Shown piece by piece: positions 1-64,000 of a stretch of 64,000 bases of DNA; position 1 is the stretch's first letter; the number at the start of each line of letters is the position of its first letter. Both the position numbers and the translations under genes were made by a program. The notes below the pieces were generated by a model. That model saw only the letters and a list, made by a program, of their open reading frames with translations, was not told the DNA's origin and did not search any database. The stretch comes from Gramella sp. MT6. GTDB taxonomy: Bacteria; Bacteroidota; Bacteroidia; Flavobacteriales; Flavobacteriaceae. The stretch covers positions 1,707,001-1,771,000 of the forward strand of contig NZ_CP048410.1 of NCBI RefSeq assembly GCF_019357415.1, written 5' to 3'.

Positions 1-3000
1 GTAACGGTGATCGTAAATGTAGCAGAAGCTTCACCTTCAGTACATGGAGAGTCGTCTGTAAGAGTATAAGTAATATCAAAAGTACCTACACCTTCCATTC
101 CCGGGCTGAAGATTCCATCCTCATATCCTTCGAATGTTCCATTAGGATTAGCATCGGCAGGAAGAAGATCAACTAAAGTTACGTCTTCTGCATTTCTGCA
201 ATAAGTCTGGTCTTCGATATCACCGATTTCGGCTGGTATTGAATCGTAAACGTTAATAGTAAGTTCAACACTATCCGAACATACACCATTTGTAATGGTA
301 TAGATGGTAGTGAATTCTTCCTGCTCTGGATTTTCTCTGTATTGTACAGTTAGATCATTAATAGAAGGGCTGAATGTCCCATCCGTTGGTGTCCCATCAC
401 TTAAAAGATTTAAATAGTAGTTTCTAACCGTAGTGTTATTAGGAAATATTTCGTCAACATTAGCACGACAAACATCTCCACTATTTGGTTCTCCAGCATC
501 AACACCTTGATTTACAAAAACTGTGAATGTTACAGAGTCAACCGTTCCTGGTGTCACACAGTCAGCTGAATCGTCTACAGTATAAGTTACGTCATATCCT
601 TCTTCATTTGGACCAACGCTAGCATCAAACATTCCGTCAGCTACATTATCTCCGCTGAAAGTTCCACCTGTAATAGAGTCTTCTCCTAAGAATATACTTA
701 GGTCGACCATTCCGTCGGTTTCGCAAACATTTTGATTTGCAATGGTACCTGCTTCAGCATCTCTTAGATCATTAATAGTGATAGCGATATTTACCGTTCC
801 ATTTGAACACTCATCAATTTCAGATTCATCGACATAGCTAAAATTAAAAGTCTCAGAATCTGAAGGGTCTGATATAAAGGCTAAAAGTCTTTGGCTTTCT
901 AGAAGGTCTTCTGCACCAAATCCGTCAGGATTGAAAGTTTCTACTCCGGCTTCCGTAAGTAAATCGTTGAAGAAAATTTGCAAAGCAGTTTCATCGTTTA
1001 AAAGAGTTTCTGCTTCGGTAATGCAAAGGGTGCGATCTAGATTTGCGCTAACAGGTCCATCAACAACTGTAATTGTAAAAGTAGTTGAATCCTCTCCTAT
1101 TACACAAGGAGCAGTTTCATCAACAAAATAAGTTATGGTAAATGTACCTGCACCAACCGATGGGTCAAACATATTATCTGATACGCCTTCTCCGGAGAAA
1201 GTTCCTCCCCTCGAGTAGTCAGGATCATTGTTCATAAGACCTGTAAGTGAGATCATTTCATCGTTAGAGCATACATTTTCGATATTATCAAAGGTTCCTG
1301 CATTTGCAGGTCCTTCTTCTATTACTCTGATGGTAAGATCTACAGAATCTGAGCATTCTCCAGATTCTATGGTGTAAGTAACTGTAAAATCTCCAAGACC
1401 ATCTTCATCATCGGCATAAATGTCAATGATTCCTTCAATGGTTGGGTTGAAAGTTCCATTTCTGTCTACACCTTCATCCAATAGGTCTAAATAGTATTCT
1501 CGAACTTCTCTATCATTAGATAGTTCAGAATCTAAATTAGAAAGACAAACAACTCCTACATTGTCATCACCTGCATTACATGAAGGGAAATTAACGGTAA
1601 CAATTGCAGAATCTGAACAATCTCCGTTGGTGACGGTATATTCAAATTCTCCAGGGCTGTCTGTTGCAGGATCAAAAGTTCCGTCGCCAGGAGACCAAGT
1701 TCCACCGGTTTCAGGTGATCCGCCCAGGTAATCAAAAAGATTTACAGGAGCATCTGAAGGACTAAGTTCGGCAACTCCATCTTCTCCGGCATTCGCTTCT
1801 CCTACGAAAATTGTAAAAGTAGTGGAATCTGAAGTTCCAGGGTTTACACAGTCTGCAGAATCATCAACCGAATAAGTTATTTCATAACCATCTGAATTTG
1901 GACCAACAGTGGCATCGAACATTCCATCTGCAACATTATCTCCACTAAAACTTCCGCCTGTAGTAGCATCGCCGCTTAAAAACGCAGATAAATCAACCAT
2001 TCCGTCAGATACACAAACATTTTGATCTGCAATTGTGCCAGCTTCGGCGTCTGAAAGGTCGTTTACTGTTATGGCAATATTTACAGTTCCACTAGAGCAT
2101 AGATCGGAATCAAAATCATCACTATAGCTAAAATTAAATGTTTCTGATCCTGATGGCGAGTCTATGAAATTAAGTAATCTCTGACCTTCTGCTAAGTCGG
2201 CCGCATCAAATCCATCAGAATCAGGACTGTCCACTCCAGCTTCTGTTAAAATATCGATTAAAAAGGCTTCCAGTGCAGTAAAATCGCTAATAAGTGTTTC
2301 AGCTTCCGTAACACATAAGTTTCTGCTAACATTAGGATCAACCGTTGCTTCCTCAACCGTAACTGTAAAGGTTGTTGAATCGGTTCCAGTAATACAAGGA
2401 GCTGAAGTCTCATCTACTGTATAAGTAATTTCATATTCTCCAACGCCAACTGCAGGGTCAAATTGATTGTCGATTACACCTGTACCAGTAAAAGTTCCAC
2501 CCATGGTGGCTTCAGGGTCATTATTAGTTAGATCAGTTAAATCAATAGGTTCTTCTTCAGGACATACATTTGGTATATCATCGAAATTTCCTGAATTAGC
2601 TGGAGTTTCCTCAATTATTCTTATGGTTAGGTCTACCGAATCCTGACAATCTCCACTTCCGATTGTGTATGTTGTAGTAAAATCCCCTAAACCATCGTCA
2701 TCCGCAGCATATTGATTTATTAATTGCTCGATAGTTGGGCTGAATGTTCCATCAGTTGGAACGTCCTCACCTAAAAGGTTTAAAAGATAAATCCTAATTT
2801 CTCCATCGTCAGAAAAAGTTTCATCTACATCAGGAAAGCATACTGTTCCAATATTATCTTCACCGGCATCAGGTCCTTCAGTTAAAACTACAGTAACCGC
2901 AGTTCTGTCCTGACTCTCACATGGAGGTAAAGAAGAATTTGTTCTGTTTACTATCTGACTAGCATAATATGTTTGTCCATCTACTAAAGGAGTAGAAGGG

Positions 3001-3725
3001 TCTAAAGCTGGGTTTGAACTATCAGTGCTATACCATCTGTTGATTCCAGAAGCTTCAAGATCAGCAACGGTTGCAGTTTCGCAAAAAGTTTGTGCTGGTT
3101 CTGCTGTTGGTGCCGTAGCTAGTATAGGGTCGTATCTAATTGCTAATCTGGAAGAATATTGGCAAGATGTGCTTGAATCATCCTGACCAACAAAATAACT
3201 TCTTCCTTCAACCAATACGTCCGTATCATTTAATTCTACAGTGCCATATTCCTGAGACTGATCATATACATTTATGTCGTCTGCTGTTCCTGTGGTATTG
3301 ATAAGAGCTTTAAGCTCTGCTACTGTAGTTACATCTGAAGAACTATATTCACAAGGTTCGTAGAAGTTTCCGAAAGTTGATTCTGGCGGTCCAAGATCGT
3401 CTACCGTAACTTCAAAAGCTGGACGGGTTGCACAATCTCCGGAGTTATTTCCGGCATAATATATGCCCGTTTCCAAGATCTCATCATCTGGAATAGCAGT
3501 TTCTGAAGGTTGTGGAGTGGCATTTCTATACCATTCTACTCCATCACCACCATCATTGGCATAGGCATCTAGGGCTGAAACTCGACTTAAATAACAAAAG
3601 TTATCTGAAGTCGAAGTTAGGGTTGGGCAGTTTTGCGCATAGGATGCGGACAAATTACCCACAAATAAAATAAAGGCAAAAAGGAACCAATTAAGTCCCT
3701 TCCTCCCAAAAGTAAAATTTTGCAT
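1..3725 (-). CDS. Giant secreted multi-repeat surface protein (adhesin-like), C-terminus outside window
   Basis: The reverse strand is open from an ATG at 3725 to the left edge, about 1240 codons. It begins with a signal peptide (MQNFTFGRKG, then a hydrophobic stretch, ending ...LSASYAQN). After that come about 14 domains of 75-100 residues, each with one or more Cys, Asp-rich loops and endings such as DSTTFTITV or SVDLTIRVI, a pattern typical of extracellular beta-sandwich repeats. Four domain types recur in fixed order, giving a supermodule of about 430 residues (1290 bp) present twice, with the start of a third at the left edge. The protein is acidic and nearly lysine-free. Flavobacterial proteins of this type usually end in a type IX secretion sorting domain and work in adhesion or gliding; that end is not visible here, so the role is inferred. 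A TAnnTTTG box lies just upstream. Confidence 0.85.
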   Translation of the reverse strand, partial: MQNFTFGRKGLNWFLFAFILFVGNLSASYAQNCPTLTSTSDNFCYLSRVSALDAYANDGGDGVEWYRNATPQPSETAIPDDEILETGIYYAGNNSGDCATRPAFEVTVDDLGPPESTFGNFYEPCEYSSSDVTTVAELKALINTTGTADDINVYDQSQEYGTVELNDTDVLVEGRSYFVGQDDSSTSCQYSSRLAIRYDPILATAPTAEPAQTFCETATVADLEASGINRWYSTDSSNPALDPSTPLVDGQTYYASQIVNRTNSSLPPCESQDRTAVTVVLTEGPDAGEDNIGTVCFPDVDETFSDDGEIRIYLLNLLGEDVPTDGTFSPTIEQLINQYAADDDGLGDFTTTYTIGSGDCQDSVDLTIRIIEETPANSGNFDDIPNVCPEEEPIDLTDLTNNDPEATMGGTFTGTGVIDNQFDPAVGVGEYEITYTVDETSAPCITGTDSTTFTVTVEEATVDPNVSRNLCVTEAETLISDFTALEAFLIDILTEAGVDSPDSDGFDAADLAEGQRLLNFIDSPSGSETFNFSYSDDFDSDLCSSGTVNIAITVNDLSDAEAGTIADQNVCVSDGMVDLSAFLSGDATTGGSFSGDNVADGMFDATVGPNSDGYEITYSVDDSADCVNPGTSDSTTFTIFVGEANAGEDGVAELSPSDAPVNLFDYLGGSPETGGTWSPGDGTFDPATDSPGEFEYTVTNGDCSDSAIVTVNFPSCNAGDDNVGVVCLSNLDSELSNDREVREYYLDLLDEGVDRNGTFNPTIEGIIDIYADDEDGLGDFTVTYTIESGECSDSVDLTIRVIEEGPANAGTFDNIENVCSNDEMISLTGLMNNDPDYSRGGTFSGEGVSDNMFDPSVGAGTFTITYFVDETAPCVIGEDSTTFTITVVDGPVSANLDRTLCITEAETLLNDETALQIFFNDLLTEAGVETFNPDGFGAEDLLESQRLLAFISDPSDSETFNFSYVDESEIDECSNGTVNIAITINDLRDAEAGTIANQNVCETDGMVDLSIFLGEDSITGGTFSGDNVADGMFDASVGPNEEGYDVTYTVDDSADCVTPGTVDSVTFTVFVNQGVDAGEPNSGDVCRANVDEIFPNNTTVRNYYLNLLSDGTPTDGTFSPSINDLTVQYRENPEQEEFTTIYTITNGVCSDSVELTINVYDSIPAEIGDIEDQTYCRNAEDVTLVDLLPADANPNGTFEGYEDGIFSPGMEGVGTFDITYTLTDDSPCTEGEASATFTITV
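515..2880 (-). repeat. Tandem 1290-bp supermodule repeat inside the giant surface protein
   Basis: Two diverged copies of a four-to-five-domain block follow each other. Matching landmarks lie 1290 bp apart: the sequence encoding DGMVDLS starts near 706 in one copy and near 1996 in the other, and the DSVDLTIR region lies near 1307 and 2597. A one-codon indel makes another landmark pair 1293 bp apart. Most differences are synonymous or conservative, so the copies are an older duplication kept in frame. A third copy begins at about 510 and runs toward the left edge. Confidence 0.8.
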
Positions 3726-3742
3726 AGGCTAGGTGTTAAATT

Positions 3743-3750
3743 CAAAATTA
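3743..3750 (-). promoter_or_regulatory. Bacteroidota -7 box for the surface protein gene
   Basis: On the minus strand this reads TAATTTTG, a match to TAnnTTTG, 17 nt upstream of the ATG at 3725. No clean TTTG is visible at the -33 spacing, so the call rests on the -7 box and its position. Confidence 0.45.
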
Positions 3751-3851
3751 GTATTCGGTTAAAACTCATTAAAAGTTGCACAAATATTAAAATAATTTTT
3801 AATATGCGGAGTTAAATTAAGAAACATCTTAACAATTAAATCCAAAGGCCT

Positions 3852-3859
3852 TAAGTTTG
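3852..3859 (+). promoter_or_regulatory. Bacteroidota -7 box for the TPR gene
   Basis: TAAGTTTG matches TAnnTTTG and lies 47 nt upstream of the start at 3907. The -33 element is not clear. It is divergent from the surface-protein promoter. Confidence 0.4.
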
Positions 3860-3906
3860 CTGAGTAACAACTCCTTGGGCGGTCTAAATGTATAAAAAAA
3901 ATATAT

Positions 3907-4785
3907 ATGTTAATAAATTTCAGGTGTGTCATCGGTATTTTTTTGCTTTTCACAGTCAATTCTATGGCACAGCAAACCTTAAATGATGCTGAAAAACTCC
4001 TCAATAGTGGGGAAATTGTGGATGCGAAAAATATTTTCCTGAAGCACGATAATAAACCTCTTGCTACAGAGCGTTTAGGCGATATTGCTAGTTTTAATAA
4101 AGACTGGGATGAGGCTATTTCTTATTACGAGACTTTGGTAAAAAAACATCCTGAGAATGCCATGTATAATTTTAAACTGGGAGGTGCTATGGGAATGAAG
4201 GCTTACTATGGGTCTAAATTCCAGGCAGCTATATTACTTGGTGATGTGAAAAAATATTTAAGGAAGGCGGCTGATCTTGATCCATCTCATAAAGAGACAC
4301 GTCGAGCACTTGTAGAATTATATATGCAGATTCCTGGCTTTATTGGAGGTAGTAAAACGCTGGCTGAAAGCTATGCCTCAGATCTTGATAGATTAAATGA
4401 AGTCGATGCCCTTTTAGCTGACGCTTACATATACAAAATTCAGGAGTACCGTGATCTTGCAAAAAATAAATATGAACAGGCAATAAGAGTTGCAGAAAGG
4501 AAACCTGCATTAGTATCTCGTAACTATCTTAATTATGAATTAGGTGAAGCTTCAGCTATTTATGAAATACAATTAGATGCCGGTGAAAAGTTTTTAGAAG
4601 ACTATATAAAAGATTACGGCTATAAAGATCTAAAGTCTCCGGCTTGGGCTTATTACCGACTTGCACAAATAGAAAGGATTCGGGAAAATCGTCAGGCCGC
4701 TTTAGCTCATATTGAAAAATCTCTTTCCATAGATCCAGATTTTGATAAAGCTTTGATCGAAAAACAAAAGATCAAGAGGCTCTAA
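3907..4785 (+). CDS. Exported tetratricopeptide-repeat protein
   Basis: 292 residues. An N-terminal signal peptide (MLINFRCVIGIFLLFTVNSMAQ) points to export to the periplasm or envelope. The rest is helical, with TPR-like units: one around residues 35-75 (DWDEAISYYETLVKKHPENA), one in the middle with a longer insertion (PGFIGGSKTLAESYA), and a clear unit near the C-terminus (ALAHIEKSLSIDPDFDKAL). TPR proteins act as protein-interaction scaffolds; the partner cannot be read from the sequence. The gene is divergent from the giant surface protein and 48 bp upstream of mpl, but mpl has its own promoter-like box, so the two may not be co-transcribed. No enzymatic motif is seen. Confidence 0.8.
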   Translation: MLINFRCVIGIFLLFTVNSMAQQTLNDAEKLLNSGEIVDAKNIFLKHDNKPLATERLGDIASFNKDWDEAISYYETLVKKHPENAMYNFKLGGAMGMKAYYGSKFQAAILLGDVKKYLRKAADLDPSHKETRRALVELYMQIPGFIGGSKTLAESYASDLDRLNEVDALLADAYIYKIQEYRDLAKNKYEQAIRVAERKPALVSRNYLNYELGEASAIYEIQLDAGEKFLEDYIKDYGYKDLKSPAWAYYRLAQIERIRENRQAALAHIEKSLSIDPDFDKALIEKQKIKRL

Positions 4786-4811
4786 TCCATCCATTCCCGT
4801 CTTCAAACTAT

Positions 4812-4819
4812 TATATTTG
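4812..4819 (+). promoter_or_regulatory. Bacteroidota -7 box for mpl
   Basis: TATATTTG followed by C is a good match to TAnnTTTG. It ends 14 nt before the ATG at 4834, implying a very short mRNA leader. No TTTG is visible at the expected upstream spacing. Confidence 0.45.
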
Positions 4820-4833
4820 CACAAAAATTTTCT

Positions 4834-6186
4834 ATGAGAATTCATTTTATTGCCATTGGAGGAAGCGCAATGCATAGTTTAGCAATCGCTCTCATCCAGA
4901 AAGGTTATGCGATCACAGGTAGTGATGATGCCATTTTTGAACCTTCCAAATCCAGATTAGAGGAATTTGGAGTCTTACCGGAAAGAATGGGTTGGTTCGA
5001 AGAGAATATTACCTCAGATCTTGATGCGGTAATCTTAGGCATGCATGCTAAGGCAGATAATCCCGAATTGCTTAAGTCGAAAGAACTTGGTATTAAAATA
5101 TATTCCTATCCTGAATTCCTGTTTGAGCAGGCAAAGGATAAGACCAGGGTGGTTATAGGTGGCTCGCATGGAAAAACCAGTATCACTTCTATGATTCTTC
5201 ATGTGATGCAATATCATGATAAGGAAATTGATTACATGGTAGGAGCAGCTCTAAAAGGAATAGATAACCCGGTTCATCTGACTCAGGAGAATGACTTTAT
5301 AGTTATTGAAGGAGATGAGTATCTTTCCTCACCAATAGATAGAAGGCCGAAATTCCATTTATATCAACCCAATATTGCATTACTGAGTGGAATTGCCTGG
5401 GATCATATTAATGTATTTCCTACTTATGAGAATTATGTGGAACAATTCAGGATCTTTATAGACTCCATCGTGAACGGTGGGATATTGGTATATAATGAAG
5501 AAGATCCTGAGGTAAAAAGGCTTGCTGAAGAAACCGAAAACCCTATTAGAAAACATCCTTATCAAACTCCAGAATACCATACTGAAGGAAATCATACGAT
5601 TCTGGATGTTCCTGAAGGGGAAATGCCGCTAGAAATTTTCGGAAAACACAACCTTAATAATCTGGCGGGAGCCAAGTGGATCTGCCAGCATATGGGCGTA
5701 GATGAAGATGATTTTTATGAGGCAATAGCTACTTTTAAGGGTGCTTCAAAGCGACTGGAAAAGTTAGCCGAAAAAAATTCATCGATCATTTTTAAGGATT
5801 TTGCCCATAGCCCTTCAAAGGTTGGTGCAACAACCGCCGCCGTGAAAGAGCAATTTTCAGAAAAGAAACTTATAGCTTGTTTAGAACTCCATACTTTTAG
5901 TAGTCTGAATTCTGAATTTCTGAAAGAATATAAAAATAGTCTTGATAAAGCTGATGAAGCCCTGGTTTTTTATTCCCCAGAAGCTATCACGGCCAAGAAG
6001 CTAGATGCTATTTCTGAAGATCAGATACGGGAAGCGTTTGGGAAGCAGGGCTTAAAGGTGTTTGTAACAGCTGAAGAATTTAAAAAGGAGTTGCTAAGTA
6101 TAAGGCTTGAAAATGCAGTATTGTTGATGATGAGTAGTGGTAATTATGGTGGGCTTGATATGGAGGAAGTAAAAGCGATGATTTAA
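4834..6186 (+). CDS. mpl: UDP-N-acetylmuramate:tripeptide ligase (murein recycling)
   Basis: 450 residues, the usual length of Mpl. The enzyme joins the recovered tripeptide L-Ala-gamma-D-Glu-meso-DAP to UDP-MurNAc in the cytoplasm, with ATP, so that peptidoglycan fragments re-enter synthesis. Mur-ligase architecture is visible: an N-terminal Rossmann-like UDP-binding part with an IGGSAMHSLA glycine loop (residues 8-17), the ATP P-loop GGSHGKTS (109-116), the central ligase motif EGDEY, and the C-terminal domain with KDFAHSPSKV. The GGSHGKTS loop and the glycine-rich start suggest Mpl more than MurC, but substrate choice is assigned by family resemblance. Export of DAP-containing peptides by AmpG cannot be tested here. 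Confidence 0.88.
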   Translation: MRIHFIAIGGSAMHSLAIALIQKGYAITGSDDAIFEPSKSRLEEFGVLPERMGWFEENITSDLDAVILGMHAKADNPELLKSKELGIKIYSYPEFLFEQAKDKTRVVIGGSHGKTSITSMILHVMQYHDKEIDYMVGAALKGIDNPVHLTQENDFIVIEGDEYLSSPIDRRPKFHLYQPNIALLSGIAWDHINVFPTYENYVEQFRIFIDSIVNGGILVYNEEDPEVKRLAEETENPIRKHPYQTPEYHTEGNHTILDVPEGEMPLEIFGKHNLNNLAGAKWICQHMGVDEDDFYEAIATFKGASKRLEKLAEKNSSIIFKDFAHSPSKVGATTAAVKEQFSEKKLIACLELHTFSSLNSEFLKEYKNSLDKADEALVFYSPEAITAKKLDAISEDQIREAFGKQGLKVFVTAEEFKKELLSIRLENAVLLMMSSGNYGGLDMEEVKAMI

Positions 6187-6246
6187 CCAATTGGTTATCA
6201 GTAATTTTTAAGAAAGTTTCAATTCATTGTTTATCTTTAACTCAGG

Positions 6247-6945
6247 ATGAATAATGAAAAAAATAACCTTAGTATAAAAAAGTGGGCCGAGGATGATCGG
6301 CCCCGTGAAAAGCTACTTCAAAAGGGGAAACTTAGTTTAAGCGATTCCGAATTAATTGCGATCCTTATAGGTTCAGGAAGTAAAAATGAAAGTGCGGTAG
6401 AACTTTCAAAAAAGATTCTGTCCTCCACGCAAAATAATCTGAGTGCTCTGGGGAAACTCTCCATTGCGCAATTATGCAAGTTTAAAGGGATTGGGCCTGC
6501 AAAAGCAGTTTCTATTGCTGCGGCTTTAGAATTGGGAAGGAGAAGAAGGCTGGAGGAAGCGCTGGAACTCAAAAAAATTACTTCCAGTAATTCAGTTTTT
6601 GAAATTATGCAGCCTATGATTGGTGAATTAGGTCATGAAGAATTCTGGATCATTTACCTTAATAATAGTAATAAAGTAATAGAGCAGTTTCAAATAAGCA
6701 AGGGTGGAATAACCGGAACTTTAGTAGATGTTCGTATTACCTTGAAAAAGGCACTTGAGGTTGGTGCGGTTTCTCTTATTCTGGTGCATAATCACCCCTC
6801 GGGAAATCTAAAGGCCAGTGAAGCAGATAAACAGCTGACCAATAAATTGAAAACTGCTGCCGAAAGTCTCGATATCAAAGTACTTGACCATATTATTGTA
6901 ACCGAAAAATCATACCTTAGCTTTGCCGACGAAGGTATGCTTTAA
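6247..6945 (+). CDS. radC: RadC family JAB-domain protein
   Basis: 232 residues, full length for the family. Residues ~70-90 carry a helix-hairpin-helix like segment (LCKFKGIGPAKAVSIAAAL). The C-terminal half is a JAB/MPN metalloprotease-like domain with the complete metal motif HNHPSG...D (VHNHPSGNLKASEADKQL). Despite the name 'DNA repair protein RadC', the biochemical role of the family is unsettled; the metal motif argues for a hydrolase. It begins 60 bp after mpl and its stop lies 10 bp before the likely start of the next gene, so these form a compact cluster. A TATCTTTA sequence just upstream is a near match to the -7 consensus but was not called. Confidence 0.9.
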   Translation: MNNEKNNLSIKKWAEDDRPREKLLQKGKLSLSDSELIAILIGSGSKNESAVELSKKILSSTQNNLSALGKLSIAQLCKFKGIGPAKAVSIAAALELGRRRRLEEALELKKITSSNSVFEIMQPMIGELGHEEFWIIYLNNSNKVIEQFQISKGGITGTLVDVRITLKKALEVGAVSLILVHNHPSGNLKASEADKQLTNKLKTAAESLDIKVLDHIIVTEKSYLSFADEGML

Positions 6946-6955
6946 GACCCTTTTA

Positions 6956-8245
6956 ATGTTATTGATCTATACCCAGAAAATCACCCCAAGGATTATATAT
7001 GTGTTCAAGCATATTTGTACTCATATCCTGGGGATTCCAATTAAATTCACTTCTAAAATTGAGGAATTTATCGCTCACGATGGTGCTAAACTATCGTATG
7101 GCAGACAGGCTTTGGGAAATGAATTTTTTATTCAGAATGTAGACCTTTTGATAGAGCAGGGTTTTTCTGAACTTGAAATAAAAGTACAGCCCTGGGATGA
7201 TACTATTTGCTTTTTTCCGTTACCGGAAGCCAGTGATCTTCCCTTTGATATTTTCGCAGCCTCTTTTTATTTATTGAGCAGGTACGAGGAATATCTTCCA
7301 CATGTTAAAGATGAAGAAGGAAGGTTCCCAGCTTCAGAAAGTCTGGCCTCCCAGGAAAGTTTTTTACACAAACCCGTGGTAGATATCTGGGCTATAAAGT
7401 TCCGGGAAATTCTTTTAAATCGTTTTCCTAAGCTCGAATATTCTGATAGAAAATATAAAGTAGGAACTATTGTAGCTTCAGAAAATACTTTCATTTTTAA
7501 GAATAAGGGCTTCTTAAGAAGTTTTGTGGGGATGTTTTCAGACCTTTTTCAGTTTCAGCTGGGTAAAGTTATAGACAGGCTGCAGGTTTGGATAAGGATC
7601 AAGGATGATCCTCACGATATTTTCGAGGATCTTATAGATTTGATCAAACAGCATAAAATATATATGTTGTTCATGTTTCAGCTAAGTGACTTCTCCCTTT
7701 ACGACCGTAATATAAGTCATAATAGAATTCCTCATCGTGCGGTTATAAAATCTGTGGCAGATTACGCAAAAGTTGGTCTGCTTATGGGGTATTATGCAAT
7801 GGAGAATATTAAAAGCTTGCGTAAGGAAAAGTTAAGGATGGAGGAGATCATTCATATTCCTGTTGAAAACGTGATGAACTCTAAATATAATCTGCGGTTA
7901 CCAGATCAATATAATAATTTAACCGAACTGGAAATAAATAATGATCATTCTATGGGATATCCCGATGTGCCCGGTTTTAGAGCCGGTACGTGTACCCCAT
8001 ACTTGTTCTATGATATCAATATGGAAGTAACTACCCCGCTCAAAGTTCATCCATATGCTTTTAATTCTGCGGTTGCAGAAGATATGACAAAGACTAAACT
8101 TAAGGAGGATCTAGCACGAATGTTGTTAGAGGTTAAAGAGGTAAAAGGAATGTTTCGCGGAGTATTTAGAAACCAGGATTTTTCAAATTACTCGAATAAA
8201 GAGTATTACTATTCACTTTTAAAGCAGATTCATGAAATTGGATAA
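6956..8245 (+). CDS. Polysaccharide deacetylase-like protein (NodB residues not evident)
   Basis: About 429 residues from the ATG at 6956 (MLLIYTQKITPRI). The frame stays open upstream to 6923, but that would overlap radC, so the internal ATG is preferred. The protein resembles a flavobacterial family usually annotated as polysaccharide deacetylase: an N-terminal domain with HDGAKLSYG, then a barrel-like half ending in DHSMGYPDVPGFRAGTCTP. The canonical NodB metal ligands are not obvious: where TFDDG would be expected I see IVASENT, and there is no HxxxH. It may therefore be a non-catalytic or altered relative. Its 3' end overlaps the next gene by 14 bp, so the two are probably co-translated. 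No signal peptide is seen. Confidence 0.65.
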   Translation: MLLIYTQKITPRIIYVFKHICTHILGIPIKFTSKIEEFIAHDGAKLSYGRQALGNEFFIQNVDLLIEQGFSELEIKVQPWDDTICFFPLPEASDLPFDIFAASFYLLSRYEEYLPHVKDEEGRFPASESLASQESFLHKPVVDIWAIKFREILLNRFPKLEYSDRKYKVGTIVASENTFIFKNKGFLRSFVGMFSDLFQFQLGKVIDRLQVWIRIKDDPHDIFEDLIDLIKQHKIYMLFMFQLSDFSLYDRNISHNRIPHRAVIKSVADYAKVGLLMGYYAMENIKSLRKEKLRMEEIIHIPVENVMNSKYNLRLPDQYNNLTELEINNDHSMGYPDVPGFRAGTCTPYLFYDINMEVTTPLKVHPYAFNSAVAEDMTKTKLKEDLARMLLEVKEVKGMFRGVFRNQDFSNYSNKEYYYSLLKQIHEIG

Positions 8246-8921
8246 TATAGAACACGTTTTTTTTGATCTGGACCATACTCTATGGGATTTTGACAAGAAT
8301 TCTGAACTGGCTTTCAGGGAAATTTTTGAAAAGCAAAAGATCACTATAAATATTGAAGAATTCCTGGAGGTTTATAAACCTATTAATTTCAAATATTGGG
8401 AGCTTTACAGGAATAATTCGGTGAGTAAGGTGGATCTTCGCTTTGGAAGGTTAAAGGAAAGCTTCGATTCCTTAAAATTTCAAACCCAGGATACTACTAT
8501 TAATCTTATAGCCGATGATTATATTGAATACCTCCCAAAAAATAATCACTTATTGGATGGAAGCCTCGAGCTTTTAAATAATTTAAAGGACAGGTATAGA
8601 TTGCATATTATCACTAATGGATTTGAAGAGGTTCAGGAAAGAAAAATGAGAGGCTCGGGTATTCATGAATTTTTTGAGACTATTACTACTTCTGAAGAGG
8701 CTGGAGTAAAAAAACCACATCCACAGATATTTCAAATCGCTGTAAACAAGAGTGGGGCAGAAGTCTCGAAATCTGTGATGATAGGTGATAATTTGGAGGC
8801 AGATATTATAGGAGCTCACAACTTTGGATTACAGGTTATTCATCTAAATTCTCATGACCAAAGTATTCAGAGTCAGTACCCTCAGGTTCAAAAGTTAAAT
8901 GAACTTCTAAATTATTTATAG
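8232..8921 (+). CDS. YjjG-type HAD pyrimidine nucleotidase
   Basis: 229 residues. All HAD-superfamily motifs are visible: motif I FFDLDHTLWDF with the nucleophile D12 and acid/base D14, motif II IITNGF, the motif III lysine in GVKKPHPQIF, and motif IV MIGDNLEADIIGA. Length and motif spacing fit the YjjG group, which dephosphorylates non-canonical pyrimidine nucleotides as house-cleaning. The exact substrate cannot be read from the sequence. It starts inside the 3' end of the deacetylase-like gene (14-bp overlap). Confidence 0.8.
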   Translation: MKLDNIEHVFFDLDHTLWDFDKNSELAFREIFEKQKITINIEEFLEVYKPINFKYWELYRNNSVSKVDLRFGRLKESFDSLKFQTQDTTINLIADDYIEYLPKNNHLLDGSLELLNNLKDRYRLHIITNGFEEVQERKMRGSGIHEFFETITTSEEAGVKKPHPQIFQIAVNKSGAEVSKSVMIGDNLEADIIGAHNFGLQVIHLNSHDQSIQSQYPQVQKLNELLNYL

Positions 8922-8963
8922 TAACAGGGATTAGGTATTTTCGTGCGCAAATAAAAAAGTTAG

Positions 8964-9515
8964 GTGTCGCATTTAAGATTTATAAAAAAAATTATACCAG
9001 GAATCATTTTTGGATTCCTCCTAACTTCATGTTTTAAAGATGTCGATTTTGGGCAGGCAGAGAATATTGCTCTGGAGCCAGATCTTGAGGTCGATCTTTT
9101 ATTCTATCAATTGAACGAGACAGATTTTCTTGATTCAGAAACCGGTCAATTTACTCCAGTTATACGTGATACTGTAAGGCTTGAATTTCTAGATGATGAC
9201 TATATCCAGGATGGCTTGATGTATGCGGCGCTAAGATTCAGGCATGAAAATAGGTTTCCGTATGAGATTAAAAGCAACATAAGATTTTTAAGGGAGAATA
9301 ATAGAAACCAGTTCAATGTGGCCTATATAATTCCGGCAGGATCTGAAACTTCATCCTCAGTAGTAGATACTACTCATGTACTGCAGGGAAATGATATAGT
9401 TGATATACGCCGTTCTATTAAAATGGTGATTGAATTAGAAGTGAAAGGGGCCAATGAAAGCCTGGAAGGCGAATTAGATTTTATGTCAAAAGGACTGTTC
9501 AGGTTTGAATTTTAA
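8964..9515 (+). CDS. Lipoprotein of unknown function
   Basis: 183 residues from a GTG start. A short hydrophobic leader ends in the lipobox LLTSC (C23), followed by FKDVDFGQ, so the protein should be lipid-anchored. The mature part is rich in Asp/Glu and beta-prone, with no recognisable catalytic motif. It sits 42 bp after the HAD gene and its stop is 1 bp before the likely ATG of the DUF5723 gene, suggesting a cell-envelope operon with the next two genes. I do not recognise the family beyond its recurring position next to DUF5723 proteins in Flavobacteriaceae. Confidence 0.7.
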   Translation: MSHLRFIKKIIPGIIFGFLLTSCFKDVDFGQAENIALEPDLEVDLLFYQLNETDFLDSETGQFTPVIRDTVRLEFLDDDYIQDGLMYAALRFRHENRFPYEIKSNIRFLRENNRNQFNVAYIIPAGSETSSSVVDTTHVLQGNDIVDIRRSIKMVIELEVKGANESLEGELDFMSKGLFRFEF

Positions 9516-9516
9516 T

Positions 9517-10926
9517 ATGCAGAGAATTTTACTGGTCATTATGATATTTTGTACCATTATTTGTAGTGGGCAAAATAGGCCACTCCTATATAATGTAGAT
9601 GATCTGCCTCAGTCTTTGCTTCAAAATCCCGGCGCTCGAATAGATTTTACCAGGCATGTAGGAATACCATTTTTTTCTCAGATCCATTTATCTGCGGGCT
9701 CAACAGGTGTTACCGCTTATGATGTCTTTGCTGATGATGGTTCAGATGTAAACGATCGCGTTAGGAATATTATGCAGGATATTACCGCTGGGGATTATTT
9801 TTCTGTCAACCAGCAAATTGAAATTCTTTCTTTAGGCTGGAAAGTTGGCGATAGAGGTTACTTCTCCACTGGGATTTACCAGGAGTTAGATGTTTTTGCC
9901 TATTTTCCTAAAGATCCGGCTATATTGGCATTTGAAGGTAATGCCGATTATATTGGGCAGGATTTTGATTTTTCTGATGCTAATTTTACGGGAGAAATTT
10001 TAACGGTTTACCACGCTGGTTTCAACTATAAAGTAGATGCAAAACTAACAGTTGGAGGAAGGTTGAAATTATACTCAGGAATCTTTAATGCTGAAAGTAT
10101 CGATAACGAAGGTGTTTTCAGGACCATAGAGACACCTGGAGGCCCCAATTTTTATCGCCATGAGGTAAGTGGCCTCAATGTAAGGGTGAACACTTCTGGT
10201 TATGCCTCCTTGAAGGATGAAGAGGATATGACAGTGGATAAGGCGGTAGCAGAATTACTAAGTAGATCAATGTTCGGGCAGAACGCCGGAGTAGGATTTG
10301 ATCTTGGTTTTAATTACAGAGTGACAGATCAATTTTCTGTAAACGCATCGGTACAGGACCTTGGCTTGATGTTTCATCAGAAAGATGTTGAGAACTATAA
10401 TTATTTTGGATCTTTTCAAACTAATGGATTGGAGCCATTATTTCCTGAATTGGACGGTAATGAACCTACGATCCCGTACTGGGAAATTTTTGAAGAGAGA
10501 GTTGATATTAGTTTACAGGATGAGACAACTAATAACGGATATACAACCTGGAGGCCGTTAAAGTATAATGCCTCATTTCAATTCGGTACCGGCAAATCCA
10601 TACTTCCCTGTGATTATTTGATCAGTAAGAAGCCAAGATTTATGAATTTGTTCGGAATGCTTATTTCAGGGGTTAACCGGCCTAAAGGGCCTACTTATGG
10701 AGTCACCGCCTACTGGGATAGAAAAGTTACTGATAATTTAAGATTTCGTCTCGCTTATGCTGTAGATGAATACAGTTTGACCAAGTTGGGATTTATGGTA
10801 TCTTCAAGATTTAAAAATTTTAATATTTATCTTGCGGCTAACGATATAATTGGATATACTAATTTAGCGAAAGCTAACAGCGCTTCCCTGCAATTCGGGA
10901 TGCAATTTATTTTTAAAGATTTATGA
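9517..10926 (+). CDS. DUF5723 outer-membrane beta-barrel-like protein
   Basis: About 469 residues from the ATG at 9517. An in-frame TTG at 9505 lies inside the upstream gene and is less likely. The signal peptide is MQRILLVIMIFCTIICSGQ. The mature protein shows alternating hydrophobic/polar strands and Gly/aromatic-rich segments (VGFDLGFNYRVTDQFSVNASV) and ends in a strand with a terminal aromatic (LQFGMQFIFKDL), as expected for an outer-membrane barrel. It matches the flavobacterial DUF5723 family, of unknown function. Its end overlaps the following start by 4 bp (ATGA), so the pair is probably translationally coupled. Confidence 0.75.
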   Translation: MQRILLVIMIFCTIICSGQNRPLLYNVDDLPQSLLQNPGARIDFTRHVGIPFFSQIHLSAGSTGVTAYDVFADDGSDVNDRVRNIMQDITAGDYFSVNQQIEILSLGWKVGDRGYFSTGIYQELDVFAYFPKDPAILAFEGNADYIGQDFDFSDANFTGEILTVYHAGFNYKVDAKLTVGGRLKLYSGIFNAESIDNEGVFRTIETPGGPNFYRHEVSGLNVRVNTSGYASLKDEEDMTVDKAVAELLSRSMFGQNAGVGFDLGFNYRVTDQFSVNASVQDLGLMFHQKDVENYNYFGSFQTNGLEPLFPELDGNEPTIPYWEIFEERVDISLQDETTNNGYTTWRPLKYNASFQFGTGKSILPCDYLISKKPRFMNLFGMLISGVNRPKGPTYGVTAYWDRKVTDNLRFRLAYAVDEYSLTKLGFMVSSRFKNFNIYLAANDIIGYTNLAKANSASLQFGMQFIFKDL

Positions 10927-11762
10927 AAAAGTTACTAATAGCATTATTCATTTTTGGTGGAGTTTTCACTTCATCAGCACAAAATATTAATGAATATAAA
11001 TATATTCTAATTCCTGAAACCTTTGAATTCACTGGTGAGGTGAACCAATATCAATTGAATTCCCTGTTCAAATTCTTATTTGAGCAGGAAGGTTTTAATA
11101 CGGTTATGAAGTCTGCAGATAAGCCACAAGACCTGGCTGTAAATTCCTGTCTAGGTTTAAAGGCCAATCTTAAAAATAATTCTGGATTGTTTGTGACCAA
11201 ATTGGTAATAGAATTAGAAGATTGCCAGGGAAAGGTAGTTTTTAAAAGCAAGGAGGGTAGGAGTAGAGAGAAAGATTTCAAGTTAGCTTACCATGAAGCC
11301 TTAAAAGATGCTTTTACCTCAGTAGAAGAATTGGATTACGAATATGTTCCGGGGGAAACTTCTGTGGTCAATAATTCTAATGAAATGAATTCAGCAAAAG
11401 AGACGGTGAAAGTTACTTTAGGTGCTGAAGTTGCCGCAAACCCGGTTAATACAGATACAGTTGCGGAAGAAAATATCGAAACAACCACGCCAGCACCAAA
11501 GACTGGTTCTGAAATGAAATATCTAAATGCCGGGAAAACTTTTTTTCTGAAGAAAACTTCTCAGGGTTATAATTTGTTTCAGGAAGGATCTACCGAACCA
11601 ATCGCAATTCTATTAGAATCTGAAGGTGGAAAAAGCTTCATATATAACTCCTTAACAAAACAAGGGATTGGTTATTTTGACGCGGAGAACAACCTGATGG
11701 TTGAATATTTTGATCGTGAAAAAAATAATAAGGTTACCCTGAAATATGAAGTAATGGATTAA
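10923..11762 (+). CDS. Exported protein of unknown function
   Basis: 279 residues with a clear signal peptide (MKKLLIALFIFGGVFTSSAQ). The first ~120 residues look like a folded domain (NEYKYILIPETFEFTGEVNQ). A low-complexity Thr/Ala/Glu/Pro linker follows (around residues 150-195), then a C-terminal beta-rich domain (KYLNAGKTFFLKKTSQGYNL). The ATG overlaps the DUF5723 stop, so the two are likely coupled and act together at the envelope. The 3' end overlaps the convergent rarA gene by 4 bp, with no room for a terminator between them. No enzymatic motif recognised. Confidence 0.7.
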   Translation: MKKLLIALFIFGGVFTSSAQNINEYKYILIPETFEFTGEVNQYQLNSLFKFLFEQEGFNTVMKSADKPQDLAVNSCLGLKANLKNNSGLFVTKLVIELEDCQGKVVFKSKEGRSREKDFKLAYHEALKDAFTSVEELDYEYVPGETSVVNNSNEMNSAKETVKVTLGAEVAANPVNTDTVAEENIETTTPAPKTGSEMKYLNAGKTFFLKKTSQGYNLFQEGSTEPIAILLESEGGKSFIYNSLTKQGIGYFDAENNLMVEYFDREKNNKVTLKYEVMD

Positions 11763-13033
11763 TATCCATATTTCTTCTGCCAGCGTTTTCTTAAAAATTC
11801 TCTTTGGGCATTTTCCCGTTGGTTATTGCCAGGATTATAGAGCGTGGTATTCTTAATTTCATCTGGCAAAAATTCCGCAGCGACGAAATTGCCTTCATGA
11901 GTATGGGCATATTTATAGTCTTTTCCATAACCAATGTCCTTCATAAGTTTAGTTGGAGCATTCCTGATTGAAAGAGGAACAGACAGGTTGCCAGTTTTTT
12001 TAACCAGACGCTGGGCTTCATTTATCGCCATATATGCTGCATTGCTTTTTGGAGATGTAGCCAGATAGGTTACGCATTGGCTTAGAATTATTCTCGCTTC
12101 AGGATATCCAATCGTATTTACAGCCTGGAACGAGTTGTTGGCAATCACAAGGGCCGTTGGGTTGGCATTTCCAATGTCTTCACTAGCCAGGATAAGTAGC
12201 CTTCTGGCAATGAATTTCACGTCTTCACCGCCTTCGATCATCCGGGCAAGCCAGTATACTGCTGCGTTTGGATCACTTCCCCTAATAGATTTAATAAAGG
12301 CAGAGATAATATCATAATGCTGTTCACCTGTTTTGTCGTAAAGCACAGTATTTTGCTGAACTTTGGAAAGTACGAGGTCATTAGTGATTTCTACATTTTT
12401 ATCTGCTGAGGTAACTAATAGCTCAAAAATATTTAAAAGTTTTCTTGCATCTCCGGCGCTCAATCTAAGCAGAGCTTCGGTTTCCTTTAATTTTACATTT
12501 TTAGCGGCAATGATCTTGTCCTCTTTCATAGCTCTTTCCAACAAAGCTACGAGGTCATCCTTAGAAAAAGGTTTAAGAATATACACCTGGCACCTTGAAA
12601 GAAGTGCGGAGATCACCTCAAAACTTGGGTTTTCGGTTGTTGCGCCAATAAGGGTCACCCATCCTTTCTCGACCGCTCCCAATAAAGAATCCTGCTGTGA
12701 TTTACTAAATCTATGAATTTCATCGATAAAAAGAATTGGGCTCTTTGTGGTAAAAAGGCCTTCACTCTTTTTAGCTTTCTCGATGACTTCCCTAACATCC
12801 TTTACACCACTGCTAATGGCGCTAAGTGTAAAGAATGGTCTTCCAGATTCTGTAGCAATAATATTGGCAAGGGTAGTCTTCCCTACGCCAGGAGGGCCCC
12901 AAAAGATCATAGAAGGGATCATCCCCTGTTGGATCTGCTGTCTTAAAGCTCCATTTTCGCCTATTAAGTGCGATTGACTTAGGTAATCATCTAAGGTTTT
13001 TGGTCGGAGTCTCTCAGCAAGAGGTTGATTCAT
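11759..13033 (-). CDS. rarA: Replication-associated recombination protein A (RarA/MgsA AAA+ ATPase)
   Basis: 424 residues, standard length. RarA is a tetrameric clamp-loader-like ATPase acting at stalled forks and on single-stranded DNA ends. Visible: the N-terminal RPKTLDDYLSQSHLIGENG, Walker A GPPGVGKTT, Walker B ILFIDEIHRF, sensor region GATTENPSFEV, arginine-finger region LLSRCQVY, and the C-terminal tetramerisation part with SEDIGNANPTAL and GYGKDYKYAHTHEG. Only 13 bp separate its start from the first possible start of the divergent rhomboid gene. It converges on and overlaps the upstream operon by 4 bp. Confidence 0.93.
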   Translation of the reverse strand: MNQPLAERLRPKTLDDYLSQSHLIGENGALRQQIQQGMIPSMIFWGPPGVGKTTLANIIATESGRPFFTLSAISSGVKDVREVIEKAKKSEGLFTTKSPILFIDEIHRFSKSQQDSLLGAVEKGWVTLIGATTENPSFEVISALLSRCQVYILKPFSKDDLVALLERAMKEDKIIAAKNVKLKETEALLRLSAGDARKLLNIFELLVTSADKNVEITNDLVLSKVQQNTVLYDKTGEQHYDIISAFIKSIRGSDPNAAVYWLARMIEGGEDVKFIARRLLILASEDIGNANPTALVIANNSFQAVNTIGYPEARIILSQCVTYLATSPKSNAAYMAINEAQRLVKKTGNLSVPLSIRNAPTKLMKDIGYGKDYKYAHTHEGNFVAAEFLPDEIKNTTLYNPGNNQRENAQREFLRKRWQKKYGY

Positions 13034-13046
13034 AGCAATTAGTTAT

Positions 13047-13847
13047 GTGACAGTTTTTCATCCATTAAAGTTTGGATGCTTTTTTGTAATATTAATTAAA
13101 ATTGAAGAAAGTTTGAAAGCATCCGGCCCTTTTGTTTTTACTAGTGGAACCATAGGATATCCTCTTTTATTTGTTCTTTTGATCTGGATTGTTTTCTGGG
13201 TTGAGGTAAGGTTTGGTGTTAGTTTCAACAGTTATGGAGTTAGGCCCGGTGAACTGGTAGGTCTACGCGGGATTTTGTTCTCTCCTTTTATACATTCAGA
13301 TATAGAACATCTCTTCAATAATACTATCCCGCTTTTTATTTTGTCATTGGCCCTGTTCTATTTTTACAGACCTATTAGCTGGAAGGTTCTGCTCATTGGT
13401 CTCGTCGCTTCGGGAATACTTACATGGCTTATTGGCAGGCCGGCAAACCACATTGGTGCCAGTGGAATTATTTATTTACTTGCCTCTTTTTTATTTTTCA
13501 AGGGAATATTTTCAAAATATTACAGGTTGGTAGCCTTATCCCTTATTGTGGTTTTTATTTACGGAGGATTGGTATGGTATGTTACGCCAATAGATCCAAC
13601 CATTTCATGGGAGGGACATCTGGCAGGTTTGATCAGCGGCTTCAGTTTGTCTTTGATTTTTAAACAGAATATAGTTGAACCACCAAAATATCATTGGGAG
13701 AACCCTGAATATTCTGAAGAGGACGATCCTTTTATGAAGCATTTTGATGAAAATGGTAATTTCATAGAGAATTTACCCGAAGAGGAATCAAACGCTGATG
13801 ATGTAGAGTATAATTATATTTACAGAGAAAAGAAAAAAGATAATTAA
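13047..13847 (+). CDS. Rhomboid-family intramembrane serine protease
   Basis: Up to 266 residues. Rhomboids cut transmembrane substrates within the lipid bilayer. Six or so membrane segments are visible, with the catalytic serine motif GASG (S139 in this numbering), the catalytic histidine in WEGHLAG (H191), and the oxyanion-region HSDIEHLFNN in an early helix. The C-terminal ~60 residues are acidic and cytoplasmic. The first possible start is GTG at 13047; a TTG at 13113 (244 residues) begins closer to the first membrane segment and leaves more promoter space before divergent rarA, so the true start is uncertain. A bidirectional hairpin follows the stop. Confidence 0.85.
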   Translation: MTVFHPLKFGCFFVILIKIEESLKASGPFVFTSGTIGYPLLFVLLIWIVFWVEVRFGVSFNSYGVRPGELVGLRGILFSPFIHSDIEHLFNNTIPLFILSLALFYFYRPISWKVLLIGLVASGILTWLIGRPANHIGASGIIYLLASFLFFKGIFSKYYRLVALSLIVVFIYGGLVWYVTPIDPTISWEGHLAGLISGFSLSLIFKQNIVEPPKYHWENPEYSEEDDPFMKHFDENGNFIENLPEEESNADDVEYNYIYREKKKDN

Positions 13848-13868
13848 AAACCACCCGAAGGTGGTTTT
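13847..13868. terminator. Bidirectional intrinsic terminator between rhomboid and susD genes
   Basis: A perfect 9-bp stem, AAAACCACC / GGTGGTTTT, with a CGAA loop. The A-rich and T-rich flanks let it serve both the plus-strand rhomboid gene and the minus-strand SusD gene ending at 13886. Confidence 0.75.
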
Positions 13869-13885
13869 CTTTATTTGATCAGAGT

Positions 13886-15259
13886 CTAGTTTGTTGGGAA
13901 TGCCCAAATATCATCATCCAGTAAATGCCCGCCCTGGGCCTGAATGGCTGCATTGTAATTTTCCAAATTAGCCTGGCGTTCAGAAATTGGATAAAGGAAT
14001 CTTCTAGGGATGATGCCCGATGGATTAACATTGGGAACTGCGTCTGGATTAGGTGTTAATTCCGGATAACCAGTTCTCCTGTGGTCAACCCAGGACTCTA
14101 ATGGTGCATTTCCATATAGAGCAACCCACTTTTCATTAATAATCGTCCGGATCTTTTCTTCTTCTGAGCCAGATAATGAGAGACCGTTAACATATGCACT
14201 GATTTCGCTTCCTTCTACGCCTACATATTCCATATTTGCAGTTACGGCTTCTTTAAGTGCAGCTTCCGCATCTGCATCAGATCCTCCAGTTCTTACTATA
14301 GCTTCTGCTTCAATGAATTTTACTTCCCAATATGAAATTAATGGTGTTGGTGAATCTGCCTGTCCCCAGAATAATCCTTCCACACCGGCAAAATCGACAC
14401 CATCTGAAGTATATTTAGGTAATCTTGGATCATCCTGACTTGTCATTTCGTTCACTAAAACTTCTGAAATTCCTAAAGTACTGGGCCTGTCATTGTTAAA
14501 CAGGTAAAACGGGTTTGCATTTTGAGCCGGAGTACTGTAAATAAAATCAGGTTGTTCCGCAGTGCTTGAAAATGCTTGCTGAACTTCAGTAAGCGCATTT
14601 TGAGCTGCAGAAACCCCGTTTACAGAGGTTAAATGAAGATAATATCGGGCCTTCAGCGCGTGAGCAACTCCTTCCCAGTCGATATTATCAGTACTTCCAG
14701 CACCGGCAAATTCGCCAATTCCGGCAGCTACACCTTCATCTATAGCTTGAGTTAATAGTGACTGGATCTCTGCATAGATCGACTCCTGAGTATCATAGGT
14801 TGGATTTAAATTTCCTTCATCTCCTACAAAAGCATCAGTATAGGGAATATCGCCCCATGAACTAGTGGCGACACCTAAATTTGCTGCCATATATAACTTA
14901 GCTAAAGCGCTAATTTCTCCTTCATTATTTCGAATAATAACAAAGGCATCTTTCATAGAGCCTGCTCCATAAAGTCCAAAATCCCATAGATCATCAACAT
15001 CATCTTCACCAATATTATATTGATCATATGCTATCTGCTGAGCATCTAACCCATCAAAATGTTGAACAAGAATACCAGCGATACGGCCGCCCAAAGCGAC
15101 AGAGTTTCTATGCGTTTGAGCAATCATACCCGGATAAATGGCGCCTGCATTTACCAATTCTGATGACGGATTATCTGGGTCTATATTCGCATCGGTAATT
15201 TCACAAGAAGTAGAAAAACCGATCAATGCTATCCAGAGTAATATTTTTATAGTTTTCAT
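13886..15259 (-). CDS. SusD/RagB-family nutrient-binding lipoprotein (pair 1)
   Basis: 457 residues. The leader ends in the lipobox FSTSC (C19), followed by the acidic EITDANIDPDNP expected for surface-exposed Bacteroidota lipoproteins. SusD-like proteins form the lid over a SusC barrel and capture glycans or peptides. The N-terminal helical TPR-like region (GEISALAKLYMAANLGVATS) and the signature SWGDIPYTDAF are visible, as is the C-terminal region with WVALYGNAPLESWVDHRRTG and PRRFLYPISERQ. It resembles the SusD-like_2 branch, common in peptide or unknown-substrate pairs. It starts 6 bp after the SusC gene stop, so the two share a transcript. The substrate cannot be read; no hydrolase is adjacent. 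Confidence 0.9.
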   Translation of the reverse strand: MKTIKILLWIALIGFSTSCEITDANIDPDNPSSELVNAGAIYPGMIAQTHRNSVALGGRIAGILVQHFDGLDAQQIAYDQYNIGEDDVDDLWDFGLYGAGSMKDAFVIIRNNEGEISALAKLYMAANLGVATSSWGDIPYTDAFVGDEGNLNPTYDTQESIYAEIQSLLTQAIDEGVAAGIGEFAGAGSTDNIDWEGVAHALKARYYLHLTSVNGVSAAQNALTEVQQAFSSTAEQPDFIYSTPAQNANPFYLFNNDRPSTLGISEVLVNEMTSQDDPRLPKYTSDGVDFAGVEGLFWGQADSPTPLISYWEVKFIEAEAIVRTGGSDADAEAALKEAVTANMEYVGVEGSEISAYVNGLSLSGSEEEKIRTIINEKWVALYGNAPLESWVDHRRTGYPELTPNPDAVPNVNPSGIIPRRFLYPISERQANLENYNAAIQAQGGHLLDDDIWAFPTN

Positions 15260-15265
15260 GTTTTT

Positions 15266-18200
15266 CTAAAAATTTAATTGAACGTTTAAACCGTAACTTT
15301 TTGTATTGGGCTGGTTAAAATAGTCCAGTCCCAGACCGTTACTATCTCCAGTAAGGTTTGTTTCGGGGTCTACACCGGGATAATCTGTTTCTAACCAGAG
15401 GTTTCTGCCAAATGCTGAAAATGAAATTCCTTCAATGAAAGAATTTTCAAATAATTTCTCTGGAAGGGAATAGGTTAATGTTACTTCTCTGAGTCTCACC
15501 CAGGAACCATCATAAACATTTCCTTCATCAACATCCCCAAAACCATATCTTCTCCAATAGTTATTGTTTTCGCTGATAGATACATCTGAATATGGTACCA
15601 CCTGGGTGTTAGGCTGCCCTGTAGACTGCACGACACCTTCAAAAACTGTGGTTTGATCTCTTAGCAATGTTTCGTCTGAAATCCCGAAATAGTCCAGAAT
15701 ACCACACGTTCCACACCAGATATCACCTCCCTGACGAATGTCTATCAGGAATGATAACGCAATATTTTTATATGTAAACTGGTTGCTAATTCCAGCAAGC
15801 CAGTCTGGGATAGGATCTCCTATCACTCCGGCTGTATCGGCCAGTAGTGGATAACCGTCGTCGTCAATTAAGATATCTCCTGCATCATTCCTGGCATATC
15901 GTCCTCCAAAAAGAGCCCCATAGGATTCACCTACTACGGCTCGAGAGCTAGTGCCTGAGAATCCGTTTAATGTTACAGATTCAACGCCTTCGACCAATTC
16001 TTCAACGACATTTTCATAAGTAGTCCAGTTTGCACTTATGTTCCATTCAAAATCTTCTGTTCTTATAGGTGTTCCACTTAAGCTTACTTCATAACCGGTG
16101 TTTGTTACCAAACCTACGTTCGCATACCTGTCCACAAAACCGGAAGAAGGCGCAGCATCAACAAAGATGATCTGGTCTTCGGTTTCCTTATCGTAGTAAG
16201 CAAAATCAAACTTCAGTCTGCTTTCGAACATCGAGAGTTCAATACCAACTTCAAATTCTGTGGTTTTTTCAGGTGTTAATGTAGGATTACCTGCTCTTGA
16301 TGATCTCTCAAATGAGGTTGCGTCATAGGCAGGAAAAGTAACACTTTGTATAAAGCCATCCCCACTAACCGAGGTTCCTCCAAAATTTGTGATAGTCGCA
16401 TAAACCGGAGCATCGTTACCGGCGCTACCCCATGCACCACGTATCTTACCATAATTAAGAACATCACTATCCATAAGCTCTGTAAATACAAAACTACCTC
16501 CAATAGAATAGGATTGGAAAGTGTTGTCGCCTACAGGTAGGGTAGAAGACCAGTCGTTTCTAAAGGAAGGTGTTATGAAGATCATATTATCATAACTCAA
16601 AGTTGCAGTTGCGAAAACACCAATAAGCTCCCTCCTTGTAGAAAGTTCCTGCGCCTGGGTAGTGCTTACGTTAGAAAGGTTGAAGAATCCAGGTATGGTC
16701 ATCCCGTCACCAATTACGGTTTGACGGTTGGTTTTGTTGTAGTATCCATCATAACCTATGTTGGCATCTACTCCAAGTTTATCATTGAAGTTATAAAGAG
16801 CATTAAAAATACCACTCCAGTTCACGTCCTGGTTTGCAATTACATCGTTTATAACCCGTCCGTTACCGAAAGAAGCATCAAGAATATCGAAGCCTATCTT
16901 TCGGGTATCTGTATATCTGTCTATAGAACCCGATCCCTTAAAGCTTAACCAATCTGTAATATCATAGGTCAAACCTAATTTACCGATGGTCCTGTTAACA
17001 TCATCCAGGTTAATATTTCTAGCCACCGCAAAGTAGGGGCTGTTATAAATACCGTCCCTGTAACTTCTATGTCCGGGTAATTCAGAACCAGGAATATTGT
17101 AGAAATATGAGTCGGGATCATCGGCAGCAGCCTGTCCTTCTTTGCCATTACCCATATCGAAGGTGGGTGTATTACGAAGAAGACCTAACATTACTCCTGA
17201 AATGTTAGAACCTCTTTGCACCCTGTTACCGCCGGAGTTGGTGTACTGGGCAGAACCATCCAGGGTTAGGTTATCTGTAAGATCTGCCCTGAGGTCTACC
17301 CTGAAAGTTTTTCGTTCAAATAATTCATTTGGAGAAATCCCCTGCTGATTCAATTTACCTATAGAGGCCCGGTAATTCACTTTCTCCGTTCCCCCGCTTA
17401 TTCCTAAGCTAATGTCAGTTGTAATTCCTGTCCTGAAAAATCCATATCGGTCATAGGCCCTGGCTGGCATGCCATTACCAGTACCTTCAGGTACCAGGCG
17501 TCCATTTCTGTCAAATGGGTAGTCTGTTGCACCATCAAATTCAAGGTCAGAGATAAGCGGACCCCAGGAATCTCCTTCCAAAGTCTCAGGTCCCTGGTAC
17601 TGCAATTCACCTTCAAAATGCCTACCCTGAGCATATAGTTCCTGAGTTTCGGGAACTTTATTGTATTCAGCAAATGAAGTAGTGGTGTTAAGAGAAACCC
17701 TGGTCTTACCGGCTTTTCCTTTTTTAGTAGTAATTAAAACAACTCCATTTGCCGCGCGTAAACCATATAACGTTTGAGCTGCTATACCCTTAAGGATAGA
17801 AATAGAGGCGATATCATTCGAGTTAATATCTATCGCTCTGTTCGAGAAATCACTACCTCCCAGACTGGAGTTGTTGTTTGTTTGTGTTGGATCTTCTGAA
17901 AATGAAGAGTTGTCTATTGGAACTCCATCCACTACAAAAAGAGGGGAATTAGACCTGGTTATAGAAGTATTCCCACGAACCCTGATATTGGCCGAAGCTC
18001 CTACTGATCCAGAAGATGATGTTACTTGAACACCAGACGCTTTTGAGCTTAATGCCGAAACAAGGTTGGTTTCACGTGATTTCTGAACATCATCTGCCTC
18101 GACAGATTCCAGTGCATAACTCAATGAACGAGGTTTTGCTCTAATTCCCTGAGCGGTTATCACTACTTCTTCTAATTCGGCTGAATCTGGTCCCAGGTTA

Positions 18201-18481
18201 ACATCAATTGTAGTCTGATTGCCTACGGGGACCTCCTGAGTCTCTTTTCCAACAAATGAGAAAACCAATATATCTCCCTCATTTGCGTTGATCGAATACT
18301 TACCGTCGAAATCTGTTTGCGTACCGGTGTATGAATCCTTGATGATGACATTCACGCCTGGAAGAGGTAAGCCGTCTTCACCGGTAACAGTACCACTAAT
18401 TGTTTTTTCCTGGCCGTAAGAACTAAGGCTAAAGAGGATAAAAAACAATACCATGGTAATGCGTGGTAATTTTTTTTCCAT
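15266..18481 (-). CDS. SusC/RagA-family TonB-dependent outer-membrane transporter (pair 1)
   Basis: 1071 residues. Order of parts: signal peptide (ITMVLFFILFSLSSYGQ), carboxypeptidase-regulatory-like domain (TISGTVTGEDGLPLPGVNVI, to ~residue 105), TonB-box/plug entry ELEEVVITAQGI, plug domain with the SusC signatures NTSITRSNSPLFVVDGVPID and SILKGIAAQTLYGLRAANGV, then a ~22-strand barrel ending in an aromatic residue (GLNVQLNF). It imports ligands captured by its SusD partner across the outer membrane, powered by TonB-ExbBD. No anti-sigma or hybrid two-component regulator lies next to it. 296 bp without a gene lie upstream; I found no strict TAnnTTTG box there on this strand. Confidence 0.93.
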   Translation of the reverse strand: MEKKLPRITMVLFFILFSLSSYGQEKTISGTVTGEDGLPLPGVNVIIKDSYTGTQTDFDGKYSINANEGDILVFSFVGKETQEVPVGNQTTIDVNLGPDSAELEEVVITAQGIRAKPRSLSYALESVEADDVQKSRETNLVSALSSKASGVQVTSSSGSVGASANIRVRGNTSITRSNSPLFVVDGVPIDNSSFSEDPTQTNNNSSLGGSDFSNRAIDINSNDIASISILKGIAAQTLYGLRAANGVVLITTKKGKAGKTRVSLNTTTSFAEYNKVPETQELYAQGRHFEGELQYQGPETLEGDSWGPLISDLEFDGATDYPFDRNGRLVPEGTGNGMPARAYDRYGFFRTGITTDISLGISGGTEKVNYRASIGKLNQQGISPNELFERKTFRVDLRADLTDNLTLDGSAQYTNSGGNRVQRGSNISGVMLGLLRNTPTFDMGNGKEGQAAADDPDSYFYNIPGSELPGHRSYRDGIYNSPYFAVARNINLDDVNRTIGKLGLTYDITDWLSFKGSGSIDRYTDTRKIGFDILDASFGNGRVINDVIANQDVNWSGIFNALYNFNDKLGVDANIGYDGYYNKTNRQTVIGDGMTIPGFFNLSNVSTTQAQELSTRRELIGVFATATLSYDNMIFITPSFRNDWSSTLPVGDNTFQSYSIGGSFVFTELMDSDVLNYGKIRGAWGSAGNDAPVYATITNFGGTSVSGDGFIQSVTFPAYDATSFERSSRAGNPTLTPEKTTEFEVGIELSMFESRLKFDFAYYDKETEDQIIFVDAAPSSGFVDRYANVGLVTNTGYEVSLSGTPIRTEDFEWNISANWTTYENVVEELVEGVESVTLNGFSGTSSRAVVGESYGALFGGRYARNDAGDILIDDDGYPLLADTAGVIGDPIPDWLAGISNQFTYKNIALSFLIDIRQGGDIWCGTCGILDYFGISDETLLRDQTTVFEGVVQSTGQPNTQVVPYSDVSISENNNYWRRYGFGDVDEGNVYDGSWVRLREVTLTYSLPEKLFENSFIEGISFSAFGRNLWLETDYPGVDPETNLTGDSNGLGLDYFNQPNTKSYGLNVQLNF

Positions 18482-18777
18482 TTTTGATTAATTTATGTTT
18501 AACACATAAAATTGTCTAAAAAATGTTAATGATTTACCGGAATTGTGTTAAAATAGCGCAGAAATGATCTGTATGTATTTAATAGTGAGGTGAATAGCTA
18601 ATAAAATATGATGAATCGAAAGAGTCTTGAAAATCCTAGTTCAAAAATGGATTATCAGATATTTGTAGGAAATGGATTATTTTCAGCTCGTAAATCAAAC
18701 TTTATTAGTCACGATGCCTAAACAATTGTTAACCTAATTTAGTCAGTATCTATAAAATCTCTGTCACTTGAACAGTG

Positions 18778-19512
18778 TTATAATCTTTGCCTTACCACTT
18801 CGTATAAAAATGCACCACAAGCGACAGATACATTAAGTGATGCTATGCTGCCAAGCATTGGTAATTTGGCTCTAAAATCTGCTGATTTCAGTATTGAGTT
18901 AGAAACACCTTTTTCCTCATTACCCATGATGATGGCAATAGGTTGTTTTAGATATAGATCGTAAATAACATCATCGGTTTTCTCTGTGGCCGCAACAGTT
19001 TTGATATCGTAGGTCTGTAAATGGAAAATAGCATCCTTTATATGATTTACCTTGCAGATCGGAATTTTGAAAACGGCACCAGCAGATGTTTTAACCGCAT
19101 CTGCGTTGATTGGCGCAGAACCTTTTTCTGGAATGATAATTCCAGTTACTCCGCAGCATTCTGCAGTCCTTATAATAGCTCCGAAATTTCTTACATCTGT
19201 TAGGCCATCTAGTAATAGAAAGAGTGGAGTAGTGGTTAAATTATGAGAATCTTCAACAAGTTTCTCCAAACTTACAAAACTCACCGGGGAGATATTTGCA
19301 ACGACCCCCTGATGATTACCCTTAATAAGTTTGTTTAGTTTTTCAACAGGAACATATGAAACGGTGAAATTACCCTTGTTTAGGTAACGGTTTAATTCCT
19401 GGAATAACGAGCCGGAAAGGCCTTTCTGAATAAAGATCTTTTCTATTGCCTTACCGCTTTCGATGGCTTCGATTACTGTTCTAATTCCAAAAATTCGAGT
19501 AGTTTCTTTCAT
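18778..19512 (-). CDS. rlmB: 23S rRNA (guanosine-2251-2'-O)-methyltransferase
   Basis: 244 residues, usual for RlmB. An N-terminal substrate-binding domain (FGIRTVIEAIESGKAIEKIF) is followed by the SpoU/TrmH SAM-binding trefoil-knot domain. SPOUT motifs are visible: motif 1 DGLTDVRNFGAIIRTAECCG, motif 2 IIMGNEEKGV, motif 3 LPMLGSIASLNVSVACGAFL. It methylates G2251 in the P-loop of 23S rRNA. It is oddly placed between two SusCD pairs, all on the minus strand. A TAACTTTG box sits only 5 nt upstream of the ATG, so the transcript may be leaderless or nearly so. Confidence 0.9.
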   Translation of the reverse strand: MKETTRIFGIRTVIEAIESGKAIEKIFIQKGLSGSLFQELNRYLNKGNFTVSYVPVEKLNKLIKGNHQGVVANISPVSFVSLEKLVEDSHNLTTTPLFLLLDGLTDVRNFGAIIRTAECCGVTGIIIPEKGSAPINADAVKTSAGAVFKIPICKVNHIKDAIFHLQTYDIKTVAATEKTDDVIYDLYLKQPIAIIMGNEEKGVSNSILKSADFRAKLPMLGSIASLNVSVACGAFLYEVVRQRL

Positions 19513-19517
19513 AGCGG

Positions 19518-19525
19518 CAAAGTTA
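19518..19525 (-). promoter_or_regulatory. -7 box immediately upstream of rlmB
   Basis: The minus-strand reading TAACTTTG followed by C matches TAnnTTTG. It ends 5 nt before the rlmB ATG; if used, transcription would start at or within a few bases of the start codon. No TTTG at the -33 spacing. Confidence 0.35.
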
Positions 19526-19560
19526 ACATTAATAATATTTCTCTCTTCGGCTTTTTATAA

Positions 19561-19590
19561 ATAAAAAAACCACCCGGTTAAGGGTGGTTT
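19561..19590 (-). terminator. Intrinsic terminator after SusD pair 2
   Basis: A 9-bp perfect stem (AAACCACCC / GGGTGGTTT, loop of 6) followed on the minus strand by a run of seven T. It lies 24 bp after the stop of the SusD gene at 19614 and before rlmB, so it separates the two units. Confidence 0.8.
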
Positions 19591-19613
19591 AATCAAATTA
19601 ATCAAAGATCAAT

Positions 19614-21077
19614 TTATTCTTCTTCGTCCAAGCAACCAACGTAAGTTGACTGATCTGGAGTAGTAGTATCCCAGAAAATTGGGTTTTGAGTATTATCACC
19701 TCCAATTGCAGTCGATGCATCGATGTAATTGGCGTTGTTAAGGTTTTGCTCATCTACAGGATATGTATATCTGTAAGGTACTAGATTACAGTATTCCTGT
19801 GGAATTCTAAGTGCTGGCTCATCATATAATCTCCAAACAGACCATCCCTGGAATGGGTTGTCATACATGGCGATCCAGTACTGAGTTGCAAGTTGTTCTG
19901 TTGAACCATCATATGCAACCTCTGGCTGAGAAAGGTAAGCAGCAGCTTCGTCAGCTGAAAGTCCCCAGTACGTAATAGAAGCAGTAATTGCATCATTGTA
20001 ATGAGTCTCAGCATCTCCAGCACCGGCATAACCTAGTTCTGCAGCGTTAGCCAGGTTGAATTCAACTTCAGCATAATCAATTAAAAGACCTTCTCTTGTT
20101 GGATCTAAAAATTGATCACCAATGTGAGAGTAAGAACCGTAGTTGTTACTAGCACCATAGATACCACCAATATATCCTTCAACGTTATCATCAAAATAAG
20201 CCATTCTTCTTGGATCCTCAAACTGGTTCATATAATCAACCAATGTGTTTGCAGCCAAGAAATCTGAACGACCACTCTGTACTAGATCTTCCCATAGTGG
20301 GTTAGTGTTAGGAGTAGTGCTCTGGTATTGAATTGCAGCGATATCATCGTTTGAAGTGAAAACTCCTCCAGCGATAGCTGATTCAACAGCACTTTGTGCA
20401 AGACTTGCATTTACATCCTGTAATCTTAGACCCATTCTAAGTTTAAGAGAGTTTGCAAATTTTACCCAAGCATCCATATCACCTCCGTAAATAACGTCAG
20501 CAGTTGTGTAACCCTGTCCTGCATTTAGCATAGCAGTTACAGCATCTAGTCTTGAAATTAGATCAGCGTAAATAGCGCTATCGTCATCATATTCTGGAAG
20601 AGGAAACTCTTCTGCCTGTACTGCCTGAGTGTAAGGTATATCCCCGAAAGAGTCTACCAATACGTGCCAAGCATATACTTCTACCACTTCTATTTGACCT
20701 AATCTAGCGTCTTTTTCAGACTGGTCTAATTCAGTGTCCTCCATTACAATCTCCTTAGCATTCTGAAGGTCAAAGATCACATCTCTGTAAAATTCAGACC
20801 ATACTGCATCTGGGTTCTGTCTTGCAGTGAAATCATAGTTAGGCTCATCAAGATAAGTCGTAGCTGTGAAATACTGGGCTAAGAACCTGTACAACGTTCT
20901 GTTCACGTTAGGACTGGCTGTATAATCTCCTATACTTACCGTAGCTGCTGTGAACAAAAAGTCAGAAGCTACTTCAGTAGGGTTTTTCGGATCCCTATTA
21001 AGGTCCTCATACTTCTCGTCGCTTTGGCAAGACCAAAGTACCACGAGTGCTGTTATAGCAACAATATATTTTTTCAT
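19614..21077 (-). CDS. SusD/RagB-family nutrient-binding lipoprotein (pair 2)
   Basis: 487 residues. The leader ends in the lipobox VLWSC (C17), followed by QSDEKYEDLNRDPKNPTEV. The signatures LVDSFGDIPYTQAVQ, DPRRMAYFDDN and the C-terminal FQGWSVWRLYDEPALRIPQ / PYRYTYPVDEQNLNNANY place it in the SusD-like_2 branch. It is expected at the cell surface, capping the SusC barrel encoded 11 bp upstream. The ligand is not predictable. Codon use (frequent AGA, GTA, TCT, CTT) looks more like the adjacent ribosomal genes than pair 1 does, hinting at strong expression; that is an impression, not a calculation. Confidence 0.9.
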   Translation of the reverse strand: MKKYIVAITALVVLWSCQSDEKYEDLNRDPKNPTEVASDFLFTAATVSIGDYTASPNVNRTLYRFLAQYFTATTYLDEPNYDFTARQNPDAVWSEFYRDVIFDLQNAKEIVMEDTELDQSEKDARLGQIEVVEVYAWHVLVDSFGDIPYTQAVQAEEFPLPEYDDDSAIYADLISRLDAVTAMLNAGQGYTTADVIYGGDMDAWVKFANSLKLRMGLRLQDVNASLAQSAVESAIAGGVFTSNDDIAAIQYQSTTPNTNPLWEDLVQSGRSDFLAANTLVDYMNQFEDPRRMAYFDDNVEGYIGGIYGASNNYGSYSHIGDQFLDPTREGLLIDYAEVEFNLANAAELGYAGAGDAETHYNDAITASITYWGLSADEAAAYLSQPEVAYDGSTEQLATQYWIAMYDNPFQGWSVWRLYDEPALRIPQEYCNLVPYRYTYPVDEQNLNNANYIDASTAIGGDNTQNPIFWDTTTPDQSTYVGCLDEEE

Positions 21078-21088
21078 AGTTAATTTTA

Positions 21089-24000
21089 TTAAAAGTTAAA
21101 TTTAAGACTAGCACCTATTTCTCTCATAGTTGGGTAAGCACCAGACTGATATCCCTGGATGTTACCAGAACTTAGACCTGCTTCTGGATCAGAGTAAGGA
21201 ATGTTCTTGTCGATGATCCATAGGTTACGTCCAATTAAAGAGATAGAAGCTCTTGTAAATGGAGTAGCGTCAATGAATTTATCTCCAAAGTTATAGGTAA
21301 TGTTAGCTTCTCTCAATTTAACATAACCAGCGTCATATACATGACCTTTGTTTGCATTTCTTGCATAACCGTAAGGGTTACCGAAGTAATCTGTTCTAGC
21401 TCTTGTAGTGTTAGGAGAAGTGTTAGTTACTTCATAAGTTCCGTCAGGATTGAAAGTAACATCACCCTGTACACCGTCAAGGATCACACCACCACCATTT
21501 TCGATAGTGTTTCTAATTGGGTTACCAAGTTCGTTAGTTCCTACACTGCTTTGGTAAATACCTGTTGCGGTACCGTACCACTGGTCAAGAGAGAAAAGAT
21601 CTCCACCTTTCTGAACATCGATAAGGAATCCTAAAGATAGATTCTTGTATGCGAAAGTGTTCTGAACACCACCAGTCCAATCTGGCTGAATGTTACCAAT
21701 GATATAGTTAGCGTTAGGAGTTCTTTGGTAGTAACCAGCAGAAGTAATTAATCTGTTACCCTGGTCATCATATACGTAATCTGTACCTCTAATCGCTCCA
21801 TAAGGTTGTCCTGGTGCAGCGTTGATAGAGATACCACCTTGTACACTCGCCAACTGTAGGTTGTCAATACCATCTGTTAATTCAAGAACTGTGTTCTCGT
21901 TTTTCGCCCAGTTCACGTTAATGTTCCAGTTGAAATCTTCAGTTCTAATTGGGTTAAGGTTTAAAGAAACTTCAATACCCTTGTTTTCGATAGTACCTGC
22001 GTTAAGGAGTTTAGATGTAAATCCTGTAGCAGTAGAAACTGGTACTGGAGTAATCTGATCTTCAGTTTGAGAGTTGTAGTAAGATACATCAAAACCTACT
22101 CTTCTGTCGAAGAAGTTAGCCTCTAAACCAAATTCGTAAGACTTCATACGCTCTGGCTTCAATGCTGGGTTGTTTAAGCTACTGTTGTTACTAGCTACAC
22201 CTGCTCCACCAAATGGTGCGAAAATTGTATATGTATTAAATACATTGTAAGGATCTGTATCGTTACCTACTTCAGCATAGTTAGCTCTTAATTTAGCAAA
22301 AGATAACCAGTCTCCATCGATAATGTTCGATAGGATAACACTTGAAGAGATAGAAGGATAATAGAATACGTTATTGTTGTCTTCGATAGGAAGAGTAGAA
22401 GAACGGTCTCTACGGATAGTTCCTTCCAGGTAATAAGTATTTAAATACCCTACACCTGCTCTGGCATAGATACCATCAAGCATTCTTACCATTTCGTATT
22501 CTGTTGGAGGATTGATCGGGCTGGCACTGTTGCTTAATGCATAGAAACCAGGAGCGTTTAATCCACCGTTTGTTTGAGCGTAAATGCTGTTTTGTTCGTT
22601 TCTTCTTAAGTTGAAACCAAGGTTACCATCTACGTTAAGATCTTCAGTAACGTCTTTGTTGAAGTTAAGGATAAGATCGTAGTTGTATTCTGCAGCTCTG
22701 TTATTGAAACGGCTATATTTTGCTACATCAGAACTACCTACGTTAATTCTTTCTTCCTGTAATTCATCAAAAGTATCAAATGTAAATCTACCTAGAAGGC
22801 TGAATACATCGTTAAATTCGTAATTAAGGTTTACGTTACCGAAATATCTGTTACGAGTATCTGTCTGAAAGTTTTCGTAAAAAGTAAAGTACGGGTTATC
22901 AGAATAGATAGGAGAAAGATCAGAAGGACTGTTCGGGTTCCAGGTGATGTTCTCTCCTGTTGCGAAATAAGCTCTTCTTTGCTCCTGGAAGTCAACGTTG
23001 GTTTGGAACCATTGTCTGAACTGTTGCATTACGTTCAATGAACTATATCCAGTTCCGTAACGTCCTTTACCATCAGTCTTAGTATAAGTGATGTTTGCTT
23101 GAGCACTGAATTTGTCAGTGAATTCGTGAGAACCACTGAATTTAAGAGTGTTTCTCTTTATCAATGAGTTAGGTAAGTTACCTTGTTGGTTCAGGTGAGT
23201 TCCACTTATTCTGAAAGTACTCTTGTCTGTTCCACCGTCTAAAGCTACCGAGTTGATAGAAGTATAACCAGTTTCCCAGATTGTGTTAGGGTCATTTTCT
23301 CCTGCAGTCCAAGGCGTAGCTTGTTGGTATGTATCTAATTGTGGATAAATAGAGTTCCACTGATAGATCATTCTGTTAGGATCGAAGGCAGCACCGAAAG
23401 ATGCATCTTCAGTAAATGGAGTAGCTTCATCTAAGTTACCATCTCCGTCGATATCATAAAGGTTGAAGTAACCATCTTCAGACTCGTAATAAGCACCATA
23501 ACCAGCACCATATTGTTTCTGGTATTCAGGAAGAGTTTTCATGTCTGGATTACTTACAGTGATAGAAGACTGTACAGATACTCCAATTCCTTTACTCTTA
23601 GAACCTTTTTTAGTTTCGATGATGATCGCACCGTTAGCAGCTCTTGCACCATATAATGCAGTTGCGGCAGCACCTTTAAGTACGTTGATAGAGGCAATGT
23701 CGTTCGGGTTGATATCCGAAGCAGCGTTACCGTAGTCATAACCACCACGACCAGTTAACTGATCAGAGTCGTTAGTGTTAAGGTTACTTACTGGAGTACC
23801 ATCAATTACGAAAAGTGCCTGGTTGTTACCAGTTAAAGAAGAGTTACCACGAATTACTACGTTAGTAGATCCACCCATAGTACCGGATTGCTTAATGTTA
23901 AGACCGGCTACCTTACCAGATAGAGCGTTTACGAAGTTTTGAGAAGGGTTATCTGAAACAGCTTCCCCTGCAACTTCTTGGGTTGCATAACCAAGTGACT

Positions 24001-24349
24001 TCTTTTCTCTCTTAATACCTAGGGCGGTAACAACAACTTCTTCTAATTGAGCTGAATCAGCTTCCATTACAACATCAATGTTGTCATTGTTACTTACTGC
24101 ATACTCAGCAGTTTTTAGACCCACGAAAGAGAAAACTAATACGTCTCCTTGTTGCGCAGTGATGGAATAATTTCCATCAAAATCGGTTTGTGCACCATTA
24201 GAGGTGCCTTTTACAACGATGTTAACACCGGGTAGCGGAAGACCGTCAGAGTCTGTCACTGTACCGGTAATCGTTCGTTCTTGTGCAAAGGTCATTTGCA
24301 CCACAAACGCCAGTAATAGCGTTAAAATACTACTAAACTTTGTTTTCAT
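21089..24349 (-). CDS. SusC/RagA-family TonB-dependent outer-membrane transporter (pair 2)
   Basis: 1086 residues. Signal peptide (SILTLLLAFVVQMTFAQ), regulatory-like domain (TITGTVTDSDGLPLPGVNIV), TonB entry QLEEVVVTALGIKREKKSLG, plug signatures NSSLTGNNQALFVIDGTPVS and SINVLKGAAATALYGARAAN, and a barrel ending in GASLKFNF. It is homologous to the pair-1 SusC over its whole length but clearly diverged, so the pairs are not a recent duplication. The N-terminal extension after the TonB entry (GYATQEVAGEAVSDNPSQNF) is the longer SusC type. It is divergent from rpsL with a 435-bp shared intergenic region. Confidence 0.93.
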   Translation of the reverse strand: MKTKFSSILTLLLAFVVQMTFAQERTITGTVTDSDGLPLPGVNIVVKGTSNGAQTDFDGNYSITAQQGDVLVFSFVGLKTAEYAVSNNDNIDVVMEADSAQLEEVVVTALGIKREKKSLGYATQEVAGEAVSDNPSQNFVNALSGKVAGLNIKQSGTMGGSTNVVIRGNSSLTGNNQALFVIDGTPVSNLNTNDSDQLTGRGGYDYGNAASDINPNDIASINVLKGAAATALYGARAANGAIIIETKKGSKSKGIGVSVQSSITVSNPDMKTLPEYQKQYGAGYGAYYESEDGYFNLYDIDGDGNLDEATPFTEDASFGAAFDPNRMIYQWNSIYPQLDTYQQATPWTAGENDPNTIWETGYTSINSVALDGGTDKSTFRISGTHLNQQGNLPNSLIKRNTLKFSGSHEFTDKFSAQANITYTKTDGKGRYGTGYSSLNVMQQFRQWFQTNVDFQEQRRAYFATGENITWNPNSPSDLSPIYSDNPYFTFYENFQTDTRNRYFGNVNLNYEFNDVFSLLGRFTFDTFDELQEERINVGSSDVAKYSRFNNRAAEYNYDLILNFNKDVTEDLNVDGNLGFNLRRNEQNSIYAQTNGGLNAPGFYALSNSASPINPPTEYEMVRMLDGIYARAGVGYLNTYYLEGTIRRDRSSTLPIEDNNNVFYYPSISSSVILSNIIDGDWLSFAKLRANYAEVGNDTDPYNVFNTYTIFAPFGGAGVASNNSSLNNPALKPERMKSYEFGLEANFFDRRVGFDVSYYNSQTEDQITPVPVSTATGFTSKLLNAGTIENKGIEVSLNLNPIRTEDFNWNINVNWAKNENTVLELTDGIDNLQLASVQGGISINAAPGQPYGAIRGTDYVYDDQGNRLITSAGYYQRTPNANYIIGNIQPDWTGGVQNTFAYKNLSLGFLIDVQKGGDLFSLDQWYGTATGIYQSSVGTNELGNPIRNTIENGGGVILDGVQGDVTFNPDGTYEVTNTSPNTTRARTDYFGNPYGYARNANKGHVYDAGYVKLREANITYNFGDKFIDATPFTRASISLIGRNLWIIDKNIPYSDPEAGLSSGNIQGYQSGAYPTMREIGASLKFNF

Positions 24350-24784
24350 TTTTAAATTTGTTTGAATTAGCCAGCGCCAAATGTGCTAATAAATGGTTAA
24401 TTAAACAAGCTTTTGGAATTAAAAATTAGTCTTATTATTAAAGTCTCGTTAATAATCCTGAAAATTGCAAGTAAATTGAAAACTTGCTAAAAGGGGCTTT
24501 CGATAATTGCTTAATCAGTAAAAGCGCCTTTTCTTCTCTGCAGATTTTATTGAATAGCTAAATTTCTACTGAGCTTTTGGCATTTTGGAGGAGAATGAAT
24601 ATTTAGGAGCCAGGTAGAAAGTCAAACAAGATTTTGAGTCATTCTTATCCTTTATTAAACTTAATTTCCGAAAAACTTGAAAATTAATAAACTAAGGTTT
24701 GAATAATAATTATTTATTTCTACCTTTGCAGACCCTAAAAAAACAGGGGAGTAAATTTTATTAATAATTAGTGTATAGGAAATT
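24350..24784. other. 435-bp intergenic region between susC (minus) and rpsL (plus)
   Basis: No gene is seen. It holds the rpsL promoter at the right end and must hold the minus-strand SusC promoter at the left, where no strict TAnnTTTG box was found (nearest is TTTACTTGC around 24466-24474 on the minus strand). Very AT-rich; no strong hairpin was recognised. Confidence 0.5.
24698..24728 (+). promoter_or_regulatory. Promoter of the rpsL ribosomal operon (Bacteroidota consensus)
   Basis: TTTG at 24698-24701 and TACCTTTG at 24721-24728, separated by 19 nt, match the TTTG / 17-23 nt / TAnnTTTG consensus in both elements and spacing. The ATG of rpsL follows 56 nt after the -7 box. This is the best promoter match in the window. 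Confidence 0.75.
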
Positions 24785-25159
24785 ATGCCAACAATTTCAC
24801 AATTAGTACGAAAAGGAAGAGCCAAAATAACCAAGAAGAGTAAATCGGCTGCTTTGGATTCGTGCCCTCAAAGGAGAGGTGTTTGTACACGTGTGTACAC
24901 AACAACTCCTAAGAAACCAAACTCTGCTATGAGAAAAGTAGCAAGGGTAAGGTTGACTAACGGAAAAGAGGTGAATGCCTACATTCCGGGAGAAGGACAC
25001 AATCTACAAGAGCACTCGATAGTATTGGTTAGAGGTGGAAGGGTAAAAGATTTGCCTGGTGTTAGATATCACATTGTTCGTGGTGCGCTAGATACTGCCG
25101 GTGTAGAAGGTAGAACTCAGCGTAGATCTAAGTACGGAGCTAAACGCCCTAAGAAGTAA
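24785..25159 (+). CDS. rpsL: 30S ribosomal protein S12
   Basis: 124 residues, full length. S12 sits at the decoding centre and monitors codon-anticodon pairing. The two conserved loops are intact: [15 protein letters not shown] with K43, and [14 protein letters not shown] with K88 and D89. Both lysines are wild type at the positions where streptomycin-resistance changes occur. First gene of the long ribosomal block, directly after the best promoter in the window. Confidence 0.98.
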
Positions 25160-25182
25160 TTAAAAACTTTTAATGTAAAGAA

Positions 25183-25659
25183 ATGAGAAAAAGACAGGCG
25201 AAAAAACGACCTCTTTTACCGGATCCAAAATTTAACGATCAGCTTGTGACACGTTTTGTGAACATGATGATGTGGGATGGTAAGAAATCGGTTGCCTTTA
25301 AAATTTTCTATGACGCTATCGCGATCGTGGAAGAAAAGAAACAAGACGAAGAGAAATCTGGATTAGAGATCTGGAAAGACGCTCTTTCTAACGTTATGCC
25401 TCACGTAGAAGTGAGAAGTAGACGTGTTGGAGGTGCAACTTTTCAAATCCCAATGCAGATAAGACCAGACCGTAAGGTATCTACTGCTATGAAGTGGTTA
25501 ATTAGCTTCGCACGTAAGAGAAACGAGAAATCTATGGCTGCTAAATTAGCTGCTGAAGTTCTTGCTGCTGCGAAAGAAGAAGGAGCTGCTGTTAAGAAAA
25601 GAGTAGATACTCATAAGATGGCTGAAGCTAACAAAGCATTCTCTCACTTTAGATTCTAA
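25183..25659 (+). CDS. rpsG: 30S ribosomal protein S7
   Basis: 158 residues, normal length. S7 nucleates assembly of the 30S head by binding the 3' major domain of 16S rRNA, and lines the E site. The N-terminal [20 protein letters not shown] and the conserved [20 protein letters not shown] are present. 23 bp after rpsL and 6 bp before fusA, clearly co-transcribed. In E. coli S7 represses its own operon; the equivalent site is not evident here. Confidence 0.98.
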
Positions 25660-25665
25660 AACAAC

Positions 25666-27777
25666 ATGGCACAAAGAGATTTAAAATTTACTAGAAATAT
25701 TGGAATTGCAGCTCATATTGACGCGGGTAAAACTACGACTACAGAGCGTATCCTTTATTATACAGGTATAAGTCACAAAATTGGTGAAGTTCATGATGGT
25801 GCTGCTACTATGGACTGGATGGAGCAAGAGCAGGAGCGTGGTATTACCATTACCTCTGCAGCTACACACTGTAAGTGGCCTTATAGAGATCAGGAATATA
25901 CAGTTAACATTATCGATACCCCAGGTCACGTTGACTTTACGGTAGAAGTAGAGCGTTCTTTACGTGTACTTGATGGTGTTGTTGCATTGTTCTCTGCAGT
26001 AGACGGGGTTGAGCCTCAGTCTGAAACTGTATGGAGACAGGCAGATAAATATAGAGTTCCACGTCTAGGTTTCGTTAATAAAATGGACCGTCAGGGAGCA
26101 GATTTCTTCAATGTATGTCGTCAGGTAAAAGAAATGCTTGGTGGTAACCCGGTGCCTCTTCAGGTTCCAATCGGTGATGAAATCGACTTCAAAGGTGTGG
26201 TAGATCTTATTTCTAAGAAAGCTATTATCTGGAATGACGAAGATCATGGGATGACCTATGAAACTATCGATATTCCTGCTGAATTAGAAGCAGATGTAAA
26301 TAAATACCGTGCAGAATTAGTAGAGGCGGTTGCAGAATATGATGAAGCTTTGATGGAGAAATTCTTCGAAGATGAATCTTCAATTACTGAAGATGAGATC
26401 ATCGCTGCATTAAGAGCTGCTACTATAGATATGAGTATCATCCCAATGATGTGTGGTTCTGCATTTAAGAATAAAGGTGTTCAGGCGATGCTTGACGCTG
26501 TTATGCGTTACCTTCCATCTCCAGTAGATGTTGAAGCTATCGTTGGTACTAACCCTGATACAGGTGAAGAAGAAAGCCGTAAGCCAAATGTGGATTCTCC
26601 ATTTTCTGCGCTTGCATTTAAAATTGCTACCGATCCTTTTGTAGGTCGTTTAGCATTCTTCCGTGCTTATTCAGGTACTCTTGATGCTGGTTCTTACGTA
26701 TTAAACGTACGTTCTGGTAAGAAAGAGCGTATCTCAAGAATATATCAAATGCACTCTAATAAGCAAGAGCCTATCGATAGTATCGAGGCTGGAGATATTG
26801 GAGCTGCGGTAGGTTTTAAAGATATTAAGACCGGTGATACTCTTACAGATCTTAAACACCCAATTATCCTTGAATCTATGTCTTTCCCTGCACCGGTAAT
26901 CGGTATCGCAGTAGAGCCTAAAACTAAGGCAGACGTTGAGAAAATGGGAATGGCTCTTGGTAAATTGGCTGAAGAGGATCCAACTTTTACAGTAAAAACT
27001 GATGAGAACTCAGGTCAGACTATTATCTCTGGTATGGGTGAGCTTCACTTAGAGATCATTATCGATCGTATGAAGCGTGAATTCAAAGTTGAAGTGAACG
27101 TTGGTGAGCCTCAGGTAGAGTACAAAGAAGCGGTAAGAAGACCTGCAGATCACAGAGAGGTTTACAAAAAGCAATCTGGTGGTCGTGGTAAGTTCGCAGA
27201 TATCGTATTCGAATTAGGGCCTGTAGATGAAGATTTCGAAGGAACTGGATTACAGTTTGTTGATGAAATCAAGGGTGGACGTATTCCTAAAGAATTTGTT
27301 CCTTCAGTACAGAAAGGATTTGAAGAGGCTATGAAGAATGGTCCTCTTGCAGGATTTACAATGGACAGCCTTAAAGTTGTTCTTAAGGATGGATCTTTCC
27401 ACCCTGTGGATTCAGATCAACTTTCTTTCGAATTGGCTGCTAAGATGGGATATAAAGAATCTGCTAAGAAAGCAGGAGCGGTTATCCTTGAGCCAATCAT
27501 GAAGGTAGAAGTTGTAACTCCAGAAGAAAACATGGGTGATATCGTTGGTGACCTTAACAGAAGAAGAGGTCAGGTAAACAACATGTCAGACAGATCTGGA
27601 GCGAAAGTAATCAAAGCTGAAGTGCCACTTTCTGAAATGTTCGGTTATGTAACTACATTAAGAACACTTTCATCAGGTAGAGCAACTTCAACTATGGAAT
27701 TCTCTCACTATGCTGAAACTCCTTCTAATATTTCTGAAGAAGTGATCAAAGCAGCTAAAGGAGCAGCAAACGAATAA
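25666..27777 (+). CDS. fusA: Translation elongation factor G
   Basis: 703 residues. This GTPase drives ribosomal translocation and, with RRF, recycling. GTPase motifs: G1 [12 protein letters not shown] (residues 16-27), switch [11 protein letters not shown]3 [10 protein letters not shown]4 NKMD. Domains II-V follow to the C-terminal [20 protein letters not shown]. Located between rpsG and rpsJ; tuf does not follow it in this window, as is common in Bacteroidota. A canonical, presumably single essential EF-G. Confidence 0.98.
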
Positions 27778-27787
27778 TCTTAAGGAA

Positions 27788-28093
27788 ATGAGTCAAAAAA
27801 TCAGAATAAAACTAAAATCTTACGATCATAACCTGGTAGACAAGTCTGCAGAGAAGATTGTAAAAACCGTAAAGACTACGGGAGCTGTTGTTACCGGACC
27901 AATTCCGTTACCAACAAACAAAAAAATCTTTACTGTTCTTCGTTCACCTCACGTGAACAAGAAATCCAGAGAGCAGTTTCAATTAAGCTCTTACAAGAGA
28001 TTACTTGATATCTATAGCTCTTCTTCAAAAACGATCGATGCGTTGATGAAGCTTGAATTGCCAAGTGGTGTAGAAGTAGAGATCAAAGTGTGA
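27788..28093 (+). CDS. rpsJ: 30S ribosomal protein S10 (NusE)
   Basis: 101 residues. S10 is in the 30S head and also serves as NusE, the NusB partner linking ribosome and RNA polymerase. [20 protein letters not shown] and [20 protein letters not shown], including the long ribosome-inserted loop, are conserved. It starts 10 bp after fusA. It is followed not by rplC directly but by 146 bp with two strong hairpins, so it may be the last gene of the str-type unit or sit before an attenuator. Confidence 0.97.
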
Positions 28094-28103
28094 TAAAACA
28101 GTT

Positions 28104-28123
28104 CCGCGCACTACGGTGCGCGG
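28104..28123 (+). promoter_or_regulatory. Hairpin downstream of rpsJ (candidate regulatory RNA structure)
   Basis: CCGCGCAC - TACG - GTGCGCGG: a perfect 8-bp GC-rich stem closing a TACG (UNCG-type) tetraloop, unusually GC-rich for this genome. It has no T-run after it, so it is not a terminator by itself. It precedes the terminator-like hairpin at 28175 and may be part of a leader that controls rplC and downstream genes. Confidence 0.55.
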
Positions 28124-28174
28124 TTAACATGTCCGGCGCGTTTCGCAAAGGAAAAACGGTGAAAAATACAATTC

Positions 28175-28208
28175 AGGGCTGAATGTGTTTTTCAGCCCTT
28201 AGTTTTTT
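28175..28208 (+). terminator. Terminator or attenuator between rpsJ and rplC
   Basis: A 9-bp perfect stem AGGGCTGAA / TTCAGCCCT with a 7-nt loop, then TTAG and six T. It looks like a rho-independent terminator 31 nt before the rplC ATG, inside what is normally one ribosomal operon. No TAnnTTTG promoter was found between it and rplC, so partial read-through or regulated attenuation is more likely than full termination. Confidence 0.6.
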
Positions 28209-28239
28209 AAATAAGTAAACAATTAATAATTAATTAAAT

Positions 28240-28851
28240 ATGTCTGGGTTAATAGGAAAAAAGATCGGTATGACCAGCATCTTCGACGAGAATGGGAAAA
28301 ATGTCCCATGTACCGTGATCGAAGCTGGACCATGCGTGGTTACCCAAGTCAGAACCAAAGAGGTTGACGGGTATGAAGCACTTCAACTTGGTTTCGATGA
28401 CAAAAAGACTGTAAATAAAGCTGCTGAAGGGCACGCTAAAAAAGCAGGAACCGTTGCAAAACGTAAAGTCGTTGAATTCCAGGGTTATAATGAAGATTAC
28501 AAATTAGGTGACTCTGTTACCGTGGAGCATTTCAAAGAAGGTGAATTTGTGGATATCGCAGGTACATCTAAAGGTAAAGGTTTCCAGGGTGTTGTTAAGA
28601 GACACGGTTTTGGAGGTGTTGGGCAGGCCACTCACGGTCAGCACAACAGATTAAGAGCTCCCGGTTCTATTGGAGCGGCATCGTATCCTGCGAGAGTATT
28701 CAAAGGAATGAAGATGGCCGGAAGAATGGGCGGTGAGAGAGTAAAAGTTGAAAACCTTAAAGTTTTGAAGGTTGTGGCAGATAAGAACCTTTTAGTAGTA
28801 AAAGGATGTGTGCCAGGACATAAAAACTCATACGTAATCATTAGTAAGTAA
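28240..28851 (+). CDS. rplC: 50S ribosomal protein L3
   Basis: 203 residues. L3 binds near the 3' end of 23S rRNA and extends a finger to the peptidyl-transferase centre. N-terminal [20 protein letters not shown] and central [19 protein letters not shown] with the (methylatable) Gln region [10 protein letters not shown] are conserved. It follows the hairpin-containing 146-bp gap. Its TAA stop overlaps the rplD ATG by one base (TAATG), so the two are probably coupled. Confidence 0.97.
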
Positions 28852-29477
28852 TGGAAGTAGCAGTTTTAGATATAAAAGGAAAAGAAACAGGCAGAAAAGC
28901 AAAGCTTTCTGATTCTGTTTTCGCTATAGAGCCTAATGAGCACGCTGTTTATCTAGATGTTAAACAATACCTGGCTAACCAACGTCAGGGTACTCATAAA
29001 GCTAAAGAAAGAGCAGAGATCTCGGGTTCTACTCGTAAGATCAAGAAACAAAAAGGTACTGGTACTGCAAGAGCAGGTAGTATCAAGTCTCCTATCTTCA
29101 AAGGTGGTGGACGTGTTTTTGGACCAAGACCAAGAAATTACGGTTTTAAATTAAATAAAAACCTTAAGCGTCTTGCAAGAAAATCTGCGCTTTCTATCAA
29201 AGCAAATGATAAGGCAATTATGGTAATTGAAGATTTTTCTTTCGATACACCAAAGACCAAAAACTTCATGGAAGTTCTTAAGGCTCTGGGGATTGAAAGT
29301 AAAAAATCACTAATAGTATTGGGTGACTCAAATAAAAATGTATATTTGTCGTCGCGCAATTTAAAGACGTCTGAAGTGATAAGTAGCTCAGAATTAAGTA
29401 CTTACAAGATACTTAATGCGAAAAGTATTGTCTTTTTAGAAGGGTCTTTAGAAGGAATTGAGTCGAAATTAAGTTAA
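28851..29477 (+). CDS. rplD: 50S ribosomal protein L4
   Basis: 208 residues. L4 lines the constriction of the exit tunnel; in E. coli it also represses the S10 operon. The tunnel loop with [20 protein letters not shown] and the conserved [14 protein letters not shown] are present, so the macrolide-contact region looks normal. One-base overlap with rplC and 9 bp before rplW. Whether L4 binds the hairpins upstream of rplC is an open question raised by their position. Confidence 0.97.
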
Positions 29478-29486
29478 TAAACCGTT

Positions 29487-29777
29487 ATGAGCATCTTGAT
29501 TAAACCTGTTATTACAGAAAAAGCTACCGCAGATAGTGAGATGAATAATCGCTTCACTTTCGTGGTAAGTAACAAGGCAAATAAGATTCAGATCAAAGAC
29601 GCGATCGAATCTGCTTATGGCGTGTCTGTTACTAAAGTTCGAACTATGAATGTCCGTCCAGATCGTAAAACCAGATATACAAAATCTGGAATGATCACTG
29701 GTAAAACTAATGCTTTCAAAAAAGCAATAGTACAGGTGGCGGAAGGTGAAACTATTGATTTATACAGTAATCTTTAA
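29487..29777 (+). CDS. rplW: 50S ribosomal protein L23
   Basis: 96 residues. L23 sits at the tunnel exit and is the docking point for trigger factor and SRP. The start SILIKPVITEKAT and the conserved ANKIQIKDAIESAYGVSVTK and VRTMNVRPDRK are typical. It lies between rplD and rplB with 9-bp gaps on both sides, the standard S10-operon order. Confidence 0.96.
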   Translation: MSILIKPVITEKATADSEMNNRFTFVVSNKANKIQIKDAIESAYGVSVTKVRTMNVRPDRKTRYTKSGMITGKTNAFKKAIVQVAEGETIDLYSNL

Positions 29778-29786
29778 GATTAAAGA

Positions 29787-30623
29787 ATGTCAGTTAGAAA
29801 ATTAAAACCAATTACACCTGGTCAGCGTTTTAGAGTAGTGAATGGGTATGACGCCATTACTACTGATAAGCCGGAGAAAAGCCTATTGGCGCCGATAAAA
29901 AAATCAGGTGGTAGAAACAGTCAAGGTAAGATGACCATGCGCTACAAAGGTGGTGGTCACAAAAAACGTTACCGAATTATCGATTTTAAACGTGACAAGC
30001 AGGGAATCCCTGCAACTGTCGCTAGTATAGAATACGATCCAAACAGAACGGCCTTTATCGCATTATTGAATTATCAGGATGGCGAGAAAAGGTATATTAT
30101 TGCTCAAAACGGGCTTCAGGTAGGTCAAAATGTAGTTTCAGCAAATGAAGCTGCTACTCCTGAAATCGGGAATGCGATGCCATTGGCAAACATTCCTCTT
30201 GGTACTGTGATCTCTTGTATCGAGCTAAGACCTGGACAAGGTGCTGTTATGGCACGTAGTGCTGGTGCTTTTGCTCAATTATTGGCAAGAGAAGGGAAGT
30301 ATGCTACTATTAAATTGCCTTCTGGTGAGATCCGTAGAGTTCTTGCATTATGTATGGCAACTATAGGAGCTGTTTCTAACAGTGACCATCAGCTAATGAT
30401 CGGTGGTAAAGCCGGTAGAAGCCGTTGGTTAGGAATCAGACCAAGAACAAGACCAGTAGCGATGAACCCTGTAGATCACCCAATGGGTGGTGGTGAAGGT
30501 AGAGCTTCAGGTGGTCACCCACGTTCAAGAAAAGGTCTTCCTGCAAAAGGATTCAAGACCCGTTCAAGAACGAAGGCGAGTAATAAATATATTGTAGAAC
30601 GTAGAAAGACTAGAAAGAAATAA
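29787..30623 (+). CDS. rplB: 50S ribosomal protein L2
   Basis: 278 residues, close to the usual 274. L2 stabilises the peptidyl-transferase centre and subunit association. The conserved PTC-proximal histidine region is intact ([20 protein letters not shown]), as is the OB-fold part ([17 protein letters not shown] segment [15 protein letters not shown]). The C-terminal basic tail reads [16 protein letters not shown]. 9 bp after rplW and 6 bp before rpsS. Confidence 0.98.
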
Positions 30624-30629
30624 TAAGAT

Positions 30630-30908
30630 ATGGCACGTTCATTAAAAAAAGGACCTTTCGTTCATTACAAACTGGAACAAAAAGTGGCTCAGAATGTTGA
30701 GTCAGGAAAGAAAGCCGTGATCAAAACCTGGTCTAGAGCTTCTATGATTACTCCAGATTTCGTAGGACAAACTATTGCAGTGCATAACGGAAAACAATTT
30801 GTTCCTGTTTATGTAACTGAAAACATGGTAGGTCATAAACTAGGAGAATTTTCACCAACACGTTCTTTCAGAGGACACGCAGGTGCAAAAAATAAAGGTA
30901 GAAAATAA
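30630..30908 (+). CDS. rpsS: 30S ribosomal protein S19
   Basis: 92 residues. S19 forms part of the 30S head with S13 and contacts the A-site side of the subunit bridge. [19 protein letters not shown] and the C-terminal [20 protein letters not shown] are standard. It is packed between rplB and rplV. Confidence 0.97.
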
Positions 30909-30916
30909 TTGAAGCT

Positions 30917-31324
30917 ATGGGAGTTCGTAAAAGAGAAAGAGCAGAGCAAATAAAAGAAGCCAAGAAACAGGTAGCTTTTGCAAAGTTAAATAACTGCCCT
31001 ACTTCGCCTAGAAAGATGCGTCTTATGGCGGATCTGGTAAGAGGTGAAAAAGTAGAAAAAGCGCTTCATATTTTGAAATTCAGCAAGAAAGAAGCATCAA
31101 ATCGTTTAGAGAAACTTTTAGTTTCTGCGATTGCCAACTGGCAAGCGAAAAACGAAGATGCAAATCTTGAAGAAGCTGAATTATTTGTGAAAGAGATTCG
31201 TGTAGACGGAGGAAGTATGTTGAAAAGACTTCGTCCAGCTCCACAGGGTCGTGCACACCGAATTAGAAAAAGATCCAACCACGTTACATTAGTGCTTGGA
31301 GCAAACAATAATACACAAAGCTAA
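30917..31324 (+). CDS. rplV: 50S ribosomal protein L22
   Basis: 135 residues. L22 spans the large subunit, and its long beta-hairpin lines the exit tunnel next to L4. The globular part ([20 protein letters not shown]) and the hairpin ([27 protein letters not shown] segment ending in [11 protein letters not shown]) are intact. An N-terminal basic extension ([17 protein letters not shown]) of about 20 residues precedes the conserved core, as in other Flavobacteriia. Confidence 0.97.
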
Positions 31325-31332
31325 GAGATAGT

Positions 31333-32052
31333 ATGGGACAAAAAACAAATCCAATCGGGAATCGCCTTGGTATCATTAGAGGTTGGGAATCCAACTGGTA
31401 CGGAGGTAATGACTACGGCGACAAACTAGCCGAAGACGATAAGATTAGAAAGTATATCCATGCTCGTCTTTCTAAAGCGAGTGTATCGCGTGTAATCATC
31501 GAGCGCACGCTTAAGCTTGTAACCGTTACTATCACTACTGCCAGACCTGGTATCATTATCGGTAAAGGTGGTCAAGAGGTAGACAAGCTTAAGGAAGAGC
31601 TTAAAAAGATTACCGACAAAGAGGTTCAAATTAACATCTTTGAGATTAAGAGGCCAGAACTTGACGCTCACTTAGTGGGAGCAAGTGTTGCCAGACAGAT
31701 AGAGAATCGTATCTCTTACCGTCGTGCAATTAAGATGGCTATCGCGGCTGCAATGAGAATGAATGCTGAAGGGATCAAGATTGAGATCTCCGGACGTTTA
31801 AATGGTGCTGAGATGGCACGTTCAGAATCATACAAAGATGGAAGAATACCTTTGTCTACTTTTAGGGCTGATATTGACTATGCTTTAGTTGAAGCACACA
31901 CTACTTATGGTAGACTGGGTGTTAAAGTATGGATCATGAAAGGTGAGGTATACGGAAAAAGAGAGCTTTCGCCTCTAGTTGGCCTTGCGAAAAACCAAGG
32001 TAAGAAATCCGGTGCCGGACGAGGTGGAAACAAATCACGTCGTAGAAAGTAA
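31333..32052 (+). CDS. rpsC: 30S ribosomal protein S3
   Basis: 239 residues. S3 is at the mRNA entry site and takes part in unwinding. The start [20 protein letters not shown], the KH domain with [14 protein letters not shown], and the C-terminal domain ([20 protein letters not shown]) are typical. A short basic Gly/Lys tail ends the protein ([14 protein letters not shown]). 8 bp after rplV. Confidence 0.98.
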
Positions 32053-32072
32053 TTTTTTAAAGGAAAGAAAAA

Positions 32073-32492
32073 ATGTTACAACCTAAAAGAACAAAATACC
32101 GTAAGCAACAAAAAGGCCGTATGAAGGGCTTGTCTCAAAGAGGACACAGACTTTCTAACGGAACTTTTGGAATCAAATCTATGGATTCCAGCTTCGTTAC
32201 TGCTCGTCAAATAGAAGCAGCGCGTATCGCCGCTACCCGTTATATGAAAAGAGAAGGTTCTATCTGGATCAAGATTTTCCCAGATAAGCCTATCACTAAG
32301 AAACCTCTTGAGGTTCGTATGGGTAAAGGTAAAGGTGCCGTTGAATATTGGGCAGCTGTAGTTAAGCCAGGAAGAATCATGTTTGAAATTGGTGGTGTAC
32401 CAATGGCAACTGCTAAAGAGGCATTACGTCTTGCAGCGCAGAAGCTTCCTGTGAGAACTAAATTTGTTGTAGCTAGAGATTATCAAGAATAA
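32073..32492 (+). CDS. rplP: 50S ribosomal protein L16
   Basis: 139 residues. L16 organises the A-site tRNA elbow contact. The N-terminus [20 protein letters not shown], the R81-type region [16 protein letters not shown], and the C-terminal [14 protein letters not shown] are conserved, so length and core are canonical. Located 20 bp after rpsC and 10 bp before rpmC. Confidence 0.97.
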
Positions 32493-32502
32493 TATTGGAA
32501 TT

Positions 32503-32694
32503 ATGAAACAATCAGAAGTAAAAGAATTGTCTGTTGCAGAATTGCAAGAAGAGCTTGGTAAGTCTCGTAAAGCTTATTCAGATTTAAAAATGGCTCACGC
32601 TGTTTCGCCTTTGGAAAATCCGATACAGTTAAGAACTGTAAGAAGAGACGTGGCGAGACTAGCTACAGAGTTAACTAAAAGAGAACAACAATAA
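32503..32694 (+). CDS. rpmC: 50S ribosomal protein L29
   Basis: 63 residues, a two-helix protein at the tunnel exit near L23. KQSEVKELSVAELQEELGKS and the C-terminal NPIQLRTVRRDVARLATELT match the family, the latter with its conserved arginines. 18 bp before rpsQ. Confidence 0.95.
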   Translation: MKQSEVKELSVAELQEELGKSRKAYSDLKMAHAVSPLENPIQLRTVRRDVARLATELTKREQQ

Positions 32695-32712
32695 TTGTTA
32701 TTCTGCTGAAAG

Positions 32713-32970
32713 ATGGAAAAAAGAAATTTAAGAAAAGAGCGTGTAGGAGTTGTTACAAGTAACAAAATGCAGAAATCTATCGTGGTTTCTGAAGTGAAAA
32801 AAGTAAAACATCCTATGTATGGAAAATTCGTTTTGAAAACGAAAAAGTACGTAGCACACGACGAAAATAACGACTGCAACGAAGGTGATACTGTAAAGAT
32901 CATGGAAACACGACCTTTAAGTAAATCCAAGACTTGGAGACTAGTAGAAATAATTGAAAGAGCTAAATAA
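32713..32970 (+). CDS. rpsQ: 30S ribosomal protein S17
   Basis: 85 residues, OB-fold protein that binds the 5' domain of 16S rRNA early in assembly. Conserved: [20 protein letters not shown] and the loop [20 protein letters not shown], then the [20 protein letters not shown] ending. 2 bp before rplN. Confidence 0.97.
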
Positions 32971-32972
32971 TC

Positions 32973-33341
32973 ATGGTGCAACAAGAGTCCAGACTAAAAG
33001 TAGCAGATAATACCGGAGCTAAAGAAGTTTTAGCTATCCGTGTATTAGGAGGTACAAAGAAAAGATACGCATCTGTTGGAGACAAGATCGTTGTCAGTGT
33101 AAAAGAAGCTACACCTAACGGGAACATCAAGAAGGGTGCAGTTTCAACAGCAGTTGTTGTTCGTACCAGGAAAGAAGTTCGCAGACCAGATGGATCTTAT
33201 ATCCGTTTCGATGACAACGCATGTGTGTTATTAGGTCCTCAGGGAGAAATGCGCGGTACCCGTGTATTTGGTCCTGTAGCTCGTGAACTTCGTGATAAGC
33301 AATTCATGAAAATTGTATCATTGGCACCAGAAGTGCTTTAA
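32973..33341 (+). CDS. rplN: 50S ribosomal protein L14
   Basis: 122 residues, full length. L14 contributes to bridges with the 30S subunit and is the docking site of RsfS. The start [20 protein letters not shown] and the C-terminal [20 protein letters not shown] are canonical. Confidence 0.98.
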
Positions 33342-33353
33342 TACATTAAGAAA

Positions 33354-33665
33354 ATGACGAAGCTTAAGATAAAATCAGGAGATACCGTTCGTGTAATTGC
33401 CGGAGACCATAAAGGTCAGGAAGGTAAAGTGCAGAAGGTACTTATTGAAAAGAATAAAGCCATTGTGGAAGGGGTTAATATGATCTCTAAACATGAGAAG
33501 CCTAGCGCTTCTAATCCACAAGGTGGAATTAAGGAGAAAGAAGCTCCTATCCATATTTCTAACCTTGCACTAATCGACAAGAATGGTGAAACTACCAGAG
33601 TTGGTTACAAGGAAGAGGATGGGAAGAAGGTGAGATTTTCCAAAAAATCTAATGAAGTAATATAG
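33354..33665 (+). CDS. rplX: 50S ribosomal protein L24
   Basis: 103 residues. An assembly-initiator protein near the tunnel exit. The KOW motif is clear ([20 protein letters not shown]), followed by the loop [20 protein letters not shown]. 2 bp before rplE. Confidence 0.97.
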
Positions 33666-33667
33666 TT

Positions 33668-34219
33668 ATGGCATACGTACCAAGACTTAGACAGGAATAT
33701 AACGAGAGAGTGAAAAATGCTCTTAAGGAAGAATTCAGCTACTCCAATATTATGGAGGTGCCAAAACTTACGAAAATAGTAATTAGCCGTGGAGTTGGTG
33801 GAGCAGTGGCAGATAAGAAACTTATCGATCACGCTGTAGACGAACTTACTGCGATCAGTGGTCAAAAAGCTGTTTCAACTATTTCGAAAAAGGATGTTGC
33901 ATCGTTTAAGCTGCGTAAAGGAATGCCAATTGGTGCTAAAGTTACTTTACGTGGATATAGAATGTATGAATTCTTAGATAGACTTATTACTACCGCATTA
34001 CCGCGTGTACGTGATTTTAACGGAATCAAATCTAATGGATTTGATGGTAGAGGTAATTATAACTTAGGGATCACTGAGCAGATCATTTTCCCTGAGATCG
34101 ATATTGATGCAGTAAATAGAATTGCTGGTATGGATATCACTTTTGTTACAACTGCTGAAACCGATAAGGAAGCAAAAGCATTGTTAACCGAACTAGGATT
34201 ACCTTTTAAAAAGAACTAA
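33668..34219 (+). CDS. rplE: 50S ribosomal protein L5
   Basis: 183 residues. L5 binds 5S rRNA in the central protuberance and touches P-site t[43 protein letters not shown] and [20 protein letters not shown] are canonical. 2 bp separate it from both rplX and rpsN. Confidence 0.98.
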
Positions 34220-34221
34220 TT

Positions 34222-34491
34222 ATGGCTAAAGAATCAATGAAAGCCCGTGAGGTAAAAAGACAGAAATTGGTAAAAAAGTACGCTGAAAAAAGAGCTGCGC
34301 TTAAAGAAGCTGGTGATTGGGAAGGCCTACAAAAATTACCAAAGAACTCTTCTCCAGTTCGTTTACACAACAGATGTAAACTAACCGGTAGACCTAAAGG
34401 GTATATGAGACAATTTGGTCTTTCTCGTGTAATGTTCAGAGAAATGGCTAACCAGGGTCTTATTCCAGGGGTTAAGAAAGCAAGCTGGTAG
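34222..34491 (+). CDS. rpsN: 30S ribosomal protein S14 (zinc-free type)
   Basis: 89 residues, the long form without the two CxxC zinc pairs; a single Cys occurs in [21 protein letters not shown]14 sits in the 30S head and is needed late in assembly. The C-terminal [11 protein letters not shown] is standard. Being zinc-free, it should not need a zinc-starvation paralogue. It is followed by 61 bp before rpsH, one of the larger gaps inside this block. Confidence 0.97.
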
Positions 34492-34552
34492 AATTATAAA
34501 TTGAATGAAGGTTCATAAAAAAGTTGAAAACCACATTCGCAAATTAAGATAA

Positions 34553-34951
34553 ATGAATACAGATCCTATTGCAGATTATTTAACAAGAATCAGGAATGCT
34601 AATGCAGCAAACCACAGAGTAGTGGAAATTCCTGCTTCCAATGTTAAGAAAGAGATCACCAAGATATTATTCGATCAGGGATATATTCTTAGTTACAAGT
34701 TCGAAGATACTACCGCTCAGGGAACTATCAAGATCGCTCTTAAGTATGATAAACTAACTAAAGAGCCGGTAATTAAGAAAATTCAAAGAATAAGTAAACC
34801 TGGTTTACGTAAATACGCCGGATCAACTGAGATCCCAAGAATCCTTAACGGTCTTGGAATTGCTATCGTTTCTACGTCTCACGGAGTGATGACTGGAAAG
34901 CAGGCAAAAGCTGAAAAAGTTGGTGGTGAGGTATTGTGCTACGTTTACTAA
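34553..34951 (+). CDS. rpsH: 30S ribosomal protein S8
   Basis: 132 residues. S8 binds the central domain of 16S rRNA; in E. coli it represses the spc operon. TDPIADYLTRIRNANAANHR and the C-terminal STSHGVMTGKQAKAEKVGGE with the ...GGEVLCYVY ending are typical. Confidence 0.98.
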   Translation: MNTDPIADYLTRIRNANAANHRVVEIPASNVKKEITKILFDQGYILSYKFEDTTAQGTIKIALKYDKLTKEPVIKKIQRISKPGLRKYAGSTEIPRILNGLGIAIVSTSHGVMTGKQAKAEKVGGEVLCYVY

Positions 34952-34970
34952 TACTTAAAAGACTAAAGAA

Positions 34971-35513
34971 ATGTCAAGAATAGGTAAAAGCCCAATTGCG
35001 ATTCCAGAAGGTGTGACAGTAGAGCACAAAGATGGTCTTGTAATGGTAAAAGGAAAATTAGGAGAACTTAAGCAGCAAGTAAGTGACATCGATGTAAAAA
35101 TCGAAGATAATGTTATTACTTTCGAGCGTTCTTCAGAGAAAAGTGATCAGAAAGCTAAACATGGTTTATATCGTGCGTTAGTTAACAATATGATTGAGGG
35201 AGTTACAAACGGATATACTAAATCTCTTGAATTAGTAGGTGTAGGTTACCGTGCGAGCAACCAGGGTAATAAGTTAGACCTTGCGGTTGGTTATTCCCAT
35301 AATATTGTACTAGATTTGGCTCCGGAAATTAAGGTGGAGACAATATCAGAGAAAGGTAAGAACCCTATCGTAAAGCTTACTTCTTATGATAAACAACTTG
35401 TAGGACAAGTTGCGGCGAAGATCCGTTCATTCAGAAAACCTGAACCTTACAAAGGGAAAGGTATCAAGTTTGTAGGAGAACAATTGAGAAGAAAAGCAGG
35501 TAAATCAGCTTAA
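34971..35513 (+). CDS. rplF: 50S ribosomal protein L6
   Basis: 180 residues with the two related alpha/beta domains of L6, near the GTPase-associated centre. SRIGKSPIAIPEGVTVEHKD at the start and the signature PEPYKGKGIKFVGEQLRRKA at the end are conserved. 19 bp after rpsH and 12 bp before rplR. Confidence 0.98.
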   Translation: MSRIGKSPIAIPEGVTVEHKDGLVMVKGKLGELKQQVSDIDVKIEDNVITFERSSEKSDQKAKHGLYRALVNNMIEGVTNGYTKSLELVGVGYRASNQGNKLDLAVGYSHNIVLDLAPEIKVETISEKGKNPIVKLTSYDKQLVGQVAAKIRSFRKPEPYKGKGIKFVGEQLRRKAGKSA

Positions 35514-35525
35514 TAAAGTTTAGTT

Positions 35526-35882
35526 ATGGCAGTGTCAAAACAAGATAGAAGAAATAAAATCAGAAAACGTATCCGTAAGGATATCGTTGGAACAACAAGC
35601 CGTCCTAGATTATCTGTTTTTAGAAGTAATAGAGAAATTTATGCTCAGATCATCGACGACGTAGAAGGTAAGACCTTAGCTTCAGCTTCTTCAAGAGATA
35701 AAGAAATCGCTACTGCTTCTGCAGATAGAAAAGAGCAGGCTCAAATGGTTGGTAAAGCCATTGCAGAGAAAGCGAAGAAAGCCGGAATAGATACAATCTC
35801 TTTTGATAGAGGTGGATATTTATATCACGGTAGAGTTAAATCATTAGCAGAAGGTGCTCGCGAAGGAGGACTAAAATTCTAG
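35526..35882 (+). CDS. rplR: 50S ribosomal protein L18
   Basis: 118 residues. L18 binds 5S rRNA with L5. Basic N-terminus [20 protein letters not shown], core [20 protein letters not shown], and the C-terminal [20 protein letters not shown] are canonical. 6 bp before rpsE. Confidence 0.97.
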
Positions 35883-35888
35883 AAAATT

Positions 35889-36413
35889 ATGTATCAAGAT
35901 TATAAAAACGTAGAACATGTAAAACCAGGAGGTCTTGAATTAAAAGATCGTTTGGTTGGAGTACAACGTGTTACTAAGGTTACAAAAGGTGGTAGAGCAT
36001 TTGGTTTCTCTGCTATTGTTGTAGTTGGAGATGAGAATGGCGTAGTTGGACAGGGACTTGGAAAATCCAAGGAGGTTGCAGACGCTATCTCTAAAGCGGT
36101 AGAAGATGCTAAGAAAAATCTGGTACGCATTCCTTTGCATAAAGGAACTTTACCTCACGAACAAAAAGGTAAGTATGGTGGAGCAAGAGTAATGTTGCTT
36201 CCAGCTGCTGCCGGTACCGGTATTATTGCTGGTGGTGCGATTCGTGCGGTATTGGAATCTGTAGGAGTACATGATGTACTTTCTAAGAACCAGGGATCTT
36301 CAAACCCTCACAACGTTGTAAAAGCTACTTTTGATGCCTTACTACAATTAAGAAGCGCTGAAACTGTTGCAAAACAAAGAGGTGTTTCATTGGAAAAGGT
36401 TTTTAAAGGATAA
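35889..36413 (+). CDS. rpsE: 30S ribosomal protein S5
   Basis: 174 residues. S5 lies at the mRNA entry and helps decoding fidelity. The dsRNA-binding-like N-terminal domain has [20 protein letters not shown] and the loop [20 protein letters not shown]; the C-terminal domain has [20 protein letters not shown]. 13 bp before the true start of rpmD. Confidence 0.98.
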
Positions 36414-36426
36414 ATCAAGGAATAAG

Positions 36427-36609
36427 ATGGGAAAGATAAAAGTCACAAAAGTAAAAAGTGCGATCAACCGCACGAAGAATCAAAAGCTTGTTCTTGAGTC
36501 ATTAGGACTTAAAAGAATCGGGCAGACGGTTGAGCATGACGATACGCCAAACATCCTTGGTATGGTAAATAAAGTTAAACACTTAGTTTCTGTTGAAGAA
36601 ACAAAATAA
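36427..36609 (+). CDS. rpmD: 50S ribosomal protein L30
   Basis: 60 residues from the ATG at 36427 ([20 protein letters not shown]). The open frame extends 60 bp further upstream into rpsE, but that stretch is the rpsE sequence in another frame, so the internal ATG is the start. The core [20 protein letters not shown] is typical of bacterial L30. Confidence 0.95.
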
Positions 36610-36618
36610 TAATCTCTC

Positions 36619-37071
36619 ATGGATTTAAGTAACTTAAAACCTGCAGAAGGTTCAGTTAGAAAAAATAGCAAGCGTATTGGTCGTGGTGAAGGATCTGGTA
36701 AAGGTGGAACCGCTACCAGAGGTCACAAAGGTGCCAAGTCACGTTCAGGTTATTCTAAAAAGATTGGTTTTGAAGGTGGACAGATGCCACTTCAAAGACG
36801 TGTTCCAAAATTTGGATTCACGAACAGAAATCGTAAAGTATACCAGGGTATTAACCTTGATACTCTTCAAGCTCTTGTAGATGAAGGTAGAATTAAGGAT
36901 ACTGTGGATATGGACGTTTTAGCTGAAAACGGACTTGCTGCAAGAAACGAGCTTGTTAAGATATTAGGTAGAGGTGAATTAAAGGCAAAGTTGAAAATAT
37001 CTGTTCATAAATTTACGGCCTCAGCGAAAGAAGCTATTGAAGCTGCCGGAGGTGAAGTTGTTACTTTATAA
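36619..37071 (+). CDS. rplO: 50S ribosomal protein L15
   Basis: 150 residues. The Gly/Arg-rich N-terminal extension (KRIGRGEGSGKGGTATRGHK) reaches deep into the 23S rRNA; the globular C-terminal domain contains FEGGQMPLQRRVPKFGFTNR and ends HKFTASAKEAIEAAGGEV. 11 bp before secY, so translation and export functions are co-transcribed as in most bacteria. Confidence 0.97.
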   Translation: MDLSNLKPAEGSVRKNSKRIGRGEGSGKGGTATRGHKGAKSRSGYSKKIGFEGGQMPLQRRVPKFGFTNRNRKVYQGINLDTLQALVDEGRIKDTVDMDVLAENGLAARNELVKILGRGELKAKLKISVHKFTASAKEAIEAAGGEVVTL

Positions 37072-37082
37072 TAGATAATCAA

Positions 37083-38420
37083 ATGAAATTCATCAATACG
37101 ATTAAAAATATTTGGAAAATCGAGGAGCTAAAAAATAGAATTTTAGTTACCCTCGGTTTGCTTTTGGTATATCGTTTCGGTGCACAGGTTGTGCTTCCCG
37201 GAATTGATGCAGCTCAGCTTTCAAATCTGGCGAACCAAACAGACAGTGGTCTTCTAGGCCTTCTTAACGCTTTTACCGGAGGTGCGTTTTCTAACGCCTC
37301 CGTATTTGCATTAGGTATTATGCCTTACATCTCTGCTTCTATTGTGGTTCAATTGATGGGGATTGCAATTCCTTATCTTCAGAAGCTTCAGAAAGAAGGA
37401 GAAAGCGGGCGTAAGAAGATTAATCAGATCACACGTTGGTTAACAATCGCAATTACCCTGGTGCAGGGACCTGGTTATATTTATAACCTGTTCGCAACGC
37501 TACCAGGAGAAGCGTTCCTATTAGGAGATAACATCACCTTTGTTGTTTCATCGGTAATTATCCTAACAACAGGAACCATTTTCGCGATGTGGCTGGGTGA
37601 GAAGATCACAGATAAGGGTATTGGTAACGGTATTTCATTATTGATTATGGTTGGTATTATTGCCACCCTGCCTCAAGCCTTTATTCAGGAATTCGCTTCA
37701 AGAGTATTTGAATCGAATGGTGGTCTGGTAATGATACTGATAGAATTAGTTATCTGGTTTGCCATTATTATGGCATCAGTTATGCTGGTTATGGCGGTGC
37801 GTCAAATTCCGGTGCAGTATGCCAGAAGATCTGCCTCTGGTGGATATGAAAAGAATGTTTTCGGATCAAGACAATACATTCCGTTAAAACTGAATGCTTC
37901 AGGAGTTATGCCTATCATCTTTGCTCAGGCAATTATGTTCATACCTGTAGCTGTAGCTGGTCTTTCAGATTCAGATACTGCTCAGGGAGTAACTGCCGCA
38001 TTTCAGAATATATTCGGATTTTGGTATAATCTTGTGTTCGCTATATTGATAATAATATTTACTTATTTCTATACAGCGATCACTGTTCCAACAAATAAAA
38101 TGGCTGATGATCTTAAGAGAAGTGGTGGATTTATTCCTGGGATTCGTCCGGGGACTGAAACTGCTGAATACCTAGATCGTATCATGTCTCAGATAACCCT
38201 TCCAGGATCTATATTCCTGGCACTTATTGCAGTGTTCCCTGCGATAGTATTCTCTTTGCTGGGTGTACAGCAAGGTTGGGCGTTATTCTTTGGAGGTACC
38301 TCGCTTTTAATTATGGTTGGAGTTGCAATAGATACTATGCAGCAGGTGAATTCATACTTGTTGAATAGACACTATGACGGATTAATGAAAACAGGTAAAA
38401 ACAGAAAAGCAGTAGCTTAA
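37083..38420 (+). CDS. secY: Protein translocase subunit SecY
   Basis: 445 residues with the ten membrane segments of the SecYEG channel in the inner membrane. Recognisable: the first cytoplasmic/TM1 region [20 protein letters not shown], the plug region with [20 protein letters not shown], the SecY signature [20 protein letters not shown], and the cytoplasmic loop before TM9 ([20 protein letters not shown]) that contacts SecA and the ribosome. 2 bp before infA. Confidence 0.98.
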
Positions 38421-38422
38421 TT

Positions 38423-38638
38423 ATGGCAAAACAACCACCAATTGAACAAGACGGAACTATCATTGAAGCATTGTCTAATGCGATGTTTCGTGTGGAATTG
38501 GAGAATGGTCACGTAGTGACTGCCCATATCTCCGGGAAGATGCGTATGCATTACATTAAATTGCTTCCAGGGGATAAGGTAAAACTGGAAATGAGTCCTT
38601 ACGATTTAACTAAGGCTCGAATAACTTACAGATACTAA
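38423..38638 (+). CDS. infA: Translation initiation factor IF-1
   Basis: 71 residues, a single S1-type OB fold that blocks the A site during initiation. [40 protein letters not shown] and the ending [10 protein letters not shown] are standard. It starts 2 bp after secY. A 117-bp gap with a promoter-like box and a hairpin follows, so rpmJ and downstream genes may be independently boosted. Confidence 0.97.
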
Positions 38639-38670
38639 AAAGTAATTTTCAGCCTTTTATAAATTTTTTA

Positions 38671-38678
38671 TACTTTTG
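38671..38678 (+). promoter_or_regulatory. Possible internal promoter -7 box before rpmJ
   Basis: TACTTTTG followed by C matches TAnnTTTG, 77 nt upstream of rpmJ, in the widest gap of this part of the operon. No TTTG is seen at the -33 spacing. Confidence 0.35.
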
Positions 38679-38710
38679 CACTCTGAAAAATTTATGACGG
38701 CTAAAAATTT

Positions 38711-38738
38711 CACAGAAAGAGTTAATGCTCTGCCTGTG
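38711..38738 (+). promoter_or_regulatory. Hairpin in the rpmJ leader
   Basis: Two stacked stems, CACAG/CTGTG (5 bp) and AGAG/CTCT (4 bp), separated by a symmetric 2x2 internal loop and capped by TTAATG. It ends 17 nt before the rpmJ ATG, with only a purine-rich stretch between. No T-run follows, so it is not a terminator; a leader structure is possible. Confidence 0.35.
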
Positions 38739-38755
38739 AATAAAAAAGAGATAAG

Positions 38756-38872
38756 ATGAAAGTTAGAGCATCAATAAAAAAGAGAAGTGCCGACTGCAAG
38801 ATTGTACGCAGAAAAGGGCGCCTTTACGTAATTAACAAAAAGAATCCTAGATTTAAACAAAGACAAGGCTAA
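38756..38872 (+). CDS. rpmJ: 50S ribosomal protein L36 (zinc-free type)
   Basis: 38 residues: starts [20 protein letters not shown] and ends PRFKQRQG. L36 binds 23S rRNA near L6 and the GTPase-associated region. The zinc-binding version has three Cys and one His; here only one Cys remains, so this is the zinc-independent type. The ORF is short but matches L36 over its full length and has the expected infA-rpmJ-rpsM order, with 2 bp to rpsM. Confidence 0.95.
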
Positions 38873-38874
38873 TT

Positions 38875-39249
38875 ATGGCAAGAATTGCAGGGGTAGATAT
38901 TCCCAAACAAAAGCGAGGAGTTATAGCGTTGACCTATATCTTCGGAATTGGCAGAAGCAGGGCTCAAGAGATACTTGCACAGGCTAAAGTAGACGAAAGC
39001 AAGAAAGTTTCAGAATGGGACGATGAGGAGATCGGAAAGATCCGTGAAGCCGTTGGTCAGTTTACAATCGAAGGTGAGTTGCGTACTGAAGTTCAGATGA
39101 GCATCAAACGTCTTATGGACATTGGATGTTACAGAGGTATCCGTCACAGAGCTGGATTACCTTTAAGAGGTCAGAGAACCAAGAACAACTCCAGAACCAG
39201 AAAAGGAAGAAGAAAAACAGTTGCTAACAAGAAAAAGGCGACTAAATAG
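38875..39249 (+). CDS. rpsM: 30S ribosomal protein S13
   Basis: 124 residues. S13 forms intersubunit bridges in the head and its tail touches P-site t[43 protein letters not shown] and the very basic tail [15 protein letters not shown] are canonical. Confidence 0.98.
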
Positions 39250-39257
39250 TAAGTAGT

Positions 39258-39662
39258 ATGGCAAAGAAAGCAAATCAAAAGGCCGGTAAAACTCAGAAGA
39301 AACGTAAAGTGACCGTTGAAGCAAACGGGGAAGCTCACGTTACGGCTTCTTTCAACAACATCATTATTTCTCTTACCAACAAAAAGGGAGATGTTGTAGC
39401 ATGGTCATCTGCAGGGAAGATGGGTTTTAGAGGATCTAAGAAAAATACTCCTTACGCTGCACAGCTAGCTGCTGAAGATGCTTCTAAAGTAGCTCACGAA
39501 GCTGGATTGCGTAAAGTTAAAGTATACGTTAAAGGTCCTGGAAACGGAAGAGAATCTGCAATCAGATCTATCCATAACAATGGTATAGAAGTGACTGAGA
39601 TTATCGATGTAACTCCGCTTCCACACAATGGTTGTCGTCCACCAAAGAGACGTAGAGTTTAA
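39258..39662 (+). CDS. rpsK: 30S ribosomal protein S11
   Basis: 134 residues. S11 lies on the platform beside the mRNA exit. [40 protein letters not shown] and the C-terminal [16 protein letters not shown] are standard. An 83-bp gap follows before rpsD, with no convincing promoter or hairpin. Confidence 0.98.
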
Positions 39663-39745
39663 TTAATTTTATTAATAGGAGAGGATTTAGATTATCGAAG
39701 GACTAATGCCTTAATTCATAATCCCTTTCTAAAACAACAATAGTA

Positions 39746-40351
39746 ATGGCAAGATATACTGGTCCAAAAACTAAAATAGCCCGTAAATTCGGTGAAGCTA
39801 TTTTTGGAGACGACAAATCTTTCGAAAAAAGAAATTATCCTCCAGGACAGCACGGTAACAACCGTCGTCGTGGAAAAAAATCAGAATATGCAATCCAGTT
39901 AATGGAGAAGCAAAAAGCCAAGTATACTTATGGTATTCTTGAGCGTCAATTCCGCAACATGTTCGAAAAAGCAACCCGTGCCCAGGGAATTACTGGTGAG
40001 GTTCTTCTTCAACTTTGCGAATCCCGTTTAGATAACGTAGTGTACCGTATGGGTGTGGCTCCATCAAGAAGAGCTGCCCGTCAGTTAGTTGGTCACCGTC
40101 ACATCACTGTAAACGGAGAATTAGTTAACATCCCATCTTACCACCTAAAGGCTGGTGATGTAGTTGGTGTTAGAGAAAAATCTAAATCACTTGCTGTGAT
40201 TCAGGAATCATTATCAAATAACAGCAGTGTTTACGAATGGATTACCTGGAATTCAGAAAAGAAAGAAGGAACTTTCGTTTCAGTACCTGGAAGAGTCCAG
40301 ATTCCTGAAAACATTAATGAACAATTTATAGTCGAATTATATTCGAAATAA
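39746..40351 (+). CDS. rpsD: 30S ribosomal protein S4 (zinc-free type)
   Basis: 201 residues. S4 nucleates 30S assembly and is an autogenous regulator in many bacteria. The N-terminal part lacks the Cys cluster of zinc-type S4 ([20 protein letters not shown]). The S4 RNA-binding domain is intact ([20 protein letters not shown] and [20 protein letters not shown]). 22 bp before rpoA. Confidence 0.98.
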
Positions 40352-40373
40352 TAATTCACACAGAAGTCGAAAT

Positions 40374-41366
40374 ATGGCAATACTAAATTTTCAGAAGCCC
40401 GATAAAGTAATAATGATTGATTCAACCGATTTCGAAGGGAAATTTGAATTTCGCCCTTTGGAACCAGGATATGGATTAACCGTTGGTAATGCTTTAAGAC
40501 GAGTGCTTTTATCTTCTTTGGAAGGTTTCGCGATCACTTCAGTAAGAATTGAAGGTGTAGATCACGAATTCTCAACCATCGCAGGTGTAGTGGAAGACGT
40601 AACCGAGATAATCCTTAACCTGAAACAGATCAGATTTAAAAGGCAGATCGATGAGATCGATAACGAATCGGTTACTATTTCAGTTTCAGGAGAAGAGCAG
40701 TTAACTGCCGGTCACTTCCAGAAATTCATTTCAGGATTTCAAGTTCTTAACCCAGATCAGGTAATCTGTCACATGGATAAGAAAGTAAGCCTGAACATGG
40801 AAGTTACTATCGAGAAAGGTAGAGGTTATGTTCCGGCTGAAGAAAACAAGAAAGCCAATGCTCCTTTAGGCACAATATTCACAGATTCTATTTACACTCC
40901 TATAAAGAATGTAAAGTATAGTATCGAGAACTATCGTGTTGAGCAGAAGACTGACTATGAAAAACTGGTATTCGAAATTATCAGTGATGGTTCTATTCAT
41001 CCAAAAGATGCATTGACCGAAGCAGCTAAGACGCTTATCCACCACTTCATGCTATTCTCTGATGAGAGAATCACTCTTGAAGCAGATGAGATCGCACAAA
41101 CTGAAACTTATGATGAAGAATCTCTTCACATGAGACAACTTCTTAAGACGAAGTTGGTAGATCTTGATCTTTCAGTAAGAGCTCTAAACTGTCTTAAAGC
41201 AGCGGAAGTTGATACTTTAGGAGACCTTGTTTCTTACAACAAGAACGATTTGATGAAGTTTAGAAACTTCGGTAAAAAATCACTTACCGAACTTGAAGAG
41301 CTTGTAAGCAACAAAGGTTTAAACTTTGGTATGGACCTTTCAAAATATAAACTAGATAAAGACTAA
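40374..41366 (+). CDS. rpoA: RNA polymerase alpha subunit
   Basis: 330 residues. The N-terminal domain (1-~235) dimerises and assembles beta/beta'; conserved [20 protein letters not shown] and [20 protein letters not shown] are visible. The C-terminal domain (~255-330) has the helix-hairpin-helix DNA-contact segment [20 protein letters not shown] and [16 protein letters not shown]. 96 bp without a recognised signal separate it from rplQ. Confidence 0.98.
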
Positions 41367-41462
41367 GCTGGAAATTAATTTCGGCTGAAATTTAAAAATA
41401 AATAACCGTCATAATTTGCTCCTCAAAGTGAGTCGCAGCAAGATGATGAAATATAAAATGTC

Positions 41463-42008
41463 ATGAGACACGGAAAGAAGACGAATCATTTAGGTAGACA
41501 AACTGCACATCGTAAGGCAATGCTTGCGAATATGGCATGTTCCCTAATTGAGCACAAGCGAATCAATACTACTGTCGCTAAAGCTAAAGCTCTTAAAGTA
41601 TTTGTAGAGCCTCTAGTAACAAAATCTAAAGAAGATACTACGCATAACCGACGTATCGTATTTAGTAAGTTAAGAAGCAAGGAAGCAGTAAGTGAACTGT
41701 TTCGTGAAGTAGCTCCTAAAGTAGGAGATCGTCCAGGAGGTTATACCAGAGTTATTAAACTTGGTAGCCGTCTTGGAGATGCTGCAGAAATGGCCCTTGT
41801 AGAGCTTGTAGACTTCAATGAAACCTACAATGTAGGAGAGAAGCCTAAGAAGAAGAAATCTACTCGTCGTGCTGGTAAGAAGAAGACTGAAGATACAGCT
41901 TCAACTGCGCAGCCTAAAGAAGCTTCTAAAAAGGAAACTAAAAAAGAAGAGCCAAAGGCTGAGGAGTCTAAGGCTGAAGAAAAAAAGGACGATAAAAAAG
42001 AAGAATAG
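41463..42008 (+). CDS. rplQ: 50S ribosomal protein L17 with a long charged tail
   Basis: 181 residues. The L17 core ([20 protein letters not shown] through [14 protein letters not shown]) ends near residue 127, as in E. coli. A low-complexity Lys/Glu/Ala/Thr-rich tail of about 50 residues follows (for example [20 protein letters not shown]). Such tails occur in Bacteroidota L17 and are probably disordered; their function is unknown. Last gene of the ribosomal block, followed by a strong terminator. Confidence 0.96.
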
Positions 42009-42036
42009 TAATGATTCTAATTACCGCCTAAATTTT

Positions 42037-42070
42037 AAAAGGATAAGCTTTAATAGTTTATCCTTTTTTT
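42037..42070 (+). terminator. Intrinsic terminator of the ribosomal block
   Basis: AAAAGGATAAGCT pairs with AGTTTATCCTTTT (one G-T wobble), closing a short AT loop, and is followed by a T-run. It lies about 30 bp after the rplQ stop and ends the 17-kb translation block. Confidence 0.8.
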
Positions 42071-42090
42071 ATACCCAGTAATTAATTGAT

Positions 42091-42098
42091 TAAATTTG
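42091..42098 (+). promoter_or_regulatory. Bacteroidota -7 box for carA
   Basis: TAAATTTG followed by C matches TAnnTTTG, 25 nt upstream of the carA ATG. The -33 position is T-rich because of the overlapping terminator tail, without a clear TTTG. Confidence 0.5.
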
Positions 42099-42123
42099 CC
42101 GCAACAGCAACTATAACACAACT

Positions 42124-43236
42124 ATGAAATATCAGGCTAAACGTAAAGCGATCATTTTACTTGAAGACGGAACTATTTTTTATGGAAAAGCAGTTGGAAA
42201 TAAAGAAGGAAGTGCCGTTGGAGAGGTTTGTTTCAACACCGGAATGACGGGATATCAAGAGATCTTCACAGATCCTTCCTATTTCGGACAGTTGATGGTT
42301 ACTACCAATGCCCATATAGGAAATTATGGGACCAATGAAGGAGAAAATGAATCTGATAAGGCAAAGATCGCCGGACTCATTTGTAAGAATTTTAGTTATT
42401 TCCATTCAAGACCTGCTGCAGATAAAAGTCTTGAAGAGTTCCTTGATGAGAGTAATATTTTTGCGATATCAGATGTAGATACCCGTGCTCTGGTTACCTA
42501 TATTAGAGAAAATGGAGCAATGAACGCGATCATTTCTTCAGATGTTGAAAATATAGAAGGACTTAAAAAGGAGCTGGCAAAAGTGCCAGATATGAACGGC
42601 CTGGAATTAGCTTCAAAAGTTTCTACTAAGGAGCCTTATTTCTATGGAAATGAAGATGCAACCTATAAGATCGCCGCTCTGGATGTTGGAATAAAAACGA
42701 ACATTCTAAGAAATCTGGCTGAAAGAGATGCTTATATCAAAGTTTTCCCATACGATGCTACTTATGAGGAAATGAAGGAATGGAATCCAGATGGATATTT
42801 CCTTTCTAACGGCCCTGGAGATCCACAGCCTCTGGAAAGTGCGATCAATGTGACAAAGACCATTATAGAAAAGGATCATCCTTTATTCGGAATTTGTTTG
42901 GGTCACCAGATCATAGCTATCGCTAATGGGATCAAAACATATAAAATGCACCACGGGCACCGAGGTATTAACCACCCGGTAAAGAATATGATTACCGGTA
43001 AAGGTGAGATCACTTCACAGAACCATGGTTTCTCTGTTGATAAAGAACAAACGGAAGCCCATCCCGATGTAGAAGTAACTCATATTTGTTTGAATGACGG
43101 AACTGTCGGTGGATTGGCAATGAAAAGCAAGAATACTTTTTCTGTGCAATATCACCCGGAAGCTAGTCCCGGACCTCACGATGCAAGCTATCTTTTTGAT
43201 GAGTTTATAGACAGGATCAAAACTGTGAAAGCTTAG
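42124..43236 (+). CDS. carA: Carbamoyl-phosphate synthase small subunit (glutaminase)
   Basis: 370 residues. CarA releases ammonia from glutamine for CarB to make carbamoyl phosphate for arginine and pyrimidines. The N-terminal CarA domain (FNTGMTGYQEIFTDPSYFGQ, SRPAADKSL) precedes the class-I glutamine amidotransferase domain with the nucleophile Cys in FGICLGHQ and the His/Glu pair in YHPEASPGPHD. carB is not adjacent in this window, so the two subunits are either split or further away. Flanked by its own promoter box and a perfect terminator. Confidence 0.96.
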   Translation: MKYQAKRKAIILLEDGTIFYGKAVGNKEGSAVGEVCFNTGMTGYQEIFTDPSYFGQLMVTTNAHIGNYGTNEGENESDKAKIAGLICKNFSYFHSRPAADKSLEEFLDESNIFAISDVDTRALVTYIRENGAMNAIISSDVENIEGLKKELAKVPDMNGLELASKVSTKEPYFYGNEDATYKIAALDVGIKTNILRNLAERDAYIKVFPYDATYEEMKEWNPDGYFLSNGPGDPQPLESAINVTKTIIEKDHPLFGICLGHQIIAIANGIKTYKMHHGHRGINHPVKNMITGKGEITSQNHGFSVDKEQTEAHPDVEVTHICLNDGTVGGLAMKSKNTFSVQYHPEASPGPHDASYLFDEFIDRIKTVKA

Positions 43237-43254
43237 GAGATAATAATATATATT

Positions 43255-43293
43255 AAAACACAAAGACCGGAAATACTCCGGTCTTTGTGTTTT
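43255..43293 (+). terminator. Terminator after carA
   Basis: A perfect 17-bp inverted repeat, AAAACACAAAGACCGGA / TCCGGTCTTTGTGTTTT, with a 5-nt AATAC loop. It begins 19 bp after the carA stop. It is one of the strongest hairpins in the window and, with A/T tails on both sides, could work in either direction. Confidence 0.85.
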
Positions 43294-43318
43294 AACGGTT
43301 ATCTGTAAAATAAATTTG
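43284..43318 (+). promoter_or_regulatory. Promoter for the small barrel-like gene at 43377
   Basis: TTTG at 43284-43287 and TAAATTTG at 43311-43318 with 23 nt between them, at the long end of the Bacteroidota spacing. The TTTG lies inside the carA terminator arm. Confidence 0.45.
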
Positions 43319-43376
43319 CCGCATCCATGCTAAATGTTTAGTTTCGGGTTTGTTTTAAAATAACCCCCAATCTAAC

Positions 43377-43907
43377 ATGAAAAAATTTCTTTTCACTGTC
43401 CTGCTAATAGCAGGCTTTTCTGTTAATTCACAGACCACCCAAAACCAGTTCTCTTTAAATTTCCTGGTACCTTCTGCAGAATATGAAGTTTCTGTTTCAG
43501 AGAAATCTACCATTGATTTTAATCTGGGTGTTGGATTCGCCTATACCAAATCTGATTTCAATGGCGAGCACTTCGGGATTTTCCCAGGTTTCGAAACACA
43601 ATATCGTTATTATTATAATTTGGCCAAACGGGCAGATAAAGGGAAAAAGACCTCTGAGAATAGTGGAAATTATATCGCCGGAGTGGCTTCACTGTCTAGT
43701 GGAGATCCAATTTTTGGCGATCTGGAGTATGCAAATGACTACTGGGGATTTGTTGGTCCTTCCTGGGGGCTACAACGTATTTATCGTAGTAATTTTAAAT
43801 TAAACCTAAATCTGGGCGCTGGATTAGGTTTCAATGATTCGGGGGATACCTACTTTTCAGGAATTATAGGGATACAGCTTGGATTTAAATTAGGAAAAGA
43901 AAAGTAG
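43377..43907 (+). CDS. Small outer-membrane beta-barrel-like protein (paralogue A)
   Basis: 176 residues. Signal peptide MKKFLFTVLLIAGFSVNS followed by QTTQNQFSLNFLVPSAEYE. Repeated alternating strands (STIDFNLGVGFAYTKSDF, YRYYYNLAKRADKGKK, KLNLNLGAGLGFNDSGD) suggest a small 8-stranded barrel. It is clearly related over its whole length to the next gene, so the two are tandem paralogues. Function not known; the family resembles flavobacterial DUF3575-like/outer-membrane beta-barrel proteins, but I cannot place it firmly. Confidence 0.7.
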   Translation: MKKFLFTVLLIAGFSVNSQTTQNQFSLNFLVPSAEYEVSVSEKSTIDFNLGVGFAYTKSDFNGEHFGIFPGFETQYRYYYNLAKRADKGKKTSENSGNYIAGVASLSSGDPIFGDLEYANDYWGFVGPSWGLQRIYRSNFKLNLNLGAGLGFNDSGDTYFSGIIGIQLGFKLGKEK

Positions 43908-43981
43908 GACTATTATTGATTAGAAAAATGGTATTGATCAGGTTTCCAGAAATATTATCTTAGTTTGCTTAAAAGTCCTAT

Positions 43982-44509
43982 TTGAAAACGTTTCTAATAA
44001 TTTTCATTTTTTTCTTCAGTTTTTTGGGTTATTCCCAATCTACCACGAATAGCCAGTTCTCACTGAATCTATTAGCGCCTTCTGCAGAATATGAATTGTC
44101 TATTTCAGATAGATCAACAATAGATATGAATCTGGGAGTTGGATTTGCATATCATAGATCTTCCTATAGTGGTGAAGCTTATGGTTTCTATCCTGGGGTT
44201 GAAGTACAATATCGATATTATTATAATTTCGAAAAAAGACTGGATAAGGGAAAGAATATTTCAGAAAACAGTGCCAACTATATCACGGGGATTGTCTCCC
44301 TTACAGATGTTAATCCAATTATAGGGGATCTGGAGTATTCAGAGGATCTTGGAGGATTTATAGGACCCGCCTGGGGTTTACAAAGAGTATACAAAAAAGG
44401 ATTCAAATTAAATCTAAATTTAGGTATCGGCCTTGGCTTCACTGATTCTGGGTCTACCTATTTAACCCCTTTATTCGGAATACAATTAGGATGGCTGGTC
44501 GCACAATAA
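43982..44509 (+). CDS. Small outer-membrane beta-barrel-like protein (paralogue B)
   Basis: 175 residues from a TTG start (no ATG is available upstream of the signal peptide). Signal peptide KTFLIIFIFFFSFLGYSQ. The mature part aligns along its length with the gene at 43377: SQFSLNLLAPSAEYELSISD against NQFSLNFLVPSAEYEVSVSE, and IIGDLEYSEDLGGFIGPAWG against IFGDLEYANDYWGFVGPSWG. A tandem duplication followed by divergence is the simplest reading. Its 3' end overlaps the next ATG by 19 bp, so the third protein is probably co-translated. Confidence 0.7.
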   Translation: MKTFLIIFIFFFSFLGYSQSTTNSQFSLNLLAPSAEYELSISDRSTIDMNLGVGFAYHRSSYSGEAYGFYPGVEVQYRYYYNFEKRLDKGKNISENSANYITGIVSLTDVNPIIGDLEYSEDLGGFIGPAWGLQRVYKKGFKLNLNLGIGLGFTDSGSTYLTPLFGIQLGWLVAQ

Positions 44510-45156
44510 TTTTCATATTAGCTATTTTTTGCAGTGCGGTTTCGATTGCGCAGAAGCATCCGGTGCTCTACGCTGGAGCAGAATATTATCGTGATAAAGG
44601 CTTTGAATCTAATTCTTATGTCGCTCTGCAGTTTGGGTCACAATTATTTCAATGGAAATTTCTGGCTCCTGAAGTTGGCTTTGACGCTTACCTAGGTTCT
44701 CCTGCAGAAGTTGAATTTAATTATATAGGTGAACCAAATTCAATCCCCGAAGCTAAACTGAAAACACAATTCTCATCCTATTTCTTTTCAATTTCTCCTA
44801 AATTAAAGTTTGGGAATGAAGAGGCGGCTTTGGTGATTTTACCACAATACAATATCAGGAAAATACATGCCAGGGGAGATTATCTTGTGTACAACGGGAA
44901 CCTTTATGCGCTGGAGGAACGCCAAAAACTGTCAGCTAATCAATCTTTCTGGAGTTTTGCAGCGGGAGTAGAAGGCCAGATTTTCGATGTGGACCATCTT
45001 TGGTTTGCGGTATATCTAAAATATACTATGCTCAATTCAGAAGGTATCATGGAAAGAATAGACTTTGCAGGTACTGATTTTAATGTGAACGGAGGTAGTT
45101 CAGACGGAATTGGAATCGGTTTACGTGTTTATTATGATCTCTTTTCCGCTTTATGA
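44491..45156 (+). CDS. Exported beta-rich protein of unknown function
   Basis: 221 residues. Signal peptide AGRTIIFILAIFCSAVSIAQ. The mature part has strand-like segments (SYVALQFGSQLFQWKFLAPE, SSYFFSISPKLKFG, WFAVYLKYTMLN) and ends GIGLRVYYDLFSAL, consistent with a small outer-membrane barrel, but it is not obviously a third copy of the two preceding paralogues. The start overlaps the preceding gene by 19 bp. Function unknown. Confidence 0.65.
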   Translation: MAGRTIIFILAIFCSAVSIAQKHPVLYAGAEYYRDKGFESNSYVALQFGSQLFQWKFLAPEVGFDAYLGSPAEVEFNYIGEPNSIPEAKLKTQFSSYFFSISPKLKFGNEEAALVILPQYNIRKIHARGDYLVYNGNLYALEERQKLSANQSFWSFAAGVEGQIFDVDHLWFAVYLKYTMLNSEGIMERIDFAGTDFNVNGGSSDGIGIGLRVYYDLFSAL

Positions 45157-45287
45157 TAAAAAGTTTCTAAACCGAAAACGTTTTAGTGCTATTTAATGTT
45201 ATAAATGCTTTAAAACTAAAGGACTCAGTCGATTTTTAATCCTTGTATTTGTATCTTGCAGTTTGTTCAACTAACTAAAACATTTAA

Positions 45288-46583
<1,296 letters not shown>

Positions 46584-46604
46584 ATTGCAAAAAATAATGT
46601 TTCC

Positions 46605-46633
46605 AAAGCCTCTTCTTCGAAGGGGCTTTTTTT
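46605..46633 (+). terminator. Terminator after enolase
   Basis: AAAGCCTCTT / AAGGGGCTTT (10-bp stem with one T-G wobble) around a CTTCG loop, then a T-run. It starts 22 bp after the eno stop. Confidence 0.85.
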
Positions 46634-46739
46634 ATGGCTTAAAATCCGGATTGCCTGTATATTAACAATCATTTAATCAAATTTGCTGTGAATGCTGTAT
46701 CTTAATCCTTAAATTCAGATAATTAACCAACCATAACCA

Positions 46740-48284
46740 TTGAATACCAATTTTTTATTTGTTGCCGCAGAGAATGATGGCATTCCACGCTGTAAGGCTG
46801 GTGGAATGGGCGATGTTGTGAGAGATGTTCCCAGGCAAATCGCGGCCAGGGGAGACCAGGCAAACGTCATAACTCCATCTTATTCCAGATTACATACTCA
46901 GGAAGCTGAAAAAATTGCCGAGGTAGAATTTGTTTATCGCGGCGTACCTCATAATGGTGAGATATATGAAGTCCCTGGTAAGAAACAGATAGATGGAGTT
47001 AAACATTATGTATTTCATCATCCAGATATTAAGGCGGGAGATATTGCCCATATTTATTTTAATGATCCTGAACAACCTTTTTATACAGATGCCAATGTAT
47101 TTTCTCTTTTCTGTACCGGAATAGCTGCTGCGATAAGGGAAGGTGTTTTTGGGAAGATCGATATTATTCATCTCCACGACTGGCATACTAGTATGTTGCT
47201 ATTTCTGAGAGAATTTAATCCAAGGTTTAAGATCTTAAAGGATATCAGAATAGTTTATTCGATACATAATCTGGCAATACAGGGAATAAGGCCTTTTGAT
47301 AATAATTTCTCATCTGTGCAGGCATTTTTTCCAGATGTGAATTATGACCGTGATAAATTATATGACCGCCGATACCCTGATTGTATAAATCTTATGGCAG
47401 TTGGGATTCGTCTTGCCGATGCTGTACATACAGTTTCACCTTCTTATATGGAAGATATTCAAAGGCCAAGTGATCCACCGCATTTTATTGGTGGCGAGGG
47501 CCTGGAGGAGGATTTAAAAAAAGCACGAAATGAAGGACGTTTATTCGGAATACTGAATGGTGCAAATTATACAAATATTACCCAGGTTGAGAAAGGAATA
47601 CTTTTAAGGCAATGCGTTAGAAGGTTATTCCGATGGCTACAGGAAGAGAAGAAGGATTATAAGGCCCATTATCTGGCCCATACGGGTGAAAAAATAACTC
47701 GCTGGCAGGAAAATAAACCCGATTTCATTTGTAGTAGTGTAGCCAGGCTAACAGAACAGAAATTCTACTTTTTCAAGGAGGATCAAGAATTATTACCGCG
47801 ATTGATGGAAAAGCTTTCCGAAGTGAACGGGGTTTATATTTTACTGGGAACGGGTGCGCCAGAGTATGAATCGATTTTTAGGGAAGCCAGTTATAAGTTC
47901 AAGAATTTCATATTTATCAACGCCCAGTCAGATAGTATAATAGATATGTTATATCAGGATTCTAATCTTTACCTCATGCCGAGTCAGTTTGAACCATGTG
48001 GAATTAGCCAGATGCTTGCTATGAGAAACGGCCAGCCTTGCCTTGTTCACCACACGGGCGGATTAAAAGATACAGTGGTGCACAACAAAACTGGTTTCAG
48101 TTTTGAGGGAGAAACCATTGAAGAAAAAACAAAGAATTTTGTTTCAGTTTTTTCTGAAACCGTAGATATGTTTTTTAATGATAAGAAGCAATGGGAGGAA
48201 ATCTGTGCTAATGCTAAAAAGCAAAGGTTTACCTGGGAAAAATCTGTAGATAAATATTATAAAGAATTATATAAGATTTATTAA
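46740..48284 (+). CDS. Starch/glycogen synthase-like glycosyltransferase (GT5)
   Basis: 514 residues from a TTG start. GT5 synthases extend alpha-1,4-glucan from ADP-glucose (or UDP-glucose). The N-terminal nucleotide-sugar loop is KAGGMGDVV (K19), a variant of KxGGL; IIHLHDWHT, IHNLAIQGIRPF and the C-terminal FEPCGISQMLAMRNGQPCLV with HHTGGLKDTV are typical. Activity is plausible but no glgC, glgB or glgP lies nearby, so the gene is an orphan here. It differs from textbook GlgA (about 475-490 residues) in having a longer middle with EDLKKARNEGRLFGILNG. Donor and product cannot be settled from sequence. Confidence 0.8.
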   Translation: MNTNFLFVAAENDGIPRCKAGGMGDVVRDVPRQIAARGDQANVITPSYSRLHTQEAEKIAEVEFVYRGVPHNGEIYEVPGKKQIDGVKHYVFHHPDIKAGDIAHIYFNDPEQPFYTDANVFSLFCTGIAAAIREGVFGKIDIIHLHDWHTSMLLFLREFNPRFKILKDIRIVYSIHNLAIQGIRPFDNNFSSVQAFFPDVNYDRDKLYDRRYPDCINLMAVGIRLADAVHTVSPSYMEDIQRPSDPPHFIGGEGLEEDLKKARNEGRLFGILNGANYTNITQVEKGILLRQCVRRLFRWLQEEKKDYKAHYLAHTGEKITRWQENKPDFICSSVARLTEQKFYFFKEDQELLPRLMEKLSEVNGVYILLGTGAPEYESIFREASYKFKNFIFINAQSDSIIDMLYQDSNLYLMPSQFEPCGISQMLAMRNGQPCLVHHTGGLKDTVVHNKTGFSFEGETIEEKTKNFVSVFSETVDMFFNDKKQWEEICANAKKQRFTWEKSVDKYYKELYKIY

Positions 48285-48553
48285 GAATACCGGGCTTTTA
48301 ATTACCCTGTGATAGTAAAAGAACTTATTTATTACCTGATAGAGACTTAATATGATAAACAGAATTTTTTCCATATTCCGTTCTTTCTTATTAAAACTAC
48401 CCTAAGTTTTTGGTAGGCTATAGTTAAAATTCATGAAAACTGAATAAAATCGGGCTATTTATGAAATTTCATTACTGTGCTTAAAATTATTTTAACACTA
48501 AATTTCGTAATTTAGCAATCCTTAAAAATTAATCTAAAAGAACTATATATAAT

Positions 48554-49837
48554 ATGTCTAAAACAGCGACACTCGAATTTGACGGAAAGAAATATGAGTT
48601 TCCCGTTACCGTGGGAACCGAAGATGAAATAGGGATAGATATTAAAAAGCTACGTGCGGAAGCAGGTCTTATTACTTTAGATCCTGGATTTAAGAACACT
48701 GGAAGCTGCGAGAGTGCTATCACATTTTTGGACGGTGAAAAGGGTATTTTAAGATACCGCGGTTATGCGATTGAAGATCTTGCGGAAAAAGCAGATTTTC
48801 TTGAAGTAGCGTATTTGTTGATCTTCGGAGAATTACCAAACAAACAACAACTAGAAAAGTTCACGAAAGATATTAAAGAGCAATCTCATGTAGATGAAGA
48901 AATGAAGAAGATCCTTGATGGATTTCCGAAGTCTGCTCACCCAATGGGAGTTCTTTCTTCTTTAACAAGTGCTCTAATAGCTTTCAATCCATCTTCTGTA
49001 GATGTCTCTTCTGAAGAAGATATGTATAAGGCTATAGTAAAGATCTTAGGTAAATTCCCGGTACTTGCTGCATGGACATTAAGAAAGAAAAATAGTCTTC
49101 CGCTAAATTATGGAGATGAGGATCTTGGTTATGTAGAGAACCTTCATAAAATGATGTTCGAGAAGCCTAACAAGACATATAACGTAGATAAGGCTGTTAT
49201 TGATGCATTAGATAAACTATTGATATTACACGCAGATCATGAGCAAAACTGTTCTACTTCTACCGTGAGAATGGTTGGTTCTTCTCATGCAGGCCTGTTT
49301 GCATCACTTTCTGCAGGTATTTCTGCTCTTTGGGGACCACTTCACGGTGGAGCAAATCAGGCAGTGATAGAAATGCTAGAAAAGATCAAGGAAGACGGTG
49401 GAGATACTCACAAATTCATGCAAAAGGCTAAGGACAAGGAAGATCCTTTCCGTTTAATGGGCTTTGGTCACCGAGTTTATAAGAATTTTGATCCTAGAGC
49501 TAAGATCATTAAGAAATCTGCAGATGAGGTTCTTGGTCAGTTAGGCGTTGAAGATCCTGTTCTTGATATCGCAAAAGGACTCGAGAAAGAAGCTTTAGAA
49601 GATGATTACTTCGTAAAAAGAAAATTATATCCAAACGTAGATTTCTACTCAGGAATCATTTATCGTGCACTTGGAATTCCTGTAGATATGTTTACCGTAA
49701 TGTTTGCTTTAGGTAGACTTCCAGGATGGATCGCTCAATGGAGAGAAATGAGATTGAAGAAAGAACCAATTGGTCGTCCACGTCAGATTTACATAGGTGA
49801 AAATCATAGAGATTTTAAACCTCTTGGAAGCAGATAA
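48554..49837 (+). CDS. gltA: Citrate synthase (type II)
   Basis: 427 residues, the length of hexameric type-II enzymes. It condenses acetyl-CoA with oxaloacetate in the TCA cycle. The N-terminal beta-rich extension (ATLEFDGKKYEFPVTVGTED) is the type-II feature. Catalytic regions: LHADHEQNCSTSTVRMVGSS, WGPLHGGANQAV, the His in GFGHRVYKNFDPRAK, and the Asp in NVDFYSGIIYRALG. 269 bp without a gene precede it; I saw no consensus -7 box, only TAATTTAG near 48507. A strong terminator follows. Confidence 0.97.
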   Translation: MSKTATLEFDGKKYEFPVTVGTEDEIGIDIKKLRAEAGLITLDPGFKNTGSCESAITFLDGEKGILRYRGYAIEDLAEKADFLEVAYLLIFGELPNKQQLEKFTKDIKEQSHVDEEMKKILDGFPKSAHPMGVLSSLTSALIAFNPSSVDVSSEEDMYKAIVKILGKFPVLAAWTLRKKNSLPLNYGDEDLGYVENLHKMMFEKPNKTYNVDKAVIDALDKLLILHADHEQNCSTSTVRMVGSSHAGLFASLSAGISALWGPLHGGANQAVIEMLEKIKEDGGDTHKFMQKAKDKEDPFRLMGFGHRVYKNFDPRAKIIKKSADEVLGQLGVEDPVLDIAKGLEKEALEDDYFVKRKLYPNVDFYSGIIYRALGIPVDMFTVMFALGRLPGWIAQWREMRLKKEPIGRPRQIYIGENHRDFKPLGSR

Positions 49838-49863
49838 GAGAAATTATTGAATCAGATTTATAT

Positions 49864-49900
49864 AAAAAGCTCCATGGTACTCATGGAGCTTTTTTATTTT
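49864..49900. terminator. Bidirectional terminator between gltA and the GT2-GH26 gene
   Basis: A 13-bp perfect stem, AAAAAGCTCCATG / CATGGAGCTTTTT, with a GTACT loop. It ends gltA on the plus strand; its right arm touches the stop codon of the minus-strand gene at 49894, so it probably ends that transcript too. Confidence 0.85.
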
Positions 49901-52900
49901 TCGGCGTATATCAATGGTGTGTTGAGTTTTGTAATGGTTCGCATAACATAATCCTCAGAGGGGGATTTTACAGTTAGTAGCAATCGGTAAAACTCGTAAT
50001 TATTAGGAACCTTTAATGATAGCTCAGGACTAGTGCCTAATTTTTTTAGGGCTAGAGGATTATTGAAAGTATCAGTTTTAATAAGAGTCCATTCATATAG
50101 ATAATCCTTTTCAATTTTACTCCCATAAAACCACTGGTCTTTTGCAAACAACATTGCCTGGTAAGTAACTTTTTCTGACGGAATCAAGGGAACTGCAGGT
50201 TTTAAGATTTTTATCTTGATCTCGTTTTCATTATTCGTTAATTCTTTATTCCAGTAATTGCTTAGATTTTTAAAATTTTCTTTTTTTCTTCCTTCAAAAT
50301 CCAAAAGTCCGTCAAAACTTAATCTATTACTCAGTCTCTCATCCTGCCAGTTTTCCAGGATTATTGGTGCTTGGTATAATTTCATATTATCTGATAAATC
50401 GGATGGGATAGAGCTTATGATTACCGGGATATCATTGGTTATGGCAAAACTTATGGTTTCCTTTAAATAGCTGGTGTCCTTCACCTTTAGACCAAAATAA
50501 TCTACCGGTAGATTATTTCTAAGTTCCTTCATCAGAGCCTTGGTATCGGCATTTAACTCAATCTCCAGGATTATAGGAATTCTTATATTTCTCGCCTTTA
50601 TTCTTGAAAAAACCTTACTGTACCAGTGCACCCTGGCGTCTCTTTCATGAAAAAGAAAAGGTTTATTGAAATCCAAATCAGATTGCAGAATAAAAGAAAA
50701 AGCGATTAGGTTTTGATATCTTTTAATTTCCTCAATTTTGTCCAGAATTTCACTTTCCAGTTCTTTAAGTTCAGTTTGATCTGTTAGGAAGTCCTGAGGG
50801 ATTATAGATTGAAAACTGTAAAAGATATTAATATTCTCTGCCTCAGCATATTTCAGAGTATTATAATCGTAGATATTACCGCCAGGATAATGAATAGTAT
50901 TAAGGTTATTTTTCTTCATCAGCCTAAAATCTTCTAACAAAGTTTTGCGACTTAGGACATAATAATTGTCTTTCCAGTTTAATCCTTTTTTGTACCGAAC
51001 TCCAATTGGATTTCCCTTTATTTTCAATTGCTCATCAAAATTTACGATTATCTCACTTTTGGGATTGAAATTGGACATTTCTGTTTTTTGGTCTTTCTCA
51101 AAAATATTAATAGAATCTGTGGTCCAATCCAGGTATTTTTCAGGGTAGGGTTTTCCAACCGGTATATTATTGTCGTAAGCGCTATTGAACATTACTACCG
51201 CAGCAATTTCCTGAAAATTGCTATTTATGGAATTAGCGGCGTTTTGAAGCCATTTGGATTGGTAGTCTTGATCATTGGGATGTTTAACAGATCCAAATTC
51301 AGCAAGCATTACTGGTTTTTTTGTGAACCAGTATAATTTATCATGAAAACTTTGATATAATTTCTCGAAGGAAAAGGTTTTTCCAGACCTATTGAGTGAG
51401 CCATAATTTAAAAGGGTAATGCCTATCCAGTCTACGTATTCGTCTCCGGGATAGAAATGTTTCATACCTTTTGCCTTCCATGGGTTCCAGACAAAAATGG
51501 TCTTATAAGCTCCCTGATCTTTTAAGATCTTATAAACATGTTTCCAGGCAGATTTAAGTTCTTCCGGTAAATTTCCTCTTGTTTGGCTCCAGGGATATTG
51601 GGGATTATCAAATTCATGGGCAAATCTTAGAAAAACTGGTTTGTCGTAATTCGCAAGATCTTTTCCGAAATTGGAAATATATATATCAAATTCTCCGCTT
51701 GAAATCCGCTGTAGTATGCTTTTTTGTTCATTAGAAATTGAATCCACTGATGTAGCAAGCCAGGGCTCCCAGGTGATCATGGGGACTGCTCCCATTTGTG
51801 CAATAGAATCCAGTTTTTTTTTGGGGAAATTTTTCGTGTTGTTTTTATCCCAGGCCAGATATAGAGAAATAATATCGAAATCGATATTTTGCTTTTTTTC
51901 AATATGACCTATCTGGTTAAGATTTACAGTTCCAGTATCTCTGTCTGGATGGTATATTCCTAAATAGAATTCATTTTTTATTTCAGAATATTGAGGTGAA
52001 ATATGATCCCATCTGGCTTTATCGTGCTTTTGTTTTAATCCTAAAGAACCAATCAAAAGAAATAGGAGTAAGGGTAATGCCGTGAACCTGGTGATCGTAA
52101 ATAATGAATTTCCAGTTCGAAATAATTTAGATCTTAAAGAGTCGAGGTCTGTTAGGATCTCCTTGTTTAAATTATTCTTTAATATATTATTTTCGTTCGT
52201 AATTTTTATAGTGAGATAAATACCTAATATCATTATTATGGCATTAAAAATCGCAAAGCCAGACATCACTAGACTGAAAGGAGTAAAATCTCTGAAAAGT
52301 CCAATAATAACTGCAGAAATAGATAATAATGCCACAACCGTGTTAGGTATGATTATTTTAAGATTAGTTGCAAATTCATTTTCTTTCGGGGTAGGTAAAT
52401 AGGGAATATTTTTATTTATAAGAGTATAGAAAAGACCTAAGAGGTAAATCCACCAGGTGTTGATTTCCAGAAGACCGCCTATTAAATGAAATCCCCTTTC
52501 TTTTTTATCGATAACCCATTTCTGAATAAAGGTTCTAATTAGAATGGAGCTTGCTACAACTGGCAAAAGAACCAGTCCGAAATCAATTACATTTCCAGCC
52601 CATGGGGTAATTGAAAATAAAAGTGAGATTATGGGAATTAGAAAATTTATTAAATATATAACCCCGCTTAAGTAATGAAGTGGAAGTATTCCAAAATGGA
52701 TTTTTTGGCGTACCGTGAACTTTTGAAAGAGTTTTGGATAAACCTTGAATAGAAGATCGAAAGTTCCTCTTGCCCATTTAAGTTGTTGTTTGAAATAGCT
52801 AGTCAAATTAGATGGAGCGAGCCCCTGAGCCAAAACTTTTGGAACATATATGGCTTTCCAGCCCTTGGCATAAAGCTTCATCGCTGTATGCATATCTTCA

Positions 52901-53670
52901 CAAAGTCCCGGGGCGTGGCCTCCTATACTATCTAAAGCGGATCTTCTGAAAATGCAATTAGCTCCTATGGCATTCACACTTTCATATGAATTGAGAGTCA
53001 TCATCATGGGACCATAGAACTGGAATGTTTGTTCTGCAGCTCCACGTGCTACTAAGGTTTCCTTTGTATTGTAATATCCTTGTACGGTTTGTACAAATCC
53101 AATTTTTGGATTTGAGAAATATGGTATTGTTTCATCAAGAAAATCTGCATCAGGAATATGATCCGGATCTAGTATCACCGCAATTTCTCCTCTGGCAGCT
53201 TTTTTTAACGCGTTATTGATATTTCCTGCCTTGGCATCTATTCGGTTGTCCCTGGTTACATGATGAATTCCGTGTTCTTTACAGAATTTCTTAAGAAAAG
53301 GATCATTAGCCTCATCACATAGGAAGGTTTCATGAGGATATTTAATATTCAATATGGCCTCCAGGGTAGTAATGATCATTTGTCTTGGTTCACCTGGAAA
53401 ATAAGTAGTCAAAACATCTACTGTAAACTCTTTTTTCGTTTCCGGAACTTTTGGGATCGATATGTTGGAATAGTTATACCATAAATAGAGCTTTTTCAGC
53501 ATTCCGTAAAATAGACTGATCAGTAGAAGGATGAAAAGAAATAAATTACCCCGATATTCTTCATTGAAAAAAAAGAAAATGAAGTTAAGGATGCTTACGA
53601 TCCCCAGCAGGATCAAAAATTTAATGATCCTGTCCTCATTTTTCGTTGGTGCTTTTATACTATTCCTCAT
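49894..53670 (-). CDS. Membrane GT2 glycosyltransferase fused to a GH26-like hydrolase and a second TIM-barrel
   Basis: 1258 residues. Residues ~15-57: two membrane segments. ~80-305: cellulose-synthase-like GT2 domain with D119 region FLCDEANDP, DPDH (168-171), CEDM (257-260, the ED acid/base site) and QQLKWARG (295-302, where the canonical QxxRW reads QxxKW). ~330-546: five or six more membrane segments. ~556-850: GH26-like barrel with FLRFAHEFDNPQYPW (E686, acid/base) and KPVMLAEFGS (E791, nucleophile). ~880-1125: a second barrel resembling GH2/GH5 (GVRYKKGLNW, HYPGGNIYD, IILENWQDE with E1106) but with no NE at the acid/base position. The end is a beta-sandwich-like module. Likely role: inner-membrane synthesis of a beta-glycan with periplasmic trimming or transfer. 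The polymer is unknown; GH26 relatives suggest mannan or mixed-linkage glucan. Overlaps the upstream lipoprotein gene by 11 bp. Confidence 0.85.
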   Translation of the reverse strand: MRNSIKAPTKNEDRIIKFLILLGIVSILNFIFFFFNEEYRGNLFLFILLLISLFYGMLKKLYLWYNYSNISIPKVPETKKEFTVDVLTTYFPGEPRQMIITTLEAILNIKYPHETFLCDEANDPFLKKFCKEHGIHHVTRDNRIDAKAGNINNALKKAARGEIAVILDPDHIPDADFLDETIPYFSNPKIGFVQTVQGYYNTKETLVARGAAEQTFQFYGPMMMTLNSYESVNAIGANCIFRRSALDSIGGHAPGLCEDMHTAMKLYAKGWKAIYVPKVLAQGLAPSNLTSYFKQQLKWARGTFDLLFKVYPKLFQKFTVRQKIHFGILPLHYLSGVIYLINFLIPIISLLFSITPWAGNVIDFGLVLLPVVASSILIRTFIQKWVIDKKERGFHLIGGLLEINTWWIYLLGLFYTLINKNIPYLPTPKENEFATNLKIIIPNTVVALLSISAVIIGLFRDFTPFSLVMSGFAIFNAIIMILGIYLTIKITNENNILKNNLNKEILTDLDSLRSKLFRTGNSLFTITRFTALPLLLFLLIGSLGLKQKHDKARWDHISPQYSEIKNEFYLGIYHPDRDTGTVNLNQIGHIEKKQNIDFDIISLYLAWDKNNTKNFPKKKLDSIAQMGAVPMITWEPWLATSVDSISNEQKSILQRISSGEFDIYISNFGKDLANYDKPVFLRFAHEFDNPQYPWSQTRGNLPEELKSAWKHVYKILKDQGAYKTIFVWNPWKAKGMKHFYPGDEYVDWIGITLLNYGSLNRSGKTFSFEKLYQSFHDKLYWFTKKPVMLAEFGSVKHPNDQDYQSKWLQNAANSINSNFQEIAAVVMFNSAYDNNIPVGKPYPEKYLDWTTDSINIFEKDQKTEMSNFNPKSEIIVNFDEQLKIKGNPIGVRYKKGLNWKDNYYVLSRKTLLEDFRLMKKNNLNTIHYPGGNIYDYNTLKYAEAENINIFYSFQSIIPQDFLTDQTELKELESEILDKIEEIKRYQNLIAFSFILQSDLDFNKPFLFHERDARVHWYSKVFSRIKARNIRIPIILEIELNADTKALMKELRNNLPVDYFGLKVKDTSYLKETISFAITNDIPVIISSIPSDLSDNMKLYQAPIILENWQDERLSNRLSFDGLLDFEGRKKENFKNLSNYWNKELTNNENEIKIKILKPAVPLIPSEKVTYQAMLFAKDQWFYGSKIEKDYLYEWTLIKTDTFNNPLALKKLGTSPELSLKVPNNYEFYRLLLTVKSPSEDYVMRTITKLNTPLIYAEK

Positions 53671-54988
53671 TACCAGGTTTTAATACATAAAAAGGAATAT
53701 TTGCAGTAGCGTAGTATTCAGTGTCATCGGTTAGATATAAAAAAAGACGGTACGGACCTTCTTTTTCTGGAGTTTTAAAGCTTACTTTTTGACCGTCTAT
53801 TTTGAACTCGGAATTGGAAATAACTTCACTTTCCTTTACTGTAAACCAGGATTCCTGTCTTATTTCCCAGTGGAAATTCAATTTTTGTTCTTTTGAATCT
53901 GGTAATTTTACCTCAGCATTAGCTCTTGTTTGAGAAGGGAGAACAATACTCCGATTTGCCCCTTTATTATTTAGGAGTATATAATCTAATTCAGGGCCAG
54001 AATAATTTGCATTATTATTTTTCCAAATTTTAGAGAGTTCAAAAACTGCCTGAGTTTTTAAGTTGTTTTTTCCATATAGGCTATACCACGTTGGTGTGAA
54101 TTCATTTTTAGTACCCCAGTAGAATACAAAACTTCCTAAGGAGCCTTTACCTTTCATTGGTTCTATAAATTGGAAATACCTTTCTCTAATTTGTTCTGCT
54201 TTTTTTGTACTGGTTTCTTCAATAGGTACATTCCATTCTGTAAAGGACGCCTCCCAAGGTCCATTTACTCCCCATTCAGATATAACATGTGGCCCATCCC
54301 AAACAGGAGAAATTGGGGCCAATTTTTTAGAAAACTGACTCAATACTCCGAATGAATTAAATGAAATGAAATCGAGTTGTGGACTTTTAGTAATTATAGA
54401 AAGTACTCTTGATTTGTTCGCTCCTATTGTTGTTGTGCTAACCGGATGGTTAGTATCTAATTGATGAATTAAATCTATTAATTGATTGTAATTTTCATAA
54501 AAGACAGTGTTTTTATAGAGGTATGGATAGAAAAGTTCATTACCCAGATTCCAGTAAAGTAATGCTGGGTGGTCCTTATGCTTTTGTACTAATTGATTTA
54601 CTTTTAATTTTAATTGATTAAACAATTCTTCTTGTTCCCAATATTCTGAAGATCTGTCAAATTTTGGTAACGGAATATCTACCGCAACAGCTAAACCCAG
54701 GGAATAGGCTTTATCCAAAGTCCTTTTAAGGTAAAGAGTATCATAAATCCGTGCGGTATTTGCTCCGGCTTCTTTTAATTGCTCTAAATATTCCGGTTCT
54801 GCTCCTGCACCTTTTATATAAAATTGTTCACCATTGCGAATAAGCGTGTAACCTTCGTCTGTTTTTTCAAAATGTACGGTAGCAGAATGATTGGCACACT
54901 GCTCCTCATCACATGCAAATGTGAAGAATAATAGCGCCCCTGTAAGAATTTTTAAACTAAGCTCTTTTAGAAAATAGATTTTAAGCAA
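53660..54988 (-). CDS. Glycoside-hydrolase-like lipoprotein (GH2/GH5-type TIM barrel)
   Basis: 442 residues from a TTG start (no ATG is available before the leader). The leader ends in a lipobox-like FTFAC (C26), so it is probably membrane-anchored. A TIM barrel follows: YIKGAGAEPEYLEQLKEAGA, ARIYDTLYLKRTLDKAYSLG, then WNLGNE with acid/base E151 and HVISEWG with nucleophile E238, the clan GH-A signature. The last ~110 residues form a beta-rich module (FHWEIRQES ... YRLFLYLTDD) resembling the C-terminus of the adjacent GT2-GH26 protein. Expected to hydrolyse or transglycosylate the polymer made by that partner; substrate inferred only from context. It is the first gene of the two-gene operon. 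Confidence 0.75.
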   Translation of the reverse strand: MLKIYFLKELSLKILTGALLFFTFACDEEQCANHSATVHFEKTDEGYTLIRNGEQFYIKGAGAEPEYLEQLKEAGANTARIYDTLYLKRTLDKAYSLGLAVAVDIPLPKFDRSSEYWEQEELFNQLKLKVNQLVQKHKDHPALLYWNLGNELFYPYLYKNTVFYENYNQLIDLIHQLDTNHPVSTTTIGANKSRVLSIITKSPQLDFISFNSFGVLSQFSKKLAPISPVWDGPHVISEWGVNGPWEASFTEWNVPIEETSTKKAEQIRERYFQFIEPMKGKGSLGSFVFYWGTKNEFTPTWYSLYGKNNLKTQAVFELSKIWKNNNANYSGPELDYILLNNKGANRSIVLPSQTRANAEVKLPDSKEQKLNFHWEIRQESWFTVKESEVISNSEFKIDGQKVSFKTPEKEGPYRLFLYLTDDTEYYATANIPFYVLKPGNEE

Positions 54989-55142
54989 ACTAACTTCTTA
55001 GATATTTGGCTAATATATCAAAGTATAACCAATTTTGTAAAAATTGAAGCACTGAAAACCAGTAAGAAAAGTAGAATCAAATTACTCAAATTACGTGTTT
55101 TTATTCTTATTGGGATTAGCATTTTTAGCTAAAGGCTTTTAT

Positions 55143-55150
55143 TATATTTG
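55143..55150 (+). promoter_or_regulatory. Bacteroidota -7 box for the arginine-deiminase-family gene
   Basis: TATATTTG followed by C matches TAnnTTTG and ends 14 nt before the ATG at 55165. A T-rich stretch (ATTTTT) lies near the -33 spacing, but TTTG itself is absent. Confidence 0.5.
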
Positions 55151-55164
55151 CTAAAATTTGCGAT

Positions 55165-56076
55165 ATGAACTTGCATGTAACCAATGAAACTTCAAAACTT
55201 AAAACGGTAGTTCTGGGTACCGCAGAGAGTAATGGTCCTATTCCTACTCTGGAAGAGGCGTATGATCCTAAATCTAAGGAGCATATAAAAGCTGGAACTT
55301 ACCCTAAAGAGGAAGATATGGTCAAGGAAATGGAGGCCGTGGCCTCTGTTCTGAAAAAATATAATGTTGAGGTTTACAGACCTAAAATAATCCAAGATTA
55401 TAATCAGATCTTTACTCGGGATATCGCATTTGTGATCGATGATAAATTTATTAAGTCCAATATTTTACCAGATCGCGGACAGGAGATCGAGGCAATAGAT
55501 CACGTTCTGAAACAGATAGATCCTTCTAAAATAATTACTTTGCCAGAGGATGCTCATATTGAAGGGGGAGATGTAATGCCAATGGGCGATCACATTTTTG
55601 TGGGAACCTATAAAGGTAAAGATTATAAGAATTTTATAACTGCAAGAACGAATCTCAAGGCAGTGGAGGCTTTACAGCAGATCTTTCCAGAAAAAAAGAT
55701 CGTATCCTTCAGTCTTAAAAAATCTAATACAATAGCAATAGACAATGCCCTTCATCTGGACTGTTGTTTTCAACCAGTAGGAAAGGATAAAGCGATCATT
55801 TATAAAGATGGTTTCCTTATTGAAGAAGAATACCAGTGGCTGGTTGATTTCTTCGGAAATGCTAATATTTATGAGATCACAAGGGATGAAATGTATAATA
55901 TGAATTCTAATATATTTTCGATCTCTGAAGATGTAGTGATTTCTGAAAAAGGTTTTACCAGGCTTAATTCATGGTTGAGGGAGCAGGGAATTACAGTCGA
56001 GGAAGTTCCATATGCCGAAATTTCAAAGCAGGAAGGATTATTACGGTGTTCTACGCTACCTCTAATTAGGGAATAA
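55165..56076 (+). CDS. Arginine deiminase / dimethylarginine dimethylaminohydrolase family protein
   Basis: 303 residues. The guanidino-modifying fold is recognised by its catalytic set: FTRD (D86), EGGD (133-136), HLDC (H197) and the active-site Cys in LLRCSTLPL (C295). Members hydrolyse arginine to citrulline, hydrolyse methylated arginines, or transfer amidino groups. The short length and the lack of an extra domain seem more like a DDAH/hydrolase form than classical ArcA (~400 residues). It sits 7 bp before ctlX, which would use citrulline, supporting a two-step route from arginine (or a derivative) to ornithine. The exact substrate is unproven. Confidence 0.8.
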   Translation: MNLHVTNETSKLKTVVLGTAESNGPIPTLEEAYDPKSKEHIKAGTYPKEEDMVKEMEAVASVLKKYNVEVYRPKIIQDYNQIFTRDIAFVIDDKFIKSNILPDRGQEIEAIDHVLKQIDPSKIITLPEDAHIEGGDVMPMGDHIFVGTYKGKDYKNFITARTNLKAVEALQQIFPEKKIVSFSLKKSNTIAIDNALHLDCCFQPVGKDKAIIYKDGFLIEEEYQWLVDFFGNANIYEITRDEMYNMNSNIFSISEDVVISEKGFTRLNSWLREQGITVEEVPYAEISKQEGLLRCSTLPLIRE

Positions 56077-56083
56077 ATAAATA

Positions 56084-57013
56084 ATGATGAGACAGATTAC
56101 AGATACAATTTTAATGGTAAGACCGGTAGGATTCAGAATGAATGAACAAACTGCCGTAAATAATTATTTTCAGACCAAACTGGAAGGAGATGATATTAAC
56201 GAAATTGCCACTCAGGAGTTCGATATTTTTGTTGAAAAATTAAGGTCTGTTGGAGTGAATGTGGTTGTGGTGGATGATGTTCCGGAAGATGACACTCCAG
56301 ACTCTATTTTCCCAAATAACTGGGTTTCATTTCATGAAAACGGGCAAGTCGCTTTATTTCCAATGTTCGCAGAGAATAGGAGGAAAGAACGTCGTCTGGA
56401 ATATTTTGCTCAATTGGAGGAAGCCGGATTTAAGATCACAGATATTGTAGATTATACCATTGCCGAAGAAGATGATGTATTTCTGGAAGGGACTGGAAGT
56501 CTAATTCTGGATCGTGTAAATCAAAAGGCTTATTGTGCAATTTCACCAAGGGCAGACGAGGAACTTCTAATCGAATTTTGTGAAGACTTTGAATTTACTC
56601 CGGTAATATTCAATTCCTACCAAACTGTTGGTGATAAGAGGTTGCCTATTTACCATACGAATGTGATGATGTGCATCGCAGATGAATTTGCTGTTATTTG
56701 CCTGGATACTATAGATGATAAAAAAGAGCGTAAGAATGTAGTAAAGCATTTGAAGATGGATGGTAAGGAAATTATTTCTATTACCGAAGAGCAAATGCAC
56801 GAGTTTGCTGGAAATATGCTACAGGTCCAGGGAGCTGAGGGGAAAAAATATTTAGTGATGAGTGCTAGGGCGCATAGAAGTTTAACCGAAGAACAGGTGG
56901 AAAGAATAGAAAAGCACTGCGAAATTCTAAGTTCTGAAATTCAAACAATAGAAACCTGTGGTGGAGGAAGTGCAAGATGTATGATGGCAGAAGTTTTCCT
57001 GCCAAAGGCTTAA
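56084..57013 (+). CDS. ctlX: Citrulline hydrolase CtlX-like protein
   Basis: 309 residues (MMRQITD; the second Met at 56087 is an equal candidate). CtlX belongs to the same guanidino-modifying superfamily and hydrolyses citrulline to ornithine, CO2 and ammonia. Key regions: PDSIFPNNW (72-80), EGTGSL (135-140), IYHTNVMM with H191, and GGGSARCM with the catalytic Cys C299. Adjacent in operon with an arginine-deiminase-family enzyme, which could supply citrulline. Terminated by a strong hairpin. Confidence 0.85.
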   Translation: MMRQITDTILMVRPVGFRMNEQTAVNNYFQTKLEGDDINEIATQEFDIFVEKLRSVGVNVVVVDDVPEDDTPDSIFPNNWVSFHENGQVALFPMFAENRRKERRLEYFAQLEEAGFKITDIVDYTIAEEDDVFLEGTGSLILDRVNQKAYCAISPRADEELLIEFCEDFEFTPVIFNSYQTVGDKRLPIYHTNVMMCIADEFAVICLDTIDDKKERKNVVKHLKMDGKEIISITEEQMHEFAGNMLQVQGAEGKKYLVMSARAHRSLTEEQVERIEKHCEILSSEIQTIETCGGGSARCMMAEVFLPKA

Positions 57014-57031
57014 TTCCTTCAGACAAATAAT

Positions 57032-57064
57032 AAAAAAGGTGACTCATTCGGGTCACCTTTTTTA
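57032..57064. terminator. Terminator after ctlX
   Basis: AAAAAAGGTGAC / GTCACCTTTTTT, a perfect 12-bp stem with an 8-nt loop. It is 18 bp after the ctlX stop and 8 bp before the end of the convergent lipoprotein gene, so it can serve both. Confidence 0.85.
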
Positions 57065-57071
57065 TTTGGTC

Positions 57072-59555
57072 TTATTTCGTTGCTACTTCAGAAGATTTGA
57101 CTGTAGAATCAACTTGATGCGCTCCAATATCATCATTTGTATTTCCTACAAGGTTTCCAAAGTAATCTCTGCTACCTGTATTGTTTAGTCCTACACCTCC
57201 GTTAATTGCTGAAGAGGTTGATTGTAGTAAGTAAGCATTTAGATTAGAAATGCTGTTTCCAAAACCAATGATACCTCCATTTCCAGCATCATTCAGAAGT
57301 GGGTCTGCCTGTATTCCTGAATTTGTTCCATTGTAAACTTCATTCCCGCTGCTTCTAAAATCTTCCAGAGAAGTATAATTCTGTCCTTTATATGCAATGT
57401 TGAACGAAGACGAAGAATAGTATAGGTTACCGGCAAAATAACCGTCATAACCTGAAGGGATACTTACCAGGTCTGCTCCATTTGCGGCATAGAGGATATT
57501 ATTATAGAAATTAATATTATCCTTTACCGGCTTCCAGTAAATATATTTAATATTAGCTGAAGTTGTATTGGTGCTTTGTTCGCTAAGATATAATGTGTTG
57601 TTGTAAACATGGATATCACTCATGGTACCGTTGTTTCCGTTAAATAGATAAACACTTCCTCCATTAGTGGCTGCATCATTCTCACTTACATTATATCTAA
57701 TTGTGATATTTTTCATTGGCCTGGCGCCTGTAAACTGACCTACCATAAATCCTGCACCATCATTATCATGAGAGTAGTTGTATTGCATGATACCGTTTGT
57801 AACTCCGCCATCCATATCAAATCCACCACCGTCACATCCAGTTCCCGAACTAATATTGTAGGCTTCAGAAAATTGAATAGTCACCTGGTCTGAATCCCAG
57901 TACCATATTCCTACCGGGCCTCCACAGTTCGTATTACCACTTCCACAATCATAAACGGTAGAATGTTCTATTACCGATTTTTGAACATCAGAAAGGAGAA
58001 TTCCGTTCCCGGAATGCTTATTTTTATTATATCCCTTAATATTGAAGACCTCGCAATTTCGTACGGTAATATTGGAATGAGCATATCCGGTTTTTGAAGA
58101 TGAGAAATATCCAAAAGAAGAGATTCCTACATCTAAGCAGTCGTGAACTTTATTATTCTCAATTAAAACATTGGTAAATCCTGAATTACCGTTATATGCT
58201 CCAATAACGATCCCGAATTCACGGAAACCATATACCTCGGTGTTAGTAACTTCAATCAGGTCTAATTTAACATCTCCGGGAAGGTCATTATAGAAGTATA
58301 TCCCTGAATTGGTGTTGGTATTCATTCCGCTTCCTTCTATGATAAGATTATCAACCCTTATTCCCGAAGTGTTATAAGCATAAATACCGTATTCATTACC
58401 GGCATTGATCTTTGCTCGTCCGGTACCGTAAGAGGAGATTAATATAGGATTTGCACTATTATTCGCATCTCCAGAGTCCAGGTAAATGTTTCCAGAAAAT
58501 TCTTCTCCTCCTTTAAATAGTACTTTATCTCCAGGATTGATTTTTAAATTGTTAAGCTTTTCGATGCTTTGCCAAGCATCATCAGGAGATAACCCAGTAT
58601 TACCGTCATTCCCGCTTTTACTTATGAAATAGGTTTTATTAGGGCATGTACTATCGCTTTTGAATTCTCCCTCTATGCTTCCAAAGTTTTCATAGTTGAG
58701 ATCAAAATTTCCCGCAAGTGTTGAGCATCTTTCCCCACTGGTTTGATTCGAAGTATACCTGTGTACGCCAGACCACTCCAGATTTTGATTAGTTCCATTT
58801 TCACCGCTCCTGTAAACACAGAAGGTATAATCTGAATTTGTAGTACATGTTTGTTGCGTAACAACCTTGGTTTCTTCAAGAGAAACTACCAAAGCCTGAA
58901 TATTGATATTCGTAGTACCGTCAGCTGTCGTAAGCAGCATATTGAAGGTTCTTTCATCATTGTTAAGGACAATTCCATTAAGGGGAGAATCCTGGTCCTG
59001 GCAATTAGTGCATTTATAGGTTCCAGTAATAGGGGTAACACTGGTATTGGTCGTTTCTTCCGCTACGATAATGGTACCTTCCTGCTTTTTAAAAACTACA
59101 TCGGAGATTATCGGTTCATTATTTTCATTTACTGTAAAATTAAAACTGAAATCTTCAGAATCGAATTTTGCAAGTACATCTGAGCTTTTAATAGGACCTT
59201 CTGATTGTTTTACTTCTACCACTTCAGCTTTAAATTTCTCACCACCGGCCAGGGTTATTATACCATAGGTGTCCTGATCCATTGATGAAATTTGATCAAG
59301 GTTTCGAGGTGCTTTTAATATAAAAGTTCCTCGATACTCAGATCTCGAAGTGGCAAAAATACCCTTATAGGTAGAAATCTTGCGGTCTCCCTCCTGTGTA
59401 AGGTCATTTTCATTAACTATCTGCTCTTCGTCCTGGATCAGATCATCTGGATCTGAGGAACATGCTGAAAAGATCACCAAAGTCAGGAATAAACAGGTAG
59501 TATTAATAAAAATCCTGATCCAATGGGATATTGAATTATAGCTAGTAGGGGTCAT
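57072..59555 (-). CDS. Lipoprotein with a right-handed parallel beta-helix
   Basis: 827 residues. Leader ends IFSAC (C32), followed by SSDPDDLIQDEE, so it is probably a surface lipoprotein. Residues ~60-300 form a less familiar N-terminal part with Cys pairs (YKCTNCQD, CTTNSDYTFCVYRSG, GERCSTLAGNFDL). From ~310 (TYFISKSGNDGNTGLSPDDA) to the end is a parallel beta-helix with many NxTxxxNxV-type coils (DNLIIEGSG, NVLIENNKVHDC, NITVRNCEVF, HVYNNTLYL). Beta-helices of this kind are lyases, epimerases or binding proteins; I see no clear catalytic triad. Its neighbours do not name a substrate. The C-terminal DDIGAHQVDS is typical of this domain. Confidence 0.75.
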   Translation of the reverse strand: MTPTSYNSISHWIRIFINTTCLFLTLVIFSACSSDPDDLIQDEEQIVNENDLTQEGDRKISTYKGIFATSRSEYRGTFILKAPRNLDQISSMDQDTYGIITLAGGEKFKAEVVEVKQSEGPIKSSDVLAKFDSEDFSFNFTVNENNEPIISDVVFKKQEGTIIVAEETTNTSVTPITGTYKCTNCQDQDSPLNGIVLNNDERTFNMLLTTADGTTNINIQALVVSLEETKVVTQQTCTTNSDYTFCVYRSGENGTNQNLEWSGVHRYTSNQTSGERCSTLAGNFDLNYENFGSIEGEFKSDSTCPNKTYFISKSGNDGNTGLSPDDAWQSIEKLNNLKINPGDKVLFKGGEEFSGNIYLDSGDANNSANPILISSYGTGRAKINAGNEYGIYAYNTSGIRVDNLIIEGSGMNTNTNSGIYFYNDLPGDVKLDLIEVTNTEVYGFREFGIVIGAYNGNSGFTNVLIENNKVHDCLDVGISSFGYFSSSKTGYAHSNITVRNCEVFNIKGYNKNKHSGNGILLSDVQKSVIEHSTVYDCGSGNTNCGGPVGIWYWDSDQVTIQFSEAYNISSGTGCDGGGFDMDGGVTNGIMQYNYSHDNDGAGFMVGQFTGARPMKNITIRYNVSENDAATNGGSVYLFNGNNGTMSDIHVYNNTLYLSEQSTNTTSANIKYIYWKPVKDNINFYNNILYAANGADLVSIPSGYDGYFAGNLYYSSSSFNIAYKGQNYTSLEDFRSSGNEVYNGTNSGIQADPLLNDAGNGGIIGFGNSISNLNAYLLQSTSSAINGGVGLNNTGSRDYFGNLVGNTNDDIGAHQVDSTVKSSEVATK

Positions 59556-59699
59556 GTAGGTTATATGGTTTTAAGAATTATTCCTTCGGGACTTGAACAA
59601 TCCTTAATTTTTAATTTAAATTTTCCTTCGCAATTACGTCATAAATCAGGTTAAATGCAAAAAAAATCGATGAAATGCATGTATTAAAAAATTGGTTAA

Positions 59700-59755
59700 G
59701 AGGGTTTTACAGTTAAAACCTCTGGAAACGACTGTAAATAAAGTGGTTTCAGAAG
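59700..59755 (-). terminator. Possible weak terminator hairpins after the BCCT gene
   Basis: Two imperfect hairpins lie in the 230-bp gap between the BCCT gene and the beta-helix gene: GAGG(G)TTTTA with TAAAACCTC (59700-59722, one bulge) and CTGGAAAC with GTTTCAG (about 59722-59752, one bulge). A T-run (TTAACCAATTTTTT) follows on the minus strand some bases later, so termination is possible but weakly supported. Confidence 0.3.
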
Positions 59756-59785
59756 TTTGGTAGTTTTTATTAAGAAAAAATTAGA

Positions 59786-61291
59786 TTATTTTTTATAGGA
59801 ATTCCTTTTTCTGAAAATTTTTCGGGTAAAAAGTATTACGAGTAGGAGACTAAAAATTGCGAAAGGGAGTGAGGTTATAATAAGCAGTTTTTGCATCGCG
59901 GTAAGAACATTTGAATTTGGTTTTACCTGTCCTAAAATAATGATGGCTTCACAAAAGATCAAAATTAAGATTGCCCAGGCTAAACGATATCTTTTCCTGG
60001 GTTCCTGTTTTCCATTATCGGTAAACATGCTTAATACGAATATTGCCGAATCCACCGATGTTACCAGGAAACTAATAAGAAGTATCATTACAATAAAACT
60101 GGTGACGAATGGAAAAGGGTAAGATTCAAAAAAAACGAACATAGAAGTGAAAACATTTCCAAATTCATCGTTATAAGAATTCCAGCTCTCAATTAACTCA
60201 AATGCCGAAGTTCCAAATACACTAAACCAAAAGAAACTACCAATTGAAGGGATCAATAGAACACCTAATATCATCTCTCTTAGCGTGCGCCCTTTGGAAA
60301 TTCTCGCGATAAAAATCCCTGTAAAAGGCGCCCACGCTAACCAGAATGCCCAATAGTAGTAAGTCCAGTCGGTTAGAAATTCTTTTCCAGGGTTATAATT
60401 TCCTGATGCCAGGCTAAGCGGAATAAATTCGAGGATATAATGGTAAAATGACCTGAAAAAATTGAGAAGGATCTCACTGATATTGCCAGTTAAAAAGACA
60501 AAGAGCATAAGAATGAGGGCAATATAAATATTCCAGTTTGATATTCTTTTGATTCCCTTACTAACTCCAGCCCAGGCCGAAAAGAAGGCTAAAGAACAAG
60601 TGAGGAATACTAAACCCATATTTTGCCACAATGAACCTGGCTGTCTGGACTCTATATGACTTAAACCTCCTTCAATTTGAGTAGTGCCCAGGCCAATGGC
60701 CGCGACAAGTCCTATTACAGTGGTAAGAATAGTTAGTATATCTATGAATGAGGGTAAAAAGCTGTTTTGTTTAAAAGCAGAAAACCCTGAGCTTAACCTT
60801 ACATCAGACTTTTCCACGAAAATGGAATAACCAATAACCAAAGCAAAGAGGCCGTAAAATGCCCAGGCGGTAAAGCCCCACTGATAGAAGGTATACTCTA
60901 AAGAAATAATTTCCGGGCTTTCTCCAGTTGCGATAGGTGGATTAAGGTACATGAACACTGGCTCCTGAACAGCTCTTAATAATATACCAGCGCCCATTCC
61001 AGCCGAATATAACATGGCGATCCAGGAAAGCTTATCAAATTCCGGTGGAGATTTCCCCAATCTTATCTTTCCGAATTTAGAAAAAGCGACAATGAGTAAG
61101 AAAAAAACGCAACCCAATCCCAGCCATAGGTAAAAAGCTCCAAAATATTCCCTAACCCATAATGAGATTATTTCGATGCTATTGTAGAATTCATCGGTAA
61201 AAAGAATAATTAAAATTGAGCTTAGAAGAAGAAGGATCGCTGGGATCGAGAAAACTTTATTTTTTAGTAAAGTATTTAAAGCTAATTTCAA
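59786..61291 (-). CDS. BCCT-family betaine/choline/carnitine-type transporter
   Basis: 501 residues with about 12 membrane segments. The family imports glycine betaine, choline, carnitine or related compounds by sodium or proton symport, often under salt stress. Family regions: LYSAGMGAGILLRAVQEPVF (a variant of SAGMGIGL...EP), and the signature DWTYYYWAFWLAWAPFTGIF followed by ARISKGRTLREMILGVLLIP. The substrate-site aromatic set is not complete enough to name one substrate. 25 bp after the SDR gene, same strand. No long osmosensing C-terminal tail is seen. Confidence 0.88.
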   Translation of the reverse strand: MKLALNTLLKNKVFSIPAILLLLSSILIILFTDEFYNSIEIISLWVREYFGAFYLWLGLGCVFFLLIVAFSKFGKIRLGKSPPEFDKLSWIAMLYSAGMGAGILLRAVQEPVFMYLNPPIATGESPEIISLEYTFYQWGFTAWAFYGLFALVIGYSIFVEKSDVRLSSGFSAFKQNSFLPSFIDILTILTTVIGLVAAIGLGTTQIEGGLSHIESRQPGSLWQNMGLVFLTCSLAFFSAWAGVSKGIKRISNWNIYIALILMLFVFLTGNISEILLNFFRSFYHYILEFIPLSLASGNYNPGKEFLTDWTYYYWAFWLAWAPFTGIFIARISKGRTLREMILGVLLIPSIGSFFWFSVFGTSAFELIESWNSYNDEFGNVFTSMFVFFESYPFPFVTSFIVMILLISFLVTSVDSAIFVLSMFTDNGKQEPRKRYRLAWAILILIFCEAIIILGQVKPNSNVLTAMQKLLIITSLPFAIFSLLLVILFTRKIFRKRNSYKK

Positions 61292-61316
61292 ATTGGGTAG
61301 TTCTTAGATCATGAAT

Positions 61317-62753
61317 TTAAGTTTTTTTCCCTCCCTTGGCAATTCTATTGATCATCCCTTCAAATATGAAGAAGTGAAAAGGATACATTGCGTACCAGTA
61401 TGCTCTGCCTAATAAGCCTTTTGGTCTAAAAGTAGCATTTTGGTGTAGAACATTCTTATCGTCTATCTTAAATTCCAGCCAGGCTTCCCCCGGTACCTTC
61501 ATTTCTGCGAAAAGCAATAATCTTTTTTCTTCTTTATCGGCAAGTAAGACTCTCCAGAAATCCAGGGAATCTCCTGCATTTATCTTATTCGGATTGGTTC
61601 TTCCTCTTCTTAGTCCCACTCCGCCGGCCAGTTTATCCAGGTAACCTCTCACTTTCCAAAGCCAATTTCCATAATACCACCCGTTGAGACCGCCAATGGC
61701 CCAAACGCGCTCTAAAGTTTCCTCAGGATCATCAACCTTCACAGATTTTTTATCCTGAAGGCAGCCATATTTTGGGATCTGAACATATTTATTAAGTTCT
61801 TTTCTAAACCTTCCGCTGCTTAAAGAATCTTTCCAGCTGGAGATCACCTCGTTTTGCTCGATCTTATAAAAAGCAAGTTTAATTGCCTCTTTATAGGGAA
61901 TAAGGTCAATATTCAATAATTCCTGAAGACGGGTATCGCTAGTGATAACTTCTACAGACATGCTGTCCACAAGATTCTGGGCTAGTTTGTAAGAGGTTGA
62001 GGTGACAAAATATAACCAGTAAGAACTAAGTTTAGGAGACATGAAGGGAACCCCTATTATCCAGATCTTCAATCCGCGTACTTCGGCATATTGTTCCATC
62101 ATCTCCTGGTAGGTAAGTACATCCGGTCCACCAACATCGAAGGATTTATCATAACACTTTTCGTTGCCAATCACTCCGGTGAGAAATTGTATGATGTTCC
62201 TTATAGCAATAGGCTGTGATTTGGTTTTCACCCATTTTGGCGTGACCATTACAGGGAGCTTCTCGCAAAGGTCTCTGATGATCTCAAAGGAGGAACTTCC
62301 TGAGCCTACAATAATGGCAGCTCTTAATACCGTGAGGTGAAATTTGCCCTTATAAAGGATCTCTTCAACAGCTTTTCTCGACTTTAAATGCTTGGAAAGT
62401 TTTTCTTCATTAATGATTCCGCTAAGGTAAATTACCTGATTCACCGAGGTTTCGGCCATCATCTTATTAAAGTTTTTGGCTGCTTCGGCTTCCTGCTTGT
62501 CGAAATCTTTAGTAGAAGCGGTCATGGAATGTATAAGATAATAGGCTACATCAATATCCTTTATCTTTTCGGGAGCTTTATGATCCTTCAGGAAGTCCAA
62601 TTCAACGATCTCAACTTTTTCTTTGAGTTCTTCATTGGAAGTAAATCGGTTTTTGTTACGAACCGCGCAAATAACTTCATGGCCCTGCTCGAGTAATTGC
62701 GGCAGAAGCCTCATTCCTATATAACCATTGGCACCCGTAACTAATATGCGCAT
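61317..62753 (-). CDS. SDR-type NAD(P)-binding protein with DUF2867 domain
   Basis: 478 residues. The N-terminal Rossmann domain has GANGYIG (7-13) and atypical-SDR features (DVAYYLIHSM, VNQVIYLSGI). The C-terminal ~150 residues (LERVWAIGGLNGWYYGNWLW, GDSLDFWRVLLADKEEKRLL) match DUF2867. Such two-domain proteins occur in many Bacteroidota; their reaction is unknown. It is followed 25 bp later by the BCCT gene, so the two may be co-transcribed. Confidence 0.8.
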   Translation of the reverse strand: MRILVTGANGYIGMRLLPQLLEQGHEVICAVRNKNRFTSNEELKEKVEIVELDFLKDHKAPEKIKDIDVAYYLIHSMTASTKDFDKQEAEAAKNFNKMMAETSVNQVIYLSGIINEEKLSKHLKSRKAVEEILYKGKFHLTVLRAAIIVGSGSSSFEIIRDLCEKLPVMVTPKWVKTKSQPIAIRNIIQFLTGVIGNEKCYDKSFDVGGPDVLTYQEMMEQYAEVRGLKIWIIGVPFMSPKLSSYWLYFVTSTSYKLAQNLVDSMSVEVITSDTRLQELLNIDLIPYKEAIKLAFYKIEQNEVISSWKDSLSSGRFRKELNKYVQIPKYGCLQDKKSVKVDDPEETLERVWAIGGLNGWYYGNWLWKVRGYLDKLAGGVGLRRGRTNPNKINAGDSLDFWRVLLADKEEKRLLLFAEMKVPGEAWLEFKIDDKNVLHQNATFRPKGLLGRAYWYAMYPFHFFIFEGMINRIAKGGKKT

Positions 62754-62822
62754 TTGAAGAATTTGAAATCAAATTAGAGATTTAATTCTTACTTTCACCC
62801 CAGATTAGTAAAACTTTATTAA

Positions 62823-63026
62823 ATGAATAACGTGTTGAAATTTGTCCTCCTCATCATTGGAGTTGGACTTGTTGGATATGGAGTTTATAACCTGATAACA
62901 CCAGAGTTTTCTATAGATGCGGGTCCGTTACAATTCGAAGCTCATGGTGATAATACCCAATCTTATGCCATGATCGTTTTTGGTCTGCTTTCGCTGGTTG
63001 GTGGATTGGCCTTTAATAAAAGGTAA
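62823..63026 (+). CDS. Small two-segment membrane protein
   Basis: 67 residues with two predicted membrane segments (residues ~5-25, VLKFVLLIIGVGLVGYGVYN, and ~49-64, MIVFGLLSLVGGLAF), joined by a short polar loop (SIDAGPLQFEAHGDNTQ). Function unknown. Its stop codon directly abuts the stop of the convergent marC gene, with no spacer. The intact start, length and two clear helices support a real gene. Confidence 0.65.
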   Translation: MNNVLKFVLLIIGVGLVGYGVYNLITPEFSIDAGPLQFEAHGDNTQSYAMIVFGLLSLVGGLAFNKR

Positions 63027-63659
63027 TTAGTTAAATACATTGTTAAGAATATTCATCAAAGATGAACTAATATATTCTACTCCAATCGCGATCACTATAA
63101 ATCCTATGATCCTTGAGATCGCATTAATACCTGATGCGCCCAGTATCGCCACTATATAATGAGAACTTCTAAGGACAAGCAAGGTGGCCAGGCAAACTCC
63201 AAATATGGCTGCAACTGCGATTAGTTTATCGTTCCACGATTGGTATTCCTGGTAAAGCCCAATTAAAAATGAGATCGATCCAGGCCCTGCGAGCATTGGT
63301 ATGGCCAGAGGGGTAAGGGAAACCCCGTCCCTCTGATAGGCATCTTCCTTCACCTTCGGTTTATCCATCCCTTTATGTTTTGAGAAGGAGCCAGTAAGTA
63401 GAGCAAAGCCGGAAGTCGTGATAATAAGTCCGCCGGCTATTCTAAGAGAATCAAGGCTTATTCCGAAGAAATTCAAAATATATCTTCCCGTAAAAAAACT
63501 AATAAGCAGGATTACAAAAATATTAACCGCAGTTAGAATTGAAGTTTTCGATCTCTCTGCTTTTGTATCTTCTTTGGTGAGACCTACAAATATGGGGACG
63601 GTTCCAAGTGGGTTAATAACAGAAAATAAAGCAGCGAAAACATAAATAAATAATTCCAT
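63027..63659 (-). CDS. MarC-family membrane protein
   Basis: About 210 residues from the ATG at 63659 (MELFIYVFAALFSVINPLGT); an in-frame TTG at 63674 would add five residues and is less likely. Six membrane segments, with the family core SVINPLGTVPIFVGLT, GGLIITTSGFALLTG, and LTPLAIPMLAGPGSISFLIG. MarC proteins are inner-membrane proteins of unknown transport role; the old link to multiple antibiotic resistance is not supported. Convergent with the small membrane protein. Confidence 0.88.
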   Translation of the reverse strand: MELFIYVFAALFSVINPLGTVPIFVGLTKEDTKAERSKTSILTAVNIFVILLISFFTGRYILNFFGISLDSLRIAGGLIITTSGFALLTGSFSKHKGMDKPKVKEDAYQRDGVSLTPLAIPMLAGPGSISFLIGLYQEYQSWNDKLIAVAAIFGVCLATLLVLRSSHYIVAILGASGINAISRIIGFIVIAIGVEYISSSLMNILNNVFN

Positions 63660-63768
63660 TGATTTTTTCAGCAAAATTGCGTCAGCTTTTCCTGTGAAAA
63701 ATTAAAATGAAATCATCTTTGCGTTAAACAAAACGCATCAAATACCTTAGTATGTAAATAAAAGATTA

Positions 63769-63999
63769 TTACAGGTCTCCCACCTGTGTTGGTGCGTTAT
63801 CTGATTTATAATCTATAATCTTTTTGAAGAATTTGTGGATTCCCGGTTTATCTGCCTTTACCTTGATAAAATGATGATCTTTGTAAATGCTGTATTCTTC
63901 AGATTTGCCTTTGTAAAGATTAAGTTTGTAATAGGGGATCACCAGAGCATAGGTTTCCAGGATAGACCTGAACATGACTATAATTCCATTATTGCGCAT
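63769..63999 (-). CDS. Small protein of unknown function, possibly cut by the window edge
   Basis: 76 residues from an ATG at 63999, or the C-terminal part of a longer protein starting outside the window. Reads MRNNGIIVMFRSILETYALV ... HHFIKVKADKPGIHKFFKKI. Lys/Tyr-rich with no motif I recognise. The frame is open to the very edge, so the true start is not determined. Confidence 0.5.
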   Translation of the reverse strand: MRNNGIIVMFRSILETYALVIPYYKLNLYKGKSEEYSIYKDHHFIKVKADKPGIHKFFKKIIDYKSDNAPTQVGDL

Positions 64000-64000
64000 T

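Follow-up and report, generated by a model that had tools for sequence, protein, structure and literature searches.

The window, i.e., the whole stretch of 64,000 nucleotides of Gramella sp. MT6 DNA analysed here, carries two overlapping genes on its minus strand. Computation shows that they encode a BcsA-like GT2 domain with its channel, a further membrane segment, and a degenerate GH158-like domain, joined in one chain with a GH26 domain, and a constant partner protein of the GH158 kind.

49894..53670, minus strand: fused gene (GT2 synthase, membrane helices, GH26, and GH158-like domain), 1258 aa
53470..53643, minus strand: two predicted N-terminal membrane helices, residues 10-34 and 43-67 (span 10-67), from the structure model and hydropathy
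52717..53433, minus strand: predicted cytoplasmic GT2 domain, residues ~80-318, with D119, DPD 168-170, ED 258-259, and QQLKW 295-299
52216..52713, minus strand: predicted channel region, residues 320-485, from the structure model, motif alignment, and hydropathy
52006..52104, minus strand: extra last membrane segment, residues 523-555, predicted from hydropathy and the model to bring the chain to the periplasm
51088..51975, minus strand: GH26 domain, lichenase-like, residues 566-861, with E686 at nt 51613-51615 and E791 at nt 51298-51300
49903..51018, minus strand: degenerate GH158-like TIM barrel plus beta-sandwich, residues 885-1256, from hhalign
53660..54988, minus strand: upstream partner gene, GH158-type beta-1,3-glucanase, 442 aa, with E151, E238, and an N-terminal signal/anchor helix

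The open reading frame of the fused gene was confirmed on the minus strand, running from 53670 down to 49894 (1258 aa), and its order of GT2 domain, helices, GH26, and GH158-like domain recurs in other Bacteroidota genomes. The GT2 and GH26 motif residues quoted in the original prediction are correct when checked on this translation, and its reading of a GT2 and a clan GH-A GH26 domain in a single chain was borne out by profile and structure prediction. The upstream GH158 gene, the most informative one on the polymer, falls outside the interval which that prediction covered. Family-wide counts refer to an alignment of 195 sequences (the window, 79 loci, and 115 database proteins longer than 1150 aa) that contains redundancy and keeps truncated or broken frames as they stand, and the structure model of the fused protein ends at residue 1148.

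Pfam GT2 families match the fused protein between residues 96 and 357, and the NCBIfam cellulose synthase model TIGR03030 scores 173 bits over residues 75-495, its cut-off being 699. The features of a processive BcsA-like GT2 enzyme are present, namely the catalytic D, D, and D, the Q..W motif, a BcsA-like fold, and channel helices. In the structure model, the latter occupy residues 320-352, 361-385, 437-460, and 464-485, together with an interfacial helix at 396-417, and the gating-loop motif YLPTPK corresponds to residues 424-429. The last membrane segment has its hydropathy peak at 523-541 (model helices 503-529 and 531-555) and reaches a 19-residue hydropathy of at least 1.6 in 89% of the 195 sequences. 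The second N-terminal helix (43-67) reaches 1.6 in only 62% of 182 sequences, and the interfacial helix reaches at least 1.6 in 45% of the 195, hydropathy alone leaving the type of the latter helix unsettled. A BcsA-like interfacial helix had been proposed near residues 399-419, in agreement with the one predicted here; given this helix, the GT2 domain is followed by five membrane segments, and the GH26 part is placed in the periplasm, as previously claimed, and not in the cytoplasm.

Three motifs that are fully conserved in the BcsA, CrdS, and BgsA clades, according to an excerpt of PMC6821405, are altered in 195/195 fused-family sequences: QxxRW is replaced by QQ[LI]KW, the P of QxPH/Q by V (QxVQ), and FxVTxK by Y-x-P/A-T-x-K. 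The KAG motif is retained in 194/195. A Pfam scan of the fused protein gave no match to a PilZ domain, and models of PilZ, BcsB, and BcsC had no match anywhere in the complete genome, a single 3.77-Mb contig. Membership of the cellulose, curdlan, and MLG synthase clades (BcsA, CrdS, BgsA) was rejected because of the altered motifs, the TIGR03030 score below cut-off, and the missing BcsA partners; likewise, identity as the cellulose synthase BcsA was rejected since both its C-terminal PilZ domain and its BcsB partner were not found in these protein and genome scans. Of the GT2 parts compared across the loci, the closest comes from Christiangramia gaetbulicola (88%), which makes a Christiangramia (Gramella) host most likely. 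A search of plasmids with the GT2 part of the fused protein gave 620 records, every one of them below 60% identity and below 80% coverage of the query.

In GH26 enzymes, the acid/base Glu lies in an R-x-x-H-E motif and a second Glu acts as the nucleophile. Pfam PF02156 (GH26) matches residues 664-753 of the fused protein over its cut-off, and the domain combines a GH-A barrel, an alignment and a fold match to the lichenase CtLic26A, and both E686 and E791. Profile and fold agree on clan GH-A, outside which the original prediction could not have stood. CtLic26A is the closest relative: its E-value is lower by about 28 orders of magnitude, and in the fold comparison it leads by more than 7 Z units. 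GH26 mannanases and beta-1,3-xylanases match more weakly. A mannanase reading of the domain was rejected, being weaker than the lichenase reading by profile and by fold. The active-site set is intact in the window and in 160/195 sequences. A separate alignment of GH26 domains holds four that were later classed as degenerate (L028, L036, L041, and L045). By computation, the GH26 domain is nearest to CtLic26A, with a conserved active site and a predicted periplasmic location. This nearness to a lichenase rather than to mannanases was a point that the original prediction had missed.

It seems quite improbable that the polymer is something other than a glucan, e.g., a mannan or a beta-1,3-xylan, and that the domain keeps one of the commoner GH26 activities. 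The mannanases and beta-1,3-xylanases of the family do match the domain, but the lead of the lichenase in both comparisons argues against this reading, as does a constant partner of the GH158 beta-1,3-glucanase kind. The presence of xylanases beside mannanases in GH26 is an observation that counts against the glucan reading.

The second TIM barrel of the original prediction is indeed a barrel, and its identity can now be narrowed to a degenerate GH158-like domain by hhalign and by its conserved columns. Residues 885-1256 align with the upstream GH158 family over 337 columns (hhalign probability 99.1, E 1e-18), whereas direct BLAST and phmmer searches against the partner gave too weak a match. 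Profile kinship with GH158 is present and the two catalytic glutamates are not kept: none of the 33 columns with at least 90% conservation is a Glu, and the columns near the lost acid/base are gapped, such that its loss rests also on this count and on hhalign. Judged from its sequence, this domain is a degenerate GH158-like relative of the partner protein, perhaps serving as a chain-binding module.

The partner gene lies directly upstream on the same strand and overlaps the fused gene by 11 bp. Its product matches the PDB profiles of 9oro (E 9e-95) and 6pal (E 3.1e-90), and phmmer aligns residues 39-436 with GH158(Pro) (E 7.5e-50) and BuGH158 (E 4.2e-49). The structure model (pLDDT 93.1) has GH158 enzymes as its top Foldseek matches, with TM values of 0.76-0.86. 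BuGH158 is described in the parts of PMC7157763 used here as a barrel with an Ig-like domain, an N-E acid/base, and a Glu nucleophile, in which changing N136-E137 and E220 to alanine abolishes activity; the same parts report poor activity on mixed-linkage glucan, so that the two glucanases of the present system may differ in substrate. N150, E151, and E238 of the partner align with N136, E137, and E220 of BuGH158 and are kept in 78/78 sequences (the window and 77 of the 79 loci, since L033 and L056 are truncated). In fold, N-E acid/base, and Glu nucleophile, the upstream gene product thus belongs to GH158.

The channel and the partner also bear on whether the product could be a secreted exopolysaccharide, cellulose-like or of mixed linkage, whose chains the glucanases just trim or release in the way BcsZ acts on cellulose. 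This is regarded as doubtful, although it retains some weight. The channel is BcsA-like, and BcsZ-type glucanases accompany cellulose synthases; moreover, a permissive pattern finds a lipobox-like motif in 40/77 partner proteins, about half, and thus some of them could act at the surface. Against this, BcsC and BcsB have no match in the genome, and QxxRW, QxPH/Q, and FxVTxK are altered throughout the family.

The system was found in 9/296 genomes sampled evenly across the phylum, with two further weak matches, and in 9/24 genomes of the genus, its own genome being included in both counts. The partner lies just upstream of the fused gene in 79/79 loci, which presumably belong, as judged from genus names, mostly to Flavobacteriaceae, Chitinophagaceae, Sphingobacteriaceae, and Cytophagales-type bacteria. 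In the window, citrate synthase and amidinotransferase genes flank the system, and these two genes adjoin in 13/13 system-free genomes of the same genus (13 of 15, G384 and G392 being excluded for low completeness). They are also adjacent in G388, which has the system, with the fused gene beyond a second amidinotransferase gene. The two-gene cassette behaves as one evolutionary unit.

A census of neighbours within 8 kb (the first 40 clusters present in at least 6 loci) shows that, once reading frames antisense to the pair are set aside, the commonest family is a tandem-GH26 gene (24 loci). Other neighbours, named by eye, occur in at most 14 loci each and comprise housekeeping genes that Flavobacteriaceae have in common or widespread families such as SDR and SusC/SusD. 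The tandem protein is about 560 aa long and starts, by eye, with a hydrophobic segment. It holds two GH26 domains, of which the second keeps both RxxHE and EFG intact. Of the 79 loci, 33 have a degenerate fused GH26 or none; they include Dyadobacter, Mucilaginibacter, Larkinella, Runella, Ferruginibacter, and other genera. Six loci (L036, L041, L043, L045, L056, and L058) were moved from "both Glu present" to "degenerate" for the loss of H685, and L028, with two cassettes of which one is degenerate, was counted as intact.

The tandem gene occurs in 24/33 genomes with a degenerate fused GH26 versus 7/45 of the others tested, the window included and L008 and L033, with intact fused domains, omitted; under the first criterion of both Glu present, the counts are 22/27 versus 9/50. 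Two of these genes are weaker matches (L005 and L006, 387 and 380 bits, 532- and 531-aa frames), and that of L052 is split over two frames. Fisher's exact test gives 4e-7, for rows that are related by descent. On the tree, 5 changes account for the degeneration and 8 for the tandem gene, with 3 independent pairs usable, in which the tandem gene on average varies in the same way in 0.6, in the opposite way in 0.1, and shows no difference in 2.3. Therefore, since the rows are related and the 3 pairs mostly show no difference, the association loses significance once corrected on this tree, where the comparison is underpowered. In L022, L023, L032, L038, and L042, the tandem gene coexists with a fused GH26 that is intact, which fits a gain of the separate gene before decay of the fused domain, on an unrooted tree that itself gives no order.

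The remaining 9/33 degenerate loci are without the tandem gene, so that a working GH26 may be dispensable in some cases. A PF02156 search of five of these nine found a separate strong GH26 gene in three, only the degenerate fused domain in one, and none in one. Two genomes with the tandem gene also hold a separate strong GH26 gene, so such a gene is not specific. This decay raises the alternative that the fused GH26 is mainly a structural or binding module and that the upstream GH158 protein does the needed processing, a reading considered very unlikely. It would fit the observation that E151 and E238 of the partner always persist, even where the fused GH26 has decayed or gone, and the fused protein already ends in a degenerate hydrolase domain; nevertheless, the active-site set is intact in the window and in most of the 195 sequences, and 24 of the 33 degenerate cases have the separate tandem gene.

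The reading preferred here, judged moderately probable, is that the two genes form an inner-membrane beta-glucan synthase with attached periplasmic chain processing. With UDP-glucose as its sugar donor, the GT2 domain would build a glucan that contains beta-1,3 bonds, probably one of (1,3;1,4) mixed linkage, since the closest characterised relatives of the two glucanases cleave chains of this kind. The GH158-like domain, itself catalytically dead, would hold the chain leaving the channel, and GH26 and the GH158 partner would cut it, or cut and re-join it by a retaining mechanism, which would make the product short or cyclic; synthesis and trimming would be coupled in one polypeptide. Such a product would be mainly periplasmic, as with OpgGH and NdvB, and not a spun cellulose-like fibre, which is less likely as PilZ, BcsB, and BcsC have no match in the genome. 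The identity of the product is the weakest step of this mechanism. A tentative and rather unlikely extension is a further, self-contained type of periplasmic glucan factory in Bacteroidota, in which GT2 makes a mixed-linkage beta-glucan, its own retaining lichenase domain is the transglycosidase closing or re-joining the chain, the dead GH158 barrel guides the chain, the GH158 partner sets its length, and GH26 moves between the synthase and the tandem gene.

Bacteroidota are known mostly for degrading beta-glucans. If true, the preferred reading would name a probable route of beta-glucan synthesis in this phylum, by a simple two-gene system with covalently coupled synthesis and editing. Moreover, the GH26 and GH158 genes of such genomes would not always be degradative, and therefore counting them as polysaccharide-use enzymes would mislead. 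The clean presence or absence of both genes within one genus eases a direct genetic test.

Among known glucan synthases, OpgH is also a GT2 enzyme, while Cgs belongs to another glycosyltransferase family and makes another linkage than the one proposed for the fused synthase. Synthases of this type had been described as usually apart from their glycosidases: the fusion is real here, and the GT2-GH precedent of the Pseudomonas "Orphan" BcsA-like protein and NdvB had been missed. These are GH17-TM-GT2 proteins for which the excerpted text of PMC10237404 proposes cleavage and cyclisation of beta-1,3-glucan, and they share a cytoplasmic GT2, a membrane channel, and a periplasmic TIM-barrel hydrolase in one chain. 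However, their GH17 precedes GT2, whereas here GH26 and the degenerate GH158-like domain come after it, separated by an additional membrane segment. A GH158 partner gene and a Bacteroidota host are further differences; a Pfam scan of the fused protein gave no match to GH17, which separates it from NdvB and Orphan. A GH5-GT2 precedent in the GH5 subfamily paper PMC3526467 was discarded, the term GT2 being absent from its text. Synthase-hydrolase fusions are thus already known, while the combination of GT2-GH26, a degenerate GH158-like domain, and a GH158 partner is apparently undescribed, no description having been found in open-licence PMC full text; of the original proviso that the fusion might prove widespread and already characterised, only the first part applies within that literature.

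In E. coli, OpgG-OpgH pairs in an operon a GH186 beta-1,2-glucanase, whose gene is needed for periplasmic glucan, with a membrane synthase (PMC10514313, in part), which resembles the present arrangement but involves separate proteins, beta-1,2-glucan, GH186 instead of GH26/GH158, and a synthase without fused hydrolase. The cyclic beta-1,2-glucan synthase Cgs, compared by its description in part of PMC10901819, is likewise a multi-domain membrane protein with a cyclic periplasmic glucan. BcsA (4hg6, 9fmz, and others) shares the GT2 fold, D/D/D, KAG, channel helices, and interfacial helix, and differs in its PilZ, BcsB, and BcsC, in the three motifs altered here, and in the hydrolases attached here. 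BgsA (PMC5567048) and RiGT2 (PMC10374906) are cellulose-synthase-like beta-glucan synthases whose product type matches the one proposed here, and they are set apart by the passages describing them, which mention no fused hydrolase, the product here being itself inferred. Finally, BuGH158 (6pal, PMC7157763) and CtLic26A (2bvd and others), homologues of the partner and of GH26 with aligned glutamates, degrade external glucans in the descriptions used here, whereas their homologues in this system accompany a synthase.

The cassette, which comprises the fused GT2-GH26-GH158-like gene and its upstream GH158 partner gene, lies in the window between two genes that were named by eye:

window 48554-49837, citrate synthase
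window 55165-56076, amidinotransferase-like gene

These two flanking genes directly adjoin each other in all of the cassette-free genomes of the genus that were tested (13 of 13). In one same-genus genome (G388, locus L148), the fused gene is located at a different site, past the second amidinotransferase gene. Further genes in the window include:

window 57072-59555, minus strand, 827-aa protein with a right-handed beta-helix domain, past the two amidinotransferase genes
window 61317-62753, fusion that combines an NAD-binding epimerase-like domain with DUF2867

A protein similar to the latter fusion is found in the cassette neighbourhood at six Flavobacteriaceae loci.

In Chitinophaga japonensis (locus L028), the two-gene cassette occurs as two side-by-side copies, and GH26 is degenerate in one of them:

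L028:2901-6587, one copy
L028:7944-11792, the other copy

Separate genes, distinct from the fused one, encode tandem-GH26 proteins of about 560 aa at several cassette-bearing loci, among others:

L064:11328-13025
L072:10885-12573

In these proteins, RxxHE is absent from the first domain, and the second domain is intact. PF02156 matches only 8 of 16 of them.
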